From Pseudonocardia ammonioxydans (lineage in GTDB: Bacteria; Actinomycetota; Actinomycetes; Mycobacteriales; Pseudonocardiaceae): a stretch of DNA of 64,000 nucleotides. Under the pieces are notes generated by a model, which had not been told where the DNA came from, searched no databases, and saw nothing but the letters and a program-made list of their open reading frames with translations. The position numbers and the translations under genes are program-made. Shown here one piece after another: positions 1 through 64,000 of the stretch (position 1 is its first letter; every line of letters begins with the position of its first letter). The stretch is from positions 62,001 to 126,000 of the forward strand of contig NZ_FOUY01000012.1 in assembly GCF_900115005.1 (NCBI RefSeq), written 5' to 3'.

Positions 1-907
1 GTTCACCCTGGCGAACGGCTTCACGTTCGTCGAGAGCTACCTGGCCCGCGGCATGGACGTCAACGAGTTCGCGCCGAACCTGTCGTTCTTCTTCTCCAAC
101 GGCATGGACGCCGAGTACACCGTGCTCGGCCGGGTCGCCCGCCGGATCTGGGCGGTCGCGATGCGCGAGCGCTACGGCGCGAACGAGCGGTCGCAGAAGC
201 TCAAGTACCACGTCCAGACCTCGGGCCGGTCCCTGCACGCGCAGGAGATGAACTTCAACGACATCCGGACCACGCTGCAGGCGCTGTGCGCGCTCTACGA
301 CAACGCGAACTCGCTGCACACCAACGCCTACGACGAGGCGATCACGACGCCGAGCCAGGAGTCGGTGCGGCGCGCGATGGCCATCCAGATGATCATCAAC
401 AAGGAGTGGGGCCTGTCGCTGAACGAGAACCCGCTGCAGGGTTCGTTCGTCATCGACGAGCTGACCGACCTCGTCGAGGAGGCCGTGCTCCGCGAGTTCG
501 AGTCGATCGCCGAGCGCGGCGGCGTGCTCGGGGCGATGGAGACCGGCTACCAGCGCGGCAAGATCCAGGACGAGTCGATGCTCTACGAGCACCGCAAGCA
601 CTCGGGTGACCTGCCGATCATCGGCGTGAACACCTTCCTCAAGCCCGACGAGGGCGACGAGGAGCCGCAGGAGATCGAGCTGGCCCGGGCCACCGAGTCC
701 GAGAAGCGTTCCCAGCTCGAGCGCCTGGAGGACTTCCAGTCCCGCCACCGCACCGAGGCCGAGCAGGCACTGCGCCGGCTGCAGGACGTGGCCACCGGCG
801 ACGGCAACGTGTTCGACGAGTTGATGAAGGCTGCCCGGGTGTGCTCGCTGGGCCAGCTCACCACCGCGTTCTTCGAGGTCGGTGGCCAGTACCGCCGCAA
901 CATGTGA
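1..907 (+). CDS. icmF: Fused isobutyryl-CoA mutase IcmF, C-terminal part (5' truncated by window)
   Basis: The reading frame is open from base 2, so the gene begins before the window; about 301 residues are visible. They match the C-terminal part of the substrate-binding domain of the B12-dependent acyl-CoA mutase family: a [19 protein letters not shown] block, a HTNAYDEA segment and a conserved [14 protein letters not shown] stretch. Overall they resemble IcmF, the fusion of the B12 domain, G-protein chaperone and mutase that interconverts isobutyryl-CoA and n-butyryl-CoA. The N-terminal B12 and GTPase domains are not visible, so the call rests on the C-terminal sequence. Methylmalonyl-CoA mutase is the main alternative but fits less well. 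The gene ends in a GC-rich hairpin facing a convergent transporter gene. Confidence 0.85.
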
Positions 908-916
908 CGCCGGCCC

Positions 917-950
917 GGGGCGGGGCCGCGCATCCCGCGCGCCCCGCCCC
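917..950. terminator. Bidirectional GC hairpin between convergent icmF and MFS gene
   Basis: GGGGCGGG at 917 pairs with CCCGCCCC ending at 950, with an inner CGCG/CGCG stem. It lies just after the icmF stop and just before the stop of the opposing transporter gene. There is no U-tract, as is usual for high-GC actinobacterial terminators. Confidence 0.55.
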
Positions 951-955
951 ACGGC

Positions 956-2371
956 TCACCAGCGGCCGCGCTGGTTCGGCACCCGGGCCACGAACACGCC
1001 GGCCACGACCATCAGCCCGGCCAGCACCGCGAAGGTGATCCCACCGGCCCGGCCCGGGTCCCCGCTCGCGGTGATCACCGCGGTCATCACCGACACCGCG
1101 GCGATCCCGCCCATCTGCCGGAACATCGTCCGCAGCCCGGACACCGCGGCGACCTGGTCGGGCACCAGGTGCATGGCCGCGTTGTTCGCCGCCGGGGCGG
1201 CCAGGCCACCGCCCAGCCCGAGCACCGTGGAACCGAGGAACAGCCAGGTCGCCGGGTCACCGAAGGGCGGCGGCACGGCCGTCACCACCAGGCCCGCCGC
1301 GGTGGCGCCCAGCCCGACGAGCAGCAGCGGGCGGAACCCGGCCCGGCGCAGCAGCGCGACCGAGGCCCCGGACGCGGCGATCGTGCCGATCGCCCGCCCG
1401 GTCAGCAGCGCGCCGGCCACGAACGCCGCCATCTCGTAGCGGACCTGGGCGTACAGCGGCAGGGTCGCCGAGAAGCCGATCACCACGGCGCCGAAGACGA
1501 CGTTGGTGATGTTCATGATCCCCAGGCCGCGCCCGGCGAGCAGCCGGACCGGGACGACCGGGTCGGGGCGTCGCCGGGAGTGCAGCACGAACGCCACCCC
1601 GGCCAGCACGGCGACGACCGCGGCCAGGGCGGTCAGCAGCACCCCGGACCCGGTTCCCGACCCGGAGGAGCCGAGCCGGGTGATCGTGAGCATCGTGGCC
1701 AGCAGGGTGAGCACGAGCAGGCCGATCCCGACGACGTCGACCCGGCCGGCCCCGCGGTGCGGCGGGTCGTCGACCAGCGCCAGGCCGAACGCCAGCAGCA
1801 CCACCCCGAGCGGGACGTTGACCAGGAAGATCCCGTGCCAGGACCAGGTGGTGAGCACCAGCCCGCCCACCAGCGGCCCGAGGATCGCCCCGATCGGGAA
1901 GACGCTGGTGAACAGGGCGAGCGCCCGGTCCCGGTCGTGGCCGAACTGGTGGGCGACGACGCCGTTCGCGGCCGGGAGCATGATCCCGCCGGCGAGCCCC
2001 TGCACCAGCCGGCACGCGATCAGCGCGCCGATCGACGGGCTCAGTGCACTGAGCCCGGAGGTCAGCGTGAACAGTGCGACCCCGGCGAGGAACATCCGGC
2101 GCCCGCCGAACCGGTCCGAGAGCCAGCCCCCGAGCGGCAGCGCGAGGATCTGGCCGACGGCCGCACCCGTGATCACCCAGCCGGTCCACGCCAGGTCCGC
2201 CCCCAGGTCCCCGCTGATCGTCGTGATCGCGATGGCGACCGAGGTGCCGTCCAGCGAGAACATCAGCAACGCCAGCCCGACCACGGCGAACACCAGCTTG
2301 CGCCGGGGTAGTGGGGTGTCCGGCGGCGGAGCGCCGCCCGGCCGGTCGGTGTCGGGGACCGTGTCGGTCAC
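956..2371 (-). CDS. MFS transporter, DHA2 (EmrB/QacA) type
   Basis: This 471-residue membrane protein begins at GTG (2371). It has a short Pro-rich cytoplasmic N-terminus followed by about 14 hydrophobic segments, typical of proton-driven drug exporters of the DHA2 class. Visible family motifs are the loop-2/3 motif GGWLSDRFGGRR (about residue 85), RLVQGLAGGIMLPAAN, and a motif-C-like FPIGAILGPLVGG. The substrate cannot be told from sequence. The gene is convergent with icmF. The region upstream of its start holds an AT-richer stretch with a small inverted repeat that may carry promoter and operator. It is not in an obvious operon. Confidence 0.85.
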   Translation of the reverse strand: MTDTVPDTDRPGGAPPPDTPLPRRKLVFAVVGLALLMFSLDGTSVAIAITTISGDLGADLAWTGWVITGAAVGQILALPLGGWLSDRFGGRRMFLAGVALFTLTSGLSALSPSIGALIACRLVQGLAGGIMLPAANGVVAHQFGHDRDRALALFTSVFPIGAILGPLVGGLVLTTWSWHGIFLVNVPLGVVLLAFGLALVDDPPHRGAGRVDVVGIGLLVLTLLATMLTITRLGSSGSGTGSGVLLTALAAVVAVLAGVAFVLHSRRRPDPVVPVRLLAGRGLGIMNITNVVFGAVVIGFSATLPLYAQVRYEMAAFVAGALLTGRAIGTIAASGASVALLRRAGFRPLLLVGLGATAAGLVVTAVPPPFGDPATWLFLGSTVLGLGGGLAAPAANNAAMHLVPDQVAAVSGLRTMFRQMGGIAAVSVMTAVITASGDPGRAGGITFAVLAGLMVVAGVFVARVPNQRGRW

Positions 2372-2404
2372 GGAGGTACCACCTGCCTCTGCTGAAAGCG
2401 CTAC

Positions 2405-2440
2405 CTCATGTGCTTACCACAAGCTAACTATTCGGCGGGC
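2405..2440 (-). promoter_or_regulatory. Candidate promoter/operator region of the DHA2 transporter
   Basis: A locally AT-rich stretch upstream of the GTG start at 2371 contains the inverted repeat TGCTTaccacAAGCT. This resembles sites of MarR/HxlR-type regulators of efflux pumps, but no regulator gene adjoins it, so this is only a suggestion. Confidence 0.25.
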
Positions 2441-2465
2441 CCCCACCCGGCCCCGCACACACCGG

Positions 2466-2498
2466 GGGCCGGGCACGTGGTGATCACGTACCCGGCCC
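2466..2498. terminator. GC hairpin downstream of the 36-residue basic peptide gene
   Basis: GGGCCGGG..ACGTG pairs with CACGT..CCCGGCCC around a short loop, with one mismatch. It lies between the end of the small gene (2547) and the promoter region of the next minus-strand gene. Confidence 0.45.
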
Positions 2499-2546
2499 GC
2501 GGTGCTCCGGCGCCGCCCGCCCCGACCCGGGCGGCCACCGGTCAGG

Positions 2547-2657
2547 TCAGCGGCGCGCCTTGCTGGTCCGGCGGCCGCGGTTCCAGCCACCGAGGATGCC
2601 GAGGACCTCGACGAACGACTCGGCAGCCTTGGAGAGCTTTCGACCGGCCTTCTTCAT
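2547..2657 (-). CDS. Small basic protein of 36 residues, unknown function
   Basis: This short ORF starts at ATG (2657) with a strong GGGAGG Shine-Dalgarno about 8 bases upstream and ends in a hairpin 50-80 bases downstream. The peptide starts MKKAGRKLSKAAESFVEVLG and ends WNRGRRTSKARR. It has a short amphipathic central helix between Lys/Arg-rich ends and carries no signal peptide or Cys. The ribosome-binding site and terminator argue it is expressed. I do not recognise the family. It could be a nucleic-acid- or membrane-associated small protein, but nothing in the neighbourhood fixes a role. Confidence 0.55.
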   Translation of the reverse strand: MKKAGRKLSKAAESFVEVLGILGGWNRGRRTSKARR

Positions 2658-2921
2658 CGGGTGTTCCTCCCGGGGATACGAGCTGATGCTGGGGGCGCCG
2701 GTCACCGTCGCAGACCAGGGACGACGGCCTGGCGAGGGGGTGTTGCTCCGTCCCGGTGGCGCTGCGGGCCGCAGTACTTCCGATCTGGAGATGACACCAC
2801 CCGGACGGCGCAACCGGGCCCGGCGTGTCCGGTGGAGAACGTCCGTCCGGAGCAGTGTGAATCGGCGCACCGTCGCCCGACACGTCCGATGAGGGAAACC
2901 CTGCCCGGGACCACCGGCCGC

Positions 2922-4163
2922 TCAGGCCGGCGCCGGGATGCGCCGCAGCGCCAGGGCCAGCACGAGCGCGCCCGCCAGCAGGGCGCTGACGTAGCAGACC
3001 ACACCGAACCAGCCGGCCTGGTCGTAGGCGATCCCGCCGACCGCTCCCCCGGCGCTGGAGCCGGCGTAGTACCCGACCAGGTACAGGGAGGACGCCTGGG
3101 CCGGCACCGCCCCGGGCAGCAGTACCGACCGGCGCCCGACCCAGCTGCTGGCGACCGAGTGCGCCCCGAAGAACCCGACCGTGACCAGCAGCAGCCCGGC
3201 CAGCACGGAGCCGAGCACGTCCGGCAGCGTCACCCAGGCCCCGGCGAGGGCGAGCAGGGTGGCGACCCACAGCACCGGGCGGCGGCCGAACCGGTCCCCC
3301 AGCAGCCCGGCCCGGGTCGACGCCCAGCTGCCGGCGAGGTAACCGAGGAAGACCAGCCCGACGAGCGTGCCGGGCAACGAGAACGGCGGGGCGAGCAGCC
3401 GGAACCCGAGGTAGTTGTAGACCGTCACGAACGCGCCCATCAGCAGGAACGCCATCCCGAACAGGCACAGCAGGCCGGGGTCGGCGAGATGGCGGCGCAG
3501 CGGCCCGCCGAGCTCGCGCAGCCGGGTCCGCTGCGGGGTGGGCGCGGTCGGCTCCGGCAGCAGGAACCGGAACGCCACCGTCGCCAGCACCGACACCGCG
3601 CCGACGGCGGCCAACCCGGCCCGCCAGCCGCCGGCCTCGGCGACCCAGGCCGCGATCAGGCGTCCGGAGAGCCCACCGAGAGTGTTGCCGGCGATGAGCA
3701 GGCCGACGGCGCCGCCGAGGTGGCGCGCGGTGACCTCGTGCGTCAGGTGCGCCATCGACAGCGCGGGCAGCGCGGCCAGCGTGATCCCCTGCAGGGCGCG
3801 CACGGCCACGAGCGCGCCGAAGCTCGGCGCGAACGGCGCGAGCAGGGCCAGCACCGCGGAGGCGCCCAGCGCCCACGTCATCACCCGCGTCCGGCCCCAG
3901 GACTCGGTGACCGCGGACAGCGGCAGCACCGCGAGGGCGAGCGTGCCGGTGGTCGCCGAGAGCGCGAGGCTGGCCATCGACGAGCCGACGCCGAACTCCG
4001 CCGAGAGCCCGGGCAGCAGCCCCTGGACGCTGTAGACCAGCACGAACGTCGCCATGCCGGACAGCCACAGCGCGGCGCCGAGCCGGCGGAACCCCGGGGT
4101 GCCGCGTTCGTGGGCGGGCGCGAGGCGGGCGGTGGCGGTCCCGGCGCGTTCGGTCGTTGTCAT
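2922..4163 (-). CDS. MFS transporter (YnfM-like, 12 TM)
   Basis: This is a 413-residue protein with about 12 hydrophobic segments. ATG at 4163 is chosen; an upstream in-frame ATG at 4202 would extend into the probable promoter and operator. It resembles the YnfM/CynX-like exporter branch of the MFS, with the loop motif GDRFGRRPVLW in the second half. It is divergently transcribed from a LysR regulator 68 bp away, the usual arrangement for a LysR-controlled efflux or uptake gene. The substrate is unknown. Confidence 0.8.
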   Translation of the reverse strand: MTTTERAGTATARLAPAHERGTPGFRRLGAALWLSGMATFVLVYSVQGLLPGLSAEFGVGSSMASLALSATTGTLALAVLPLSAVTESWGRTRVMTWALGASAVLALLAPFAPSFGALVAVRALQGITLAALPALSMAHLTHEVTARHLGGAVGLLIAGNTLGGLSGRLIAAWVAEAGGWRAGLAAVGAVSVLATVAFRFLLPEPTAPTPQRTRLRELGGPLRRHLADPGLLCLFGMAFLLMGAFVTVYNYLGFRLLAPPFSLPGTLVGLVFLGYLAGSWASTRAGLLGDRFGRRPVLWVATLLALAGAWVTLPDVLGSVLAGLLLVTVGFFGAHSVASSWVGRRSVLLPGAVPAQASSLYLVGYYAGSSAGGAVGGIAYDQAGWFGVVCYVSALLAGALVLALALRRIPAPA

Positions 4164-4222
4164 CGCGTACGACCATAGGGATGCCACATCGAATGCGTCC
4201 AATGCATGCCTCCCCCGGCTAA

Positions 4223-4238
4223 CATGCAGATGTGCATG
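4223..4238. promoter_or_regulatory. LysR-type operator palindrome between divergent MFS and lysR genes
   Basis: CATGCA-gatg-TGCATG is a perfect 6-bp inverted repeat overlapping the regulator's GTG start; a second ATGCAT lies about 20 bp upstream. The position suits an autoregulatory LysR site. It is predicted from symmetry only. Confidence 0.45.
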
Positions 4239-5152
4239 AATCTCTGGCCCCGGCGCTGCACCGCTTCGCCGCCGTCGCCCACGACGGGCACCTCACCCGG
4301 GCCGCCGAGCGGATCGGCGTGCCGCAACCGACGCTCTCCCGGGCGATCGCCCGCCTCGAGGACGAGCTGGGCGTCGCGCTGTTCCACCGGGTCGGGCGCG
4401 GGCTGCGGCTGACCCCGGCCGGGCGGACGCTGCTGCCGCGCGCCGAGGCCGCGCTCGCCGAGCTGGCCGCGGCCGCCGCGGAGCTGGCCGGCGACACCGA
4501 CCCCGCGACCGGGCGGGTCGCGTTCGGTTTCCTCGGCACGCTCGGCACCGAGGTCGTGCCGCGGATCCTGCGCGGCTTCCGGGACGCGCACCCGCGGGTG
4601 CGGATCGAGCTGGTGCAGAACCCGCACGCGGAGCTGCTCGACCGGGTCCGCGACGGCACCGTCGACCTCGCGCTGACCTCGCCGATGCCCGACGAGCCCG
4701 GCCTCACCGCGACCGCGCTGGCCGAGGAGGAGCTGCGCCTGGTCGTCCCGGCCGGGCACCGGCTGGCCGGGCGCCCGGCGGTGGACCTCGCCGAGGTCGC
4801 CGACGAACCGTTCCTGCTCTTCGCCCGCGGGTACGGGCTGCACGGCACCGTCGAGGCGTGGTGCGAGCAGGCGGGGTTCCGGCCGCGCCGCGCGTTCGAG
4901 GGCGGCGAGACCGGAACGCTGCGCGGGCTGGCCGGTGCCGGGCTCGGCGTCGCGCTGCTGCCGCTCGGGCCGGCCGTCCCGGGTGTGGTGCAGCTGCCGG
5001 TGCGGGCACCGCGCACGGTGCGGACGCTCGGGATGGTGCACGCGGCGGGCGACCGGCCGACCCCGCCGGTCGGTGATCTGCGTGCCTTCGTCGCCGAGCA
5101 CGGCCCCCGGTTGCTGTCCCACGGGTTACCGTCGGCGCCGTGGAACGTGTGA
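4232..5152 (+). CDS. LysR-family transcriptional regulator
   Basis: This 306-residue protein has an N-terminal winged HTH (about residues 5-63, RAAERIGVPQPTLSRAIARL) and a type-2 periplasmic-binding-like effector domain (from about residue 90). The GTG start at 4232 lies inside a palindrome, and there is no strong Shine-Dalgarno. It is divergent to the MFS transporter, which is its likely target. Its last codons overlap the start of the following metal-receptor gene by 13 bases, so those two genes may be co-transcribed. The effector is unknown. Confidence 0.88.
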   Translation: MHESLAPALHRFAAVAHDGHLTRAAERIGVPQPTLSRAIARLEDELGVALFHRVGRGLRLTPAGRTLLPRAEAALAELAAAAAELAGDTDPATGRVAFGFLGTLGTEVVPRILRGFRDAHPRVRIELVQNPHAELLDRVRDGTVDLALTSPMPDEPGLTATALAEEELRLVVPAGHRLAGRPAVDLAEVADEPFLLFARGYGLHGTVEAWCEQAGFRPRRAFEGGETGTLRGLAGAGLGVALLPLGPAVPGVVQLPVRAPRTVRTLGMVHAAGDRPTPPVGDLRAFVAEHGPRLLSHGLPSAPWNV

Positions 5153-5898
5153 TCGACGACGAGGGCCGCGAGGTGGCTGTTCCGGCAGCGGTACGACGGG
5201 TGGTGTCGCTGGTGCCGTCGCTGACCGAGGCCGTCGAGGCGACCGCGCCGGGCACCGTGGTCGGGGCGACCGACTGGTGCACCCATCCCGCCGACCTGGC
5301 CGCCGAGCGGGTCCGCGGCACCAAGAACCCGGACATCGAGAGGATCGTCGCGCTCGCGCCGGACCTGGTGCTCGCCAACCAGGAGGAGAACCGGCCACCG
5401 GACCTGGACGCGCTGCGCGCGGCCGGCCTCGCGGTCTACGTCACCGACATCCGCGACGTCGACGGCGGGCTCGCCTCGCTCGGCCGGATGCTCGCCGCCT
5501 GCGGACTCGGCGAACCGGACTGGCTGCGGGAGGCACGCACGATCTGGGACCGGATCGAGCCCGCGACGCCGCGGCTGCGCGCGGTCGTGCCGATCTGGCG
5601 CAAGCCCTGGATGGCGGTCGGGTCGGACACCTTCACCGGTGCCGTGCTGGACCGGCTCGGGATCGACAACGTCCTGGCCGACTCCCCCGAGCGCTACCCG
5701 AGGATCGACCCCACCGCGCTGCCCGAGCACGACCTGGTGGTGCTGCCCGACGAGCCCTACACCTTCACCGCCGACGACGGCCCGGAGGCCTTCGCGGCCC
5801 CGTCCGCCCTGGTCAGCGGCCGGCTGCTGACCTGGTACGGCCCCAGCCTCGTGGAAGCCGGGCAGTTGGCGGCCTGTGAGTGGTTATCGCGGTCCTGA
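5140..5898 (+). CDS. Helical-backbone metal receptor (BtuF/cobalamin-binding-like protein)
   Basis: This 252-residue protein has the class-III periplasmic-binding fold seen in BtuF-like receptors: an N-terminal RRVVSLVPSLTEAVEA block, WCTHPADL and KNPDIERIVALAPDLVLANQEENR, then a C-terminal lobe after a long linking helix. There is no signal peptide or lipobox, so it is probably cytoplasmic, as in many actinobacterial members; binding of corrinoid or metal is inferred from the family. It starts at GTG inside the end of the LysR gene. Its last residues (EWLSRS) and stop codon are encoded by a 40-bp palindrome, as in the SDR gene ending at 7269. Confidence 0.7.
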   Translation: MERVIDDEGREVAVPAAVRRVVSLVPSLTEAVEATAPGTVVGATDWCTHPADLAAERVRGTKNPDIERIVALAPDLVLANQEENRPPDLDALRAAGLAVYVTDIRDVDGGLASLGRMLAACGLGEPDWLREARTIWDRIEPATPRLRAVVPIWRKPWMAVGSDTFTGAVLDRLGIDNVLADSPERYPRIDPTALPEHDLVVLPDEPYTFTADDGPEAFAAPSALVSGRLLTWYGPSLVEAGQLAACEWLSRS

Positions 5899-5915
5899 CC
5901 GCGATAACCACTCAC
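5876..5915. repeat. 40-bp dispersed palindrome, copy 1 (terminator-like)
   Basis: A perfect inverted repeat with arm GTGAGTGGTTATCGCGGT, a 4-base loop CCTG and the reverse-complement arm. The plus-strand gene's TGA lies at the loop and the minus-strand TetR gene's TGA lies in the distal arm, so one element ends both convergent genes. It is identical base for base to copy 2 (7247-7286). Confidence 0.9.
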
Positions 5916-6478
5916 GAGCGGCCGGCCCACACCCCCGTCAGGACGAAGCCGAGGTGGCGGCGCCAGACCTCGTCGTCGCCCTCGGACCACGCGATCACCT
6001 GCGCCATCGACCGCACGAGCATCCCGAGGTCGGACGGGCCGAAGTCCGCGCGCAGCACGCCCGCGTCGCGGGCCCGTCCGAGCACCTGCTCGACGACCCC
6101 GCCCCCGCGCCCGCACTCGGCGGGGACCGCCGTGGGCCCGGGCGGTCGCCCCTGCAGGATCGCGTCGTTGATCGCGCGGTCGGCGGCCTGCATCTCGAAC
6201 ATCCCGTACAGGAAGGTGGTGAACCCGCTCCACGGGTCCCCGGCCGCGCACGCATGGGCGGCGAGCCGGTCGAGCTCGCCCACCCGGTCGGGCAGCACGG
6301 CGTCGATCAGCGCACCGCGGTTCGGGAAGTGGTTGTAGAGCGTGCCGATGCTGACACCGGCCCGCTTCGCCACCCGGTCCAGCGGGACGTCGACACCGCT
6401 GCCGGTGAAGAGCTCCGTCGCCGCGGCGACCAGCCGCTCCCGGTTACGGAGGGCGTCGGCGCGCAGCGGTCGAGTCAC
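5912..6478 (-). CDS. TetR-family transcriptional repressor
   Basis: This 188-residue regulator starts at GTG (6478). Further upstream starts would place coding sequence over the operators. The HTH spans about residues 10-55 (VAKRAGVSIGTLYNHFPNRGALIDAV). The C-terminal domain is the ligand-binding type of the SbtR-like group (LVRSMAQVIAW). It is divergent from the SDR gene, and two near-identical inverted repeats lie between them, so it most likely represses itself and the SDR. Its stop codon lies in the shared 40-bp palindrome. Confidence 0.88.
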   Translation of the reverse strand: MTRPLRADALRNRERLVAAATELFTGSGVDVPLDRVAKRAGVSIGTLYNHFPNRGALIDAVLPDRVGELDRLAAHACAAGDPWSGFTTFLYGMFEMQAADRAINDAILQGRPPGPTAVPAECGRGGGVVEQVLGRARDAGVLRADFGPSDLGMLVRSMAQVIAWSEGDDEVWRRHLGFVLTGVWAGRS

Positions 6479-6492
6479 CGCGTCACCGTAAC

Positions 6493-6514
6493 AACTTGAG
6501 GGCCACCTCAGGTT
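6493..6514. promoter_or_regulatory. TetR operator O1 (imperfect)
   Basis: AACTTGAG-ggccac-CTCAGGTT has 8-bp arms with one mismatch and a 6-base spacer. It has the same architecture as O2, with centres exactly 30 bp apart, about three helical turns. Confidence 0.65.
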
Positions 6515-6521
6515 GCTGTAA

Positions 6522-6545
6522 TAAGTTGAGTATGACCTCAACTTA
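6522..6545. promoter_or_regulatory. TetR operator O2 overlapping the SDR start codon
   Basis: TAAGTTGAG-tatgac-CTCAACTTA is a perfect 9-bp inverted repeat spanning the ATG of the SDR gene. A bound repressor would block initiation of the SDR transcript directly. Confidence 0.75.
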
Positions 6546-7269
6546 CCCCGTCCTGCTCGTCGTCGGCGTCGGACCGGGCCTCGGCCTGTCCGTCGCACGC
6601 CGCTTCGGCCGCGAGGGCTACGCCGTCGCGCTCATCTCACGCTCGTCCGACCGTCATCCCGGCTACCTGCACACCCTCGCCGACGCCGGGATCGAGGCGG
6701 CCGCGTTCGCCGCGGACGCGAGCGACACCGCCCAGCTGCGTGCGGCGATCTCCGCGGCCCGCGAGCGGTTCGGCCGGATCGACGTGCTGTCGTTCGGCCC
6801 GGGTGCGCTCAACACGGTGCGCCCCGGGGACATCACCGCACTCACGCCGGACGAGGTGCGGGCCATGTCCGCGGCGGTCCTGGAACCCGCCGTCGACGCG
6901 GTCGGGCAGGTGCTGCCGGAGATGCGCGAGCGCGGCACCGGCGGGCTGCTGTTCGCCGGCGGGGCGAGCAGCGTCGTACCGATGCCTGCGCTCGGCGCAC
7001 TCGCGCTCGGGGGCGCGGCGCTACGGAACTACGCGCTCACGTTGCACGCCGCGCTCGCCGACGAGGGTGTCCACGCGGGGACGCTCACCATCGGCGGGCT
7101 GATCGAGCGCGGGGACATCCACACGGCGTTGTCGGCCGACGCGGCAGCGACGGGCGGGACGCTGCCGCCGACCCTGGACCCGGACGAGCTCGCCGACACC
7201 GTCTGGACCCTGTACCGCGACCGGGACCGAGTGGAGGCCATGGCTGGTGAGTGGTTATCGCGGTCCTGA
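6532..7269 (+). CDS. SDR-family oxidoreductase lacking the canonical Tyr/Lys pair
   Basis: This 245-residue Rossmann protein has the NAD(P) site VGVGPGLGLSVARRF at residues 8-22 and a classical SDR layout, but the usual Ser...YxxxK signature is absent. The region GGASSVVPMPALGALALGGA keeps a Ser yet has no Tyr or Lys at the expected spacing. It may have non-standard chemistry or a binding role. It belongs to an SDR subgroup with a GPGLG nucleotide loop. The ATG at 6532 lies inside the TetR operator. The C-terminus (EWLSRS) comes from the 40-bp palindrome. Confidence 0.75.
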   Translation: MTSTYPVLLVVGVGPGLGLSVARRFGREGYAVALISRSSDRHPGYLHTLADAGIEAAAFAADASDTAQLRAAISAARERFGRIDVLSFGPGALNTVRPGDITALTPDEVRAMSAAVLEPAVDAVGQVLPEMRERGTGGLLFAGGASSVVPMPALGALALGGAALRNYALTLHAALADEGVHAGTLTIGGLIERGDIHTALSADAAATGGTLPPTLDPDELADTVWTLYRDRDRVEAMAGEWLSRS

Positions 7270-7286
7270 CCGCGATAACCACTCAC
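7247..7286. repeat. 40-bp dispersed palindrome, copy 2 (terminator-like)
   Basis: Identical to copy 1. It encodes the last codons and stop of the SDR gene and sits 4 bp from the stop codon of the convergent GMC oxidoreductase gene, so it probably ends both transcripts. Confidence 0.9.
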
Positions 7287-7290
7287 GGGC

Positions 7291-8838
7291 TCACGAGCGG
7301 AGCAGGTCCGAGCACTTCTCCCCGATCATCATCGTGGTGATGTTCGGGTTGATCGCCGGCAGGAAGGGCATCGCCGAGCCGTCGGCGACGCGCAGGTTCT
7401 GCACGCCACGGACCCGCAGCGCCGGGTCGAGGACGGCCATCGGGTCGTCGTCGGTGCCCATCTTCGCGGTGCACGCCGGGTGGTAGACGGTGTTGTGGGT
7501 CTTGGTGATGTAGTCGGCCAGCTCGTCGTCGGTCACGGCGTCCGGGCCCGGCGCCAGCTCGGCGGCGATCCACTCCTTGAGCACGGGCTGCTCGGCGATC
7601 CGCCGGGCCAGCCGGATGCCCTCGGTCATCACCCGCAGGTCGTGGCCCTCGGGGTCGGTGAAGTAGCGCGGGTCCACCCGGGCGCGGTCGCGGAAGTCGC
7701 GGGTGCGCAGCCGCACGGTGCCCCGGGACCGCCCGCGGGTGACGTTCGGGGTGAGGCAGAAGCCGTTGTCGGTGGTCGGGTAGCCCCAGCGCACCGTGTT
7801 CATGTCGAACGGGACCGAGCCGTAGTGCATCATCAGGTCCGGCCGGTCCAGCCGCGGGTCGGTGCGGTGGAACAGGCCGATCTCCCACCACTGGGTGGAC
7901 TCGGCCACCATCGGCCTCGCGGCGTCCCAGAAGACCAGGCCCTCCACGTGGTCGTCCAGGTTGGACCCGACGCCGGGCAGGTCGGAGCGGACGTCGATGC
8001 CGAACTCGCGCAGGTGGTCGGCCGGCCCGATGCCGGAGAGCATCAGCAGCTTGGGGGTGTCGATCGCGCCCGCCGAGAGGATCACCTCGCGGTCGGCGTG
8101 CACGGTCTCCCGGCCCGGCCCGATCCCCCGCTGGTACTCGATGCCGGTCGCCCGGGTGCCCTCGAAGAGCACCTGCGAGGCCCAGCAGTCGGTCCGCACC
8201 TCGAGGTTCGGGCGCGAGTCCAGGATCGGGTGCAGGTAGGACACCGACGCCGAGGCCCGGGTCCCGTCCGGGAAAGAGTTGATCTGGAACCAGCCGGCCC
8301 CGTCGGTGACGGTGTGGCCCTCGTTGAAGCGCACCGTCGGCATCCCGACCGCGGCCGCGGCCTCCAGCACGGCGGACCCGCAGGGGTCGCGCGGCGGGAC
8401 CTGCATGAGGTTGACCGGCCCGGAGCGGCCGTGTCCGTCCCATTCCCCGTCGTTGGTCTCCAGGCGCGTGATCAGCGGCCAGCACTCGTCGGCCGACCAG
8501 CCGGTCAGCCCCATCGACGCCCACTCGTCGAGGTCCTCGCGCGGGGTCCAGAACGCGATGCACGAGTTGTGCGACGAGCAGCCGCCGAGCACCTTCGCGC
8601 GGGCGTGGCGCATGTGCGAGTTGCCGCTGGCCTGCGGCTCGATCGGGTAGTCCCAGTCGTAGCCGGAGTCCAGCAGGTTCATCCAGTCGGTGAGCTTGAG
8701 GATGTTGTCGTCGCCGACGTCGGACGGGCCGGCCTCCAGCAGCAGCACCCGCGTCGACGGGTCCTCGGACAGCCGTGCGGCGACCGCGCATCCGGCCGAC
8801 CCACCGCCGACCACGATGTAATCGAAACGGTCGCTCAT
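7291..8838 (-). CDS. GMC-family FAD oxidoreductase (choline/alcohol dehydrogenase-like)
   Basis: This 515-residue flavoprotein has an N-terminal FAD-binding motif VVGGGSAGCAVAARL (residues 9-23), the GMC signature VLGGCSSHNSCI and a second signature GAIDTPKLLMLSGIG. The C-terminal catalytic region has YHPACTAKMG and PAINPNITTMMIGEK, so the active-site His and Asn are in place. It oxidises an alcohol to an aldehyde. The start overlaps the stop of the aldehyde dehydrogenase gene by ATGA, so the two are translationally coupled and would take an alcohol to a carboxylate. Choline to betaine is plausible, but other alcohols cannot be excluded. Confidence 0.88.
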   Translation of the reverse strand: MSDRFDYIVVGGGSAGCAVAARLSEDPSTRVLLLEAGPSDVGDDNILKLTDWMNLLDSGYDWDYPIEPQASGNSHMRHARAKVLGGCSSHNSCIAFWTPREDLDEWASMGLTGWSADECWPLITRLETNDGEWDGHGRSGPVNLMQVPPRDPCGSAVLEAAAAVGMPTVRFNEGHTVTDGAGWFQINSFPDGTRASASVSYLHPILDSRPNLEVRTDCWASQVLFEGTRATGIEYQRGIGPGRETVHADREVILSAGAIDTPKLLMLSGIGPADHLREFGIDVRSDLPGVGSNLDDHVEGLVFWDAARPMVAESTQWWEIGLFHRTDPRLDRPDLMMHYGSVPFDMNTVRWGYPTTDNGFCLTPNVTRGRSRGTVRLRTRDFRDRARVDPRYFTDPEGHDLRVMTEGIRLARRIAEQPVLKEWIAAELAPGPDAVTDDELADYITKTHNTVYHPACTAKMGTDDDPMAVLDPALRVRGVQNLRVADGSAMPFLPAINPNITTMMIGEKCSDLLRS

Positions 8839-10337
8839 GCCTGCTCCCCCTCCGTGCTCCCGGCGAACCAGCGCTGCGGCTCCGGGGCCGTGTTCTGCCA
8901 GATGTGCTTGATCTCCTGGTACTCCGCCAGGCCGGTCGGGCCGAGCTCGCGGCCGTTGCCGGAGCGGCCCATGCCGCCCCACTCGGCGCCCGGGAAGTAC
9001 GGGTGGAAGTCGTTGATCCACACGGTGCCGTGCCGCAGGGCGTTGGCCACCCGGTTGGCCCGGCCCATGTCCTGGGTGAACACCGCGCCGGCGAGGCCGT
9101 ACTCGGTGTCGTTGCCGAGCCGGATCGCCTCGTCCTCGGTCGTGAAGCGCTCGACGGTCAGCAGCGGCCCGAACGTCTCCTCGCGGATCAGCCGCGAGCC
9201 CGGCTCCAGGTCGGTGATCACCGTGGGCAGGTAGAAGTACCCGTTCGCCAGCTCGGGGTCGTCCGGGCGGGCGCCGCCGCAGCGGATCGTCGCGCCCTCG
9301 GCCCGCGCCGCCGCCACGAAGTCCTCGATCTTGGCCAGGTGTGCCGCCGAGACCAGCGGGCCGACCTCGACGCCGTCGGCCAGGCCGTTGCCCAGCCGGA
9401 TCCGCTGCGCCCGCCGGACGATCTCGTCGATCACCGCGTCGGCGATCGAGTCCTCGATGATCAGCCGGGCGCCCGCCGAGCAGACCTGCCCGGAGTGCAG
9501 GAACACCGCGAGCATCGCGTAGTCGACCGCGAGCTCGAAGTCGGTGTCGGCGAAGACGATGTTCGGGTTCTTCCCGCCGAGCTCGACCGCGGTGCGCTTG
9601 ACCGTGTCGGCAGAGGCCTTGATGATCGCCTGCCCGGTACTCAGGCCACCGGTGAACGACACCATGTCCACGTCCGGGTGCGCGGTGAGCGGGGCGCCCA
9701 CCGAGGGCCCGTCGCCCAGCACGATGTTGACGACGCCGGCCGGCACGCCCGCCTCGGCGCAGAGCTCGACCAGCGTGATCGAGGTCAGCGGCGTGACCTC
9801 GCTGGGCTTGATCACCATGGTGTTGCCCGCGGCGATCGCGGGCGCGACCTTCCAGGACAGCTGCAGCAGCGGGTAGTTCCACGGGGTGATCAGCGCGCAG
9901 ACGCCGACCGGCTCGTGCACGATCCGCGACACGACCGTGTCGCTGCCCGCGTCCACGATCCGCCCGGCGTCCTTGCCCGCGAGCCCTGCGTAGTAGCGGA
10001 AGACAGCGGTGACGTCGTCGACGTCCTGGCGGCCCTCGGCGATCGTCTTGCCGGTGTCGAGGGTCTCGGTGCGGGCGATCGTCTCGCGGTCGCGCTGGAG
10101 CAGGTCCGCGATCCGCCCGAGGATCGCGCCGCGCTCGTCGCTGGAGGTGGCCCGCCACGGGCCGGTGTCGAAGGCGCGGCGCGCGGCATCGACCGCGCGG
10201 TCGACGTCGTCGGACCCGGCCTGGTCGACCTCGGTCACCGTGGACGCGTCGTAGGGATTGATCACCGGCGCGGTACCCGCGGAGCCGGTGGTCCAGATTC
10301 CGTCGATGTAGAGGCTCGGCACCGGAGCAGCCTTCAC
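8835..10337 (-). CDS. Aldehyde dehydrogenase (betaine-aldehyde dehydrogenase-like)
   Basis: This 500-residue NAD(P)-dependent aldehyde dehydrogenase has TPWNYPLLQLSWKVAPAIAAGN, the nucleotide-region SFTGG, the catalytic Glu in VELGGKNPNIVF and the nucleophilic Cys in FLHSGQVCSAGARL. It is full-length for the family. It is the first gene of a two-gene operon with the GMC oxidoreductase, which together would oxidise an alcohol via its aldehyde to an acid. It is divergent from an IclR regulator 110 bp away that probably senses the substrate. A role in betaine or another compatible solute is an inference from the pairing. Confidence 0.88.
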   Translation of the reverse strand: MKAAPVPSLYIDGIWTTGSAGTAPVINPYDASTVTEVDQAGSDDVDRAVDAARRAFDTGPWRATSSDERGAILGRIADLLQRDRETIARTETLDTGKTIAEGRQDVDDVTAVFRYYAGLAGKDAGRIVDAGSDTVVSRIVHEPVGVCALITPWNYPLLQLSWKVAPAIAAGNTMVIKPSEVTPLTSITLVELCAEAGVPAGVVNIVLGDGPSVGAPLTAHPDVDMVSFTGGLSTGQAIIKASADTVKRTAVELGGKNPNIVFADTDFELAVDYAMLAVFLHSGQVCSAGARLIIEDSIADAVIDEIVRRAQRIRLGNGLADGVEVGPLVSAAHLAKIEDFVAAARAEGATIRCGGARPDDPELANGYFYLPTVITDLEPGSRLIREETFGPLLTVERFTTEDEAIRLGNDTEYGLAGAVFTQDMGRANRVANALRHGTVWINDFHPYFPGAEWGGMGRSGNGRELGPTGLAEYQEIKHIWQNTAPEPQRWFAGSTEGEQA

Positions 10338-10375
10338 CTGCGGCGGAGCTTACGCAAGCCGTGATCCACCGCTGA

Positions 10376-10387
10376 TGACCATGGTCA
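10376..10387. promoter_or_regulatory. Candidate IclR operator
   Basis: TGACCATGGTCA is a perfect 12-bp palindrome in the divergent region between the aldehyde dehydrogenase and the IclR gene. The location fits control of both; the assignment rests on symmetry and position. Confidence 0.4.
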
Positions 10388-10447
10388 CCGGAGCGAGCGG
10401 GTGACGCAACCCCCGCGTCTCCTCGACCGGCGCGCTAGGGTTGCGCC

Positions 10448-11206
10448 ATGGGCAACCCGGTGCGAACCCGCGAGTCGGGCGTGCAGTCGGTCGACCGCGC
10501 GATCACCGTCCTGGAGCTCATCGCGGGCCGCGGTGAGGCCGGTGTCAGCGAGCTGGCCGGCGAGCTCGAGGTGCACAAGTCGACCGCGTTCCGGCTGCTG
10601 GGCGCGCTCGAGGAGCACGGGCTCGTCGAGCAGGTCGGTGACCGCGGCAAGTACCGCCTCGGGTTCGGCCTGATCCCGCTGGCCGGCCGGGTGGCGGAAC
10701 GGCTCGAGGTCACCACCCAGGGACGGTCGGTCAGCGAGGAGCTGGCCTCGCGGCTCGGTGAGACCGTCAACATCGCGATCCCGGACCGCGGCTACGCGGT
10801 CAACGTCGACCAGGCCCGCGGGCCGGCGATGGTGACCACCTACAACTGGCTGGGCCGGATCACCCCGATGCACAACACCTCCAGCGGGAAGGTGCTGCTC
10901 GCCGCGGCCGTCGCCGACGACCCGGCCGCGATGCCGGACGAGCTGGGGGAACGCCGGCGGGCCGCGCTCGGCGCCGAGCTCGTCCGGGTCTCCGAGCTGG
11001 GCTACGCCTGGTCGATCGAGGAGTTCGAGACCGGGCTCAACGCCGTCGCCGCCCCGGTGCGTGACCACTCGGGCACCGTGATCGCGGCGCTGTCGGTGTC
11101 CGGGCCCGCCTACCGGCTGCCGGACGAGCGAATCGAGGAGATCACCCCGGACGTCGTCGCGGCGGGCCGGGAGATCAGCCGCCGGATGGGGTTCTGGCAC
11201 GAGTGA
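10448..11206 (+). CDS. IclR-family transcriptional regulator
   Basis: This 252-residue protein has an N-terminal winged HTH (SVDRAITVLELIAG ... VHKSTAFRLLGALEEHGLV, residues 14-60) and a C-terminal IclR effector domain (from about residue 80; MHNTSSGKVLLAA, GYAWSIEEFETGLNAVAAPV). Members usually regulate a divergent catabolic operon, here the aldehyde dehydrogenase/GMC oxidoreductase pair. The stop lies in a small hairpin shared with the next convergent gene. Confidence 0.9.
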   Translation: MGNPVRTRESGVQSVDRAITVLELIAGRGEAGVSELAGELEVHKSTAFRLLGALEEHGLVEQVGDRGKYRLGFGLIPLAGRVAERLEVTTQGRSVSEELASRLGETVNIAIPDRGYAVNVDQARGPAMVTTYNWLGRITPMHNTSSGKVLLAAAVADDPAAMPDELGERRRAALGAELVRVSELGYAWSIEEFETGLNAVAAPVRDHSGTVIAALSVSGPAYRLPDERIEEITPDVVAAGREISRRMGFWHE

Positions 11207-11229
11207 GCGCCCGGGCGACCGGGCCGCTC
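11205..11229. terminator. Hairpin spanning the stops of convergent IclR and SRPBCC genes
   Basis: GAGCG-CCCGG pairs with CCGGG-CGCTC around a gcga loop with one bulge. It covers the end of the plus gene and the end of the minus gene. Confidence 0.4.
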
Positions 11230-11668
11230 AGCCCGTGAGCCGCTCGAGCACCGGCGGCAGGATGCGCTCCACCTCGTCGCCGAAGCGCTGGAACTCCGGC
11301 CGCAGCAGCGGTGCGGCGAGCTTCAGCAGCCCCTTGAACCGCACGTCGGCCCGGTAGGTCACGATGCTGCCGTCCTCGGTCGGTTCGACGACGATGTCGT
11401 CGGTGGCCGTGACCGTGGCGTTCTCCCCGACGAACACCAGCCGCGAGTCGCTGCGCTCGACCAGGGTGGTCCTCAGCTCGGACTCCCGGCCGTTGAACAC
11501 CGCGACCTGGTCCCAGGTGGCGCCGACCTCGATCGGGCCGCCGTCGTCGGAGCGCGTGCAGGCCTTCGTCCTCGGGTCCCAGATCTCGCTGTGCCCGAAG
11601 TCGGCGAGGTAGCCGAGCACGGTCCCGGCAGGGGCGGAGACCGTCATCACCCGCTGGACGCCGACCAC
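11228..11668 (-). CDS. SRPBCC-fold protein (polyketide cyclase/dehydrase-like)
   Basis: A 146-residue single-domain protein with the START-like pattern VQRVMTVSAPAGTVLGYLADFGHSEIWDPRT near its N-terminus and an amphipathic C-terminal helix. GTG at 11668 is chosen because GAGAGGAG lies just upstream; the open frame further upstream is high-GC read-through. Family members bind hydrophobic ligands or act in polyketide cyclisation; no partner enzyme adjoins, so the substrate is unknown. It is divergent from the EspC-like gene. Confidence 0.75.
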   Translation of the reverse strand: MVGVQRVMTVSAPAGTVLGYLADFGHSEIWDPRTKACTRSDDGGPIEVGATWDQVAVFNGRESELRTTLVERSDSRLVFVGENATVTATDDIVVEPTEDGSIVTYRADVRFKGLLKLAAPLLRPEFQRFGDEVERILPPVLERLTG

Positions 11669-11866
11669 GACGCTCCTCTCACCGGTTCGGACGGCGAGGA
11701 TGGTCTCACGTCCCCCGGGCATGATCGAGAGCGACGGGCCGGTTCCGGCGGCCCGGTCGCGCCCGCGACCGGGATCCGGCGTTCCGCCGCGGGAACGGTG
11801 CCGCCCGGCGCAGACTCCGGTCCGGCCGCTGCGGCGGCGCAACCCCGGCGGAACGGGAGGACAGCG

Positions 11867-12181
11867 GTGGACGACGGGTACGGAGCCTCGCCGATGGCAC
11901 GGGTCGAACCGGACCTGCTCGACGCGGCCGCGGGCCGGTTCGACGACGCCGCCGACGCACTGGCGGCCGCCGCCGCGGCGGTCCCGGCGCAGGCGCCGGC
12001 CGCCGGGTTCGCCGCGGCCGCCGTGGCGGGCGAGCTGGACGCGGACCTGGTCACCGCGGTGGGCGCGCACGCCGGCCGGGCGCGGGACCTCGGCGCCGCC
12101 CTGCGCGCCGCGGCCGCCGCGTGGCGGACCACCGACGACGCCGTCGCCGCGACGTTCAGCCGATCCCGCCGAGCCGGCTGA
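11867..12181 (+). CDS. EspC-like (DUF2580) type VII secretion-associated small protein
   Basis: A 104-residue Ala-rich helical protein starting at GTG with a GGAGG site 7 bases upstream. The pattern ARVEPDLLDAAAGRFDDAAD near the start and VGAHAGRARDLG ... WRTTDDAVAATF near the end matches the EspC/DUF2580 family, small ESX-associated helical-hairpin proteins of actinobacteria. No strict WXG motif is present. The gene lies 52 bp upstream of a DUF1023 hydrolase, a pairing often seen for these families. No ESX ATPase is in the window, so secretion is unproven. Confidence 0.65.
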   Translation: MDDGYGASPMARVEPDLLDAAAGRFDDAADALAAAAAAVPAQAPAAGFAAAAVAGELDADLVTAVGAHAGRARDLGAALRAAAAAWRTTDDAVAATFSRSRRAG

Positions 12182-12233
12182 CCCGGCCGAATCCGCTGAG
12201 CCCACCGAGTCCACCGAACCCGCCGAGTCCACC

Positions 12234-13895
12234 GTGCCCTCCCTGTCCGAGCTCGTGGCCTCCGACCCGGGGGCCTGGCTGCGCCGGGCGGGGAGCTGGG
12301 ACGGGCTGGCGCAGCGGCTGGGCGCCCGCGCCGACGAGCTCGACCGGCCGGGGAGCGGGGCCGCACCGGCGGGCTGGCAGGGCGCCGACGCCGACCGGGC
12401 CCGCGCCGGGCGGGACGCACTGTGCCGGGCGCTGCGGGCCGACGCCGCCACGGCCGCCCGGGCGGCCGACGTCCTCGGCCGGCACGCCGGGGAGGTGCTC
12501 GCCGCCCAGCGCCGGGTCGTGCGGGCCGCGCTCGCGGTGCACCCGCTGCTCGACCTCGACCTGCGCACCGGCCGGATCGGCCTGCCGGGCGCGGCCGCGC
12601 TGCTGCCCGCCCCGTGGGCCGCTCTGCTCGCCGGGCGGCTCGCCCTCGACGCGGCGCGCTACGGGGCCGCGGTCCGGGCCGCGGTCGCCGAGGCGACCCG
12701 CTCCGACGACGCGGCCGCGGCCGCGCTGCGGGCGCTGCGCCCCGCGGCGGGGCCCGGGACCCCCGGCGCCGTCTCCCCCGCGCGCACGGTCCCGCCGCCG
12801 GGTCCGGCGGCCGCCCGCGCCTGGTGGTCGGGGCTACGGCCGGACGAGCGGGAACGGCTGGTCCGCACCCGTCCGGACCTGGTCGGGAGCACCGACGGCA
12901 TCCCGGCCGCCGACCGGGACCGGGCCAACCGGCTCCGGCTCGCGGCCGAGCGCGCCCGCCTGCGGGCACTGGTCGCACGCGCCCGGCAGGCCGACCGGGC
13001 AGGCGACCGGGCCGCCGGGGCCCGCGCCGCAGCGGCGCTGGCCGGGCTCGACGCCGTGCACCACCGGCTCGCCGCGGGCGGGGCGTTCCTGCTCGACCTC
13101 GGCACCGGGGCGGGCGCGGGCCGGGTGGTGCTGGCGGTCGGCGACCCCGAGCGGGCCGAGCACGTCGTCACCCACGTCCCCGGGACGGGTGCGGGCTGGG
13201 CGTCGGTGCCCGAGGACCTGCGCCGGGTCGACGCCACCCGTGACGCAGCCACCCGCGCTGCCGTCTCTGCCGCTGCCGGCTCTGCCGCGGCCGCCGCGCC
13301 GCGGGAGCGGGTGGCCGCCGTGCTGTGGACCGGCTACGACGCACCGGGCGACCTGCTCGCCGCCGCACACCTCGGGCCCGCCGAGCGCGGCGCGGCCGAC
13401 CTGCGCGGGTTCCAGGAGGGGCTGCGCGGCGGGCACGCGGGGCCGGTGCACCTGACCGTCGTCGGGCACTCCTACGGCTCGACGGTCACCGGCCGGGCGG
13501 CCGGGCCGGGGTTCGCCGCCGACGACGTCGTGTTCGTCGGCAGCCCCGGCGCCGGGGTGCGCAGCGCCGGGGAGCTCGGCGTCGCGCCGGAGCGGGTCTG
13601 GGCCACCACCGCGCGCCACGACCCGATCTCGAGTGCCCCGGGCAGCGAGCTGTTCGGCACCTCGCGCGGGCTCGGCCCGACCGGTCTGGCCCACGGCCCG
13701 AACCCCGCCGCCCCCGGCTTCGGCGCCCGCCTGTTCGAGTCCGCCCCGGGCACCGCGCTGCCGCGCCCGGACGATCCGGCGACCCCGACCGACGAGTCCG
13801 CACCCGCCGCCGCGCACGGCGCGTACTGGGACCCGGGATCGCCCGGTCTCGACATGCTCGGGCGGATCGTGTCGGGAACCACCGATTCGCCGTGA
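12234..13895 (+). CDS. DUF1023-type alpha/beta hydrolase with N-terminal helical domain
   Basis: A protein of about 553 residues. Residues 1-260 are Ala/Arg-rich helices resembling ESX-substrate-like domains. The C-terminal half is the DUF1023 alpha/beta hydrolase: an LDLGTGAGAGRVVLAVGDP segment, the nucleophile elbow VVGHSYGS near residue 410, then ARHDPIS and AHGAYWDPGS as candidate acid/His region. The start is uncertain: GTG at 12234 has no clear Shine-Dalgarno, and the frame is open further upstream. It is paired with an EspC-like gene. Lipase or esterase activity is predicted; the substrate is unknown. Confidence 0.72.
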   Translation: MPSLSELVASDPGAWLRRAGSWDGLAQRLGARADELDRPGSGAAPAGWQGADADRARAGRDALCRALRADAATAARAADVLGRHAGEVLAAQRRVVRAALAVHPLLDLDLRTGRIGLPGAAALLPAPWAALLAGRLALDAARYGAAVRAAVAEATRSDDAAAAALRALRPAAGPGTPGAVSPARTVPPPGPAAARAWWSGLRPDERERLVRTRPDLVGSTDGIPAADRDRANRLRLAAERARLRALVARARQADRAGDRAAGARAAAALAGLDAVHHRLAAGGAFLLDLGTGAGAGRVVLAVGDPERAEHVVTHVPGTGAGWASVPEDLRRVDATRDAATRAAVSAAAGSAAAAAPRERVAAVLWTGYDAPGDLLAAAHLGPAERGAADLRGFQEGLRGGHAGPVHLTVVGHSYGSTVTGRAAGPGFAADDVVFVGSPGAGVRSAGELGVAPERVWATTARHDPISSAPGSELFGTSRGLGPTGLAHGPNPAAPGFGARLFESAPGTALPRPDDPATPTDESAPAAAHGAYWDPGSPGLDMLGRIVSGTTDSP

Positions 13896-13992
13896 CGGTG
13901 AGTGATTGTCGGACTGCTTCCCGATACCGCCCTCCGGCCGTCCGGCGGAATCGCCGAGCGCCCAATGAACCAGCGATGGTGCAGGTCACAGA

Positions 13993-14016
13993 TAGTCGTC
14001 AGATCGACAGCGACTA
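13993..14016. promoter_or_regulatory. Weak candidate TetR operator upstream of the next gene
   Basis: TAGTCG and CGACTA form a perfect 6-bp inverted repeat with a 12-base spacer, 40 bp before the TetR start. Possible autoregulatory site; low certainty. Confidence 0.25.
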
Positions 14017-14055
14017 CCCTCCCGTCGGGTCGGGCACGGGCAGTAGCATGCGGGC

Positions 14056-14700
14056 GTGACCGACACCGAGAGCAGACCGGCGCGGCGTACCGGGCGCCCC
14101 CCGCTGACCGATCGGGCGACCTTGCTCGCGGCCGCGCGCGAGATCGGCTTCTCCGACCTCACGGTCGGCGCGGTGACCACCCGGGTCGGCGTCAAGTACT
14201 CGACGTTCTACCGGCACTTCTCCAGCCTCGAGGCGCTGGTGGCCGCGCTGGTGGACGACGTCGTGACCGACGACGTGTTCCCCGACGTCGAGAGCCGCTG
14301 GCAGGAACAGCTGCTCTCGTTCGCCGCGGCGACCTTCGACGTGATGGCCGCCCACCCGGGCCTGGCTCCCGCGCTGGTCCGGCTGCCGGACGCCCCGGAC
14401 GCGATGATGACGGCGTTCCGCAGGCTCACCGACCGGCTCATCGCGGTCGGGTTCTCCGCCGAGGACGCCGTGCTCGCCAGCGGCACCGCCGTGCAGATGG
14501 GCATGCAGCCGTGGCTGAGCGCCAGCGGCCAGGGCGTGGGCGACCTGCGGCGGCGCGACCAGGTCCTCGACTCGGCGCAGGCGTTCGACCCGCAGGTGCG
14601 CGCGGTGTTCCGCGACCAGATCGACGACCCGCCGCGCAGCTGGACGCTGCGCCGGGTGGAGCTGGTGATCACCGGCCTGGAGGCCCGTCTGCCGTCCTGA
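14056..14700 (+). CDS. TetR-family transcriptional regulator
   Basis: A 214-residue regulator with an N-terminal HTH (residues 15-62: LTVGAVTTRVGVKYSTFYRHFSSLEALV) and a TetR-type helical ligand domain. It starts at GTG. It is not next to an obvious target and may act on itself or elsewhere. The transcript ends at a strong hairpin shared with the convergent cold-shock gene. Confidence 0.85.
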   Translation: MTDTESRPARRTGRPPLTDRATLLAAAREIGFSDLTVGAVTTRVGVKYSTFYRHFSSLEALVAALVDDVVTDDVFPDVESRWQEQLLSFAAATFDVMAAHPGLAPALVRLPDAPDAMMTAFRRLTDRLIAVGFSAEDAVLASGTAVQMGMQPWLSASGQGVGDLRRRDQVLDSAQAFDPQVRAVFRDQIDDPPRSWTLRRVELVITGLEARLPS

Positions 14701-14715
14701 CCGGCACGACACACA

Positions 14716-14750
14716 CGAACGCCCGGGGTGCTCGGCACCCCGGGCGTTCG
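14716..14750. terminator. Strong bidirectional hairpin terminator
   Basis: A perfect 16-bp stem, CGAACGCCCGGGGTGC, with a 3-base loop between convergent tetR and cold-shock genes. A short T-rich stretch follows on the plus side. Confidence 0.8.
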
Positions 14751-14762
14751 TCGTTCACACGG

Positions 14763-14966
14763 TCAGGAGGGCACGACCTGGTCCGCCTGCGGGCCCTTCT
14801 GGCCCTGGGTGACCTCGAAGGTCACGGTCTGGCCCTCGTCGAGGGTGCGGTACCCGGAGGACTGGATCGCGCTGAAGTGGACGAACAGGTCCTGCCCGCC
14901 TCCGTCCGGCGTGATGAACCCGTACCCCTTCTCCGCGTTGAACCACTTGACGGTTCCCTGTGGCAT
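14763..14966 (-). CDS. cspA: Cold-shock domain protein (CspA family)
   Basis: A 67-residue single cold-shock domain with both RNA-binding motifs: RNP1 KGYGFI and RNP2 LFVHF. It starts [18 protein letters not shown], full length for the family. It binds single-stranded RNA/DNA and acts as an RNA chaperone. GAGGAG lies 9 bases upstream of the ATG. The transcript has a stem-loop in its 5' leader. Confidence 0.95.
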
Positions 14967-14994
14967 CCGGATGTCTCCTCGCGTCTTGCCGGTA

Positions 14995-15020
14995 CCTACG
15001 GAGTGGACCCTAGCCGTAGG
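14995..15020 (-). promoter_or_regulatory. Stem-loop in the cold-shock gene 5' leader
   Basis: CCTACGG pairs with CCGTAGG around a 12-base loop, about 28 bases before the start codon. Cold-shock mRNAs commonly have structured leaders; a thermosensing role here is an inference. Confidence 0.4.
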
Positions 15021-15066
15021 ACGGGCCGAGAGGGACACAGTCCCCACATGAAAATCGAAATGGCTC

Positions 15067-15106
15067 GTGCGTGGTTGTCGCGGTGGGAGCCGCGACAACC
15101 ACTCAC
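15067..15106. repeat. 40-bp dispersed palindrome, copy 3 (diverged)
   Basis: GTGGTTGTCGCGG-tgggag-CCGCGACAACCAC with GTGC/TCAC flanks. Same 40-bp length and outline as the copies at 5876 and 7247, with compensatory A-to-G/T-to-C changes that keep the stem paired. Its end supplies the TGA of the minus-strand gene at 15103. Confidence 0.8.
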
Positions 15107-15417
15107 GATCCCGCTGAGCCCTCGACATGAGCGCGCACCGCGCTGCCGTCCGCGCTGAGCCAGCCCTTGCGCCCGGCGTAGGCCAGCATCCCGGCGAACC
15201 CGTCCTCCCAGTCCGGCCCGACCCGGCCGGCGGCGAGCGCGCGCACGGCGGCGACCCGCACCAGGACGTCGTCGCCGTCCGGCTCGCCGATGCCGTGCGC
15301 GGCCAGGGCCTCGGTGAACTCGTCGGGGGTCAGCCCGGCAGGCCGGACGACGTGGAAGGCGGTGAACACCTCCGGCTCGGCGAGGCGGGCGTCGGCGCGG
15401 GAGATCTCCAGGTACAC
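15103..15417 (-). CDS. Conserved hypothetical protein, 104 residues
   Basis: A small, acidic, soluble protein starting [20 protein letters not shown], with no signal peptide, membrane segment or Cys. I do not recognise the family. It lies 10 bp downstream of the AcoR-like activator gene, so it is probably co-transcribed with it. The stop codon is contributed by the 40-bp palindrome. Codon use is typical for the window, supporting a real gene. Confidence 0.6.
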
Positions 15418-15427
15418 GGGTGTCCCT

Positions 15428-17101
15428 TCAGATGCGGTAGGTGCGGATCTTGGCGTAGAGCGCGGTGCGGGAGATGCCGAGCTCGCGGGCGGCGGTGGAC
15501 TTGTTCCCGCCGTGCGCGTGCAGGGTCGCCGCGATCACCCGGGCCTCGGCCAGCTGCAGCGGCGACAGCGTCGACCGGGTCGCGGCGGCGCGGACGTCGG
15601 CCGGGAGCGCGGTGGCCGTGAGCACCGGGCCGGTCCCGCCGGCGGCCGCGTCACCCACCACCCGGACGAGCTCGGCGAGGTTGCCGGGCCAGTGGTGGCG
15701 GCGCAGCGCGGCGAGCGCGTCCGGGGCGAACGAGAGCCCACCACCGCGGCGGCGCAGCAGGGACTGGGCCAGCCGGGCGACGTCGTCGGGCCGGCTGCGC
15801 AGCGGTGGCAGCGCGACGGTGGTGGCACCCAGCCCGTCGCACAGCAGGCCGGCGGCGTCGCCGGGCGCCTCCCCCTCAGGGACGGTGACGGTCAGCCCCA
15901 CCGGCGGCCGCCCGGCCGGGTCGGCGAGGACCGCGACGACGGCGCGGGCGGCAGGGACGTCGAGCAGCTCGGCGTGCCGGAGCATCAGCGAACCACCGGC
16001 GGCCACGGCGTCGCGCAGGCGCCCGATCCAGGCGCCGGTCCCCTCGACGGCGTGCGTGGCGGCGTCCAGCACGGTCGGCGCCGGGCCCAGTGCCCCGGCG
16101 AGCACGGTCGCCTTCCCGGTGCCGGCCTCCCCGCGTACGGCGACCGGCCCGGTCGCGGCCAGCTCCGCGGCCCGGGTACCCGCGGCGCTCCACGGGTCGC
16201 TGCGCGACTCGGCCGACCGGCGCGGCACGGGCGCGACGGTCCGGGCGCCCGGGCCGCTGACGGTGAGCAGGGCACCGGCCGTCGTCCCGGCGGCCCGGAC
16301 CAGCTCCACCCGGGCGGTCAGGTCGGCGGGCAGGCCGATCGTCGTGCGGTCGGTGCGCAGCGTGCGCAGCTCGTCCCACAGGTCGAGCCGGTCCAGCCCG
16401 AGCCCGCCGGCCGCGGCGTTGGTGAGCAGCACCCCGTCCCCGACCACGGCGACCGGGCCGCTGTCGCGCCGCTGGGCGTCCAGGAACGCGTCGAGCAGGC
16501 GCCGTTCGCGCAGGCTCGCGTGCTCCAGCAGCGCCGTGTGGATCTCCTCGACGAGCTTGCGCACGACGACGGTGAGCAGCGAGTTGGTGTCGCCCGCGCG
16601 GCAGGTGACGTTGACGGCGCCGACGGTGCGCCGGGTGATCGGGTGGCGGACGGGGGCGGCGACGCAGGTGACGTCGTGGAAGCGCTGGACGTAGTGCTCG
16701 GCCCCCCGGACGACGGCGAGCGCGCCCGTCTCCAGGGCGGTGCCGAGCCCGTTGGTGCCGACGAACTCCTCGTCGAAGCAGAAGCCCTCGACCACCGACA
16801 GGTCGTCGAGGGTGTCGCGCAGCATCGGCTCGGAGACCCACCGCCAGATCACGCTGCCGCGCTCGTCGGACAGGGCGAGGCAGGAGCTGTCCCCGACCAG
16901 CAGCTCGGCCATCCCCGTCATGATCGGGACGGCGACCCGGGCGAACGCGGTGTCCAGCTCGGTCTCGACGAAGGGGACGTCGACGTGCTCGGGGTCCACC
17001 CCGCTGAACCGGGAACGGCGCCAGGAGGTCAGGACGTCGCCGCGCAGGTCGTCCGGTTCCTGCCCGGCCTGGAACAGCTCCCAGGGGCCTCTGGTCGTCA
17101 T
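15428..17101 (-). CDS. AcoR-like GAF/Fis-family activator with degenerate AAA+ region
   Basis: A 557-residue regulator starting at ATG (17101), directly after AAGGAGG. It has an N-terminal GAF-type sensor (residues 40-210; EGFCFDEEFVGTNGLGTALE), a central AAA+-like region and a C-terminal Fis-type HTH (AARELGISRTALYAKIRTYRI). The sigma-54-contact GAFTGA loop is missing, and the Walker-A-like segment reads GEAGTGKA. This fits the actinobacterial subgroup that works without sigma-54. It lies downstream of the LLM monooxygenase gene and is the likely regulator of that locus. Confidence 0.8.
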   Translation of the reverse strand: MTTRGPWELFQAGQEPDDLRGDVLTSWRRSRFSGVDPEHVDVPFVETELDTAFARVAVPIMTGMAELLVGDSSCLALSDERGSVIWRWVSEPMLRDTLDDLSVVEGFCFDEEFVGTNGLGTALETGALAVVRGAEHYVQRFHDVTCVAAPVRHPITRRTVGAVNVTCRAGDTNSLLTVVVRKLVEEIHTALLEHASLRERRLLDAFLDAQRRDSGPVAVVGDGVLLTNAAAGGLGLDRLDLWDELRTLRTDRTTIGLPADLTARVELVRAAGTTAGALLTVSGPGARTVAPVPRRSAESRSDPWSAAGTRAAELAATGPVAVRGEAGTGKATVLAGALGPAPTVLDAATHAVEGTGAWIGRLRDAVAAGGSLMLRHAELLDVPAARAVVAVLADPAGRPPVGLTVTVPEGEAPGDAAGLLCDGLGATTVALPPLRSRPDDVARLAQSLLRRRGGGLSFAPDALAALRRHHWPGNLAELVRVVGDAAAGGTGPVLTATALPADVRAAATRSTLSPLQLAEARVIAATLHAHGGNKSTAARELGISRTALYAKIRTYRI

Positions 17102-17150
17102 CGCCACCTCCTTCACCCCATCCTCGGCACCGCGGTGGCCACGCGCCAGG

Positions 17151-17181
17151 GCCGGGTCCCCCTCGGCGGTGGGGACCCGGC
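17151..17181. terminator. Hairpin between LLM monooxygenase and AcoR-like genes
   Basis: GCCGGGTCCCC pairs perfectly with GGGGACCCGGC around a 9-base loop, just after the monooxygenase stop and 50 bp before the regulator's start. It probably attenuates read-through. Confidence 0.6.
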
Positions 17182-17195
17182 CCGGGCGGGGTGGA

Positions 17196-18368
17196 TCAGG
17201 CCTGTCCGGCCTTCTCCTGCTCGTAGCGCTTGGTCATGGCGTCGACGGCGTCGAGCTGGGTCTGCGCGTGCTTCTCCCGCGTCGACTGCGCCCGGTCCTT
17301 GGCGGCGAGGGTGCCCGCGGCCTGGCCCTGGAACTCCGGCATGACGTGCTGGGCGATGAGCTCGTAGCTGCGCTTGGTCGCCTCCGGGTTGGCCCACTCG
17401 TGGCCGAGCAGCAGCATGGCGCCGAACCCGCCGGACTGGTCGACGAGCTTCTGCACCTGGGCCTTGGCGTCGTCGACGGTGCCGATGGCCCCGATCCCGG
17501 CCTCGTTGATGAAGTCGATCATCTCCTTGACGTTCGACCCGTCGCCGACGGCCATCTGGGGGAACGCCGCGACCTTCTGGAAGTAGTTGAACCAGTGCTC
17601 GATGCCGTACTCGACCTCGCGGTAGGCCTGCTCGCGGGTCTCGGCGATGTGCATCAGCCCCACCAGCCGCCACGAGCTGCGGTCCGGCGCCGGCTGCCCG
17701 TGGTGGGCCGCCCGCTCCTCGACCACGCTCCAGTGGTGGGCCAGCGCGTCGAACCCGTCCTGGGTCAGCGTCGCCCCGATCGAGAGCAGCCCCACCCCGT
17801 GCTGCCCGGCCATCCGCGGCCCGGTCGGCGAGGCCACCGCGGCCACCGCCACGTCGAAACACGGGTCGCTGTAGGGCGCCAGCTGCAACTGCGCATCGAT
17901 CAACGTGTGCGTACGGGTCTCGGCGTTGACCACCTCCCCGCGCAGCAGCCGCATGATGATGTCGAGATTGACCTCGAGCAGCTCACGGGTGTCGGTCGGG
18001 TTCAACCCGATCATCGCCGAGTCCGTCGGCAGCGACCCCGGACCGCACCCCAGCATCGACCGGCCCCGGGTCAGGTGGTCCAGCATCACCATCCGGTCGG
18101 CCACCCACAGCGGGTTGTGGTACGAGATCGAGGTCACCCCGGTACCCAGCTTGATCCGCCGGGTCCGCTCCGCCGCCGCGGCGATGAAGATCTCCGGCGA
18201 GGCGATGATCTCCGACCCGGCCGAGTGGTGCTCACCGATCCAGGCCTCGTCGAACCCCAGCCGGTCCAGGTGCTCGACGAGCTCCAGATCGCGCTGCAAC
18301 GCCAGGGTCGGGTTCTGCCCCGGCTGGTGGAACGGGGCGAGGAAGGTGCCGAAGCGGAGTCGGGTCAC
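17196..18368 (-). CDS. LLM-class flavin-dependent monooxygenase (limonene monooxygenase-like)
   Basis: A 390-residue luciferase-like TIM-barrel protein starting at GTG with CAGGAGA upstream. It opens MTRLRFGTFLAPFHQPGQNP and has GFDEAWIGEHHSAGSE, the SISYHNPLWVADRMVMLDHL segment and RSMLGCGPGSLPTD. Overall size and N-terminal pattern resemble LimB-type FMNH2-dependent limonene 1,2-monooxygenases. The substrate is inferred only from family likeness. Neighbours are an FMN hydroxyacid oxidase upstream and a GAF-domain activator downstream, consistent with an inducible catabolic set. Confidence 0.8.
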   Translation of the reverse strand: MTRLRFGTFLAPFHQPGQNPTLALQRDLELVEHLDRLGFDEAWIGEHHSAGSEIIASPEIFIAAAAERTRRIKLGTGVTSISYHNPLWVADRMVMLDHLTRGRSMLGCGPGSLPTDSAMIGLNPTDTRELLEVNLDIIMRLLRGEVVNAETRTHTLIDAQLQLAPYSDPCFDVAVAAVASPTGPRMAGQHGVGLLSIGATLTQDGFDALAHHWSVVEERAAHHGQPAPDRSSWRLVGLMHIAETREQAYREVEYGIEHWFNYFQKVAAFPQMAVGDGSNVKEMIDFINEAGIGAIGTVDDAKAQVQKLVDQSGGFGAMLLLGHEWANPEATKRSYELIAQHVMPEFQGQAAGTLAAKDRAQSTREKHAQTQLDAVDAMTKRYEQEKAGQA

Positions 18369-18488
18369 GGGGCTCTCCTGAACAATCGTGGAGCGGTCGC
18401 GTGTGATCCCGACCGCATCGTCCGGAGCGCCAGCATGACCCCGCTCACGGGCTCCGAGCTGTTCGGAAAGTGGACAGTGCCGGGCTCG

Positions 18489-19766
18489 CTACGCCCCGGT
18501 CCCGCTCCCGCGTTCGCGCAGCTCGATCCCTGCCGGCGTCCGTGCCCCGGCGAGCCCGCACACGAGGTCGAGCTCGGCGATCACGTTCTGCAGCACCTGG
18601 GCGACGCCGCGGGCGCCGTCGAGCGCGAGCCCGTGGGCGTACGGGCGGCCCAGCAGTACCGCCCGGGCGCCCAGCCGGACCGCGGTCGCGACGTCGGCCC
18701 CGGTCCGCACGCCGCTGTCGAGCAGTACGGCCAGCCGGTCCCCCACCGCCTCGGCCACGCCGGGCAGCGCGTCCAGCGAGGCCACCGCGTGGTCGAGCTG
18801 GCGGCCGCCGTGGTTGGAGACGACGACGCCGTCGGCACCGGCGTCCGCGGCGCGGCGGGCGTCGTCGGGGTGCAGGACGCCCTTGACCACGATCGGCAGC
18901 CGGGTCCGCGCCCGCAGGCCGGCGAGGTCCTCCCAGGACAGCTGCGGTCGCGAGTAGACCCGCAGGAACGTCTCGACGGCGGCCCGCGGCACCGGCGAGC
19001 GCAGGTTCTCCAGGAAGCCGCCGGGCGCGTTGCGGGTGATCTCCAGCAGGGTCCGCACGGCCTGTGGGGTGACCCTCGGCGACGGCCCGGTCGCCGGCCG
19101 GGCGAGCGCCTCGTCGACCAGCCCGCGGAAGACCGGGTCCGATGTGTACTGGCCGATGCCGATGCCGCGGGCGAACGGCAGGTGCCCGAGGTCGAGATCG
19201 CGCGGTCGCCAGCCCAGCATCGTCGTGTCGAGCGTGACGACGACCGCCTCGCACCCGCTCGCCTCCGCCCGGGCGAGGAAGCTGTCCACCAGCTCATCCG
19301 ATGTGGACCAGTAGAGCTGGAACCAGCGCGGTGCACCGGCCGCGGCGAGCTCCTCCATCGGCGCACCGGCCTGGTTGGAGATCACCATCGGGACGCCGGT
19401 GGCCGCGGCGGCCCGGGCCACCGCGGTGTCGGCGCCGCGGCGGACCAGGTCGAGCGCACCGATCGGGGCGAGCAGCAGCGGGGCGGGAAGCCGGCGCCCG
19501 AACAGCTCCACGGACAGGTCGCGCTCGCCGACGTCGCGCAGGATCCGCGGCACGATCTCCCGGCGCGCGAAGGCCTCGCGGTTCGCCCGCAGCGTCGTCT
19601 CGGCGCCCGCTCCCCCGGTGATGTAGGCGTCGGCGCGCCGGCTCATCGCCCGCCGGCCGCGCCGCTCGAGCTCCTCGGGTCCGGTGGGGACACGCGGGCG
19701 GGTGCCGACGACGCCGTCGCGGTAGATCCGTTCCTGGCGCGCCCGCCCCGGTGCCGGCACCGTCAT
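18489..19766 (-). CDS. FMN-dependent alpha-hydroxy-acid oxidase (lactate/glycolate oxidase family)
   Basis: A 425-residue flavoprotein with an N-terminal YITGGAGAETTLRANREAF segment, FMN-binding PLLLAPIGALDLV, QLYWSTSDEL, the base-proximal Lys in LPIVVKGVLHPDDA and the active-site signature SNHGGRQLDHAVASL carrying catalytic His and Arg. It oxidises 2-hydroxyacids to 2-oxoacids. Lactate 2-monooxygenase or a mandelate-type oxidase are the closest options; the substrate is unresolved. The ATG follows GGGAGG. It is the first gene of a minus-strand series with the LLM monooxygenase, 120 bp apart. Confidence 0.85.
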   Translation of the reverse strand: MTVPAPGRARQERIYRDGVVGTRPRVPTGPEELERRGRRAMSRRADAYITGGAGAETTLRANREAFARREIVPRILRDVGERDLSVELFGRRLPAPLLLAPIGALDLVRRGADTAVARAAAATGVPMVISNQAGAPMEELAAAGAPRWFQLYWSTSDELVDSFLARAEASGCEAVVVTLDTTMLGWRPRDLDLGHLPFARGIGIGQYTSDPVFRGLVDEALARPATGPSPRVTPQAVRTLLEITRNAPGGFLENLRSPVPRAAVETFLRVYSRPQLSWEDLAGLRARTRLPIVVKGVLHPDDARRAADAGADGVVVSNHGGRQLDHAVASLDALPGVAEAVGDRLAVLLDSGVRTGADVATAVRLGARAVLLGRPYAHGLALDGARGVAQVLQNVIAELDLVCGLAGARTPAGIELRERGSGTGA

Positions 19767-19846
19767 GTCGCCTCCCGTCGTCGTCGGACGGCGCCAGGCT
19801 ACGGCGCGCGGGTGCCGGACGGGCCCGTGCGCGCTGCGCGCAGGGC

Positions 19847-21055
<1,209 letters not shown>

Positions 21056-21127
21056 CGTCCGCTCCGTCTCCTCCGGCCTCGCTGCTTCCCGGCCTCGCTG
21101 CGTCGCTGCGTGACCGCACTGCCAGGG

Positions 21128-21144
21128 TTGCACAGGATGTGCAA
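21128..21144. promoter_or_regulatory. TetR operator between P450 and tetR
   Basis: TTGCACA-gga-TGTGCAA is a perfect 7-bp inverted repeat in the divergent region. It overlaps an in-frame upstream ATG of the tetR gene, which argues that translation starts at the later ATG (21158). Confidence 0.65.
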
Positions 21145-21157
21145 AACTGCACTCGTG

Positions 21158-21817
21158 ATGAAACGGACGACGGAGCCGGCCCGCCGCCCGTCGGCGCGCG
21201 AGCGCAACCGGCGCTCCATCCTGGGCGCGGCGAGCGAGGTGTTGCGCCGGGATCCGGAGGCGACCCTCGACGACGTCGCCGCCCGCGCGGGTGTCGTCCG
21301 CCGGACCGTGTACGGCCACTTCGCCAACCGGCAGGCGTTGCTCGTCGCGCTCGTCCACTCGGCCGCGGCGGACTTCGTCGCCGAGGTCGGGCAGATCGAC
21401 CCGGCCGCGCCGGACCCCGCCGCGGAGCTCGCGAGCGCCATCCTGCGGACCTGGAGCACGGCGCGGCGCAACGCGCCGCTGATCACGCTGGCCCGGCGCA
21501 CGATGGACGACGAGGTGCGGGCCGCGATGGCACCGTTCGCCGGTCTGATGAGCGACCTGATCGAGCACGGCCGCCGGTGCGGGGTGTTCGCCGGGCACGT
21601 CGACGCGCGGGTGCTGGCGGAGGTGCTGGAGGCGGGGTCGACGACCTACCTGCGGGCCGCGGCGGGCGGGCGGTGGTCCGGCGACGAGTCCGATGTGGCA
21701 CTCGGGCACCTGCTCACGCTCGGGGTCGGGATCGACGCGGCCCGTGCCGCCGTGGCGCGGGCACACGAACGGGCCGGGCCGGCTCGTCCCCGTGACTCCG
21801 GCGGTGCGCGCGGGTGA
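21158..21817 (+). CDS. TetR-family regulator of the divergent P450
   Basis: A 219-residue regulator. The HTH is at residues 28-72 (DDVAARAGVVRRTVYGHFANRQALL). ATG at 21158 is preferred over ATG at 21137, because the latter lies inside the operator palindrome. The C-terminal domain is a typical ligand-sensing helical fold. The predicted target is the divergent P450 gene. Confidence 0.85.
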   Translation: MKRTTEPARRPSARERNRRSILGAASEVLRRDPEATLDDVAARAGVVRRTVYGHFANRQALLVALVHSAAADFVAEVGQIDPAAPDPAAELASAILRTWSTARRNAPLITLARRTMDDEVRAAMAPFAGLMSDLIEHGRRCGVFAGHVDARVLAEVLEAGSTTYLRAAAGGRWSGDESDVALGHLLTLGVGIDAARAAVARAHERAGPARPRDSGGARG

Positions 21818-21852
21818 GACTCCACCCGGCGCCCACGAGCCGGAAGGAGCCC

Positions 21853-22452
21853 ATGAACCCTGCCAGCCCCGACGACCCCGCAGCCACCGGCACCACGCCC
21901 CCGCCCTCCCCGGAACCGGAGCCGGTGACGGTCTGGCTGTGGCGGGTGTGGGTCGTGGTCGTGCTCGGGATCGTGGTGGCCACCACGGTGCTGAACCTCC
22001 GCAGCGGGACCCTCGCCCCGCCGTACGACACCCTGGCCCTGGTGCTCCTGCTCTACGCGCTCGGCGCCGGGGCACTCGCCTGGTGGCTCGCCGCGGCGCC
22101 GTCCCCGGACGGGCAGGTGTGGGCCGCGCTCCGGCAGCCCCTCGGGCGCCGAGAGCGGTACCGGATCGGCCGTGCGCTGCTGCGGGGCACCGGCATCGCC
22201 CCGCAGCACCGGGACTATGCCGTCGCCCGGGTCGCCCGGCAGCGCCGCGCGCTCCTGACGCTCGGCCCCGTGTCGGCGCTCGTGTGGAGCCAGGTGGTGT
22301 CGGTCGCCGGCTCGGAGGCCGGGCCGGGCCCCGTCCGGTTCGTCCTGGCCGCGGCGGTCCTCGTGGCCGTCGTGACGGTGGGCTCGCTGGTGCTGCAGTG
22401 CCGGCGGGAGCGGACCCTCCGGCGGGTGCTCTCGGATCCGAGACGGAGCTGA
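21853..22452 (+). CDS. Predicted integral membrane protein, unknown function
   Basis: A 199-residue protein with a Pro-rich N-terminus of about 28 residues and then about four hydrophobic helices (WLWRVWVVVVLGIVVATTVL; LALVLLLYALGAGALAWWLA; ALLTLGPVSALVWSQVVSV; FVLAAAVLVAVVTVGSLVL). GAAGGAG precedes the ATG at 21853. Between helices 2 and 3 is a basic cytoplasmic loop (RQPLGRRERYRIGRALL). I do not recognise the family. It lies just downstream of tetR and 68 bp before the ammonia-lyase gene. Confidence 0.65.
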   Translation: MNPASPDDPAATGTTPPPSPEPEPVTVWLWRVWVVVVLGIVVATTVLNLRSGTLAPPYDTLALVLLLYALGAGALAWWLAAAPSPDGQVWAALRQPLGRRERYRIGRALLRGTGIAPQHRDYAVARVARQRRALLTLGPVSALVWSQVVSVAGSEAGPGPVRFVLAAAVLVAVVTVGSLVLQCRRERTLRRVLSDPRRS

Positions 22453-22520
22453 TCGGGCGACCGGTGGACGCCTCCCCGCGGGCGCGATGGGATGGCGGGC
22501 ATGACTGGTGGAACGACTCC

Positions 22521-24074
22521 GTGACGGCCGGCTGCGATCTGGACACCGGCACCGTCGGGATCGGGACCGGCCCCGTCACCCCGCAGGAGGTGGTGGCGGT
22601 CGCCCGCGGCGGTGCCGCGGTCCGGCTCGGCGACGACGCCCTGGCCGCGATCGCCCGGGGCCGCGCGGTCGTCGACCGGCTCGCGGTCGCCGACGACCCC
22701 TACTACGGCGTCTCCACCGGCTTCGGCGCGCTGGCCACCCGGCACATCCCGGCCGACCGGCGCACCGCGCTGCAGCTCGGCCTGGTCCGCAGCCACGCCG
22801 CCGGGTCCGGTGCCGAGGTGGAACGGGAGGTCGTCCGGGCGCTGATGCTGCTGCGCCTGTCGACACTGGCCACCGGCCACACCGGCGTCCGTCCGGGGAC
22901 GGCGCAGGCCTACGCCGCGCTGCTCAACCACGGGATCACCCCGGTCGTGCACGAGTTCGGCAGCCTCGGGTGCTCCGGTGACCTCGCCCCGCTGGCGCAC
23001 TGCGCGCTGGCGCTGATCGGCGAGGGGCGGGTGCGCGACGCGGCCGGGCGGCTCCGGGACACGGCGTCGGCGCTCGCCGAGGCCGGGCTGGCGCCGGTGA
23101 CGCTCGCCGAGAAGGAGGGGCTCGCGCTCATCAACGGCACGGACGGGATGCTGGGCATGCTCGTCCTCGCCGGGCACGATCTCGACGGGCTGCTGCAGGT
23201 CGCCGACGTCGCCGCGGCCATGAGCCTGGAGGCCCTGCTCGGCACCGACCGGGTCTTCGCCGAGGACCTGGCGGCGATGCGCCCGCACCCCGGCCAGACC
23301 CGCTCGGCGGCCGCCCTGCGGGCGCTGCTCGACGGCTCGGAGATCGTCGCCAGCCACCGTGGACCGGACTGCACCCGGGTGCAGGACGCGTACTCGCTGC
23401 GCTGCGCACCCCAGGTCCACGGGGCCGCGCGGGACACCCTCGACCACACCGCGCTCGTGGCCGGCCGCGAGCTCGCCGCGGCGATCGACAACCCGGTCGT
23501 CGCCCCGGACGGGCGGGTCGCGTCCAACGGCAACTTCCACGGTGCACCCGTCGGGTACGCGCTGGACTTCCTGGCGGTCCCGGTCGCCGACGTGGCGTCG
23601 ATGTCGGAGCGGCGCACGGACCGGATGCTCGACGCCGCCCGCAGCGCCGGGCTCCCGCCGTTCCTGGCCGACGACCCCGGTGTCGACTCCGGGCACATGA
23701 TCGCCCAGTACACCCAGGCCGGGATCGTCGCCGAGCTCAAGCGGCTCGCCGTGCCCGCCTCGGTGGACTCGATCCCCTCCAGCGCGATGCAGGAGGACCA
23801 CGTCTCGATGGGCTGGTCGGCCGGGCGCAAGCTGCGCCGGGCACTCGACGGTCTCGCCCGGGTGCTGGCGGTCGAGCTGGTCACCGCGGCCCGGGCGCTG
23901 GACCTGCGCGCGCCGCTGTCCCCCGCCCCCCGCACCGGGGCGGTGCGCGACCTCGTCCGCGACCACGTGCCCGGCCCGGGGCCCGACCGGCACCTGGCGC
24001 CGGAGATCGAGGCGGTGCTCGAGCTCGTCCGCTCCGGGGCGGTGACCGCGGCGGCGGACCTGCCGCCCGCCTAG
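22521..24074 (+). CDS. hutH: Histidine ammonia-lyase family protein (HutH-like, CSG-type MIO triad)
   Basis: A 517-residue aromatic amino acid lyase. The MIO prosthetic-group loop is GSLGCSGDLAPLAH near residue 150, with Cys-Ser-Gly in place of the usual Ala-Ser-Gly; Cys at this position is allowed by the family signature. Other hallmarks are YYGVSTGFG, a QDAYSLRCAPQVHG block, SNGNFHG and SSAMQEDHVSMG. It deaminates L-histidine to urocanate; another aromatic substrate is possible. GTG at 22521 gives normal family length. No other hut genes are in the window, so a stand-alone role cannot be excluded. Confidence 0.85.
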   Translation: MTAGCDLDTGTVGIGTGPVTPQEVVAVARGGAAVRLGDDALAAIARGRAVVDRLAVADDPYYGVSTGFGALATRHIPADRRTALQLGLVRSHAAGSGAEVEREVVRALMLLRLSTLATGHTGVRPGTAQAYAALLNHGITPVVHEFGSLGCSGDLAPLAHCALALIGEGRVRDAAGRLRDTASALAEAGLAPVTLAEKEGLALINGTDGMLGMLVLAGHDLDGLLQVADVAAAMSLEALLGTDRVFAEDLAAMRPHPGQTRSAAALRALLDGSEIVASHRGPDCTRVQDAYSLRCAPQVHGAARDTLDHTALVAGRELAAAIDNPVVAPDGRVASNGNFHGAPVGYALDFLAVPVADVASMSERRTDRMLDAARSAGLPPFLADDPGVDSGHMIAQYTQAGIVAELKRLAVPASVDSIPSSAMQEDHVSMGWSAGRKLRRALDGLARVLAVELVTAARALDLRAPLSPAPRTGAVRDLVRDHVPGPGPDRHLAPEIEAVLELVRSGAVTAAADLPPA

Positions 24075-24718
24075 GCTCCGGCTCCCACCGGTGCGACGGG
24101 CTGGCGCAGGACGGTCCGCAGCTTCTCCGGCGCCGTCCGGCGCGGGTCGGACAGGTAGATCTCGTGGTGGCGCCCGTTCCACGTGAACCCCTGCCCGGGC
24201 ATGTACTCGTCGTGCAGCCGGGCCAGTACCGGGCCCTCGTCGTCGTAGGACCCGATGTGCAGGACCTGCACGCTGAGGCCCTCGCGCAGCTCCTCGAAGC
24301 GCAGCAGGTCCACGGCCGGCGCGCCCTTGCGCCGGGCCGCCTCGGTCGCCGCGGCCGCGATCTCCGCCGACACCCACTCCGGCTGGTTGATCATCATCGT
24401 CCAGTCCCAGGCGTCCTTGTCCCGGGTGACGAACGCCGTCGGGTCGTCGGCGCTCCACAGCCCCTCGAGCGGGCCGACCGTGTGCACCCGGCCCAGCTCC
24501 GCCTTCGCGATCGCGCGGGCCGCGTAGGAGGCGGTGAACAGCGTCGTGACGGCCTCGCCGTAGGCGGCGGAGACGTTCGGGTCCCCGTGACCGTCGATGC
24601 GGAAGTAGTGGAACGGCGGCACCTCGACGGTCGCGAACCGCCCTACCCGAGGCGCGTAGAGCTGCGGGAACGCCTTCTTGACGTCGTAATTCGCCGTGTC
24701 GTCCGCCATCGCGGTCAT
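24071..24718 (-). CDS. GyrI-like small-molecule-binding domain protein
   Basis: A 215-residue soluble protein of the GyrI-like family, containing DVKKAFPQLYAPR, VEVPPFHYFRIDGHGDPN and a C-terminal YLSDPRRTAPEKLRTVLRQPV. Family members bind or hydrolyse small hydrophobic or cyclic compounds, often with a regulator. ATG at 24718 overlaps the stop of the PadR gene by ATGA, so the two are translationally coupled. It probably acts with the PadR regulator in sensing or detoxifying a compound. It is convergent with hutH, with a 4-bp overlap of stops. Confidence 0.75.
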   Translation of the reverse strand: MTAMADDTANYDVKKAFPQLYAPRVGRFATVEVPPFHYFRIDGHGDPNVSAAYGEAVTTLFTASYAARAIAKAELGRVHTVGPLEGLWSADDPTAFVTRDKDAWDWTMMINQPEWVSAEIAAAATEAARRKGAPAVDLLRFEELREGLSVQVLHIGSYDDEGPVLARLHDEYMPGQGFTWNGRHHEIYLSDPRRTAPEKLRTVLRQPVAPVGAGA

Positions 24719-25251
24719 GACTCCTCCGGGGTGTCGGTGAGGACCTGTTCGGTCCAGCGCAGCTCGGCGCCGAGCTGCGCCTCGCTGTGGTCGAAGATCG
24801 CGCGTGCGGCGCGCGGCAGCGGTTCCTGCCGGGCCCGCACACGCCGGAGCTCGGCGAGCTCCTGCTCGACGGCGGACCTCCGCTCCGCCAGTGCCCGCGC
24901 CAGCTCGCCGGGCGGCAGGAGCGGACTGTTCGCCATGCCGACGAGCACCGGCGCGTGCCGGGGCGGCACCTCGGCGATCCGCTGCCGCGTCCCCTCGGCA
25001 CACGCCGCGTGGCCGGCGTCGGTGAGGCGGTAGACCCGGCGCGCCTTCGCCCCGCCCGGCGCCCGCTCGCTGCTGACGAGACCGCGCTGCTCGAGCCGGT
25101 TCAGCACGTAGTACAGCGAGGAGAAGGCGAGCGAGGTCCACCGGCGGACCCCGCGCTCGTCGATCACGGCCTCGAGGTCGTACGCGTGCCGGGGCCGCTC
25201 GGCCAGCAGGCCCAGCACCACGAGGTCGGCATCGGTCGGTTGCTGCGGCAC
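24715..25251 (-). CDS. PadR-family transcriptional regulator
   Basis: A 178-residue protein with an N-terminal winged HTH (LVVLGLLAERPRHAYDLEAVI ... SSLYYVLNRLEQRGLV, residues 10-62) and a C-terminal coiled-coil dimerisation region rich in Glu/Arg/Ala, matching PadR subfamily architecture. It overlaps the downstream GyrI-like gene by 4 bp. A near-palindrome directly upstream of its start may be its own operator. Confidence 0.85.
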   Translation of the reverse strand: MPQQPTDADLVVLGLLAERPRHAYDLEAVIDERGVRRWTSLAFSSLYYVLNRLEQRGLVSSERAPGGAKARRVYRLTDAGHAACAEGTRQRIAEVPPRHAPVLVGMANSPLLPPGELARALAERRSAVEQELAELRRVRARQEPLPRAARAIFDHSEAQLGAELRWTEQVLTDTPEES

Positions 25252-25256
25252 GACAC

Positions 25257-25274
25257 TATCCTAGTACTGGAATA
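25257..25274. promoter_or_regulatory. Candidate PadR operator/promoter
   Basis: TATCCTAGTACTGGAATA has a central AGTACT palindrome and TAT/ATA ends (two mismatched pairs), within 6 bp of the PadR start. It is the only AT-rich patch nearby and may carry the -10 element too. Confidence 0.45.
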
Positions 25275-25564
25275 CGGGTCTGCGACAGACCCGCGCGCGA
25301 CGCTTCGCCATCCGCCGAGGGCGCCAACGCGCTGATCGACGCCCAGCCCGCCGTCCGAGCGGTCGCTCGCCGCGCGTGGGAGGGCGCTACCGCGCAGGTC
25401 GAGGCCGACCAGCCGCCGAGACGCACGCTGTCGCCCCGGCGCGGACAGGACCGTGCAGATCGACTTCCGGAACACGCGTGAGGTGCACGCATCCGCCCCG
25501 TCGAGGGCGCGAGCGTGCAGGTCGGCCGGCACGCCACACCCGTTCGCCCGCCCGCACACCCGCC
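25275..25564. other. Non-coding stretch, no gene recognised
   Basis: About 290 bases between padR and gntR. Open frames here lack ribosome-binding sites and show no family resemblance. It contains several CGCGC / GTGCAG-type short motifs but no clear repeat other than the direct repeat that follows. Confidence 0.5.
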
Positions 25565-25604
25565 GCAGCGGGTGTGTGAGCGCGTCAGCGGGTGTGTGAG
25601 CAGC
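25565..25604. repeat. Two-copy 20-bp direct repeat at the end of gntR
   Basis: The 16-base core CAGCGGGTGTGTGAGC occurs at 25565 and 25585, so the period is 20 bp. The second copy encodes the last residues and stop of the GntR protein; the first looks like a duplication of that end. Confidence 0.75.
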
Positions 25605-26274
25605 AGGCCTCGACGGCGGGGGTGACGTGTGCGCGGGCGAGGCGGTGGGCCCGCTCGGCGTCGCCGGAGCGGATCGCCGCGCAGATGCCCTCGTGCTCCT
25701 CGACCAGCGCCCGTGCCGTCTGCGGCGCCGGACCCTGCATGATCGACCGGGTGGCGCCGGCCTCGAACGCGTCGTAGAAGTGGCTGAGCAGCGTGTTCCG
25801 GGCGGCGTGGACGACGGCGCGGTGGAAGTGCGTGGCGACACGGTTGAGCAGCTCGTGGTCTCCCGCGTCGAGCGCGGTACGGCCCTCGGCGGCCAGCGCC
25901 GCCAGCCGGGCGTGGTCGGCGTCGTCGGCACGACGGGCCGCGAGCCCGGCGGCCTCGCTCTCGACCGCCCGGCGGGCCTCCAGCACCGTCAGCATGTCCT
26001 CGCCGCCGACGAAGCGGGCGAGCACGGCGTCCAGCTCGGTGGTCGCGCGGACGAACGTCCCGTTGCCCTGGATCGTCTCCAGCAGACCGACGTGCACGAG
26101 CGCCTGGACCGCCTGACGCAGCGTCGCCCGGCTGACGTCGAACTCCTCGACGAGCTCGGTCTCGACCGGCAGTCGTGAGCCGACCGGCCACGCGCCCGAC
26201 CGGATCCGCTCCTGGAGCAACGTGATCAACCGGCCGACCAGCGCCGACCGGCGCGGGGCGCCCGAGTCCGACAT
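25585..26274 (-). CDS. GntR-family regulator, FadR subfamily
   Basis: A 229-residue protein with an N-terminal winged HTH (residues 10-75; SRLPVETELVEEFDVSRATLRQAV) and a FadR-type all-helical FCD effector domain with metal-ligand-like residues (NRVATHFHRAVVHAA; LVEEHEGICAAI). It is divergent from an MFS transporter. Two copies of one 15-bp palindrome lie between the genes, so it probably represses both until an effector, perhaps a carboxylate carried by the MFS protein, is present. Confidence 0.88.
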   Translation of the reverse strand: MSDSGAPRRSALVGRLITLLQERIRSGAWPVGSRLPVETELVEEFDVSRATLRQAVQALVHVGLLETIQGNGTFVRATTELDAVLARFVGGEDMLTVLEARRAVESEAAGLAARRADDADHARLAALAAEGRTALDAGDHELLNRVATHFHRAVVHAARNTLLSHFYDAFEAGATRSIMQGPAPQTARALVEEHEGICAAIRSGDAERAHRLARAHVTPAVEACCSHTR

Positions 26275-26313
26275 CGCCGCCCCTCCCCGCTCCGCGCCTC
26301 CGGTCCGACCATC

Positions 26314-26328
26314 AAAGAGCTGCCCTTT
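26314..26328. promoter_or_regulatory. GntR operator O1
   Basis: AAAGAGCTGCCCTTT is an interrupted palindrome (AAAG.GC.GC.CTTT). The same 15-mer with one change recurs 29 bp away. Confidence 0.65.
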
Positions 26329-26338
26329 ACGCTAGCGT
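26329..26338. promoter_or_regulatory. ACGCTAGCGT palindrome between the two GntR operators
   Basis: A perfect 10-bp palindrome abutting O1. It may belong to the promoter, or be a third recognition element; position is the only evidence. Confidence 0.35.
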
Positions 26339-26342
26339 ACCG

Positions 26343-26357
26343 AAAGAGCAGCCCTTT
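26343..26357. promoter_or_regulatory. GntR operator O2
   Basis: AAAGAGCAGCCCTTT, one base different from O1 and on the same strand, lies 24 bp upstream of the MFS start codon. Confidence 0.65.
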
Positions 26358-26380
26358 TCCGCCGCACCCGAGGAGGACCC

Positions 26381-27583
26381 GTGCCGGAGCGGAGCTTGAT
26401 CACGCGCGCGGGCTCGATCGGATGCTGCACGGCGATGGTCGCGGCCGGCGCCCTGCTGTCGGCCTACGGGCCGGCCATCCCCGCCTTCCAGGAGCACTTC
26501 GACCTCGCCGAGGCCGCGGCCGGCGCGGGCCTCGGCGTCCAGTCGGTGGGCGCGGTCGCCGGCGTCCTGCTCGCGCAGACCGTGCTGCGCCTGCGCGGCA
26601 ACCGGTTCACCGTCGGCGTGTCGATGGCGCTGATGGGGGTCGGCGCCCTGGCCGTCGCCGCAGCACCGACCTGGCCGCTGCTGCTGCTCGGCGCCGTGGT
26701 CGCCGGGCTGGGCCTCGGCGGGTGCGACTCACTGATCACCCAGCTGTTCATCGTGGGGCACGGCAGCCGCGGCCCGACGATGGTGAACATCGCGCACGCC
26801 TGCTTCGGGCTGGGCACGGTGGCGGCCCCGCTGAGCGCCGCCGGGACGGGTCCCGCCGGGTACGGGTTCGTGTTCCTGGGGATCGCCGTGCTGGCGTTCG
26901 CGGGTCTCGCGATGGTCGGCGGGCTCGTGCCGCGACCGACACCGGCCGAGGTGGACATGTCCACCGGCGGTGGCGGGACCGGCGCCGCCCCCACCGTAGG
27001 GCCCGCACTGGCGGTGCTGGGCAGCTTCGTCGCCCTCTACCTGATGCACTTCGGGGTGCAGTCGGGGATCGGCAGCTGGGAGCCGACCTTCCTGCTCGAC
27101 CTCGGCCACCCGGCCTCGGTCGCCGCGCTGGCGACGTCGGGCTTCTGGCTCGCCATGGTCCTCGGCCGGTTCGTGGCGGCGATGCTGGTCCGGGTCGTGC
27201 GGCCGAGCCTGCTCGTCGTGGGCAGCTGCGCCGGTCTCGTCGCGGCCACGGCCCTGACGTTCCACCCGCCCGCGGCGGTCGGCGCGCTCCTGCTGGCAGG
27301 CCTGTTCATCGGACCCATCTTCCCCAACGGCCTGACCTGGCTGGCGACGACGGGCCACGCGAACGGGTCCCGGTTCGCCTACGTCATCGCCGCCTCGATG
27401 GTCGGCAGCGCCCTCGCCCCGGTCGGCTTCGGCGCCGCGCTCGCGGCGAGCGGGACGGGCGCCTTCCCCGCGGCGGTCCTGATCGTCGCCGCCGCGACGC
27501 TGGCTGCGAGCATCGGCACGCTCCTGCTCGCCCGCGAGCGGCGGGAGCACCGGCGGCCCCGGGAGCACAGCGGCTCCGGGTGA
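26381..27583 (+). CDS. MFS transporter (FucP/sugar-type, 12 TM)
   Basis: A 400-residue protein starting at GTG with AGGAGG 5 bases upstream. About 12 hydrophobic segments, with a distinctive first helix GSIGCCTAMVAAGALLSAYG and a second-half entry helix ALYLMHFGVQSGIGSWEPTFL, like MFS proteins of the fucose/YfkF-type group. It is divergent from the FadR-type regulator, whose twin operators lie in its promoter. The substrate is unknown. The next gene, 29 bp downstream, is a broken TetR. Confidence 0.82.
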   Translation: MPERSLITRAGSIGCCTAMVAAGALLSAYGPAIPAFQEHFDLAEAAAGAGLGVQSVGAVAGVLLAQTVLRLRGNRFTVGVSMALMGVGALAVAAAPTWPLLLLGAVVAGLGLGGCDSLITQLFIVGHGSRGPTMVNIAHACFGLGTVAAPLSAAGTGPAGYGFVFLGIAVLAFAGLAMVGGLVPRPTPAEVDMSTGGGGTGAAPTVGPALAVLGSFVALYLMHFGVQSGIGSWEPTFLLDLGHPASVAALATSGFWLAMVLGRFVAAMLVRVVRPSLLVVGSCAGLVAATALTFHPPAAVGALLLAGLFIGPIFPNGLTWLATTGHANGSRFAYVIAASMVGSALAPVGFGAALAASGTGAFPAAVLIVAAATLAASIGTLLLARERREHRRPREHSGSG

Positions 27584-27612
27584 TCCGCCGGCACGTCGCG
27601 AGAGGAGCAGGC

Positions 27613-28163
27613 ATGGCCCGCCAGGTGTCCAGGGACGACTACTTCGAGGAGGCCATGAACCTGCTCGCCACCGAGGGGTTCCCGGCGCTGAAGCAGGCCA
27701 CCGTCTGCAAACGACTCGCCGTGACCACGGGGTCGTTCTACAGCCACTTCGGCAACTGGCAGGTGTTCACCCGGGAGCTGCTCCACCGCTGGCGGGAGGA
27801 GCGCACGCTCCAGATCGCCGCCGCGGCGGACGCGAGCACGGGCCCGATCGAGGCGCTGGTCCTGCTGCGGGACATGGCCTGCGAGCTACCCTACCGGGCC
27901 GAGGCGGCCATCCGCGCGTGGAGCCTCACCGACCCCGCCGTCGCCGAGATCCAGGCACTGGTCGGCCAGGAGCGGCTCGCGACCGTGGAACGTGCCATGG
28001 CCGCGATGTTCACCTTCCCCACCACGGCCGGGCGGTGGGCCCGCACCGCCTCTGCATCCTGGTCGGCCCCGAGCAGTTCGAGCGCCATCCGCACGACACC
28101 GGGCACATGACGTGGGCCCTGGACCGGCTGCTCGAACACATCGAGCAGGTCCGCGACCGCTGA
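27613..28163 (+). pseudogene. TetR-family regulator with internal frameshift
   Basis: The N-terminal HTH (YFEEAMNLLATEGFPALKQA; TTGSFYSHFGNWQVF) and most of the ligand domain read in one frame from ATG 27613, with GGAG upstream. At about 28010-28035 the homology jumps to a different frame, where the typical C-terminus CILVGPEQFERHP ... WALDRLLEHIEQVRDR continues to the stop at 28163. A single-base deletion (or 2-base insertion) explains it. It could be a true pseudogene or a sequencing error. The unshifted frame would end at 28110 with a low-complexity Ser-rich tail. Confidence 0.75.
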
Positions 28164-28246
28164 GGGGCCGCCCCTTGCCGCCGACGCTCACCGCTTCGCG
28201 CAGCAGGCTGTTCCGGCCCGCCGCGCCGCACAGGTCGTCCGCGCAC

Positions 28247-28404
28247 CGCACAGGACCGGACCCGTGCGACGGGGCGCGAACGTGTGCGACTCGAGGGACA
28301 GGGCGCGCGTCAGGAGCGACGCCGGCAGGCGCCGCACAGGTTGCGTGGGCGCCGCACAGGGCCGGGCTTGTGCGGCGGACCCGGAACGTGTGCGGCGCGA
28401 GGGC
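28247..28404. repeat. Imperfect ~52-bp direct repeat with CGCACAGG motifs
   Basis: The segments starting CGCACAGGACCGG (28247) and CGCACAGGGCCGG (28353) run parallel for about 52 bases, both containing GAACGTGTGCG and ending CGAGGG. The CGCACAGG motif occurs again between them (28333). Non-coding. Confidence 0.6.
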
Positions 28405-28433
28405 GTGGGGCGCGCGGGGGCAGGAGCCCGGCC

Positions 28434-28754
28434 GTCGTCGACCGCACCGCCGAGTTCGACGTCGCGGCGCGGCGCCTGGCCTGGGTGGAGCTGCTGAACT
28501 CGGGGCAGACCTGCATCGCGCCCGACCACGTGCTCGCCGAGGCCGCGGTGCGCGACGAGCTCGTCGAGCGGATCGGGCGCTGCCTGGCCGAGTTCCGCGC
28601 CGGGGAGCATCACGGCAAGGCCGGCTTCGACGAGTTCGGTCACCGCAAGTCGGTGCTGGTCACGACGTTCCGGCCGGACCCGCGGATCGTCTACCCGCCC
28701 TGCACCCGGCGGGCCGTCCCGATCACCCGCCGGCTGTTCCGAACGGCCGGGCTC
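28434..28754 (+). pseudogene. Aldehyde dehydrogenase remnant with internal deletion
   Basis: One open frame contains two separate pieces of a class-3 aldehyde dehydrogenase. The first is FDVAARRLAWVELLNSGQTC (catalytic-Cys region) followed by IAPDHVLAEAAVRDELVERI. It is fused directly to a C-terminal piece, HHGKAGFDEFGHRKSVLV then RIVYPPC. Roughly 130 residues normally between them are missing, and the N-terminal half is absent. No start codon or ribosome site fits. It is a decayed gene, flanked upstream by non-coding repeats. Confidence 0.75.
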
Positions 28755-28820
28755 CCCGCCGCGGGGCGCCCGCCGTGCGCACTGGGTCACAATGCCGACT
28801 CAAGTGACAACTGCATCCAT

Positions 28821-28833
28821 TATCGTTTCTCCG
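28821..28833 (+). promoter_or_regulatory. Putative -10 box giving a leaderless transcript of the ABC ATPase gene
   Basis: An AT-rich island in otherwise GC-rich DNA contains TATCGT 7 bases before ATG 28834. This is the spacing expected if transcription starts at the A of the ATG. There is no Shine-Dalgarno for that ATG, consistent with leaderless initiation. No convincing -35 was seen. Confidence 0.35.
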
Positions 28834-30459
28834 ATGTCCGTCAGCGGAACGAGTACACCGGCCCGAGTACTGCTCACGGTCCGCGAGCTCGAGGTCACGA
28901 TCGGGAGCCGTGCCGTGCTCCGCGGGGTCGGCCTCGAGCTGCAGTACGGCGAGCGGGTGGCGTTGGTCGGCCCGTCCGGGTCGGGGAAGTCGTTGACCGC
29001 CGCCGCCGTGCTGGGGCGCCTCCCCGCCGTCGCGACGGGGCGCGGCAGCGTGGAGCTGGCGGGCGAGCAGGTGCTGTCCGTCCCGGCTGCCCGCCGGTCG
29101 CGACGGGTGCGGGTCACGGCCGTCGGTCAGGACTCCCGGGTGGCCCTGAACCCGCTGGTGCCGGTCGGTTCCCAGATGCGGGCCGCCGTGCGCGCCTGCG
29201 GTGCCGACCTCTCCCCCGCCGACCTCGCCCGCGAGCTGGCGGCGACCGGGTTGGACGAACCCGAACGGGTGCTGGCCGGTCTGCCCGGTGAGCTGTCGGG
29301 GGGACAGCGGCAACGGGTCCAGCTGGCGATGGCGCTGGCGGGCCGGCCCGATCTCCTGGTCGCCGACGAACCGACCACCGCCCTCGATCCGGTCAACCGG
29401 CGCCGTGTGCTGGACGTCCTGACCGAGCGACTCACCGGTTCGGCGACGGCCCTGCTGTTCATCAGCCACGATCTCGACGCCGCCCGGGAGGTGTGCTCGC
29501 GGGCGGTGCACCTCGCCGGGGGGACGCCGGTCGATCCCCCGGCGGCCGATCCCGCAACCTCCGGTGCCACGGCTGTCGGCGCCGGCCGCCGGACGTGCCA
29601 CGTCATCGGGTCCCACTCCCCCGCCGCACGCCGCGGACCGGGCGTCCCGGAGGATCCGCTGCTACAGGCGCACGACCTGCACCGGTTCCACCCGGACCCC
29701 CGGCCGTGGCGGCCGTGGCGCCGGCACTGCGCACCGGTCCGGGCACTCGACGGCGTCGACCTCGCGCTGGGAGCCGGCGAACGGGTCGGTCTCGCCGGCC
29801 CGTCGGGGGCCGGCAAGTCCAGCCTGCTGCGGATCCTGCTCGGACTCGACCGGCCGGACCGGGGCGCCGTCACCGTCGCGGGCCGGCCGATCGGTGCCGG
29901 ACCCGTCCGGGCGCAGCGCTGGTTCCGCCGCACCGTGCAGTACGTGCCGCAGGACCCGGCGACCTCGCTGAACCCCCGGATGACGGTGCACGACCTCGTG
30001 GCCGAACCACTGCACCGGCTCGACGTGCCGGGCGATCCCGCCGCGGCGGTCCGGGCCGCGCTCGACCGGGTCGGGCTCGCGGCCGGGCTGGCGGGCCGCC
30101 GCCCCGGTGAGCTGTCCGGCGGCCAGGCGCAGCGGGCCGCGCTCGCCCGCGCACTGGTCGTCCGACCGCGCCTGCTGCTCGCCGACGAACCCGTCGGCGG
30201 CCTCGACCCGGTCCTGCGCGACCACGTCGTCGACCTGCTGGACACGACGTGCGAGCGCAGCGGCGCCGGGCTGTTGCTGATCGCCCACGACCTCGACGTC
30301 CTCGGCGCGCTCTGCTCGCGCCTGGTCGTCCTGCACGCCGGTCGTGTCGTCGAGGACGGCCCCACCGCCGACGTGACGGCCCGCCCCGGCCACCCGGTCA
30401 CCGCCGAGCTCGTCGAGGCGTCCGGCCTCGGCCCGCCCGTTCCCGTCACCGCTCCGTGA
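28834..30459 (+). CDS. Fused dipeptide/nickel-type ABC transporter ATPase (DppD-DppF-like)
   Basis: A 541-residue protein with two complete ABC ATPase domains. The first has Walker A GPSGSGKS (about residue 47), signature LSGGQRQRVQ (about 154) and Walker B LLVADEPTTALDP. The second has Walker A GPSGAGKSS (about 325), signature LSGGQAQRAAL and LLLADEPVGGLDP. Such pairs are normally two genes in peptide, nickel or opine-metallophore importers; here they are one polypeptide. An in-frame ATG at 28792 is possible, but 28834 fits a leaderless start. It forms a three-gene importer with the binding protein and the fused permease downstream. Confidence 0.85.
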   Translation: MSVSGTSTPARVLLTVRELEVTIGSRAVLRGVGLELQYGERVALVGPSGSGKSLTAAAVLGRLPAVATGRGSVELAGEQVLSVPAARRSRRVRVTAVGQDSRVALNPLVPVGSQMRAAVRACGADLSPADLARELAATGLDEPERVLAGLPGELSGGQRQRVQLAMALAGRPDLLVADEPTTALDPVNRRRVLDVLTERLTGSATALLFISHDLDAAREVCSRAVHLAGGTPVDPPAADPATSGATAVGAGRRTCHVIGSHSPAARRGPGVPEDPLLQAHDLHRFHPDPRPWRPWRRHCAPVRALDGVDLALGAGERVGLAGPSGAGKSSLLRILLGLDRPDRGAVTVAGRPIGAGPVRAQRWFRRTVQYVPQDPATSLNPRMTVHDLVAEPLHRLDVPGDPAAAVRAALDRVGLAAGLAGRRPGELSGGQAQRAALARALVVRPRLLLADEPVGGLDPVLRDHVVDLLDTTCERSGAGLLLIAHDLDVLGALCSRLVVLHAGRVVEDGPTADVTARPGHPVTAELVEASGLGPPVPVTAP

Positions 30460-30492
30460 CGGTCCCGGCCGGATACGCCACCTGCTCGAACC

Positions 30493-30606
30493 GACCGGCC
30501 CGCCCGGACCCGCGCCCGGCTGACCGGCCCGCCCGAATCCACGCCGTGCCGGCCGGCCCGCCCGAACCCACGCCGTGCTGATCGGTCCGCCCGAACCCAC
30601 CCGGCT
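30493..30606. repeat. Four-copy ~28-bp GC-rich tandem repeat
   Basis: Four degenerate units sharing the core CCGGCCCGCCCGAACCCACG lie in the gap between the ATPase and binding-protein genes. Unit lengths vary from 27 to 30 bp. Non-coding on both strands. Confidence 0.65.
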
Positions 30607-30630
30607 CGACACACCGAACGAGGGAGACCC

Positions 30631-32160
30631 GTGCCTGCGTCCCGACTCCACCGATCCTTGGCGGCCCTGACGCTGGGGGCAGCCGTGCTGCTGCAGGCCG
30701 GGTGCTTCGCCGCCCCGCCGAACGGCCCTGACGGCAGCTCCGAGCGGGTGAGCGTGGCGATGCTGTTGCCACCGCGTTCCGGGCTGAGCCCGTTCAGCGA
30801 CGACGCGTTCAAGCTCTCGCGCTGGCGCACCGCCGAGACCCTGGTCCAGCTCGACGAGGCCGGCGACGCCCAGCCGATGCTCGCCACCGAATGGTCCCGG
30901 GTGGACCCCTTGACCTGGCGGTTCACCGTCCGCGACGGGGTGCGGTTCCACGACGGCACCGAGCTGACCGCCGCGCACGTCGCGGACGCCCTCGGGCGGG
31001 CCGTGGCCGCGTCCCCGGCCCCGCGCATCCTCGACGGCGTCGACCTGACCGCCCGGGCCGACGGGGACGACGCCGTGCTGGTGTCCACCGCGGTGGCGGA
31101 CCCGCTGGTCCCGCAACGGCTGTCCAGCCCGCAGCTGTCGATCCTGGCGCCGGGCGCGTACCGGCCGGACGGGCAGGTGGACCCGGCCGGTCACGGCACC
31201 GGCCCGTTCCGGCTGACCGCCGTCGCGGGTACGTCCGGCGCGACACTCGACCGCAACGACGACTACTGGGGCGAGCCGGCCCGGGCCGCCGGCATCGACG
31301 TGAGCTTCGTCCCGGACGGCACCGCCCGCTCCGCCGCGCTGCGGACCGGCACCGCCGACGTCGTGGAGGCGATCCCACCGGGCCAGGTCCCGCTGCTGGA
31401 CCCGGAGCTGGTGCACGAGGTCCCGATGCCGCGGACGAACACGCTGTACCTGAACACCGCGCGCGGCCCCTTCGCCGACCCGGCGGTCCGGGCGGCCGCG
31501 CGCGAGGCCGTCGACCGCGCGGCGCTCATCGCCGGCGCCTACGAGGGACGCGCCGACAGCGCGGCCGGGCTGCTGGGCCCGGCACTGCCGTGGGCCGCCG
31601 AGCTGCGCGGCGCCCCCGACTACACCCGCGCGCTCGCCGACCGGCCCGCCCCGGGGCGGGTCGACGGGGTCCCGATCACGTTGGGCACCTTCACCGACCG
31701 CGCCGAGCTGCCCGAGGTCGCGGTCCTGCTGGAGCAGCAGCTGGAGGCTGCGGGGTTCGTCGTCACCCAGGACGTGCGCGAGTACGCGTTCATCGAGGCC
31801 GACGCCCTCGACGGCGCCTTCGACGCCTTCATCCTCTCCCGCGCCACCGTGCTCGACTCCGGCGATCCGGTCGCCTACATGGCCAGCGACTTCGGCTGCG
31901 CGGGCGGGTTCAACATCTCCCAGGTCTGCACGCCGCAGATCGAGCAGGCCCTCGAGCGGGCCGCGGCGACCGACACCGGACCCGAGCGGCGGGCCGCGAC
32001 GATGCAGGCCGAGGCGACGGTGCTCGCCACCGACGCGGTGATCCCGCTGCTGCACGAGCGGGTCATCCAGGGTGAGTCGGCCCGGGTCGACGGGGTCGCG
32101 CGCGACCCGCGGGAGCGGGACCTGATCACGACGGGCACCACGGTGGGGGCCACGCCGTGA
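30631..32160 (+). CDS. Solute-binding lipoprotein of the peptide/nickel ABC importer (SBP family 5)
   Basis: A 509-residue lipoprotein with a signal peptide and lipobox LLQAGC (Cys about residue 28), starting at GTG with GAGGGAG upstream. Family-5 features: a WRFTVRDGVRFHDGTELTA block, a NDDYWGEP segment and DPVAYMASDFGC near the C-terminus. It captures peptides, nickel or metallophore complexes outside the cell and hands them to the permease. Its stop overlaps the permease start by GTGA. Confidence 0.88.
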   Translation: MPASRLHRSLAALTLGAAVLLQAGCFAAPPNGPDGSSERVSVAMLLPPRSGLSPFSDDAFKLSRWRTAETLVQLDEAGDAQPMLATEWSRVDPLTWRFTVRDGVRFHDGTELTAAHVADALGRAVAASPAPRILDGVDLTARADGDDAVLVSTAVADPLVPQRLSSPQLSILAPGAYRPDGQVDPAGHGTGPFRLTAVAGTSGATLDRNDDYWGEPARAAGIDVSFVPDGTARSAALRTGTADVVEAIPPGQVPLLDPELVHEVPMPRTNTLYLNTARGPFADPAVRAAAREAVDRAALIAGAYEGRADSAAGLLGPALPWAAELRGAPDYTRALADRPAPGRVDGVPITLGTFTDRAELPEVAVLLEQQLEAAGFVVTQDVREYAFIEADALDGAFDAFILSRATVLDSGDPVAYMASDFGCAGGFNISQVCTPQIEQALERAAATDTGPERRAATMQAEATVLATDAVIPLLHERVIQGESARVDGVARDPRERDLITTGTTVGATP

Positions 32161-33983
32161 CCTCCGGCCGTCCGGCGGCGGTGCGGGACGGTCCCGCACC
32201 GCGCCCCGCCGGGACCGCGCTGCCCCGCACCTCGTGGCGACGGGCCGCACGGCCCGTCGCCCTGTCCCGGGTGGTCGCCGCTGCGGGCGTGGTGTTCCTG
32301 ATCGGGAGCCTGCCGTGGCTGTCGCAGCGCTCGCCGGAGCTGGCGGTGCTGCGCGCCCGTTCGGCCGAGCAGGAGGCGACCCCCGAGGCGCTCGCGTCCA
32401 TCCGGGCCGAACTCGGGCTGGACGCCGGGCCGTGGGGCGTGTTCGGGAACTGGCTGGGCGGCGCGCTGACCGGCGACCTCGGCACGTCCTGGGTCTCCGG
32501 GCAACCGGTCCTGCCTGCGGTACTGGGCGGGCTCGGCGTCTCGCTGACCCTCATGGGGTTCGCCCTGGTGGTGGCGGCACTCGTCACGGCGGCGCTGCTC
32601 GCCCCGGTCCTGCGCCGGGGCCTGACCGGGGCCGGCGCGGGCACCGTGGGGAACGGAGGCGGACTCGCGGCCGCCCTGACCGCGCTCCCCGAGTTCCTGC
32701 TCGCGGCGGTCCTGCTGGTCACCGTGGCGGTCGGCCTCGGCTGGCTCCCGCCCTACGGCTGGGCCGGGCCGCAGTACGCGGTCCTGCCCGCGCTGGCGCT
32801 GGGCCTGCCGGCGGGCGGCCTGGTCGGGCGGCTCCTGGCCGAGGCCGTCGCCTCGGCGTTCGCCGAACCGTGGGTGGGCACGTGGCAGACGGCCGGCCTG
32901 TCCCGTCGGCGGGTGGCCGGCGCGGTCGTCCGGCGCGCCCTGCCCTCGGTGCTGCCGCAGATCGGGCTCGTGGTCGTCGGCACGACCGGCGGCGCCGTCG
33001 CGGTCGAGGAGGTCTTCGCGATCCCCGGGACGGGCCGCACGACGCTGGGGGCGGCCGAGTCCCTGGACCTGCCGCTGCTGCAGGGCGGGGTGCTGGCACT
33101 GCTGCTCGTCGCCGTGGTCGCCGGGGCACTGGCCCAGCTCGCCCGGCGGCTGATCCTGGGGCGGGCGGCCCGCACCGGTGACGTCCCGGTGGCGTCCGTG
33201 GTCACGACGGTGCGCCGGCGCCGCTGGGTGCTGCCCGGTGTCGCCGGTGGGCTGCTGCTGGTGGTCGTGGCGGCCGGGCTGCTGCGCGATCCGTACACGT
33301 CGGCCCACCCGCGGCTGGCCGCTCCGTCACTCGCACTGCCGATGGGCTCGGACGCCGCCGGCCGGGACCTGCTGGCCCGGGCCGGGCACGGCGCGCTGCT
33401 CACCGCCGGTACCGCGCTGGCGGTCGTCGCGCTCTCGCTGCTGCTGGGCGTGCTGATCGGGCTGGCGCCGCGGCTGTCCACCGGGCCGGCGGAGATCGCG
33501 AACGCGGCCCCGCCGGTGCTGGCCGGCCTGGTCGTCGCCGCCGTGCTGGGCCCCTCGGCCGCCGGCGCCGCGATCGGCGTCGCGCTGGTCGGCTGGGCGC
33601 CGCTGGCCGCGCACACCGCGGCGCTGGTGTCGGAGATCCGGGCGCAGCCGCACGTGCGGATCCTGCCGGTGCTGGGCGTCGGCCCGGCCCGGGCCACCGC
33701 CGTGCACGTGCTGCCCGCCGCGGCCGGGCCGCTGGTCCGGCACGCGATGCTGCGGCTGCCCGGCACCGCGCTCGCCCTGGCCTCGCTCGGGTTCCTGGGG
33801 CTCGGCCCGCAGCCCCCGAGCCCCGAGTGGGGCCGCCTGCTCGCCGACGGCATGCCCTACGTCGAACGCGCTCCCTGGGTGGTGGCGGCCCCGGCCGGGA
33901 TGCTGGTCCTCGTGGCCGTGCTCGCCGTGTCGCTGGCCTCGGCCGGGAGGACGACGACGCGCCGGGGCCGCCCCGGGGAGTGA
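32157..33983 (+). CDS. Fused ABC permease (DppB-DppC-like)
   Basis: A 608-residue protein in which two binding-protein-dependent permease domains are joined. The first half (residues 35-340) has the DppB pattern, with the EAA-like loop TWQTAGLSRRRVAGAVVRRALP and the exit motif VEEVFAIPGTGR. The second half (345-600) has DppC features: LPMGSDAAGRDLLARAGHGA, LGVGPARATAVHVLPAA and LGFLGLGPQPPSPEWG. About 12 hydrophobic helices are seen. GTG overlaps the binding-protein stop. The first domain's N-terminus is short compared with DppB. Confidence 0.83.
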   Translation: MTSGRPAAVRDGPAPRPAGTALPRTSWRRAARPVALSRVVAAAGVVFLIGSLPWLSQRSPELAVLRARSAEQEATPEALASIRAELGLDAGPWGVFGNWLGGALTGDLGTSWVSGQPVLPAVLGGLGVSLTLMGFALVVAALVTAALLAPVLRRGLTGAGAGTVGNGGGLAAALTALPEFLLAAVLLVTVAVGLGWLPPYGWAGPQYAVLPALALGLPAGGLVGRLLAEAVASAFAEPWVGTWQTAGLSRRRVAGAVVRRALPSVLPQIGLVVVGTTGGAVAVEEVFAIPGTGRTTLGAAESLDLPLLQGGVLALLLVAVVAGALAQLARRLILGRAARTGDVPVASVVTTVRRRRWVLPGVAGGLLLVVVAAGLLRDPYTSAHPRLAAPSLALPMGSDAAGRDLLARAGHGALLTAGTALAVVALSLLLGVLIGLAPRLSTGPAEIANAAPPVLAGLVVAAVLGPSAAGAAIGVALVGWAPLAAHTAALVSEIRAQPHVRILPVLGVGPARATAVHVLPAAAGPLVRHAMLRLPGTALALASLGFLGLGPQPPSPEWGRLLADGMPYVERAPWVVAAPAGMLVLVAVLAVSLASAGRTTTRRGRPGE

Positions 33984-34069
33984 CCGGCCGCGTCCACCGC
34001 CCGGTGGGACTCGCCGGCCCGGCCGGACGTGCACAGCTGCCGCACAGGTTGCGGGTGTGTACTGGCGCC

Positions 34070-34810
34070 ATGACCGAGGCGATCGACCGCGGCGCCGGCC
34101 GGATGTGCCGCACCGACGGCAGCGCGGTCCGGGTGCTCGTGGTGGACGACGAGTCCACCCTGTCCGAGCTGCTGGCGATGGCGCTGCGCTACGAGGACTG
34201 GGAGGTGCGCACCGCGGGCGACGGCGCGAACGCCGTGCGGCAGGCGTGGGAGTTCCGGCCGGACGCGATCGTCCTCGACGTCATGCTCCCCGACATCGAC
34301 GGCGTCGAGGTGCTGCGCCGGGTCCGCGCCCGGACCCCGGAGGTCCCGGTGCTGTTCCTGACCGCGCGGGACGCCGTGGAGGACCGGGTCGCCGGGCTCA
34401 CCGCCGGTGGGGACGACTACGTGACCAAGCCGTTCTCGCTGGAGGAGCTGGTCGCGCGGTTGCGGGGGCTGCTGCGCCGGGCCGGGATGGCTGCGGCGCA
34501 ACGCTCCTCGGAGCTCGTGGTCGGGGACCTGGTGCTCGACGAGGATGCGCACGAGGTGCGCCGTGGGGACCGGCCGATCGAGCTGACCGCGACCGAGTTC
34601 GAGCTGCTGCGCTACCTGATGCGCAACCCGCGGCGGGTGCTGTCGAAGGCCCAGATCCTCGACCGGGTGTGGAACTACGACTTCGGCGGTCAGTCCAATG
34701 TGGTCGAGCTGTACGTGTCCTACCTGCGCAAGAAGATCGATGCGGGGGGCCCGTCGATGATCCACACGGTGCGCGGGTCGGGGTACGTGCTGCGCCCGGT
34801 CGCGGAGTAG
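34070..34810 (+). CDS. OmpR/PhoB-family response regulator
   Basis: A 246-residue protein with a receiver domain (residues 20-135: acidic pocket VVDDE, phospho-acceptor Asp in VLDVMLPDI, Lys in VTKPF) and an OmpR winged-helix output domain (residues 150-245; ELTATEFELLRYLM; VWNYDFGGQSNVVELYVSYL; VRGSGYVLRP). It is 10 bp upstream of its partner kinase. The target is unknown; the VTC/DUF4956/CotH operon lies convergently just beyond the kinase. Confidence 0.92.
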   Translation: MTEAIDRGAGRMCRTDGSAVRVLVVDDESTLSELLAMALRYEDWEVRTAGDGANAVRQAWEFRPDAIVLDVMLPDIDGVEVLRRVRARTPEVPVLFLTARDAVEDRVAGLTAGGDDYVTKPFSLEELVARLRGLLRRAGMAAAQRSSELVVGDLVLDEDAHEVRRGDRPIELTATEFELLRYLMRNPRRVLSKAQILDRVWNYDFGGQSNVVELYVSYLRKKIDAGGPSMIHTVRGSGYVLRPVAE

Positions 34811-34820
34811 GACGCCGCCG

Positions 34821-36350
34821 GTGGTCGTCTCGCAGGTCTCCGGGCGGGCGCGCTCGCTCCGTGCCCGGCTGGTGATCACGGTCGTGCTGGTGTTCGTGGT
34901 GTCCTGTGTGGCCATCGGGGTGGCGACGACCCTCTCGCTCGACCGCTACCTGTCGGCCCGGCAGGACCGGGAGCTGGCGTTCGCCGTCGACGAGCTCGTG
35001 ACCCGCCGGACCGGGCAGCCGCCCGGGTCGACCCTGGAGCGGCCCGGCAACGGTGCCCCGGGCCCGGTGGCCCTGCCCCCGGACGCGGGACGGCCGGGAC
35101 CGGGCACCGCGTGGCCGGGCCGTGACGGCTCGTTGCTGGGCCCCGGGCAGGGTCCCGGCTCGGTCGCGGTGGTCGCCGCCGGGGACGGGGTGGTGCACGC
35201 CGAGCGCGCCGAACCGGGCGGCGGCAGCTCGACGGTGGCCGACGCCGACGTGCGCGTGCTGCAGGCCGTCCCGGCCGACGGCGCGCCGCGTGACGTCGCG
35301 CTGTCGCTCGGCACCTACCGGGCGGCCGCGCACGCCGCCGGGGCGGTGACCTACGTGGTGGCCCAGCCGGACGGCGCCGGCGAGACGGTCGACCGGCTGG
35401 TGCTGATCGAGACCGTGGTGCTCGGCGGCGCGGTGGCGCTGGCCGGGCTCGCGGCCGCGGTCCTGGTGCGCCGCGAGCTGCGGCCCCTGGAACAGGTCGC
35501 GGGTGTGGCGGCCCGGGTGGGGGCGCTACCGCTGGACCGCGGCGAGGTGCAGCTGGCAGCCCGGGTCGCCGACCCGGACCCGCGGACCGAGGTCGGGCAG
35601 GTCGGCACCGCGCTGAACCACATGCTCGACAACGTCGAGGGCGCCCTGGCCGCCCGCCAGGAGTCGGAGACCCGGCTGCGCCGCTTCGTCGCCGACGCCG
35701 GGCACGAGCTGCGCACCCCGCTGGCCGCGATCCGCGGCTACGCCGAGCTGTCGCAGCGCGAACCCGAGCCGGTGCCACCGGGCACCGCGCACGCGCTGGT
35801 GCGGATCACCTCGCAGGCCGAGCGGATGAGCACCCTGGTCGAGGACCTGCTGCTGCTGGCGCGCCTGGACGCCGGGCGCCCGCTGGAGCGCGCCGAGGTG
35901 GACCTGACCCGGCTGGTGCTCGACGGCGTCGGCGACGCCCACGCCGCCGGACCGGGGCACCGCTGGCTGCCCCGGCTGCCCGACGAGCCGATCACCGTCA
36001 CCGGCGACGCGCACCGGCTCACCCAGGTCGTCACGAACCTGCTGGCGAACGCGCGCACCCACACCCCGCCGGGGACGTCGGTGACGGTCGAGCTGGACCG
36101 CCCGTCCCCGGGCCGGGTCCGGCTGCAGGTCACCGACGACGGGCCGGGCATCCCCGCGGACGTGCTGCCCCGGGTGTTCGAGCGGTTCGCCCGCGGCGCG
36201 GAGGGCCGCAGCCGCGCCGGTGCCGACACCCCGAGCACCGGGCTGGGCCTGGCGATCGTCGCGGCCGTGGTGTCGGCCCACCGGGGCAGCGTGGGGGTGC
36301 AGAGCGTGCCGGGGCGGACGACGTTCACCGTCGAGCTGCCGGTGTCCTGA
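34821..36350 (+). CDS. Membrane sensor histidine kinase
   Basis: A 509-residue kinase with two transmembrane helices (about residues 15-38 and 195-217), an extracytoplasmic domain between them rich in Gly/Pro, a HAMP-like linker, a DHp domain with H-box DAGHELRTPLAAIRGY, and a catalytic domain with N-box NLLANARTHTP, G1 DDGPGIP and G2 GLGLAIV. It starts at GTG, 10 bp after the response-regulator gene, forming a two-gene signalling pair. The signal is unknown; the long disordered sensor segment suggests envelope sensing. Confidence 0.9.
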   Translation: MVVSQVSGRARSLRARLVITVVLVFVVSCVAIGVATTLSLDRYLSARQDRELAFAVDELVTRRTGQPPGSTLERPGNGAPGPVALPPDAGRPGPGTAWPGRDGSLLGPGQGPGSVAVVAAGDGVVHAERAEPGGGSSTVADADVRVLQAVPADGAPRDVALSLGTYRAAAHAAGAVTYVVAQPDGAGETVDRLVLIETVVLGGAVALAGLAAAVLVRRELRPLEQVAGVAARVGALPLDRGEVQLAARVADPDPRTEVGQVGTALNHMLDNVEGALAARQESETRLRRFVADAGHELRTPLAAIRGYAELSQREPEPVPPGTAHALVRITSQAERMSTLVEDLLLLARLDAGRPLERAEVDLTRLVLDGVGDAHAAGPGHRWLPRLPDEPITVTGDAHRLTQVVTNLLANARTHTPPGTSVTVELDRPSPGRVRLQVTDDGPGIPADVLPRVFERFARGAEGRSRAGADTPSTGLGLAIVAAVVSAHRGSVGVQSVPGRTTFTVELPVS

Positions 36351-36418
36351 CCACGGCTCGGCCGACGCCCGGTCGGGGGCCGTTGCAGGACACCGCCCGG
36401 GTGGCGAACGTGTCGTCG

Positions 36419-36456
36419 CTGCCCGGCACCTACGACGCTGCCCGGCGCCTACGACG
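36419..36456. repeat. Two-copy 19-bp direct repeat at the end of the CotH-like gene
   Basis: GCTGCCCGGCACCTACGAC is followed directly by the same 19-mer with one change. The second copy enters the 3' end of the CotH-like gene. Confidence 0.6.
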
Positions 36457-38077
36457 CCGGGTGCAGGAGCGGGTCGGCGGCCACCGCCTCCGCACGCCGG
36501 TCCAGCAGGGCCCGCAGGTCGTCGGCCTCCCGGAGGATGGTCGCGCGATCCTCCTCGGCGGCGGCACCGGTCGCCGCGGCGACGGCCCGGTCCAGGGCCG
36601 CGACGGCGGCCCCGCTGCCGTAGATCTGCTGGTGGAGCTCCCGGTAGGCCTCGTCGTAGGCGGCCGTGAACGCCGGCGTCGCCAGGAAGCGGTCCTTGAG
36701 CAGGTGGCCCTGCAGCATCCCGCCCGGACCACCCGGACCGGGCCCACCGCCGGGCGGAGCGGCGGCGGCCCCGTCCTCGGGCACGGCGGCGCCCTCCGGG
36801 GGTGCCCCACCGCCGGGGCCGCGGCCGCCGAACAGGGCCGCCATGCTCACCTCGTCGTGCGGGCCGGTGGTGGGGTCCCCGCTCGCGGCCAGGTTGAGGT
36901 CCCAGGCGATCACCTCGAACCGCTCGGTCCCCAGGTCGTACCGGAGGTAGTAGTTCTTCCCCGGCCCGGCCATGTCGTCGACGTTCAGCAGCAGGTTCTG
37001 CGTGGCGAGGTAGCGGGCGAAGGACCCGACGTCGAGGTGGTCGCCGAGCTCGGCGGCGAACTCCTCGTCGGTGGCCCGCTGGACCCACTGGATCAGGTCG
37101 ATGACCGGCTGCAGGTCCTGGCTGCCGATCCGGTTGATCTGCTCGACGTCGTCCTCGTAGGCGGTCGGGTCGTCGCCCTGGTCGGTGAACGAGCTGCTCG
37201 CCCGGGACTTGTAGAGCACTCCGTCCCCGGCGAACCGCGCCTCGGCGTAGGACTCGTCGGGGTGCTCGACGATCAGGCGGGCGGTGGCGGGCCGGTCGTT
37301 CACGGTGAGGGCGGCGTAGGTGTGGGCCTGCCCGGTCTGCCCGGTCCGGTCCACCATCGCCAGCGCCACCGACTCGTTGAGCGCGACGGTGGAGCTGCCG
37401 CTCGACGGGCGGACCGCGATCTCGCTGCGGCCCTGGAACAGCCGGCCCTCGGCGAACTCGTCGAAGCTGATCAGGTAGGGCAGGTTCTCCGGCTCGTCCG
37501 CCGACAGCGTCACGCTGCCGATCCCCCCGCCGGGCGGGCCCGCCGGACCGTCGCCGCCGCCCTGCCCGGGCGGCGGGACACCCTCCGGCAGTTCCCTTCC
37601 TTCCAGAGGTCGCATTCCGCCCGGGCCGCGGCGCCGTTCGCCGGGGTCGGCGTCCGGGTCCTGCAGTGACATCAGCGTCGAGTTGCCCTTGAGCCGCACC
37701 CCGACGTCGTCGATCCGGGCACCGTCGATGACGACGTCGGCCTGGAGGTGCTCCTTCTCGCCCTCGTCGTACCAGGCGGTGAGGATCCGCCGGTAGTCGT
37801 CCTCGCGGAAGGTGAGCTGCACGCTGTGGGCGACCGAGGTGTCGAACAGGTCGGCGTTGCCGGCGATGTCCTCGGTCACCGCCGGGGCCTCGTACCGGTC
37901 GTCGCCGGTGACGTAGGGCACGACCCTGCTCGAACCGAACACCCCCAGGGTCAGGGCGAGAAAGGCGGCGAACAGCGCGACCGGACGCCAGTGGTGGCGG
38001 GCACGGACCGGGATCCGGTGCCACCACCGGCGCCGCGGGCCGGCGGCGTGCTTCCGGTCAGCCTGCATCCCGGTCAC
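36449..38077 (-). CDS. CotH-kinase-family membrane-anchored protein
   Basis: A 542-residue protein with one N-terminal transmembrane segment (about residues 28-50, WRPVALFAAFLALTLGVFG) and a CotH-like extracytoplasmic domain: QLTFREDDYRRILT; DVGVRLKGNSTLMSL; LPYLISFDEF; YLATQNLLLNVDDMAGPGKN; FEVIAWDLNLA. Two Gly/Pro-rich inserts interrupt it (about residues 165-200 and 405-445). GTG at 38077 overlaps the DUF4956 stop by GTGA; ATG 38068 is the alternative. CotH proteins are atypical kinases known from spore coats; in actinobacteria they occur with VTC and DUF4956 genes, as here. The substrate is unknown. Confidence 0.82.
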   Translation of the reverse strand: MTGMQADRKHAAGPRRRWWHRIPVRARHHWRPVALFAAFLALTLGVFGSSRVVPYVTGDDRYEAPAVTEDIAGNADLFDTSVAHSVQLTFREDDYRRILTAWYDEGEKEHLQADVVIDGARIDDVGVRLKGNSTLMSLQDPDADPGERRRGPGGMRPLEGRELPEGVPPPGQGGGDGPAGPPGGGIGSVTLSADEPENLPYLISFDEFAEGRLFQGRSEIAVRPSSGSSTVALNESVALAMVDRTGQTGQAHTYAALTVNDRPATARLIVEHPDESYAEARFAGDGVLYKSRASSSFTDQGDDPTAYEDDVEQINRIGSQDLQPVIDLIQWVQRATDEEFAAELGDHLDVGSFARYLATQNLLLNVDDMAGPGKNYYLRYDLGTERFEVIAWDLNLAASGDPTTGPHDEVSMAALFGGRGPGGGAPPEGAAVPEDGAAAAPPGGGPGPGGPGGMLQGHLLKDRFLATPAFTAAYDEAYRELHQQIYGSGAAVAALDRAVAAATGAAAEEDRATILREADDLRALLDRRAEAVAADPLLHPAS

Positions 38078-38760
38078 AGGTCGGTCTGGTCGTACCCGGT
38101 CAGTACCGACACCCGCTGCCCGGCGTTGCGTTCGCGCAGTGCCGCGATCAACTCGGCCGGACCGACGCCCTTCTTGAGACGGACCGTGTAGAACAGCTCC
38201 GTCAACCCGCCCCCACGGATCGACTCGGTGCTGACGAGCTCGAACTCGGTGGTGTGGCGGATCAGGGTGTCGGCGATGACCTGGCTGTAGTCGTCGTCGC
38301 CGGGCACCTGCACCTTGACCACCTGGCGCTGGACGTTCAGGGCGAAGAAGTTGAACCGGTGCATGATCACCACGACCAGGCAGATCGCGACCGTGGCGGC
38401 GACGGCGAGCAGGTAGAAGCGGGTGCCGCAGGCCATGCCGACGCCCATCACCAGGAAGATGAACCCCACGTCGCGGGTCTCCTTGACGGCGTTGCGGAAC
38501 CGCACCACCGACAGCGCTCCGACCAGGGCGAACGCCCGGGCGATGTTCGAGCCGACCACCAGCATGATCAGCGCGATCAGCATGCCCAGGATGACGAGGG
38601 TCTGCACGTAGGACTGGCTGTAGGAGATGTTGCGGTGCGTGGCCCGGTAGACGGTGGCGACCATCAGGCTCAACAGCAGTGACAGGCCCAGCGACGCCGC
38701 CACGTCGAAGGCACTGAACGTGCCGGACAGGTCTTGGAAGTCGATCTGGAACGGGGTCAT
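38074..38760 (-). CDS. DUF4956 membrane protein
   Basis: A 228-residue protein with four to five hydrophobic helices in the first 140 residues, around a conserved charged core GALSVVRFRNAVKETRDVGF, then a soluble C-terminal domain of about 85 residues resembling a small regulatory ACT-like fold (VKVQVPGDDDYSQVIADTLI). It is the middle gene of the VTC-DUF4956-CotH operon; ATGA overlaps the VTC gene and GTGA overlaps the CotH gene, so all three are translationally coupled. Function unknown; probably part of a membrane complex with the VTC protein. Confidence 0.82.
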   Translation of the reverse strand: MTPFQIDFQDLSGTFSAFDVAASLGLSLLLSLMVATVYRATHRNISYSQSYVQTLVILGMLIALIMLVVGSNIARAFALVGALSVVRFRNAVKETRDVGFIFLVMGVGMACGTRFYLLAVAATVAICLVVVIMHRFNFFALNVQRQVVKVQVPGDDDYSQVIADTLIRHTTEFELVSTESIRGGGLTELFYTVRLKKGVGPAELIAALRERNAGQRVSVLTGYDQTDL

Positions 38761-39614
38761 CGGGCGGGAAGCTCCTCGGGAATGTGGAAGACCGATCGCG
38801 GGGCCCTGCCGAAGACCTCGACGCTCTGGCAGTACTTGGACACCCGGACCACGGACAACTCGAGGGCCGCGGCCATGTCGGTGATCCAGTACGGGGCACG
38901 CTCGTTGACCTTGATCTCCATCACGGCCAGGTGCGGGGAGACGGTGAAGCGGTTCTGGGAGTCGGCACCCAGGTGGAAGTCGCGGTCGCGCCCGCGGATC
39001 CGGTGGTCGAGGGTGACCCGCAGCCCCGGGTCGACGTCCCGGCCGACGAAGGGCTCGCGCCGGTAGGAGGTCGTCACGATCGGGCGCAGGTCGTTCTCCA
39101 CGACCAGCGCCAGTACCTCTTCCAGGAACGCGGTCTGCCCCGGCTCGTGCGGGATCATCTCCCGTTCGTCGCACAGCCGGCGGGCCGCGCCGTAGGGGAT
39201 GCGGACCCGGCGCTTCTGGGTGACCCGGTTGACCCGCTGCTTGATCTCCAGGAACACCGGGGTGTCGTCGGTGACCGCGGACCGGTCGCCGTACACGCGC
39301 AGGCGCAGCTTGCGACGGAAGCGCTCCCCCTCGATCTTCTCCCAGTAGAACCGCAACCGCTCCGAGTCGTAGTAGAGGCTCAGGACCTCGTAGCCGCCGT
39401 GCTGCGCGTTCGCGTCACCGTCCATCCGGGACGTGAGCAGCTCGCGGACCTCGGGGACCCGGGCCTCGGGGACCAGGTACTTGAGCTCGTAGCGGTTGAA
39501 CGCGTGCAGCGGGCTCGGCGCACGCAGCGCCGCGGCACCGGCGGCCGGGGCCGGCCCACCGGGCGGCTCGGACCCGGTTGCGGCCGCGGGTCGACGTCGG
39601 CGTGGGAAGAACAT
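38757..39614 (-). CDS. VTC-domain (polyphosphate polymerase-like) protein
   Basis: A 285-residue single VTC domain. The start at ATG 39614 is chosen over an upstream in-frame start at 39728. Hallmarks of the basic tunnel are NRYELKYLV at residue 40, the RRKLRLRVYGD segment, VFLEIKQRVNRVTQKRRVRI with conserved Lys/Arg, and HLAVMEIKVNERAPYWI near the C-terminus. Eukaryotic VTC4 makes polyphosphate from ATP; bacterial stand-alone domains are thought to bind or process polyphosphate or nucleotides. It is the first gene of a three-gene coupled operon. Confidence 0.85.
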   Translation of the reverse strand: MFFPRRRRPAAATGSEPPGGPAPAAGAAALRAPSPLHAFNRYELKYLVPEARVPEVRELLTSRMDGDANAQHGGYEVLSLYYDSERLRFYWEKIEGERFRRKLRLRVYGDRSAVTDDTPVFLEIKQRVNRVTQKRRVRIPYGAARRLCDEREMIPHEPGQTAFLEEVLALVVENDLRPIVTTSYRREPFVGRDVDPGLRVTLDHRIRGRDRDFHLGADSQNRFTVSPHLAVMEIKVNERAPYWITDMAAALELSVVRVSKYCQSVEVFGRAPRSVFHIPEELPAR

Positions 39615-39787
39615 CGCGGGGGCGGACTCCGGAGGATCACGGCGACCTCCGCGGGTCGGGCGGGAGGCGCGCAGCGGAACAGCAGGCGAACATCTGCCAA
39701 TCTCGTCGGCCGGATCCACACCGGTCAACGCACACGACGATCTTCATAACGGACGCACAGGTTCGCGCACCCCGGCTCGGGCAGGCC

Positions 39788-40801
39788 TCAGATCCGCGTC
39801 GGGTCGGCCAGGGCGACGAGCAGCTCGCGCGGGCCCTCGTAGGGGTCCCGGCCATGAGCGGTGCGGATGTTGTCGACGATCAACAGGTCCCCGCTCCGCC
39901 ACGGCTCGCGTACGGCGTTGGCGGCGTAGGCCTGCTGGATCTGGTCCACGAGGTCCCAGCCGATCGGAGTGCCGTCGCCGAAGCAGGTGGTGGCGGGTAG
40001 CCCGTCCGGGCCGAGCACGTCGCACAGCTCGTCACGTGCACCGGGCCCGAAAACCCACTCGCTGAAATGCGCGATCTCGTTGAACCAGCACCGCACACCG
40101 GTGATCGGGTGCCGGACGACGGCCGGGCGGCGCTGCCGGGTACGCAGCTGCCCGCCCGGGCCCCACTCGACCTCGATGGCGCTCGCCCGGCAGTAGTCCT
40201 CGACCCCGTGTCGATCACCGATGCCGAAGGCCTCCGCCCAGGACGGGCCGACGTCACCGTTGTAGGTCCGCACCAGGGTCCAGCCGTCGCGCTCGCAGCG
40301 CCTGACCAGGCTCGCCGGTAGCGCGTCGAGCACCGCCGCGGAGTCGACCAGCACCGTGGCTCCGCCGAGGACGGCCGGGGACAGACAGACGAACATCATC
40401 ACCGCCGGGAACCGGTCGCAGTAGGACAGCTCGTGGTGCGGGCACATCGGGATCCCGCGCGGCCACCGTGTCGAGGAGTAGACGCGGTCGGTGTAGGACG
40501 TGCGGGGCGAGAACGCCTCCCGCTCGTTCATCAGGCCGTCGGCCAGCATCCGGACCACGTCGCCGGCCAGGATCGGGTCGTACAGGCCCAGACCGCGGGC
40601 CAGCACCGCGCCGTGGTCCACCACGGCTGCACGCAGCGCTCGCCGGGACTCGAACGCCCACCGCACGGGATCGTCCGGCTCGGCCCGGAGGAGCACGGGC
40701 GCGCCGGGACGGCGCTCGACGCAGAACGGCTCCGCGGACGTTCGGACGGCCCGGGCCGGGAAGGACGTGTCGGCTCCCCGCGCCGGGCGATCGGCGTTCA
40801 T
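39788..40801 (-). CDS. TauD/SyrP-like Fe(II)/2-oxoglutarate-dependent dioxygenase
   Basis: A 337-residue non-heme iron oxygenase. The metal motif is HxE in PHHELSY (about residue 120); the distal His and the 2-oxoglutarate-binding Arg are in RTAHGRDPYEGPRELLV (about residue 315). The pattern is that of TauD-family enzymes that hydroxylate carrier-bound amino acids in non-ribosomal pathways (SyrP, AsnO). ATG overlaps the stop of the large Pls-like gene by ATGA, so they are made together. The likely substrate is the aminoacyl or peptidyl product of that synthetase; this is inferred from the coupling. Confidence 0.82.
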   Translation of the reverse strand: MNADRPARGADTSFPARAVRTSAEPFCVERRPGAPVLLRAEPDDPVRWAFESRRALRAAVVDHGAVLARGLGLYDPILAGDVVRMLADGLMNEREAFSPRTSYTDRVYSSTRWPRGIPMCPHHELSYCDRFPAVMMFVCLSPAVLGGATVLVDSAAVLDALPASLVRRCERDGWTLVRTYNGDVGPSWAEAFGIGDRHGVEDYCRASAIEVEWGPGGQLRTRQRRPAVVRHPITGVRCWFNEIAHFSEWVFGPGARDELCDVLGPDGLPATTCFGDGTPIGWDLVDQIQQAYAANAVREPWRSGDLLIVDNIRTAHGRDPYEGPRELLVALADPTRI

Positions 40802-43800
40802 ACCGGCACCGGGAGGGACCTGGTGGGGAGCGCACGGGCCGGGTTGCCGCCCCACGTCTCGCCGGCCGGGACCTCCTCGCCCTTCATGAGGAACGAGTCG
40901 GCCTCGATGACGACGTCGTCGCCGATGGTGATCCCGTAGTGCACGAAGGCGCCGACCCCGAGCGTGACCCTCGACCCGATGACCGTGTGGTCGGACTTGA
41001 ACGCGCCGTCCTCCTGGGAGTGGTTCTGCACGATGCTGCGCTCGTTGAGCGTGCAGTCGTCACCGAAGGTGATGAAGGGTCGTTCCACCAGCGAGGCGCC
41101 GTCGTCGAACAGCCGTGCGCCGACCCGCACGCCGAGCATGCGCAACAGCAGGCCCTTGAACGGGGTGCCGTTGAACAGCATCAGATAACTCGGGGCGGGC
41201 ACCTTCCAGAACCGTTCGTGGCCCCAGAAGACCGGCTCGTAGATCGAGCATCCGTGCGGCGCCCGCAGGATCAGCCGGTGAACCGACCGGTCGACCGCGG
41301 TGAACCATCCGACGGTGAGAACGATGATCAGTACCTGCGCGACGAGGATCTCGGCCGCGCCGAGGGTGACCTCCCAGATGGCGATCGCGGGCACCAGCAG
41401 CGCGATCGCGAAGAAGTAGAGCCAGCGGACGGTCAGATGGAGCGCGATGGTGACGGCGTTGTCCCGGTTCTTGCCCCGCAGCGCTCGCCGCAGACCCTGC
41501 TCCCCGAGCTCGAGGCGGGCGTCGCGGGCCACCGTGCGCGGGATCTCGAAGCTCGGGGAGCCGAGCAGGCCGACGTTCTCCCGGACCGGTCCGTCGACCG
41601 GGACCATGACCTTGGTACCGAGCAGGCAGTTGTTCCCGACCCGCGCCCGGGACGGGTAGGCGATCCGGTTCCCGAAGAAGCTGTTCGTGCCGATCGTGGT
41701 CCGGGTCAGCCGGAACGAGGTGTTCGAGTACTCCGCGTTCACGATCGAGAGGTCGTCGGCGACGACCGTTCCGGTGCCGATCGTGGTGAGGTAGGGCGAC
41801 TCGTGCTTGATCAGCATCCCGAAGTTGTTTCCCGTCTGCACCAGGGGCAGCAGGTCGTAACCGACCACGCGGAGGTAGTGCGGGATGGCGGAGCTGTCGC
41901 CGAGCAGCATCGTGAACGTCACGCTGTTGGTCAGCAGGGCGACGGTCTGGTGCAGGAAGTAGTGAACCCCGTAGAGCGGGTAGACCCGGTCCGGCCGGAC
42001 GGCGCACGCCAGCAGGCGCGGAGCGGTGACCATCACCAGGAACGCCACCAGCAGGACGCCGAAGAACAGCACGAAGCTCAGCGCGAGGATCTCGGCGTAG
42101 AAGTACCAGTGGACGAACGCCTCCGGGCCGGGGAACAGCAGCGCCGTCAACTGTGGGACCTCCCGCAACAGCAGCGCGATGCCGCCCAGCGACAGTGGCA
42201 GCCCGACGCCCAGCACGAGCCCCACCTGCACGAGCGAGTAGAGGACCTTCCGAGTCGGTCCGCACCCGAGAGGCGGGACGGTGCAGTAGTTCACGCCCGC
42301 GGGGCGGGCCGGGGAACCGTGCCAGCGTTCGCCGGCAGGCACGACCTGCCCGCTCAGCAGCGCCGAGGTGTGGCCGAGCTGACCGCCGTCGTCGATGCGT
42401 GTGCCGAGCTCGAGAACCGTGGCTTCACCGACGAACGCATCCGCGCCCACGGTGACCGACCCGATCTCGATGACACCGTCGCGGGCCCGATAGCCGGAGA
42501 ACAACGCATCCTTGCGGATCACCGACCGGTCACCGATCGAGAGCAGGTCGGTGCACACCGGCATCGATCCGGCGAACAGGGCCACGTCGCGACCGACCCG
42601 GGCGCCGAGCGAACGCAGGTAGAGCGCATAGAGCGGTGAGCCGCGGAACAGGACCAGCGGGTTCCTCCGCACCAGCGTCCTGACGATCCAGAACCGGACG
42701 TAGTCCAGGCTCCAGACCCGGATCGAGCGGGGTCTCCAGCGACCGATCAACAGCCATTTGACCCCGATGGGGAACAGGCACAGGAAGCCGAAGCCGGCCC
42801 CGCCCACGACGACGGCCCGCACGTAGAGGTCGAGCAGGGTCGGTGACACGACGAACCACTCGTATCCCCAGAACAACACCAGCGCCATGAGATAGGACCA
42901 GCCCACGACGCACGCCACCTGGAGCGAACCACAGAGGACGTATCCCCGGGTGCCGACGCGGCGAACCCCGCCGGGCCGCTCGAGGTCCACCGCGGGCTCG
43001 TCGGGGGGTGCCGGGGAAAGCTCGCCGTTACCGGCCGGTGCGAGCGAGTGGGCCAGACCGACGAGTGTCGGGGCGGCGTAGACGGCCTCCATCGACAGCG
43101 CCGGCAACCCGGGCTCCTTGCGCACGCGCGCACAGAACTTGGCCATGGTCAACGAGTCCGCGCCGAGCTCGAAGAAGTTCGCGTCCGGGGGGATGTCCCC
43201 ACGGCCGAGTATCGCTGCCAGGATCTCCGCGAAGCGCTCCTGCATCAGCGACGGCGAGGGCGGCGCCGGAGCATCGGAGGGAAGGGCGAGCGCAGTGGCG
43301 AGGCGCCGTAGCGTCGGGTGCTGGTAGACGTGCTGGATGGACACCGAGGGCAGGGCCGGGTGGGAGCGGGTCCGCGCGCAGAACTTCGCCATCAGCAACG
43401 AGTCGGCGCCCAGATCGTCGAAGAAGTCCGCATCGATCGAGACCCGTTCCCGGCCCAGTACCCCGCCGAGCAGTTCGGCCAGGACGGCCTCCGATCCCGT
43501 GACGGCCGTGTCCGTCTCGTCCGCAGGCTCGAGCCGTGCCTGTTCCGGGACGGCGGGATCCGACGGCTCCGGACAGCGGTCACGTGCCGGCGCGCCGGCC
43601 TCGACGCGGCCGCAGTACTCGACACGTCCCGCTGCATCGACCCGGCCCAGATCCCCGGTGCGGAAGATCCGTGGCGACGGGGTGCCGGGCACGTCCGGCC
43701 CGTCGACGACGAAGGCCTCCCGGGCCAGCTCGTCACGGTCGACGTAGCCGCGTGCCAGCCCGATCCCGGCGATCCCGATCTCGCCGACGGCACCGTGTGC

Positions 43801-44976
43801 CGGCGTCGTGCGGACGTCCTCCTCGTCCAGCACGACCACGCTGTAGGTCGGTAGCGGGACCCCGAGACAGCTCGCCCGGTCCGGATCCAGCTCGGTCCAG
43901 GTGGCGGCGACGGTCGCCTCGGGCGGACCGTAGGTGCCGATCAGCCGGCGTCCGGGACGGCGCCATCGCCTGATCACATCCGGTGGGCAGGGCGTGCTCG
44001 ACAGCACCAGCCGGAGAGCGAGCAACCGCTCGTCGAGGGCGTCCAGTGTCGCCGCGTCGGCCCGCATCACGGTCACGCACCGCTGGCCGAGGAAGCGCCA
44101 CAGGGTGTCACTCTGCAGCGGTGGTCCGGGCGGCGGTGTCACCACGGTGGCCCCGCAGACCCAGGGCAGCCAGGTTTCCTCCACCAGCAGGTCCGACCCG
44201 GCCGGCTGCCCCTGGTAGATCCGGTCCCCGGAGCCGATGCCGTACACCTCGGCCGCCACCCGGACGACGTTGCACACGCTGCTGTGATCGAACGCGATGC
44301 CGCGGGGACGCCCGTCGGGGTCGACGCTGTAGACGATGTAGGCGACCGGTCCGCCCGGCACACCGCGCTCGAGCACACTCAGCTGCCGGGAACTCTGATC
44401 GGCGATGACGGGGCCGGCGGAGTCGATTGCGACGACGGCGGCCACCGTGTGCGCATCGAGCCGGGGCATACCGGCCGCGATCATCGAGGTCGTCAGCACC
44501 AGGCGTGCACCCGAGTCGACGACGATCGACTCCACGTGCTCCGCACCGAGATCCACGTCCAGTGGGACGTAGGCCGCACCGGCCTTGACCACGGCGAGCA
44601 TCGCGACACACAGGTCCGGTGCCCCGAGGAGGATCACGACCCGGTCGCCCCGGCCGATGTGGTGCAGACGCAGATAGCGGGCCAGGCGGTTCGACTCGCC
44701 GTCGAGCTCCACGTACGTCAGGACCCCACCGACGGTGTCCACGGCCGGACGATCGGCACAGCCGAACCGGACCAGCCACTCGCACTGCGCCTCGAACAGG
44801 TGCTCGAGCCGGTCCGTCGGGCGCGCGCGTCGGCCCTGCGGCTCACGAGGATCGACCAGGACCTGTCCCGGCGGGACACCGGGCAGGTCGCGGTCGACGG
44901 CGTCGGCCTCGTCGCCTCGTCGGCCCGTTCGAACATCGTCGTCCGGCGTCCGGACCAACAGCCCCCAGTCGATCAC
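40798..44976 (-). CDS. Pls-like membrane NRPS with degenerate adenylation domain, tandem carrier and beta-helix domains
   Basis: A 1392-residue protein; GTG at 44976 follows GAGGGGGG. Order: adenylation-like domain (about 70-455; VVKAGAAYVPLD, GTYGPPEATV, IFRTGDL), two carrier domains with phosphopantetheine Ser in GADSLLMAKF (about 523) and GADSLTMAKF (about 605), helices from about 683, then three left-handed beta-helix (hexapeptide-transferase-like) blocks (about 785-895, 1052-1145, 1285-1392) separated by membrane segments. This is the architecture of Pls/PosA-type poly-amino-acid synthetases such as epsilon-poly-lysine synthetase. The A3 loop is YSVDPDGRPRG instead of TSGSTGxPKG, and only about 40 residues lie between A7 and the first carrier, so the A8-A10 subdomain with its catalytic Lys is missing. 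Product unknown. Confidence 0.8.
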   Translation of the reverse strand: MIDWGLLVRTPDDDVRTGRRGDEADAVDRDLPGVPPGQVLVDPREPQGRRARPTDRLEHLFEAQCEWLVRFGCADRPAVDTVGGVLTYVELDGESNRLARYLRLHHIGRGDRVVILLGAPDLCVAMLAVVKAGAAYVPLDVDLGAEHVESIVVDSGARLVLTTSMIAAGMPRLDAHTVAAVVAIDSAGPVIADQSSRQLSVLERGVPGGPVAYIVYSVDPDGRPRGIAFDHSSVCNVVRVAAEVYGIGSGDRIYQGQPAGSDLLVEETWLPWVCGATVVTPPPGPPLQSDTLWRFLGQRCVTVMRADAATLDALDERLLALRLVLSSTPCPPDVIRRWRRPGRRLIGTYGPPEATVAATWTELDPDRASCLGVPLPTYSVVVLDEEDVRTTPAHGAVGEIGIAGIGLARGYVDRDELAREAFVVDGPDVPGTPSPRIFRTGDLGRVDAAGRVEYCGRVEAGAPARDRCPEPSDPAVPEQARLEPADETDTAVTGSEAVLAELLGGVLGRERVSIDADFFDDLGADSLLMAKFCARTRSHPALPSVSIQHVYQHPTLRRLATALALPSDAPAPPSPSLMQERFAEILAAILGRGDIPPDANFFELGADSLTMAKFCARVRKEPGLPALSMEAVYAAPTLVGLAHSLAPAGNGELSPAPPDEPAVDLERPGGVRRVGTRGYVLCGSLQVACVVGWSYLMALVLFWGYEWFVVSPTLLDLYVRAVVVGGAGFGFLCLFPIGVKWLLIGRWRPRSIRVWSLDYVRFWIVRTLVRRNPLVLFRGSPLYALYLRSLGARVGRDVALFAGSMPVCTDLLSIGDRSVIRKDALFSGYRARDGVIEIGSVTVGADAFVGEATVLELGTRIDDGGQLGHTSALLSGQVVPAGERWHGSPARPAGVNYCTVPPLGCGPTRKVLYSLVQVGLVLGVGLPLSLGGIALLLREVPQLTALLFPGPEAFVHWYFYAEILALSFVLFFGVLLVAFLVMVTAPRLLACAVRPDRVYPLYGVHYFLHQTVALLTNSVTFTMLLGDSSAIPHYLRVVGYDLLPLVQTGNNFGMLIKHESPYLTTIGTGTVVADDLSIVNAEYSNTSFRLTRTTIGTNSFFGNRIAYPSRARVGNNCLLGTKVMVPVDGPVRENVGLLGSPSFEIPRTVARDARLELGEQGLRRALRGKNRDNAVTIALHLTVRWLYFFAIALLVPAIAIWEVTLGAAEILVAQVLIIVLTVGWFTAVDRSVHRLILRAPHGCSIYEPVFWGHERFWKVPAPSYLMLFNGTPFKGLLLRMLGVRVGARLFDDGASLVERPFITFGDDCTLNERSIVQNHSQEDGAFKSDHTVIGSRVTLGVGAFVHYGITIGDDVVIEADSFLMKGEEVPAGETWGGNPARALPTRSLPVPV

Positions 44977-45138
44977 CGCGATCCCCCTCACGCACTCGCC
45001 TGTGTGTAGCCGGTTTCGGGCAAGGCGTCGGTAAAACGATCTGGAGAAAGGCAAGAGCAACGTAAAGAACAGGGACTAACGCATTCGAGGGGTCCGGGCG
45101 GGCGCAGCCGGCGCGGGCTCACCGGACCGCCGCGTCGG

Positions 45139-46449
45139 TCAGCCCGGTACCGGAGGCGTGGACGCTGCGCCGGTCGGCTCCGCCGCGGCGCGCACGGGGA
45201 GCAGGAGGGTCACGACCGAGCCGGGTGCGCCGACGGTCAGCCGGCCGCCCTCGCTCTCCGCGAGCCGCTGGGCCAGTGGGAGCCCCATCCCCGCGGAGTG
45301 CTCCGCGCCACGCATCGCGGTCGGCGGGATGCCCGGCCCCTCGTCGGCCACGTCGATCGCGAGCGCGTCCTCTCCGGCTTCGCGGGCCGACACCGAGACC
45401 GCACCGGTGCCGTGCATGCACGCGTTGTCCAGCAGCACCGCGAGGATCTGTCGGACCGCCGCCGAGGAGGCATCCGGATTCGGGAGCCCCTGCGGCGGAC
45501 GAGCAAGCAGGGACCGATCGTCACGGTCGAGCCGGGCCCCCCATTCCTCGACGCATTCGCCGAACAGCACACCGATGTCCGCCGGCTCGACCGAGGCCGC
45601 CTGACGCTCACGCGCCAGGGCCAGCAGCTCGTCGATCGTGCGCTCGAGGCGGTCGATGGAGGCCAGTCCGTCCTCGACCGTGCCGAGGGTGAGTCGCTCC
45701 GGCCGTTCGACCGCGGCCTCCAGGCGCAGCCGGAGTCCGGCGAGCGGGGTCCGGAGCTGATGGGACGCCTCGGCGGAGAAGGCCCGCTCCCGGGCGAGCA
45801 GATCGTCGAGCCGGTGCGCGGTCCTGCTCAGTGCGGCACTCGCCCGGTCGGTCTCGGCGACGCCCGTCGACCGGGGCACGATCCCGAAGTCCCCGTCACC
45901 GAGTCGGTCGGCGTCGGCGACGAGCTGATCCAGTGGACGCGCGAGACGACCGGCCAGGCGCCGGGCGAGCAACCACGCCGAGAAGAGCACCAACCCACCC
46001 AACGCGGCCATGCCCAGCCAGATCGGCAGCAACTGCCCGTACACCGACGACACCGGCACGACGGCCCGCACCACGCCGACGATGTCGTGGGTGTCGCTGA
46101 CGGGAGCCACCGCGATCAGTTGGTCCGCAGGCCACGGGCCATCGGAGCCGTCCAGGACGTAGTCGACGGGGGCGTCACCCTCCGGCGGCCCGACCCCGAG
46201 GAGCCGCTCGCCGTCGTCGTCGTACAGGGCGACGGCCGCGTCGTCGGGTGCATCGGGCAGGCTCGTCGGGACCCGGTCGTGGGCCATGTCCTCCTGCACC
46301 GTACGGACGGCGAACACGGCGAGTCGTTCGAGCGATGCCTGCTCCTCGGAGACCGTCAACTGGGCGAGACCGGCGGCGAGCGGGATGCCGAACAGCACCA
46401 CCGAGAACGCCGCCGCGATCAACGCGAGACCGACGATCCGTGACCTCAC
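45139..46449 (-). CDS. Sensor histidine kinase
   Basis: A 436-residue kinase with two transmembrane helices (about residues 5-28 and 145-168) around an extracytoplasmic sensor of about 115 residues, a HAMP domain, H-box ASHQLRTPLAGLRLRL, N-box LLDNACMHG, G1 DEGPGIPP and G2 GMGLPLAQRL. It overlaps the response-regulator stop by ATGA. It sits 162 bp upstream of the Pls-like gene in the same direction, so the pair is the prime candidate to control that locus. Confidence 0.9.
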   Translation of the reverse strand: MRSRIVGLALIAAAFSVVLFGIPLAAGLAQLTVSEEQASLERLAVFAVRTVQEDMAHDRVPTSLPDAPDDAAVALYDDDGERLLGVGPPEGDAPVDYVLDGSDGPWPADQLIAVAPVSDTHDIVGVVRAVVPVSSVYGQLLPIWLGMAALGGLVLFSAWLLARRLAGRLARPLDQLVADADRLGDGDFGIVPRSTGVAETDRASAALSRTAHRLDDLLARERAFSAEASHQLRTPLAGLRLRLEAAVERPERLTLGTVEDGLASIDRLERTIDELLALARERQAASVEPADIGVLFGECVEEWGARLDRDDRSLLARPPQGLPNPDASSAAVRQILAVLLDNACMHGTGAVSVSAREAGEDALAIDVADEGPGIPPTAMRGAEHSAGMGLPLAQRLAESEGGRLTVGAPGSVVTLLLPVRAAAEPTGAASTPPVPG

Positions 46450-47162
46450 CGCTCGGCCCCCGCGGCATCGGCGGGCGGCGGGTCGAGCCGGTATCCGTGC
46501 CCGCGCAGCGTCGTGATGGCCGGTACGCGGTGCGGGGCGAGGTCCGCCAGGCGCCTGCGCAGCGTCGCGATGTGCACGTCGAGTGTCTTCGTGGGGCCGA
46601 ACCAGTGCTCGTCCCAGACATCGGCCATCAGGCGCTCCCGGCCGACCGCGGTCCCGGGTTCGCGGGCCAGCCGGACGAGCAGGTCGAACTCCTTCGTACG
46701 CAGTGCGACCTCCTGGCCTGCGACGAACGTCCGGCGCCGGACCGTGTCCAGGCGCAGATCCCCGATCTCGATCACGGCAGCGGCCTCACCGGCTGCAGAC
46801 CGGCGCAGGTGTGCCCGGACTCGGGCGAGCAGCTCGGCGAGCCGGACGGGCTTGGTCAGATAGTCGTCGGCCCCGGCATCGAGCCCCAGCACGACGTCCA
46901 TCTCCGCGGTGCGGGCCGTGAGGATCACGACGATCGTTGCCGGCAGCGCGGCCCGAACACGCCGGCAGACGTCGATACCGTCGAGGTCGGGCAACCCGAG
47001 ATCGAGCAGCACCAGGTCGAAGGCCGTGTCCGTGACAGCCGACAGGGCCCCGGAGGCGTTCCTCACCCAGCGTGCGTCGTGACCCTCGTCGACCAGGATC
47101 GTCTGCAGCACGTCCCCGATCGTGGCGTCGTCCTCGACGACCAGCACCCGACTCGCGGTCAT
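46446..47162 (-). CDS. OmpR-family response regulator
   Basis: A 238-residue regulator: receiver domain (residues 5-118; VVEDDA, phospho-Asp in LLDLGLPDL, Lys in LTKPV) and a winged-helix output domain (residues 135-228; LRTKEFDLLVRLA; TKTLDVHIATLRRRL; TTLRGHGYRL). ATG at 47162 follows GAGGGAAC. It is first in a co-directional series with the kinase, Pls-like synthetase and TauD genes. It probably activates that cluster, by position only. Confidence 0.9.
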   Translation of the reverse strand: MTASRVLVVEDDATIGDVLQTILVDEGHDARWVRNASGALSAVTDTAFDLVLLDLGLPDLDGIDVCRRVRAALPATIVVILTARTAEMDVVLGLDAGADDYLTKPVRLAELLARVRAHLRRSAAGEAAAVIEIGDLRLDTVRRRTFVAGQEVALRTKEFDLLVRLAREPGTAVGRERLMADVWDEHWFGPTKTLDVHIATLRRRLADLAPHRVPAITTLRGHGYRLDPPPADAAGAER

Positions 47163-47416
47163 CGTTCCCTCCGTCCTGCCCCTCCCGGCGCCGGCCCCGC
47201 CGGCCGGCCGGATCGCGGTGGCCGGCCTCCGGCCGGGCACTCCCCCGCCAGGTCGTGTCGCAGGTCCGCACTCCGGCGGCGACCCACGACGACGTAGTCG
47301 GCTGCGGGCCCGTCGATGTCACCTCGCGCAGCGCCGCTCCCCGGCCGGCATCGGGCGCGGACCCGAATGTCGATCACCGGTGGGTCCGCGGCGGACGACG
47401 ACGTAGGTTGTGCCCC

Positions 47417-48559
47417 ATGTCGTCCGCTCCGAAGCGCCGGCGCCTGCTGCGCGGTGCACTGCTCGGCGCCGCGGGCCTGGCCGTCCCGCTGGGCCTCGGC
47501 ATCGCCGGCTACCTCCACCGCAACGCGACCGGGCTGGGGAAAGGCCTGGCGGACGTGGCCGCCGCGGGCATCACCGAGAAGCAGGCCACGGTCGACGGCC
47601 ACGTCCTGAACTACGCCGAGGGCCCGCGGAACGGCCCTCCCCTGCTGCTCGTCCACGGCCAGGCCACCCGGTGGCAGGACCACATGCTCGTCCTGCCCGA
47701 ACTGGCGGCCAGACACCACGTGGTCGCCGTCGACATCCCCGGCCACGGTGGTTCCGACCGGCTCGCCCCCGAGGAGTACACCAACGCCCGGGTCGGGGCC
47801 CTGCTCGCCCGGTTCGTCGCCGAGGTCGTCGGCGAGCCGGTGATCCTCTCCGGCCACTCCTCCGGCGGGCTGCTGGCGCTGTGGATCGCCGCCGAACGAC
47901 CCGAGTGGGTGTGCGGGCTGCTGCTCGAGGACCCGCCGCTGTTCTCGTCGGAGATGCCACGCCTGCCGCACACCACCGGAGGCATCTCGCTGGTGCTGGC
48001 CGAGCGGCACCGGGCCACCGGCGCACCGGCGACCGAGTTCCAGCGGTACTTCGTCGAGCACGGCAACTACTTCGAGTTCTTCGGCCCCCTCCAGGGCGCG
48101 CTGCGCGCGTCGGCGCTGAGGTGGATCGACGCCCACCCCGGCCGGCCACTGCACCTGGGCTACCTGCCCCCGCTGGTCAGCGTCTTCTTCCAGGGCCTGG
48201 TGCACTACGACACCGCCTTCGGCGCCGCCTGGGTCCACGGCGAGCCCGGCTGGTACGCCGGCTTCGACACCGAGGCCGCACTCGCCGCCGTCGACGTCCC
48301 CACCACCGTGATCCACACCAACTACGTCGAGGCCACCAGAGGGGCGGCCTACAGCGACGACGGCATCCTGCTGGCCGCCATGGACCAGGCCGACCTCGAC
48401 CGGGCGCTGCGCCTGCTCCCCGACGGCACAGAGACGACCCAGCTCCGGTCCGGGCACCTCGTCCACTTCGAACGTCCGAAGGAGTTCCTCGCCGCCGTCG
48501 ACGGTCTCGCCGGCCGGGTGCGGGCCCGGCAGGGAGCGAGGTGGCCGGGCGAGGCGTGA
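47417..48559 (+). CDS. Membrane-anchored alpha/beta hydrolase
   Basis: A 380-residue protein. The N-terminus KRRRLLRGALLGAAGLAVPLG is a Tat-like signal or membrane anchor. The hydrolase fold follows: oxyanion region LLLVHGQATRW, nucleophile elbow SGHSSGG (about residue 150), and His in RSGHLVHFERP near the C-terminus. Substrate unknown. It is divergent from the response regulator and overlaps the next membrane-protein gene by GTGA. It could process the product of the neighbouring Pls-like locus, but nothing links them except distance. Confidence 0.78.
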   Translation: MSSAPKRRRLLRGALLGAAGLAVPLGLGIAGYLHRNATGLGKGLADVAAAGITEKQATVDGHVLNYAEGPRNGPPLLLVHGQATRWQDHMLVLPELAARHHVVAVDIPGHGGSDRLAPEEYTNARVGALLARFVAEVVGEPVILSGHSSGGLLALWIAAERPEWVCGLLLEDPPLFSSEMPRLPHTTGGISLVLAERHRATGAPATEFQRYFVEHGNYFEFFGPLQGALRASALRWIDAHPGRPLHLGYLPPLVSVFFQGLVHYDTAFGAAWVHGEPGWYAGFDTEAALAAVDVPTTVIHTNYVEATRGAAYSDDGILLAAMDQADLDRALRLLPDGTETTQLRSGHLVHFERPKEFLAAVDGLAGRVRARQGARWPGEA

Positions 48560-49599
48560 CCATGCTGCCCGCAGTCGCGACGGCCCTGTTCCTGCTGGCC
48601 GTCCTCGTCGTTCCCCTGGCCCTCGCCGCGCTGGTCTGCGTGATCGCTCACCGGCGTGTCCGGCGGGAGCCGAGGCGGCTGAGCAACGCCTACTGGCTGC
48701 TCGCCGCGGCCCTGCTCGCCGGCAATGCGGTCAGCATGCTCGGCTTCACCGGCGCCAACCCGGTGCTGGGTGTGGCCGTGGTGGTGGCCGTGCTCTCCCC
48801 GCTGTTGGCGGTCGTGTTCGCGGTGTTCCTGATACTCAACGGGGCGGTGATGCTGCGCCGCGAACGGGTGAGCCTGGGCAACTCGCTGTCCCTGCTCACC
48901 GGCCTGTTGATCATCGGACTGCTGGTGGCGGGCGTCCCCGTCCTGCTCGGCGGTTCCCTGCCGGTGCGGGCGCTCTGGCTCGCCTGCGCGCTCGCCGCAG
49001 TCGTCCTCGCGTTCCAGTTCGCCGCGTTCCTGGGCTACTCGCAGCTGTACCGCAGGCTCGTGCGGGACCGGCCGGCCGACTGGGTCGTGGTGCTCGGCGC
49101 CGGGTTGCACGGCAGCGAGGTGCCGCCGCTGCTGGCGTCGCGGATCCGGACCGGGATGACGGAGTGCGCCCGGCGGGGCGCCCGGCTGCTCGTGCTCTCC
49201 GGCGGGCAGGGCCCCGACGAGCAGCTCTCGGAGGCCGAGGCCATGAGCCGCTGGGCGGCGCGGCACGGCGCCGACCCCGGCGTGCTGCGCACCGAGACGG
49301 CGTCGCGCAACACCGAGCAGAACCTGCGGTTCAGCGACACGCTGGTGCGGGCCGAGGGCACCCCGGGCCCGGGACTGATCGTCACCAGCAACTACCACGT
49401 GTTCCGGGCCGCGTCACTGGCGCGCCGGCTCGGGGTCGACGCGCAGGCCGTCGGCGCCCCGACCGCCGGCTACTACTGGCCCAGCGCCGTGCTCCGGGAG
49501 TACGTCGCGATCCTGCGCGAGCACCGTGCGGCGAACGCCGCGCTGCTGCTGGTCCTCGCTCTGGCACCGCCGATCGTGCTGCTGCTGGTGGGGACGTAG
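48556..49599 (+). CDS. DUF218 (YdcF/SanA-like) membrane protein
   Basis: A 347-residue protein with about five N-terminal transmembrane helices (residues 5-175), then a DUF218 domain: WVVVLGAGLHGSEVPPLLASR, RLLVLSGGQGPDEQLSEAEA, SRNTEQNLRFS, VTSNYHVFRAASLARRLG, and a final C-terminal helix. DUF218 proteins are linked to envelope integrity and vancomycin tolerance (SanA); the biochemical role is unclear. GTG at 48556 overlaps the hydrolase stop by 4 bp, so the two are coupled. Confidence 0.82.
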   Translation: MTMLPAVATALFLLAVLVVPLALAALVCVIAHRRVRREPRRLSNAYWLLAAALLAGNAVSMLGFTGANPVLGVAVVVAVLSPLLAVVFAVFLILNGAVMLRRERVSLGNSLSLLTGLLIIGLLVAGVPVLLGGSLPVRALWLACALAAVVLAFQFAAFLGYSQLYRRLVRDRPADWVVVLGAGLHGSEVPPLLASRIRTGMTECARRGARLLVLSGGQGPDEQLSEAEAMSRWAARHGADPGVLRTETASRNTEQNLRFSDTLVRAEGTPGPGLIVTSNYHVFRAASLARRLGVDAQAVGAPTAGYYWPSAVLREYVAILREHRAANAALLLVLALAPPIVLLLVGT

Positions 49600-49636
49600 G
49601 ACGCCTGCCCGGCGCCCCACCGCCTCGCCCCGGGCA

Positions 49637-49666
49637 GGCAAGTCTTCAGACGTCTGTAGACTTGCC
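49637..49666. promoter_or_regulatory. 30-bp palindromic operator of the ABC ATPase/FadR operon
   Basis: A 30-bp palindrome with a single mismatched pair, running from GGCAAGTCT to AGACTTGCC around CAGACGTCTG. It also reads as two abutting 10-bp sites GTCTNNAGAC (49642-49651 and 49652-49661). It lies 43 bp before the ABC gene, which is followed by a FadR-type regulator that is its likely ligand. Confidence 0.75.
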
Positions 49667-49708
49667 GGCCGTGCACCCGTCCACGGGCGCGACGGAGAGG
49701 AGAAGTGC

Positions 49709-50533
49709 GTGACAGAGCCGGGCAGCCCCGTCGAGGAGGTACTGGACGTCCGCGAGGTCGACATCACCCGCGCGGGATCCGTCCTTCTCTCGGCGGTCTC
49801 GCTGAGGATCCGCGCGGGCGAGCACTGGGCCCTCCTCGGGCCCAACGGCGCAGGCAAGAGCACCCTCCTGTCGCTGGCCGGCGCCCGCGTCCACCCCAGC
49901 CGGGGTGAGGTCCACGTCCTCGGGCACCGCCTCGGCCGCGTCGACATGCGGAGCCTGCGCACCCGGCTCGGCCACGTCGACCCCCGGCACCAGGTCCAGC
50001 GCCCCCTGCCGCTGCGCGACGTCATCCTGTCCGGGTTGGACAACACTCCCGAGCCGGACCCGCGGCGGGTGCTGTCGGACGACCAGCTGAGCCGGGTCGA
50101 GACCCTGGCCGCCTCGGTCGACCTGGGACATCGGCTCGACCGGACGTGGACGCAGTCCTCGCAGGGCGAACGGACGCGCGCACTGATCGCCCGGGCGCTC
50201 GTGCCGCAGCCCCAACTGCTGCTGCTCGACGAGCCGGCGACCGGGCTGGACCTCGCGGGACGGGAGCAGCTGCTCTCCGGACTGGCGCGGGTCGCGTCCA
50301 CGACGCCGGGCCTGGCGAGCATCACGGTGACCCACCACCTCGAGGACCTGCCGCCGCACACCAGCCACGCCCTGCTGCTGAAGCAGGGGCGCGTGCTCTG
50401 CGCAGGACCGGTCGACGACGTCCTCGACTCGGAGAGCGTCAGCGACTGCTTCGACCTCCCCGTCTCGCTCAGCCGGGTGGACGGGCGCTGGCTCGCCCGC
50501 TCGCGATCCGCCGACGCCGCCCTCGCGCGGTGA
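49709..50533 (+). CDS. Stand-alone ABC-transporter-type ATPase (ModF/YlmA-like)
   Basis: A 274-residue single ABC ATPase: Walker A GPNGAGKST (about residue 50), Q-loop HVDPRHQVQRPL, a signature-like SSQGERTRALIARAL (LSGG degenerates to SSQG), Walker B LLLLDEPATGLDL and switch HLEDLPP preceded by VTHH. No permease is adjacent, so it may act as a soluble ABC protein (ModF/YlmA type) or with a distant permease. It starts at GTG with GGAG upstream and is followed 37 bp later by a FadR regulator; both lie under one large palindrome. Confidence 0.8.
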   Translation: MTEPGSPVEEVLDVREVDITRAGSVLLSAVSLRIRAGEHWALLGPNGAGKSTLLSLAGARVHPSRGEVHVLGHRLGRVDMRSLRTRLGHVDPRHQVQRPLPLRDVILSGLDNTPEPDPRRVLSDDQLSRVETLAASVDLGHRLDRTWTQSSQGERTRALIARALVPQPQLLLLDEPATGLDLAGREQLLSGLARVASTTPGLASITVTHHLEDLPPHTSHALLLKQGRVLCAGPVDDVLDSESVSDCFDLPVSLSRVDGRWLARSRSADAALAR

Positions 50534-50570
50534 GCCCCTTCCCCGGCGTCCGCACGTCGAGAGGAACCCC

Positions 50571-51251
50571 ATGACCCCGTGGCCGAAGCTGGAGCGCGGC
50601 CCGCTCGTGCCGCAGGTCGAGGCGATGCTGCGGGAACGGCTCCGCTCGGGGGAATGGCCGGCCGGCACGAAGATCCCCAGCGAGGCGACGCTCGCGAGCC
50701 AGATCGCGGTCGGACGGTCCTCGATCCGGGAGGCCGTCCTGCTGCTGTGCCGGGACGGCCTGCTGGAGGCCCGCCACGGCTCCGGGACGTTCGTCACCGG
50801 CGCCGAGCGGACGGTGGAGGACGTCGCCGGGCTCATGCGGCGGGCCCGGCTGCTGGAGGTGTACGAGGTGCGGCGCTCGCTGGAGGTCGAGGCGGCCCGG
50901 CTCGCCGCACACCGGGCCCCGGCCGAGTCGCTCGGCGCGTTGCGTGCCCTGCTCGACCGGCGACGCTCGCTCGGCGACGATCCGGCCCGCTTCGTCGCGG
51001 TCGACCTCGACTTCCACGACGCGGTCGTCGGACTGTCCGGCAACGTCATCCTGTCCGAGCTGTTCACCCACGCCCGGCCGGTCATCGAGAACGCCCTGGT
51101 CGACAGGATCACCCACGACGGCCCCCTGATCGACACCGCCGACGCGCACGACGCCCTCGTCGACGCCCTCGAGCGCCACGACGAGGAGGCGGCGATCGCT
51201 GCCACCGTCGCGAACCTCGAGGAGACGATTCGTGCGCTGCGCGCGGAGTAG
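50571..51251 (+). CDS. GntR-family regulator, FadR subfamily
   Basis: A 226-residue protein with an N-terminal winged HTH (residues 8-72; TKIPSEATLASQIAVGRSSI) and an FCD effector domain with metal-site-like residues (DLDFHDAVVGLSGN; DAHDALVDALERHD). AGAGGAA precedes the ATG. It is second gene of an operon with the ABC ATPase; the 30-bp palindrome upstream of the operon is probably its autoregulatory site. Confidence 0.88.
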   Translation: MTPWPKLERGPLVPQVEAMLRERLRSGEWPAGTKIPSEATLASQIAVGRSSIREAVLLLCRDGLLEARHGSGTFVTGAERTVEDVAGLMRRARLLEVYEVRRSLEVEAARLAAHRAPAESLGALRALLDRRRSLGDDPARFVAVDLDFHDAVVGLSGNVILSELFTHARPVIENALVDRITHDGPLIDTADAHDALVDALERHDEEAAIAATVANLEETIRALRAE

Positions 51252-51376
51252 CGCTCCGTCCTTCATGGACCTCTTGCCCCGGGGGCCAGGAGCTGACCGG
51301 CTCCGGGGACCGGGCACCGCGTCAGCAGTCGCTCCTGGGGACCAGACCCTGCTCACACGCGAACTGCATCTGGATC

Positions 51377-51844
51377 TCACCGCTGGTCGGAGCACGGCCC
51401 GCGAGCGTGCCCGGATCCAGATACGCCCTGATAGGCGGCGCACGACGGGTCGAACCGGCCGGCGGCCATCGCCCGTTGCGCGCAGTCACCGTCGGACTGC
51501 TTCGTCCCTTGCCGGCCTGGCGCCTCCGCTGCGGACCACGGGGCCTGGCCCTGCCTGGCTGCCTCCTGGGTCTGCGCCTTCTCTTCGGCCGCCTTCTTCT
51601 CCATCTCCGCGACACGGTCCCGCTGCCTGCGCGTCGCCTCGCTCGCCCCGTCCACCGCAACGCTCAGGCCGGACGAGCCTGCCTCGATGCGGGGCAGCAG
51701 ACCAGCTGCGGGAGCAGGCCGACCGCCTGCCGACGAGGACGCCGGCTCGAGGATGACTCGCTCCGCGCCCGACGCAGCGGTGCACGCGGCGGTGGCGAAG
51801 GTAGCGGCGATGACGCAGGCGAGGGCGTAGCGGCCGATCCTCAT
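51377..51844 (-). CDS. Predicted lipoprotein, unknown function
   Basis: A 155-residue secreted lipoprotein with signal peptide YALACVIAATFATAAC and lipobox ATAAC (Cys about 21). A central Glu/Lys-rich helix (RRQRDRVAEMEKKAAEEKAQ) suggests a coiled coil. Two further Cys lie near the C-terminus (DCAQRAMAAGRFDPSC), possibly a disulfide. I do not recognise the family. It is convergent with gntR and divergent from the Ltp-like gene. Confidence 0.68.
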   Translation of the reverse strand: MRIGRYALACVIAATFATAACTAASGAERVILEPASSSAGGRPAPAAGLLPRIEAGSSGLSVAVDGASEATRRQRDRVAEMEKKAAEEKAQTQEAARQGQAPWSAAEAPGRQGTKQSDGDCAQRAMAAGRFDPSCAAYQGVSGSGHARGPCSDQR

Positions 51845-52048
51845 CGTTGTCCCTCACCTTCGTGGCAGTGGGCCCCATGATCCGGGGTTCTGGCGATTGT
51901 GTCGCGAATGACGCAACGATGGTTACTACGTCCGCCACACCGTCATCACTTCCGATGATCACGGCGGGGCGGCTGAAGGGCTTCCACAGATCTGATGATC
52001 CGGTGTCGCTAACTGCAACACCCCATCGCACCGCACGACGTAGGCGTT

Positions 52049-52738
52049 GTGACAACCTCGCAGACCCCGCAGGGTTCTTCCCAGAACACTCCGCCCGGCC
52101 AGTACCCGCAGCAGGGCCAGATTCCGCAGCAATGGGGCTCGCCGCCCGCGAACTGGGCACAGCACCCACCGCAGCCCCCGGCTCCGAAACGACGGCGGAA
52201 GTGGCCCTTCATCGTCGGCGGCGCCGCCGCGCTGATCGTCGTCGCCGCCGCACTGGGTGGCAACGATCAGGGGACGGAGTCCCCGACCGCAGCAGCGCCG
52301 ACCTATGCGCCCGCCGTCGTTCCGCCCACACCGATCGCCGCTCCGCCCACGACCGCAGTTCTCCCGGCCCCGGTGCCTGCACCGAACAACACGGCGTCCA
52401 CACCCGAAACGTTCGCTGTCGCCCCGCCGGAGCCGTCGACACCCGCGCTGTCGGTGAGTCGGCAGAACGCGGTCGAGTCGGCCGAGAGCTACCTCGACTA
52501 CAGCGCGTTCTCCCGGCAGGGCCTGATCGACCAGCTCGAGTTCGAGGACTTCTCCACCGCCGACGCCACGTACGCCGTCGACCACGTGACCGTCGACTGG
52601 AACGAGCAGGCCGCGAAGTCCGCGAAGAGCTACATGGACTACAGCTCGTTCTCCCGCGGAAGCCTCATCGACCAACTCGAGTTCGAGGGTTTCACGGCCG
52701 CGCAGGCCAGGCACGGCGCTGACTCGGTCGGGCTCTGA
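52049..52738 (+). CDS. Ltp-repeat (host cell surface-exposed lipoprotein family) single-pass membrane protein
   Basis: A 229-residue protein. The Pro/Gln-rich N-terminus (about residues 1-50) is cytoplasmic; a transmembrane segment WPFIVGGAAALIVVAAALGG follows, then a Pro/Ala-rich linker. Two tandem Ltp-type repeats lie at the C-terminus: AESYLDYSAFSRQGLIDQLE and AKSYMDYSSFSRGSLIDQLE. This domain is known from Ltp, the superinfection-exclusion lipoprotein of Streptococcus phage TP-J34, and from many actinobacterial surface proteins. There is no lipobox here. It starts at GTG. A phage-defence role is possible but unproven. Confidence 0.78.
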   Translation: MTTSQTPQGSSQNTPPGQYPQQGQIPQQWGSPPANWAQHPPQPPAPKRRRKWPFIVGGAAALIVVAAALGGNDQGTESPTAAAPTYAPAVVPPTPIAAPPTTAVLPAPVPAPNNTASTPETFAVAPPEPSTPALSVSRQNAVESAESYLDYSAFSRQGLIDQLEFEDFSTADATYAVDHVTVDWNEQAAKSAKSYMDYSSFSRGSLIDQLEFEGFTAAQARHGADSVGL

Positions 52739-53020
52739 CTCCCTGCCGACCCGGTCTGTACCGCCGCCCGACGTTGTCATGCCCCACCGCGGTCACGCAG
52801 GGAGACGAGGCCCCGCCACCCCGCCATAGGCTGTGGGGCTCGTCTGTTGCGCAACTCCACCCTGGGCTGCGGCGACCACGGCGGTGCGTCGAAGCTCTAC
52901 GGGAGCCTCGCCCCGCTGGAGGCATTCGGAAGCATCTCGACCGCGACACCCATCAGTGTGCATCTCTAGAGGGTCGATCTTGGTCAACGCTACGTCATGA
53001 GCCTCTGACCTGGGAATGTG

Positions 53021-53092
53021 CTCCTCCGACTGGACTCGAACCAGTAACCGCCCGATTAACAGTCGGGTGCTCTGCCATTGAGCTACGGAGGA
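53021..53092 (-). tRNA. trnN: tRNA-Asn (GTT)
   Basis: On the minus strand the acceptor TCCTCCG pairs with CGGAGGA, the D-arm has TAGCTCAATGGCAGAGC, the anticodon stem CCGAC/GTCGG-type encloses GTT, and the T-arm has GGTTCGAGTCC. CCA is not encoded. The D-loop is one base shorter than in most bacterial tRNA-Asn, giving 72 nt. No integrase or second attachment site was seen near it. Confidence 0.95.
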
Positions 53093-53267
53093 CCGTTCTC
53101 GCCGCCCGAACCGCTGTCCCGGCGACACGGAGAACTCTACAACACCCCCATCGGCCGCCCGTGCACCCCCCGTTCGGGCGTCGTTACCGCAGGTCGGCCC
53201 TGGTTCCGGGTGCCGGACGACGCGGCCCGGCCGCCCGGTACGGTCGGCAGCCAGGGAGGTGAGGGGA

Positions 53268-53468
53268 ATGGTCAGGTTCCTCGTGGGAGTCGCCGTCGGG
53301 TACGTCCTCGGCACCCGGGCCGGGCACGAGCGGTACGAGCAGCTCGTGCGCGCCTACCACCGGGCCGCGGACCACCCCGCGGTGCAGGGCGCGGCGGGCG
53401 TTGCGCAGGCCGGTGTCGAGAACGTCATCGGCAAGGTGCGCGGCGAGCGCGGCAGCGGCGACGCCTGA
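53268..53468 (+). CDS. Small conserved actinobacterial membrane-associated protein (YtxH-like)
   Basis: A 66-residue protein with a short N-terminal hydrophobic helix (MVRFLVGVAVGYVLGTRAG) and an amphipathic helical remainder (ERYEQLVRAYHRAADHPAVQ). ATG at 53268 follows GGAGGTGAGGGGA; an upstream GTG in the Shine-Dalgarno itself is less likely. The pattern VAVGYVLGTRAGHERYEQ is common in actinobacterial short YtxH-like proteins. Function unknown. Confidence 0.7.
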   Translation: MVRFLVGVAVGYVLGTRAGHERYEQLVRAYHRAADHPAVQGAAGVAQAGVENVIGKVRGERGSGDA

Positions 53469-53506
53469 CGCGACCGCCCCGCTCCCGGGGCGTCCGGGGA
53501 GCCGGG

Positions 53507-54289
53507 TCAGCGCTTCCGCGCGACGGCGAACACCCGGCGGAACGGGAACCAGGTGCTGCCGTCGGCGCTCGGCGGGTAGGCCGCCCGCAGCCGCGGGGCG
53601 AGCTCGGCGACGAAGTCCGCGTAGCCGTCGTCGTCGAGGGCGTCGCGGACCGGACGCAGGGCCGTGCCGGAGATCCAGCGCAGCACCGGGTCCTGGCCGT
53701 CGAGCCGCTGCAGGTAGGTCGTCTCCCAGGCGTCGACCTCGGCGCCGCCGGCCGCGAGCAGGTCGGCATAGCCGCGCGGGTCCAGCACGGACTCGCCGCC
53801 GCGCAGCAGGATCCGGTCCCGCCGGCGCGGCTGCGCGGCGACCTCGCGGGTGAGCACGTGCGAGGGCGAGTCGAAGTTGGCCGGCACCTGCAGCGCCAGC
53901 CACGCCCCGGGGGCGAGCGCGGCGATCCAGCGCCGCAGGACATCGGGGTGCTCGGGCACCCAGTGCAGCACTGCGTTCGTGACGAGCACGCCGGTGTCGC
54001 GCGGCGGCGTCCAGTCCCGGATGTCGACCAGCTCCGCGGGCACGCCCGCGGCCCGCGCGGCGGCGACCATGTCCGGTGACGAGTCGAACGCCTCGATCGT
54101 CGCCCCGGGCAGGCGCTTCGCCAGCAGGCCGGTGAGGTGTCCCGGGCCGCAGCCGGCGTCCACCACCCGCGAAAGCCCCTGCTCCGGCGCGCCGATGCGG
54201 GCGACGAGGTCGTGGAACGGGCGGGAGCGGTGATCGTCGAACGCCCGGTACAGCTCCGGATCCCAGCCGACTCCTGATGCCCCGGTCAC
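53507..54289 (-). CDS. tam: Trans-aconitate 2-methyltransferase
   Basis: A 260-residue class-I SAM methyltransferase. It has the family N-terminus WDPELYRAFDDHRSRPFHDL, SAM motif I VVDAGCGPGHLT (residues 41-52), VTNAVLHWVPEHPDVL and the Tam-specific QVPANFDSPSH. Tam methylates trans-aconitate formed spontaneously from cis-aconitate, relieving inhibition of the TCA cycle. It lies downstream of dnaG and the PH-like gene on the same strand. Confidence 0.9.
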   Translation of the reverse strand: MTGASGVGWDPELYRAFDDHRSRPFHDLVARIGAPEQGLSRVVDAGCGPGHLTGLLAKRLPGATIEAFDSSPDMVAAARAAGVPAELVDIRDWTPPRDTGVLVTNAVLHWVPEHPDVLRRWIAALAPGAWLALQVPANFDSPSHVLTREVAAQPRRRDRILLRGGESVLDPRGYADLLAAGGAEVDAWETTYLQRLDGQDPVLRWISGTALRPVRDALDDDGYADFVAELAPRLRAAYPPSADGSTWFPFRRVFAVARKR

Positions 54290-54305
54290 CGCACCCCTCC
54301 GGTGC

Positions 54306-54830
54306 TCACTCGGTGCCGCGTCCCGGCAGCCGGTCGGCGAGGCCCTCGGCCAGCCGGCGCGCCGCGGCCGGATCGGTGCCCGGGTCCGGGCGGACCTGGA
54401 CCACGACCCCGTCGCGGCCCGGCACCTTGCGCTGGAGTACCCACGCTCCCCCGCCGGGAAGCTCGCGCCGGTTCCGCGTCCGGATCGACTGCGTGACCCG
54501 GTCCTGCACGGCCTGCGGCACCGTGCCGGCCTCGGTCAGCCGGAACCGGTGCGGGCGGGTGTCGGCGAGCAGCTCGGTGCCGGGCGCGATCTGCTCGGCG
54601 TGCGTCGGCGTCACCACCAGCGAGTTCCCGTCCCAGACGGCCTTGCCGACCTCGTGCCACCCGATGCGCCCGGCACCGGACGGCGGCCAGACCCCCCAGG
54701 AGGTGACGACGAGCGTCCCGCCGCCGGCGACCGTGGCCGTCGCGACGACCGCCTCGGACGGCTCCAGACCGGCGGCGACGGCGTCGGGCACCGGGTCGCG
54801 CCCGAACAGCCGGGCCCACCACCCGGTCAC
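54306..54830 (-). CDS. Conserved actinobacterial protein next to dnaG (PH-like domain)
   Basis: A 174-residue soluble protein with beta-rich repeats (VVATATVAGGGTLVVTSWGVW; RIGWHEVGKAVWDGNSLVV) suggesting a bacterial PH-like fold, and an Arg-rich C-terminal helical tail. No catalytic motif is seen. The ATG overlaps the dnaG stop by ATGA, so it is translationally coupled to primase; this gene order is common in actinobacteria. Function unknown. Confidence 0.72.
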   Translation of the reverse strand: MTGWWARLFGRDPVPDAVAAGLEPSEAVVATATVAGGGTLVVTSWGVWPPSGAGRIGWHEVGKAVWDGNSLVVTPTHAEQIAPGTELLADTRPHRFRLTEAGTVPQAVQDRVTQSIRTRNRRELPGGGAWVLQRKVPGRDGVVVQVRPDPGTDPAAARRLAEGLADRLPGRGTE

Positions 54831-56692
54831 GACGCCACCCCGGAGGCCTGCTCGCGCAGCTGGATCTTATACTGCTCGAGCGGGACCAACACCCCGAACA
54901 GGTCGTTGTACTCCTCCGGGTCGGTGACCATGTTGGTGCGCTGCAGCTGCGACTTCAGGTCGGCGATCTCGCGCTCCACCAGCCCGAGCCGCACCCCGGC
55001 CAGGACGCCGTTGACGTAGCGGACCTCGTCGGTGTTCCGCTTGGGCAGCTCCAGATCCTCCACCGCCAGTTCGCTGACCAGGCGCTTCACGTCGTCGGTC
55101 GCCACCTGCGCGACGACGGCGTCGAGCCACTCCGGGCCCTCCAGCCCCTCGCAGACCCCGCCGGCACCCATGATCGCCCGGTGCACCGCGGCGAACTGCG
55201 GGTGCGTGAACCCGGCCTCGGGCAGCTCGTCGAACCCCGGCCCGACGACGCCGGGGATCTGCAGCGCCGCCTTCAGCGCCTCCCGCTGCAGGTGCAGCTG
55301 CGCGTCCCCCCGCTTCGGCGCGGGCAGCGGCTCCCGGCGCCGCGACCGGCCCTCGACCGGCGCCCCCGCCGTCTCCCGCACCCGGCGCACGACCACGGCG
55401 ATGTCGTCCCAGCCGACCCAGCCGGCGAGCCGGCGGGCGTACTCGTCGCGCAGGTCCTCCCGCTTGATCCGCGCGACCAGCGGCACCGTCCGCTGCAGCG
55501 CGGCGACCCGGCCCTCCGCGGAGTTCAGGTCGTGTTCGCGCAGCTCGGCGCGGATGGCGAACTCGAACAGCGGCTCGCGGCGGGCGACGAGGTCGCGCAC
55601 CGCGGTGTCGCCGTGGTTGTTGCGCAGGTCGCACGGGTCCTGACCGTCCGGGGCGACGGCGACGAAGGTCTGCGCGGCGAAGCTCTGGTCCCCCTCGAAG
55701 GCCTTCATCGCGGCGTTCTGCCCGGCCGCGTCGCCGTCGAAGGTGTAGATCACTTCCCCACGGTCGAACGAGTCGTCGCCGATCAGCCTGCGGATCACCG
55801 AGATGTGCTCGGAACCGAACGCCGTGCCACAGGACGCGACGGCCGTCGGCACCCCGGCCAGGTGCATGGCCATCACGTCGGTGTAGCCCTCGACGACGAC
55901 GACCTGGCGCGACTTCGCGATCTCCCGCTTGGCCTGGTCGAGCCCGAACAGCACGTGGGTCTTGCGGTACACCGGCGTCTCGGAGGTGTTGAGGTACTTG
56001 GCCTCGATGCCGTCGTCGTCGAACAGGCGCCGCGCGCCGAACCCGACGACGTCGCCACCCAGGTCGCGGATCGGCCACAGCAGGCGCCGATGGAACCGGT
56101 CGATCGCGCCGCGGCGGCCCTCCTTGGAGATCCCGGCCTTGATCAGCTCGTCGAGCTGGTACCCCTGGCCCAGCAGGTGCTTGGTGACGGTGTCCCAGCC
56201 CGACGGGGCGTACCCGCAGCCGAACTTCTCGGCCGCGCCGTCGTCGAACCCACGCTCGGCCAGGAACTGGACGGCGGCCCGCCCGGCCGGGGTGCGCAGC
56301 TGCTCGGCGTAGAACTGCTGCGCCTTCTTGTTGATCTCCAGCAGCCGGCTGCGGGTGCCCCGGTCGCGCTGCACCGACGAGCCGCCGCCCTCGTAGGTCA
56401 GCCGGACCCCGCAGCGCTCCGCGAGCCGCTCGACGGCCTCGGGGAACCCGATGACCTCCATGCGCATCACGAAGTCGATGACGCTGCCGTGCTCGCCGCA
56501 ACCGAAGCAGTGGAAGGTGCCGTGCGAGGGGCGGACGTTGAACGACGGGGTCTTCTCGTCGTGGAACGGGCACAGGCCCTTCAGCGAACCGGCCCCGGCG
56601 CGGCGGAGCGCGACGTACTCCTCGACGATCTCCTCGATCCGCGTGCGGTTGCGGACCTCGGTGATGTCGGCGTCCCGGATCCGTCCTGCCAC
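54827..56692 (-). CDS. dnaG: DNA primase
   Basis: A 621-residue full-length primase. N-terminal zinc-binding domain with CPFHDEKTPSF ... FHCFGCGEHG (CHCC ligands), the RNA polymerase domain, and TOPRIM with VVVEGYTDVMAMH and FDGDAAGQNAAMKAF carrying the metal-binding acidic residues. The C-terminal helicase-binding domain follows. It synthesises RNA primers at the replication fork. It starts at GTG and heads a minus-strand operon with the PH-like gene and tam. Confidence 0.97.
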   Translation of the reverse strand: MAGRIRDADITEVRNRTRIEEIVEEYVALRRAGAGSLKGLCPFHDEKTPSFNVRPSHGTFHCFGCGEHGSVIDFVMRMEVIGFPEAVERLAERCGVRLTYEGGGSSVQRDRGTRSRLLEINKKAQQFYAEQLRTPAGRAAVQFLAERGFDDGAAEKFGCGYAPSGWDTVTKHLLGQGYQLDELIKAGISKEGRRGAIDRFHRRLLWPIRDLGGDVVGFGARRLFDDDGIEAKYLNTSETPVYRKTHVLFGLDQAKREIAKSRQVVVVEGYTDVMAMHLAGVPTAVASCGTAFGSEHISVIRRLIGDDSFDRGEVIYTFDGDAAGQNAAMKAFEGDQSFAAQTFVAVAPDGQDPCDLRNNHGDTAVRDLVARREPLFEFAIRAELREHDLNSAEGRVAALQRTVPLVARIKREDLRDEYARRLAGWVGWDDIAVVVRRVRETAGAPVEGRSRRREPLPAPKRGDAQLHLQREALKAALQIPGVVGPGFDELPEAGFTHPQFAAVHRAIMGAGGVCEGLEGPEWLDAVVAQVATDDVKRLVSELAVEDLELPKRNTDEVRYVNGVLAGVRLGLVEREIADLKSQLQRTNMVTDPEEYNDLFGVLVPLEQYKIQLREQASGVAS

Positions 56693-56733
56693 GCCGCCAG
56701 TCTAGGTCCCGGGTCCGACGACCTGCCCGCAGG

Positions 56734-57669
56734 TCAGCGGGACGTCGCCGACGCCGTCGTCGGGTCCGCGGTCGTGTCCTCCGGGTCCGCGGACCGGCGT
56801 CGCCCGGGACGCCGCCCGAGGCCGACGAACATGCCGACCAGGGCGATCGCGAGTCCGAGCACCGCCTGCGGGGTCAGCGGCTCGCCGAGGACGGGGACCG
56901 CGCACAGCGCGGTCGTGGCCGGGACCAGGTTCAGCAGCGACGACACGAACACCGTGGAACGCCACCGCAGCAGCAGGAACATCAGGACGAACGCACCCGC
57001 CGAGTTGAAGATCCCCAGCCAGCCGACGGCGAGCCAGCCGCCCACCCCGGACGGCAGCCAGTGCGCCCCGAGGAACGGCCATGCGGCCAGGGTGGCGACC
57101 AAGGACGTGGCCATCTGGACGACCACGCTCGTCACCACGGGCGTGCTGTCGTTGAACCGCTTCTGGTAGAGCGTGCCCGCGGCCAGCGACAGCATGCCCA
57201 GCACCGGCAGGACGACGCTCCACCCCAGACCGCCGCCGAGGTCGTCGGCCAGCACGACGTACACGCCGGTGGCCCCGATCAGCAGCCCGGCCACCGGCGC
57301 GACGCCGAGCCGGGTCGTCAGCAGCAGCGGGGTGAGCAGCCCGACCAGCAGCGGCGCCATGCCCAGGATCAGGCTGGAGAGCCCGGCGGGCACGCCCGAC
57401 GCGAGTCCGGTGTAGACGAAGCTGAACTGGCCGATCTGCAGCAGCAGCGCGGTGACCACCAGGTGCAGCCAGGCCCGCCCCTTCGGCGGCGCGGGCCGCA
57501 GCGCGGCCGCGGCGACGAGCATCACCGCGAGCGCGATGACGAACCGCCACAGCAGTACCGCGGGGACGTCGAGGTACCCGGTGGCGATCTTGCCCGCGAT
57601 GAAGCCGGACGCCCACAACGGGACGAACAGAACGGCCAGGACGGGCACGAGCCATCGCGGGAAAGGCAC
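56734..57669 (-). CDS. EamA/DMT-family transporter
   Basis: A 311-residue membrane protein with ten hydrophobic helices in two EamA repeats (residues 8-140 and 150-285). Family features: ASGFIAGKIATGYLDVPAVLLWRF and LGEPLTPQAVLGLAIALVGM. Such proteins export metabolites or amino acids; the substrate is unknown. It is separated from dnaG by about 40 bp but not overlapping. The hydrophilic C-terminus is Arg/Asp-rich. Confidence 0.85.
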   Translation of the reverse strand: MPFPRWLVPVLAVLFVPLWASGFIAGKIATGYLDVPAVLLWRFVIALAVMLVAAAALRPAPPKGRAWLHLVVTALLLQIGQFSFVYTGLASGVPAGLSSLILGMAPLLVGLLTPLLLTTRLGVAPVAGLLIGATGVYVVLADDLGGGLGWSVVLPVLGMLSLAAGTLYQKRFNDSTPVVTSVVVQMATSLVATLAAWPFLGAHWLPSGVGGWLAVGWLGIFNSAGAFVLMFLLLRWRSTVFVSSLLNLVPATTALCAVPVLGEPLTPQAVLGLAIALVGMFVGLGRRPGRRRSADPEDTTADPTTASATSR

Positions 57670-57734
57670 GGCACCACTTCATCGCATTGCTAACGTCTTC
57701 GGCAACCGGACGTGTCCGGAGCCTCCCCGCCGGG

Positions 57735-57962
57735 TCAGCCCCGCTGCGGCCCGCCGAAGACCCGGCCCCGCGGCAGCTGGTCGCGCAGGGTCATGGCGGC
57801 GCCGATCAGCGGGAGCAGCAGCAGCGCGGCCACCGCCCAGACGACGTCGTAGGTACGCCCGATCCAGTCGGCCAGCAACGCGGCGCCGAGGATCACGCCC
57901 AGTGCTGCGGCGGCGGCGACCGCGAGGAACACGACCCGGAACATCAGACGCAGAAACTCCAT
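57735..57962 (-). CDS. Small two-helix membrane protein
   Basis: A 75-residue protein starting MEFLRLMFRVVFLAVAAAAA, with two hydrophobic helices and a charged C-terminal tail (LRDQLPRGRVFGG). A GTG directly upstream (57965) is an equally possible start. No strong Shine-Dalgarno is visible. Function unknown. Confidence 0.55.
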   Translation of the reverse strand: MEFLRLMFRVVFLAVAAAAALGVILGAALLADWIGRTYDVVWAVAALLLLPLIGAAMTLRDQLPRGRVFGGPQRG

Positions 57963-58031
57963 CACCGGGTACGTGCCCGCGCGGGCGGCCCCTCACACCA
58001 CCGTGGCACGCGACCTTCCGCACAGTGGTGC

Positions 58032-58607
58032 TCAGGAGACGGTCTCCCCGGACCACCGCACCGCGCAGGCCGCGTCGAAGCCCTGGTCGGTGATGCCGAG
58101 CGCGTGGTTGGCCCGGCCCCGCATGTTCTCCACCGCGATCATCTGGGTGAGCTCGACCAGACCGGCCCGGCCGAACTCGCGCTCGAGCTCGGCGACCTGC
58201 TCGTCGGTGACGGTCATCGGCTGGGCGGTCATCGCGTCGGCGTAGGCGATCGCGAGCCGCTCGGCCGGGGTGTACAGCGGGCTGGTGGCGTGCTCGTCGA
58301 TGTGCGCGAGCCGCTCGACGTCCAGGCCGGAGAGCCGTTGCAACATGGTGCCGAAGTCGACGCACCACGAGCAGCCGACGACGGTCGCGGTGCGGTAGAC
58401 CGCGAGCTCGCGGACCCCAGCCGGCAGCAGTGTCGCGGCCCGGTCCCAGCCCAGCTCGCTCACCAGCGACGCCCAGAAGATCCGGCGGTGGTGGCGGGCC
58501 ACGGCGAACGGTTGGGGCAGCGAGCCGAAGCGGCGGCGGGCCAGGCGGTAGACGAGTCGGCCGAGGACGCCGGCGTCGGCGTCGGGGACGGCAGGGATGC
58601 GGGACAC
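58032..58607 (-). CDS. Carboxymuconolactone decarboxylase (AhpD-like) family protein
   Basis: A 191-residue protein with the AhpD-type redox motif CSWCVDF (about residue 77) within a helical CMD domain (RELAVYRTATVVGCSWC) and a C-terminal MIAVENMRGRANHALGI segment. The CxxC pair suggests peroxidase/disulfide chemistry, not decarboxylation. GTG at 58607 follows GGGAGGTCACC. Partner unknown. Confidence 0.78.
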   Translation of the reverse strand: MSRIPAVPDADAGVLGRLVYRLARRRFGSLPQPFAVARHHRRIFWASLVSELGWDRAATLLPAGVRELAVYRTATVVGCSWCVDFGTMLQRLSGLDVERLAHIDEHATSPLYTPAERLAIAYADAMTAQPMTVTDEQVAELEREFGRAGLVELTQMIAVENMRGRANHALGITDQGFDAACAVRWSGETVS

Positions 58608-58653
58608 GGTGACCTCCCGGGGTCGGTGACGGAGTCGGTGGACGGGCCGCGGT

Positions 58654-58695
58654 GACCCGGATCGCGGGACCCGGATCGCGGGACCCGGATCGCGG
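58654..58695. repeat. Three-copy perfect 14-bp tandem repeat
   Basis: GACCCGGATCGCGG occurs three times head to tail, upstream of the CMD gene's start. Each unit contains the dyad-like CCGGATCGCGG. Slippage-prone; function unknown. Confidence 0.9.
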
Positions 58696-58896
58696 CGAGA
58701 CGGCCCACCGACTTGGACACCGCGCGCCCGCCCGACGTGACACCCTCGGACGTGACGCCGGCCACATCCATGCTTCCGCCTCCGGCGTTCCGGCGCTGCG
58801 GGTGTGCCGGTTACGACACACGGTGACGATCTCGCGGCGTGTCCTCCGTGGATCGGTGTTGGCGTTGGCGAACATCTGCGGGTGCGAGTTCGTCGG

Positions 58897-59694
58897 ATGA
58901 AGACCGCCGCGGTGCTGGCGGCAGTACTGGTGCTGTCGGGCTGTGGAGCCCCCGGGTCGTTCGTGGACGCGCTCGACGCGCTGGACGCCGTCGTCGACAC
59001 AGCCGGGGGCGACACGGCGGGGGTCGACACGGGTGAGGTCGGCGCGGCCGGGGTGGGCACCGCGGCCGCGGGCACCGCCACGGCCGGCAGCGCCGCGGCG
59101 GCCCTGACGACGCTGCAGGTCAAGGGCCGTGCCCCGAAGACCGGCTACGAGCGCGAGGAGTTCGGACGCCGCTGGGCCGACATCGACCGCGACGGCTGCG
59201 ACCAGCGCAACCAGGTCCTCGCCCGGGACATGGACCGGGAGACGTTCAAGGCGGGCACGCACGACTGCATCGTGCTCACCGGGACCCTGCGCGACACCTA
59301 CACCGGCACGACGATCTCCTTCACCCGCGGGCAGGGCACCAGCGAGAAGGTGCAGATCGACCACGTCGTCGCCCTGTCCGACGCCTGGCAGAAGGGCGCC
59401 CAGCAGCTCGACGAGGCGACCCGCGAGCGGATCGGGAACGACCCGCTGAACCTGATCGCCGTCGACGGACCGACGAACGCCCGCAAGGGCGACGGCGACG
59501 CCGCCACCTGGCTGCCCCCGGACGCCGGCTACCGGTGCGCCTACGTCGCCCGGCAGGTCGCGGTGAAGAGCAAGTACCAGCTGTGGGTGACCGCCGCCGA
59601 GCGGGACGCGATCGACCGCGTGCTGCGCGGCTGCCCGGACCGGGCGGCCACCACCGAGGCCGACGCAACACAGCCGGCGATCACCCTGCGCTGA
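58897..59694 (+). CDS. Secreted HNH nuclease-like lipoprotein (DUF1524/GmrSD C-terminal type)
   Basis: A 265-residue protein with signal peptide and lipobox LVLSGC (Cys about 16), an Ala/Gly/Thr-rich linker, then a DUF1524 HNH domain: RDTYTGTTISF, QIDHVVALSDAWQKGAQ (catalytic DH), NDPLNLIAVDGPTNARKGD, and CAYVARQVAVKSKYQLWVT. It would cleave nucleic acid outside the cell. The predicted export makes a nutritional or competitive role more likely than restriction. Confidence 0.85.
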   Translation: MKTAAVLAAVLVLSGCGAPGSFVDALDALDAVVDTAGGDTAGVDTGEVGAAGVGTAAAGTATAGSAAAALTTLQVKGRAPKTGYEREEFGRRWADIDRDGCDQRNQVLARDMDRETFKAGTHDCIVLTGTLRDTYTGTTISFTRGQGTSEKVQIDHVVALSDAWQKGAQQLDEATRERIGNDPLNLIAVDGPTNARKGDGDAATWLPPDAGYRCAYVARQVAVKSKYQLWVTAAERDAIDRVLRGCPDRAATTEADATQPAITLR

Positions 59695-59704
59695 CCGCCG
59701 GCGG

Positions 59705-61006
59705 TCAGGTGGTGCGGCACAGCTCCGCGTGCCAGGACACCGCCTGCTGATCGGTGAGCAGCGCCACCTGGTCGATCACCACGCGCAGCCGGGCCCGGTC
59801 GTCCGCGGCGGCGGCCCAGTCCTCGGCGCGGGCCGGGTCCAGCACGGCCGGCCCGCGCCCGGTCAGGGTCGTGACCAGCTCGTGCAGCAGCTCGCGCTGG
59901 CGGCCCTGCATCGCCAGCCGCTGCGGGTCGCTCATCACGTAGCGGGTGGCGAGTGCCTTGAGCAGCACGACCTCCGCCTCGGCCACCACCGGGACGACGA
60001 GGTCGGCGCGGTGCCGCGCGAGCGGCGCGTCACCGAGGGTGTCGAGGGTGGCGTCGGTGGCGGCGAGGGCGAAGCGCCCGACCAGCTCCGAGGTCATCCG
60101 CTTCATCGCGACCAGGTCGTCGCCGCCCGCGGTGCGCACGTCGAACCCGCGCACCGCCCGGACCACCGGCAGCGCGTCGAGCCGGGCCGCGGCCTCGGCG
60201 CAGGCCGCCGCGTCGGCGCCGAAGCGCTGCGCGGCCTCGGCGGCCAGCGCCTCCCGCTCGACGGGCGAGGAGAGCACCGCGAGATCCATCCGGCCGGCGA
60301 GCAGCGCGTCCTCGACGTCGTGCACCGAGTAGGCGACGTCGTCGGCCCAGTCCATGACCTGGGCCTCCATGCTGCGCACGCCCGGGCGGGCCCCGAGGCG
60401 CACCCACTCGAGGGCCGCGCGGTCGTCGGCGTAGGTACCGAACTTCCGCTCGGCGCCGCGACGCGGCCACGGGTACTTGACCGACGCGTCCAGGGTGGCG
60501 CGGGTCAGGTTCAGCCCGCCGGGGGCGCGCCCGTCCGAGGAGCGGGCCTTGGGCTCGAGGCGGGTCAGGATCCGCAGGGTCTGCGCGTTGCCCTCAAACC
60601 CGCCGCACCCGGCGCCCGCCTCGTCGAGCGCCCGTTCGCCGTTGTGCCCGAACGGCGGGTGCCCGATGTCGTGGGCGAGCCCGGCCGCGTCGACGACGTC
60701 GGGGTCCAGCCCGAGCTCCTCGGCGATCCCCCGGCCGATCTGGGCGACCTCGAGCGAGTGGGTGAGCCGGGTGCGCGGGATACCGGTCACCTCCGCGCCC
60801 TCACCCGGCCCCACGACCTGGGTCTTCCCGGCCAGGCGGCGCAGTGCCGCGGAGTGCAGCACGCGCGCCCGGTCCCGGGAGAACGGGCTGCGCCGTTCCA
60901 CCCGTCCCCGCTCCCCCAGCCCGGAGCCCTTGGGCGGCTCGGGGTAGCGGCGCTCGCCGTCGGCCGGGAGGTAACCGGCGTCGGCCGGGACCGCGAGGGT
61001 GGACAC
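59705..61006 (-). CDS. dgt: Deoxyguanosinetriphosphate triphosphohydrolase-like protein
   Basis: A 433-residue HD-superfamily hydrolase. The metal ligands are visible as H in RTRLTHSLEVAQIG, HD in LAHDIGHPPFGHNGE and D in DWADDVAYSVHDVED. It splits dGTP to deoxyguanosine and triphosphate, controlling dNTP pools. GTG at 61006 is chosen, 6 bp after the stop of the upstream YdcF-like gene on the same strand. Confidence 0.92.
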   Translation of the reverse strand: MSTLAVPADAGYLPADGERRYPEPPKGSGLGERGRVERRSPFSRDRARVLHSAALRRLAGKTQVVGPGEGAEVTGIPRTRLTHSLEVAQIGRGIAEELGLDPDVVDAAGLAHDIGHPPFGHNGERALDEAGAGCGGFEGNAQTLRILTRLEPKARSSDGRAPGGLNLTRATLDASVKYPWPRRGAERKFGTYADDRAALEWVRLGARPGVRSMEAQVMDWADDVAYSVHDVEDALLAGRMDLAVLSSPVEREALAAEAAQRFGADAAACAEAAARLDALPVVRAVRGFDVRTAGGDDLVAMKRMTSELVGRFALAATDATLDTLGDAPLARHRADLVVPVVAEAEVVLLKALATRYVMSDPQRLAMQGRQRELLHELVTTLTGRGPAVLDPARAEDWAAAADDRARLRVVIDQVALLTDQQAVSWHAELCRTT

Positions 61007-61011
61007 GGTGC

Positions 61012-61719
61012 TCAGCCCTGCCCGCTGCCCGCGGTGTCGACCGAGGCGTGGGTCAGCTCGTAGAACAGCAGCGCGCCGGTCTCGCGGTAGATGTAGCGCA
61101 GCTGCGTCTCCCGGGTCTGCACGATCGGGCCGCTGCGGGTCGGTGACGTCCACGCCTCCAGCCCCGCGTCCCGGGCCATCGTGCGGGCCCGCAGGCTGTG
61201 CCACGGGTCCGACACGAGCAGCGCCGACTCCCAGCCCCGTTCCTGCGCGGTTGCGGCGACCGCCTCCAGGCTGCGCAGGGTGTCGGCGCCCTCCGGGACC
61301 GCCTCGACCGCGGTGCTGGGCACCCCCTGCTCGATCAGCCAGTCCCGGCTGGCCTCGGCCTCGGTGTAGCGGTCGCCGGTGGCCCCGCCGCCGACGGTGA
61401 TGATCCGGGGCGCGATACCGTCGCGCCAGAGCTGTTCGGCGTGTTTGAGCCGGGCCGCCAGCACCGCGCTCGGCTCGCCGTTGTACTGCGCGGCCCCGAG
61501 CACGACGACCGCGTCCGCGGGCCGCTGGTCGTCCACCCGGGCGACCTGCCACACCCGCAGCGCCGTCACCCCCACCACGGCGAGCACCATCACCAGCGCG
61601 CCCACCAGCAGCCGGGCACCCCAGGTCATGCCGCTGCGGACCGGCCCGGGTGCCGTCGGACGCCGGCCGGCGGGCGGGTCGGGGCTCCCGAGCCCGCGCC
61701 GGGACGAGGGTGCGCTCAT
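61012..61719 (-). CDS. YdcF/SanA-family (DUF218) single-pass membrane protein
   Basis: A 235-residue protein with a Pro/Arg-rich cytoplasmic N-terminus, one transmembrane helix (about residues 35-57, LLVGALVMVLAVVGVTALRVW) and an extracytoplasmic DUF218 domain (AVVVLGAAQYNGEPSAVLAAR; ITVGGGATGDRYTEAEASRDWL; LLVSDPWHSLRARTMARDAG). It overlaps the upstream XdhC-like gene by ATGA and is 5 bp from dgt, forming a minus-strand operon. Confidence 0.82.
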   Translation of the reverse strand: MSAPSSRRGLGSPDPPAGRRPTAPGPVRSGMTWGARLLVGALVMVLAVVGVTALRVWQVARVDDQRPADAVVVLGAAQYNGEPSAVLAARLKHAEQLWRDGIAPRIITVGGGATGDRYTEAEASRDWLIEQGVPSTAVEAVPEGADTLRSLEAVAATAQERGWESALLVSDPWHSLRARTMARDAGLEAWTSPTRSGPIVQTRETQLRYIYRETGALLFYELTHASVDTAGSGQG

Positions 61720-62771
61720 CCGCCGATCCGCCCGCTGCTCCCGGCCAGCGCGGACGCCGACCGCCCGGCCCGCAACGCGATCACCTCGGCGACCACCGAC
61801 ACGGCGGTCTCGGCCGGGGTCCGCGCGCCCAGGTCCAGCCCGACCGGGCCGTGGATCGCCGCCAGCTGGTCGTCGGTCGCGCCCGCGCCCAGCAGCCGCT
61901 CCCGGCGCGCCGCCTGGGTGCGGCGCGAGCCCAGCGCACCGAGGAAGCCGCGGCCGTGCGCGATCCCCTCGAGCAGGATCGCGTCGAACGCCGGCGCGTG
62001 GTCGAGCAGGACCAGCACGTCGGCGTCGGTGAAGTCGGCGACCGCCGCCCGGGCCTCCTCGAGGGTGGTCACGGTGCGCGCGGACCAGCCGAGCAGCCCG
62101 GCCTGGGCGTGCAGCGCGGCGCCGAGCGCGCCCTCGCCGACGACCAGCATCGACGGCACCGGGACCCAGACGTCCACCAGCAGGTCGACGCCCTCGACCC
62201 GGACGCGCTCGGTGGTGGTGGCCCCGCGGCGCAGCAGCGTGCGTGCCTCGGCGGCGGCCGCCGCGGTGACCGCGCCCAGGTCGCCGTGCTCCTCGGTGAG
62301 TCCGGGGCCGGTCAGCACGAGCGCGGCGCCGCCCTCCACCGTCGACAGCAGGGCCGCGGGGCGGGCCGCCTCCAGCGCCGCGCCGAGCGCGGCGGCCGCC
62401 GCGGCCGGCAGTGGGTGCCCGACGAGCGTCGCGCCGCCGGCGCAGGCCAGCCCGGCCGCCAGGGCGGAGGACTCGGCGACGTGCGCCTCCCGCACGGCCG
62501 CCGCCCCGCCCGCGGCCTCGGCCGCCAGCGGGTACGCGGAGTCGTCGAGCGCGCCGCGGTAGAGCAGCCCGGACACCTCGCCACCCGGGGTGGCGGCGAT
62601 CAGCTGGCCGGACTCGACCGAGCCGAAGCCGTGCCGGTCGAGCACCCGGACCACACCGATCGCCGTGGCGTCCCCGGACGCCCAGCGGCGCAGGTCCGCG
62701 CCGAGCTCCCGGCGCGGGTCGCGGGCTCGCCCGCCGTGCCCGGCCGTCTGCCGGCTCGTGGGAGTGGTCAC
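61716..62771 (-). CDS. XdhC/CoxI-family molybdoenzyme maturation protein
   Basis: A 351-residue protein. GTG at 62771 is chosen; the frame is open upstream only through the tandem repeat. The N-terminal XdhC domain (GVVRVLDRHGFGSVESGQLI) is followed by a Rossmann-like C-terminal domain with DVLVLLDHAPAFDAILLEGI, GALGSRRTQAARRERLL and the HGPVGLDLGARTPAETAVSVVAEV signature. XdhC proteins insert sulfurated molybdenum cofactor into xanthine dehydrogenase-type enzymes. No molybdoenzyme is in the window. Confidence 0.85.
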   Translation of the reverse strand: MTTPTSRQTAGHGGRARDPRRELGADLRRWASGDATAIGVVRVLDRHGFGSVESGQLIAATPGGEVSGLLYRGALDDSAYPLAAEAAGGAAAVREAHVAESSALAAGLACAGGATLVGHPLPAAAAAALGAALEAARPAALLSTVEGGAALVLTGPGLTEEHGDLGAVTAAAAAEARTLLRRGATTTERVRVEGVDLLVDVWVPVPSMLVVGEGALGAALHAQAGLLGWSARTVTTLEEARAAVADFTDADVLVLLDHAPAFDAILLEGIAHGRGFLGALGSRRTQAARRERLLGAGATDDQLAAIHGPVGLDLGARTPAETAVSVVAEVIALRAGRSASALAGSSGRIGG

Positions 62772-62804
62772 GGGCGCCAGGGTAGCGACGGGGCCTGACA
62801 GGAC

Positions 62805-62868
62805 GCTGAGTCCGGGCAGCACTGAGTCCGGGCCACGCTGAGTCCGGGCCACGCCGAGTCCGGGGCCG
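62805..62868. repeat. Four-copy 16-bp tandem repeat upstream of the XdhC-like gene
   Basis: Units of form GCTGAGTCCGGGCCAC repeat four times with one to four differences. They lie 34 bp before the GTG start of the XdhC-like gene and extend the open frame upstream, which is why the longer start is not used. Confidence 0.8.
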
Positions 62869-62965
62869 GACACGGATCGGGTGAGGGACGCGACGCCCGG
62901 GGCACGGAACCGTACGATCCCCGCACGCGTTGAACGCCTCGAACCCCATCGCGAGTGAAGGAGTC

Positions 62966-63073
62966 ATGGACCCCAGCGACAGTCCCGGCGCCGTCCGGTC
63001 CCACGACGGACGGCGACCCCCACCCATCCCGGCCCCCGCCCGCACCGATGACCGGGCGGTGACGCTGCGGTGA
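62966..63073 (+). CDS. 35-residue leader ORF coupled to the CNNM transporter gene
   Basis: ATG at 62966 is preceded by GAAGGAG. It encodes a Pro/Arg-rich 35-residue peptide (MDPSDSPGAVRSHDGRRPPP...) whose TGA overlaps the GTG start of the transporter gene (GTGA at 63070-63073). The strong ribosome site lies in front of this ORF and none directly in front of the transporter, so ribosomes probably reach the transporter by translational coupling. The peptide itself has no recognisable domain. Confidence 0.6.
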   Translation: MDPSDSPGAVRSHDGRRPPPIPAPARTDDRAVTLR

Positions 63074-64000
63074 TCGGCACGATCCTCGGAATCCTGGTCG
63101 GGATCCTGGTCGTCCTCGCGATCACGGCGCTGACCGGCTACTTCGTGGCGCAGGAATTCGGCTACATGGCCGTCGACCGCTCCCGGCTCAAGGCCCGGGC
63201 GGCCGAGGGCGACGCCGGGGCCTCCCGGGCCCTCGACATCACCCGGCGCACCTCGTTCATGCTCTCCGGCGCCCAGCTGGGCATCACCGTCACCGGCCTG
63301 CTCGTCGGTTACGTCGCCGAACCGTTGATCGGCAACGGCATCGGCGAGCTGCTCGGTGTGGTGAACGTGCCGGCCGGGGTCGGCGTCGCCATCGGCACCG
63401 TGCTCGCGCTGCTGCTCTCGACGGTCGTCCAGATGGTCTTCGGCGAGCTGTTCCCGAAGAACCTGGCCATCGCCCGCCCGGAGCCGGTGGCCCGGTGGCT
63501 GGCCCTGTCCACCACGACCTACCTGGCCGTCTTCGGCTGGATCATCAAGATCTTCGATGCGGCGTCGAACCTGCTGCTGCGGGCGCTGCGGATCGAGCCG
63601 GTGCACGACGTGGAGCACTCGGCCACCCCGCGCGACCTCGAGGCGATCATCGACGACTCGAAGGACTCCGGGGACCTCAACCCCGAGCTCGCCGTCCTGC
63701 TCGACCGCGCGGTGGACTTCAGCGACCGCACGGCGCGGGCCGCGATGATCCCGCGGCCCCGGGTCTCCTGGGTCCGCGAGGACACCACCGTCGAGCAGCT
63801 GATCGGCCAGATGGCGGTACAGCACTCCCGCTACCCGGTGCTGGGTACGCCGCCGGACGCCTCCACCCCGGACAGTGCGATGGAGCTGGTCGGCGTCGTG
63901 TGCCTCAAGGACGTGCTGGCCCTGTCCGAGCGCACCGACCTGGGTGGGCGCGGCGCCGCCGAGGTGACGGTCGCCGAGCTGATGCGGGCACCGGTGCTGG
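63070..64000 (+). CDS. CNNM/CBS-domain transporter (HlyC/CorC family), 3' truncated by window
   Basis: 310 residues are visible from GTG 63070 and the frame stays open to the end of the window. The CNNM transmembrane domain (residues 1-175) has an N-terminal helix and RRTSFMLSGAQLGITVTGLLVGYV and VVQMVFGELFPKNLAIARPEPV, typical of the CorC/HlyC magnesium/cobalt efflux group. A CBS-pair domain begins around residue 215 (DRTARAAMIPRPRVSWVRED). It probably exports divalent cations such as Mg2+ in a nucleotide-regulated way. Confidence 0.88.
   Translation, partial: MIGTILGILVGILVVLAITALTGYFVAQEFGYMAVDRSRLKARAAEGDAGASRALDITRRTSFMLSGAQLGITVTGLLVGYVAEPLIGNGIGELLGVVNVPAGVGVAIGTVLALLLSTVVQMVFGELFPKNLAIARPEPVARWLALSTTTYLAVFGWIIKIFDAASNLLLRALRIEPVHDVEHSATPRDLEAIIDDSKDSGDLNPELAVLLDRAVDFSDRTARAAMIPRPRVSWVREDTTVEQLIGQMAVQHSRYPVLGTPPDASTPDSAMELVGVVCLKDVLALSERTDLGGRGAAEVTVAELMRAPVL

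What the first reader, a model, noticed from the sequence alone, without database searches (positions are those of the whole stretch)
39788..47162. Two-component-controlled Pls-like synthetase plus dioxygenase locus
A response regulator, a sensor kinase, a 1392-residue Pls/PosA-like synthetase and a TauD/SyrP-like dioxygenase lie head to tail on one strand, and the last two overlap by ATGA. Established: Pls-type enzymes make poly-amino acids such as epsilon-poly-lysine, and TauD/SyrP enzymes hydroxylate carrier-bound amino acids. Inference: the locus makes a hydroxylated poly- or oligo-amino-acid, or decorates an acceptor, in response to an envelope signal. This combination does not match a described system that I know.
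Basis: partly seen in the sequence, partly recalled or inferred. Interest (0 to 1): 0.7.

Follow-up and report, generated by a model that had tools for sequence, protein, structure and literature searches.

The report
Polymer synthetase with dead activating domain
A Pseudonocardia gene pair encodes a membrane enzyme that strings amino acids together and an oxygen-using partner; the enzyme seems to have lost its own loading site, so it probably borrows pre-activated amino acids from other enzymes, which would be a new arrangement for this family.

Summary
The four genes are present as described. The synthetase-dioxygenase pair is a real, recurrent unit: in 60 genomes, 34 of 43 dioxygenase homologues have a Pls within 12 kb, all on the same strand, and 42 of 43 have at least one of Pls, stand-alone C'-A-T enzyme, SbnA or SbnB. 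The key correction: the synthetase's adenylation domain is degenerate, with P-loop lost and C-terminal subdomain deleted. An intact P-loop motif was found in 0 of 34 dioxygenase-linked Pls against 58 of 82 unlinked. The carriers are doubled and the polymerisation domain is well kept. Related loci hold SbnA, Pls, C'AT, TauD and SbnB, i.e. 2,3-diaminopropionate supply plus a separate loading enzyme; the window copy lacks these, but its genome has two such loci. Best reading: a derived, partly plasmid-borne two-gene cassette loaded in trans, making an oxidised diaminopropionate-type oligomer. The two-component link is recurrent but not fixed. Product unknown. New variant of a known kind.

The parts
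40798..44976 (-). Pls/PosA-type synthetase, 1392 aa: degenerate A - T - T - membrane polymerisation domain
   Evidence: TIGR02353 654 bits; Pfam AMP-binding, 2 PP-binding, hexapeptide
43606..44841 (-). Degenerate adenylation domain (residues 46-457), without C-terminal subdomain
   Evidence: No AMP-binding_C; A7-to-carrier-Ser 88 aa against 167-181 in most intact domains compared; model ordered to about residue 457, then a low-confidence linker, then two helical carriers
44299..44343 (-). Degraded A3/P-loop: AYIVYSVDPDGRPRG, where intact relatives read e.g. AYLIYTSGTTGRPKG
43294..43512 (-). Carrier T1, LGADS, Ser526
43048..43266 (-). Carrier T2, LGADS, Ser608
40837..42933 (-). Membrane polymerisation domain (PlsC, TIGR02353)
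   Evidence: match 2-695 of 695; keeps 146 of 161 positions invariant in 8 intact-A Pls
39788..40801 (-). TauD/SyrP-like Fe(II)/2-oxoglutarate dioxygenase; H122-x-E124, H316, R325
   Evidence: PF02668 128.5 bits; these residues invariant in 37 of 37 aligned (their metal and 2-oxoglutarate roles are recalled); model pLDDT 86.6, not compared with solved folds
45139..46449 (-). Sensor kinase, two hydrophobic segments, H box SHQLRTP
46446..47162 (-). OmpR-type response regulator
44977..45138 (-). 162-nt gap between kinase and synthetase; a promoter here is possible, not shown

Best explanation
The core is a two-gene cassette. The synthetase is a Pls/PosA-type membrane polymerase whose own adenylation domain can most likely no longer activate an amino acid. 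Its two LGADS carriers are most likely aminoacylated in trans by stand-alone C'-A-T enzymes, of which this genome has two at other loci (C50, C93), each with SbnA and SbnB genes for L-2,3-diaminopropionate. The dioxygenase hydroxylates or otherwise oxidises the carrier-bound residue (on these carriers or on the C'-A-T enzyme), and the membrane domain joins residues into a short polymer or oligomer. A membrane-bound kinase probably tunes expression. Shown: gene content, degenerate A domain, paired carriers, kept polymerisation domain, recurrent pairing, gene content of related loci, purifying selection. Inferred: loss of activity, trans loading, L-Dap as monomer, site and type of oxidation, polymer product, regulation.
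For: P-loop and C-terminal subdomain lost; the P-loop lysine is absent in the window and kept in 0 of 23 other degenerate copies. Intact P-loop motif in 0 of 34 dioxygenase-linked against 58 of 82 unlinked Pls. A clade of 51 rows (SH-aLRT 98) holds the A-degenerate and A-less Pls with three exceptions; window subclade support 100 (quick method). Related loci: C'AT near 31, SbnB near 31, SbnA near 29 of 43 TauD. Class-wide, C'AT directly beside TauD in 20 of 22 and SbnB in 17 of 22. Natural C'-A-T-TE-TauD fusion. All four genomes that have a dioxygenase-linked Pls without an adjacent C'AT and were searched for it (own, G012, G014, P. parietis) have C'AT elsewhere. dN/dS against the P. parietis plasmid copy: PlsC 0.13, TauD 0.22, T1 0.24, A 0.26. 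Precedents seen: inactive A domains complemented by stand-alone A-T modules, with an N-terminal extension needed in ramoplanin (PMC8949500, section 4.1 in full); A-less CmnI loaded in trans with L-Dap (PMC12400406, passages); SyrP-like CysJ acting on carrier-bound Asn (PMC7966384, passages); poly-Dap synthetase (PMC4668381, parts 1-2 of 5).
Against: No C'AT, SbnA or SbnB match within 12 kb of the window pair. Trans loading between distant loci is untested, and the window carriers (LGADS) differ from the C'AT's own (LGGTS or similar). C'AT substrate unknown: its nine-position code DIWQSTADD (7 of 7) returned no paper. Beta-hydroxylation of Dap would give an unstable carbinolamine (general chemistry, no call), so the oxidation or the monomer may differ. 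24 unlinked Pls also lack the intact P-loop motif, so A loss is not specific to the dioxygenase. The last carrier is under weaker constraint (dN/dS 0.49, against a possibly non-corresponding third carrier).
Confidence: 0.55

Rival explanations
1. The pair decorates an acceptor (envelope component, peptide or small molecule) with one or a few modified amino acids instead of making a homopolymer.
For: Tandem carriers and a membrane domain would fit transfer to an envelope acceptor; some plasmid copies lie near cytochrome c biogenesis and TlpA genes and apolipoprotein N-acyltransferase.
Against: The characterised Pls enzymes in the papers seen polymerise (PMC4668381, PMC10522769); the domain keeps 146 of 161 positions; no acceptor gene was found shared across contexts.
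Confidence: 0.2
2. Relic cassette: after losing its A domain and supply genes it no longer makes anything and persists by copying and plasmid transfer.
For: P. autotrophica copy has an IS256 inside the gene near the start of the A region; the EC080610-09 and EC080619-01 plasmid copies have a broken A region; DNA similarity limited to the two genes.
Against: Polymerisation domain and dioxygenase stay open and under purifying selection; carrier serines kept; three copies in this genome.
Confidence: 0.15
3. One reading: a self-sufficient Pls with dedicated two-component control makes a hydroxylated poly-amino acid from its own adenylated monomer.
For: Head-to-tail order with overlaps; kinase and regulator homologues enriched near such loci.
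Against: A domain lacks P-loop and C-terminal subdomain; no regulator found beside the pair in the other subclade loci; 162-nt gap between kinase and synthetase.
Confidence: 0.05
4. The monomer is not Dap: C'AT loads another amino acid and SbnA/SbnB serve a different step, or the window pair uses other donors. This overlaps with the best explanation in all but the monomer.
For: C'AT code unassigned; plasmid-type relatives carry a PLP enzyme scoring 237-238 bits to SbnA, below the 349.95 cut-off; window pair has no Sbn genes beside it.
Against: SbnA and SbnB accompany C'AT and TauD widely.
Confidence: 0.25

Closest known systems
Poly(L-diaminopropionic acid) synthetase, Streptomyces albulus PD-1 (PMC4668381, parts 1-2 of 5 read)
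   Same: Pls architecture; L-Dap made by SbnA/SbnB-like enzymes NjxA/NjxB, a pair also present in the related loci
   Different: That enzyme has one A domain with measured activity and one PCP domain; the parts read mention no dioxygenase, and the text seems to place the Dap genes away from the synthetase (my part ends mid-sentence there). Here A is degenerate, carriers are doubled and a dioxygenase is paired
Epsilon-poly-L-lysine synthetase and PosA delta-poly-L-ornithine synthetase (PMC10522769, passages)
   Same: Membrane polymerisation domain of the same family
   Different: Own A domain activates the monomer; no partner dioxygenase in the passages seen
Trans-complemented inactive or missing A domains: albicidin, ramoplanin, enduracidin, syringomycin SyrB1/SyrE (PMC8949500, section 4.1)
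   Same: Stand-alone A-T supplies a module with a dead or missing A; N-terminal extension on some A-T; modification on the carrier
   Different: Those are multimodular assembly lines, not Pls polymerases
[quoted passage not shown]
   Same: A-less T domain loaded in trans with L-Dap
   Different: Not a Pls; no dioxygenase pairing in the passages seen
SyrP / CysJ hydroxylases (PMC7966384 and PMC8949500, passages)
   Same: TauD-family enzymes acting on carrier-bound amino acids; some database homologues are named SyrP or AmbC
   Different: Substrates there are Asp/Asn; here unknown

Membership tests
Pls/PosA synthetase | C-terminal membrane polymerisation domain (TIGR02353) | tested here: met
   654 bits, cut-off 423.1; 146 of 161 invariants kept
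Pls/PosA synthetase | Carrier domain with phosphopantetheine serine | tested here: met
   Two, Ser526 and Ser608
Pls/PosA synthetase | Functional A domain activating the monomer | tested here: not met
   Sequence test only: P-loop degraded, AMP-binding_C missing; no assay
Pls/PosA synthetase | Homopoly(amino acid) product | not testable with these tools
   no chemistry available
Trans-complemented NRPS module | Dead or missing A domain in the acceptor | tested here: met
   By sequence
Trans-complemented NRPS module | Stand-alone A-T with intact motifs in the same genome | tested here: met
   C50 and C93
Trans-complemented NRPS module | Stand-alone A-T encoded in the same cluster | tested here: not met
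   Not within 12 kb of the window pair; present for 30 of 34 TauD-linked Pls rows (recount)
Trans-complemented NRPS module | Measured loading of the acceptor carrier | not testable with these tools
   needs an assay
SyrP-like dioxygenase | TauD domain with facial triad | tested here: met
   H122/E124/H316 invariant in 37 of 37; triad assignment recalled from the family
SyrP-like dioxygenase | Hydroxylation of a carrier-bound amino acid | not testable with these tools
   fusion to C'-A-T-TE in P0195 is indirect support

The most novel reading that the evidence does not exclude
A Pls-type polymerase that no longer chooses its own monomer: tandem carriers are charged in trans by C'-A-T enzymes, the residue is oxidised while carrier-bound, and the result is a hydroxylated or oxidised homopoly(amino acid) of a kind not found in the papers searched, spread as a two-gene plasmid cassette that uses the host's resident diaminopropionate machinery.
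Probability: 0.3. Interest if true: 0.75.

Novelty: new variant of a known kind. Interest (0 to 1): 0.55.

Why it matters
The characterised poly-amino acid synthetases of this type in the papers seen have the activating site built in. A clade that dropped it and takes monomers from a separate enzyme would show how the polymerase is fed, allow monomer swapping in laboratory hosts, and point to modified cationic polymers not described in the papers searched. The loci give a clean test: load the tandem carriers in trans and look for a dioxygenase-dependent mass shift.

Tried and rejected
Rejected: (1) a larger operon with VTC, DUF4956 and CotH: tblastn found none of these in the related loci L048-L072. 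(2) The four-gene set as a conserved unit: no regulator found beside the other subclade copies in the stretches fetched. (3) An active A domain: motifs and subdomain missing. (4) Reading the C'AT code from literature: no hit; PheA positions were mapped by motif spacing that I recalled, not against a PheA sequence. (5) Literature on hydroxylated or dioxygenase-linked Pls polymers: none among the listings of searches of the held open-access library; each shows only its top rows and subscription papers are missing.

Limits and dropped rows: 0 of 34 against 58 of 82 counts related sequences, not independent events, and rests on the A3 motif alone; 5 of 125 Pls regions were not fetched, 4 truncated ones dropped; C36 was counted as dioxygenase-linked because its 3' end lies on contig C120. 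From I left out two rows that are further pieces of genes already listed, and its search scored at most 15 candidates a genome (10, 16, 5), so lists may be incomplete. For some searches I gave the best 54 kinase rows and the best 52 regulator rows, and all over-cut-off SbnB rows plus 7 lower-scoring fragments chosen by hand; one search gave 8 of 50 kinases, one of them resting on such a fragment, so repeats the counts without the 7 fragments (7 of 50; the TauD counts do not change). Tree: quick method, 60 chosen of 120 Pls plus 7 others. My notebook has two slips: 35 of 43 should be 34 of 43, and one search was not counted against the cap.
Full report
What is there. The four genes are present at the stated coordinates on the - strand with the stated overlap. 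The synthetase belongs to the Pls/PosA family by NCBIfam TIGR02353 (654 bits).

The adenylation domain is degenerate. Pfam finds AMP-binding but no AMP-binding_C, and two carrier domains. The P-loop reads AYIVYSVDPDGRPRG where intact relatives have, for example, AYLIYTSGTTGRPKG, and the distance from motif A7 to the carrier serine is 88 residues against 167-181 in most intact domains compared. The window keeps 104 of 156 A-core positions that are at least 95% conserved in 22 intact Pls; the P-loop lysine is lost in the window and kept in 0 of 23 other degenerate copies. An AlphaFold2 model (19 rows, mean pLDDT 82.3, pTM 0.66) is ordered to about residue 457, then has a low-confidence linker, then two helical carriers. 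The polymerisation domain keeps 146 of 161 positions that are invariant in 8 intact-A Pls (the two criteria differ). Carrier number varies in the subclade: two in C74 and C99, three in C36, both P. parietis copies, P. alni and P. autotrophica.

The dioxygenase goes with A loss. For 116 of 125 Pls matches in 60 genomes the upstream region could be read (5 not fetched, 4 truncated). An intact P-loop motif is present in 0 of 34 dioxygenase-linked and 58 of 82 unlinked Pls (Fisher p about 1e-13; Pseudonocardia only: 0 of 34 and 48 of 72). Of the 34, 18 keep an A remnant and in 16 no A7 motif was found. The sequences are related, so this is not 34 events: on a tree of 67 Pls a clade of 51 rows (SH-aLRT 98) holds the A-degenerate and A-less ones and no intact one, with three exceptions outside it: G016 C55 29194 (degenerate, linked) and G030 C87 and G015 C107 (no motif found, unlinked, in a distant branch). 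The 24 unlinked Pls without the motif show that A loss is not tied to the dioxygenase alone.

Related loci. They hold SbnA, Pls, C'AT, TauD and SbnB, either SbnA-Pls-C'AT-TauD-SbnB or Pls-C'AT-TauD-SbnB-SbnA (coordinates). The SbnA and SbnB tested pass their NCBIfam cut-offs for 2,3-diaminopropionate synthesis. C'AT is a stand-alone enzyme of about 845 residues: an N-terminal part, in one of four scanned a weak match to half a condensation domain, without HHxxxD in 7 of 7; an A domain with its C-terminal subdomain (4 of 4 scanned); and a carrier found in most. In 60 genomes 34 of 43 TauD homologues have a Pls within 12 kb, all on the same strand; C'AT is near 31, SbnB near 31, SbnA near 29, and at least one of the four near 42. 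Of the nine without Pls, at least three lie within 3 kb of a contig end (positions). In a class-wide sample of 394 genomes, 22 TauD matches lie outside the own genome; C'AT (57% identity or more) is directly beside 20 and SbnB beside 17. One database protein fuses C'-A-T-TE and TauD (P0195), and many listed Streptomyces C'AT relatives carry a C-terminal TE. Of 30 same-strand C'AT-TauD pairs, 13 leave a gap of 700 bp or more, room for a TE.

The window pair is a derived form. Its subclade (C74, C99, C36/C120, two P. parietis copies, P. alni, EC080610-09; support 100; P. autotrophica belongs by similarity) has Pls and TauD; no C'AT with its own strong match and no SbnA or SbnB over cut-off was found beside them in the stretches fetched. 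Window-to-plasmid DNA similarity covers only the two genes, and the P. alni, P. autotrophica and two EC0806 plasmids are typed mobilizable. Genomes with a dioxygenase-linked Pls lacking an adjacent C'AT that were searched for it all have C'AT elsewhere: own, G012, G014, P. parietis. dN/dS (Nei-Gojobori, own script) against the P. parietis plasmid copy is 0.13 for the polymerisation domain, 0.22 for TauD, 0.24 for T1 and 0.26 for the A region; the last carrier is looser at 0.49, compared with a third carrier that may not correspond.

Regulation. Kinase and regulator homologues lie within 10 kb of cluster genes in 7 of 50 and 8 of 49 of the best rows outside the own genome, against 0.53 and 0.59 expected from genome fractions (one search gave 8 of 50 with hand-added fragments). 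In the window's subclade the kinases beside the pair in the other loci are 88-96% alike but only about 65% like the window's, lie downstream instead of upstream, and have no regulator match beside them; C99 and the EC0806 plasmids show none. The link to two-component control is recurrent but not fixed.

Mechanism. Trans-complementation of inactive A domains by stand-alone A-T modules, with an N-terminal extension needed in ramoplanin, is described in PMC8949500 section 4.1 (section read in full). Trans loading of L-Dap on an A-less module is shown for CmnI (PMC12400406, passages). SyrP-like CysJ acts on carrier-bound Asn and not on free Asn (PMC7966384, passages). Poly-Dap synthetase is an A-PCP Pls with measured L-Dap activation (PMC4668381, parts 1 and 2 of 5). 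Combining these, the best reading is a trans-loaded Pls with carrier-bound oxidation. Monomer, oxidation type and product are inferred. Simple beta-hydroxylation of Dap would give an unstable carbinolamine (general chemistry), so desaturation, another position or another monomer must be kept open.

Verdict. In the listings of searches I saw no paper describing it.

Noticed in passing
window 36449-39728 (-): VTC, DUF4956 and CotH genes directly follow the dioxygenase (about 60 bp to the VTC ORF) but were not found in the related loci searched; probably a separate operon.
   Followed up: partly
L048, L077, L078, L080: Plasmid-type copies (and a Paenarthrobacter pTC1 Pls with an apparently complete A domain) lie near CcdA/TlpA, and variously ResB/CcsB, rhodanese, apolipoprotein N-acyltransferase, DUF305 or copper ATPase genes, which suggests a redox or copper island.
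   Followed up: partly
L078 10810-12066: IS256 element lies inside the P. autotrophica synthetase gene near the start of the A region.
   Followed up: no
L079 13896-17869; L081: Plasmid copies in EC080610-09 and EC080619-01: A region broken, T-T-polymerisation domain and dioxygenase annotated as genes.
   Followed up: partly
L079 20326-21441; L055 11589-12596: SbnA-like PLP enzymes scoring 237-238 bits, below the SbnA cut-off of 349.95, near two subclade copies; possible different precursor.
   Followed up: no
G000 C120:18997-20978: A second regulator-kinase pair about 17 kb from the C120 dioxygenase; its kinase is 69% like the window's.
   Followed up: no
L083 (Kitasatospora plasmid): A TauD relative (48%) lies in an NRPS cluster with carbamoyltransferase and asparagine synthase genes, beside a C'AT-like protein (57%), with no polymerisation-domain match in the stretch.
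   Followed up: no
window 45016-45055 and L053 8677-8716: A 40-bp stretch upstream of the synthetase is 80% alike between the window and C99; possible shared promoter element.
   Followed up: no
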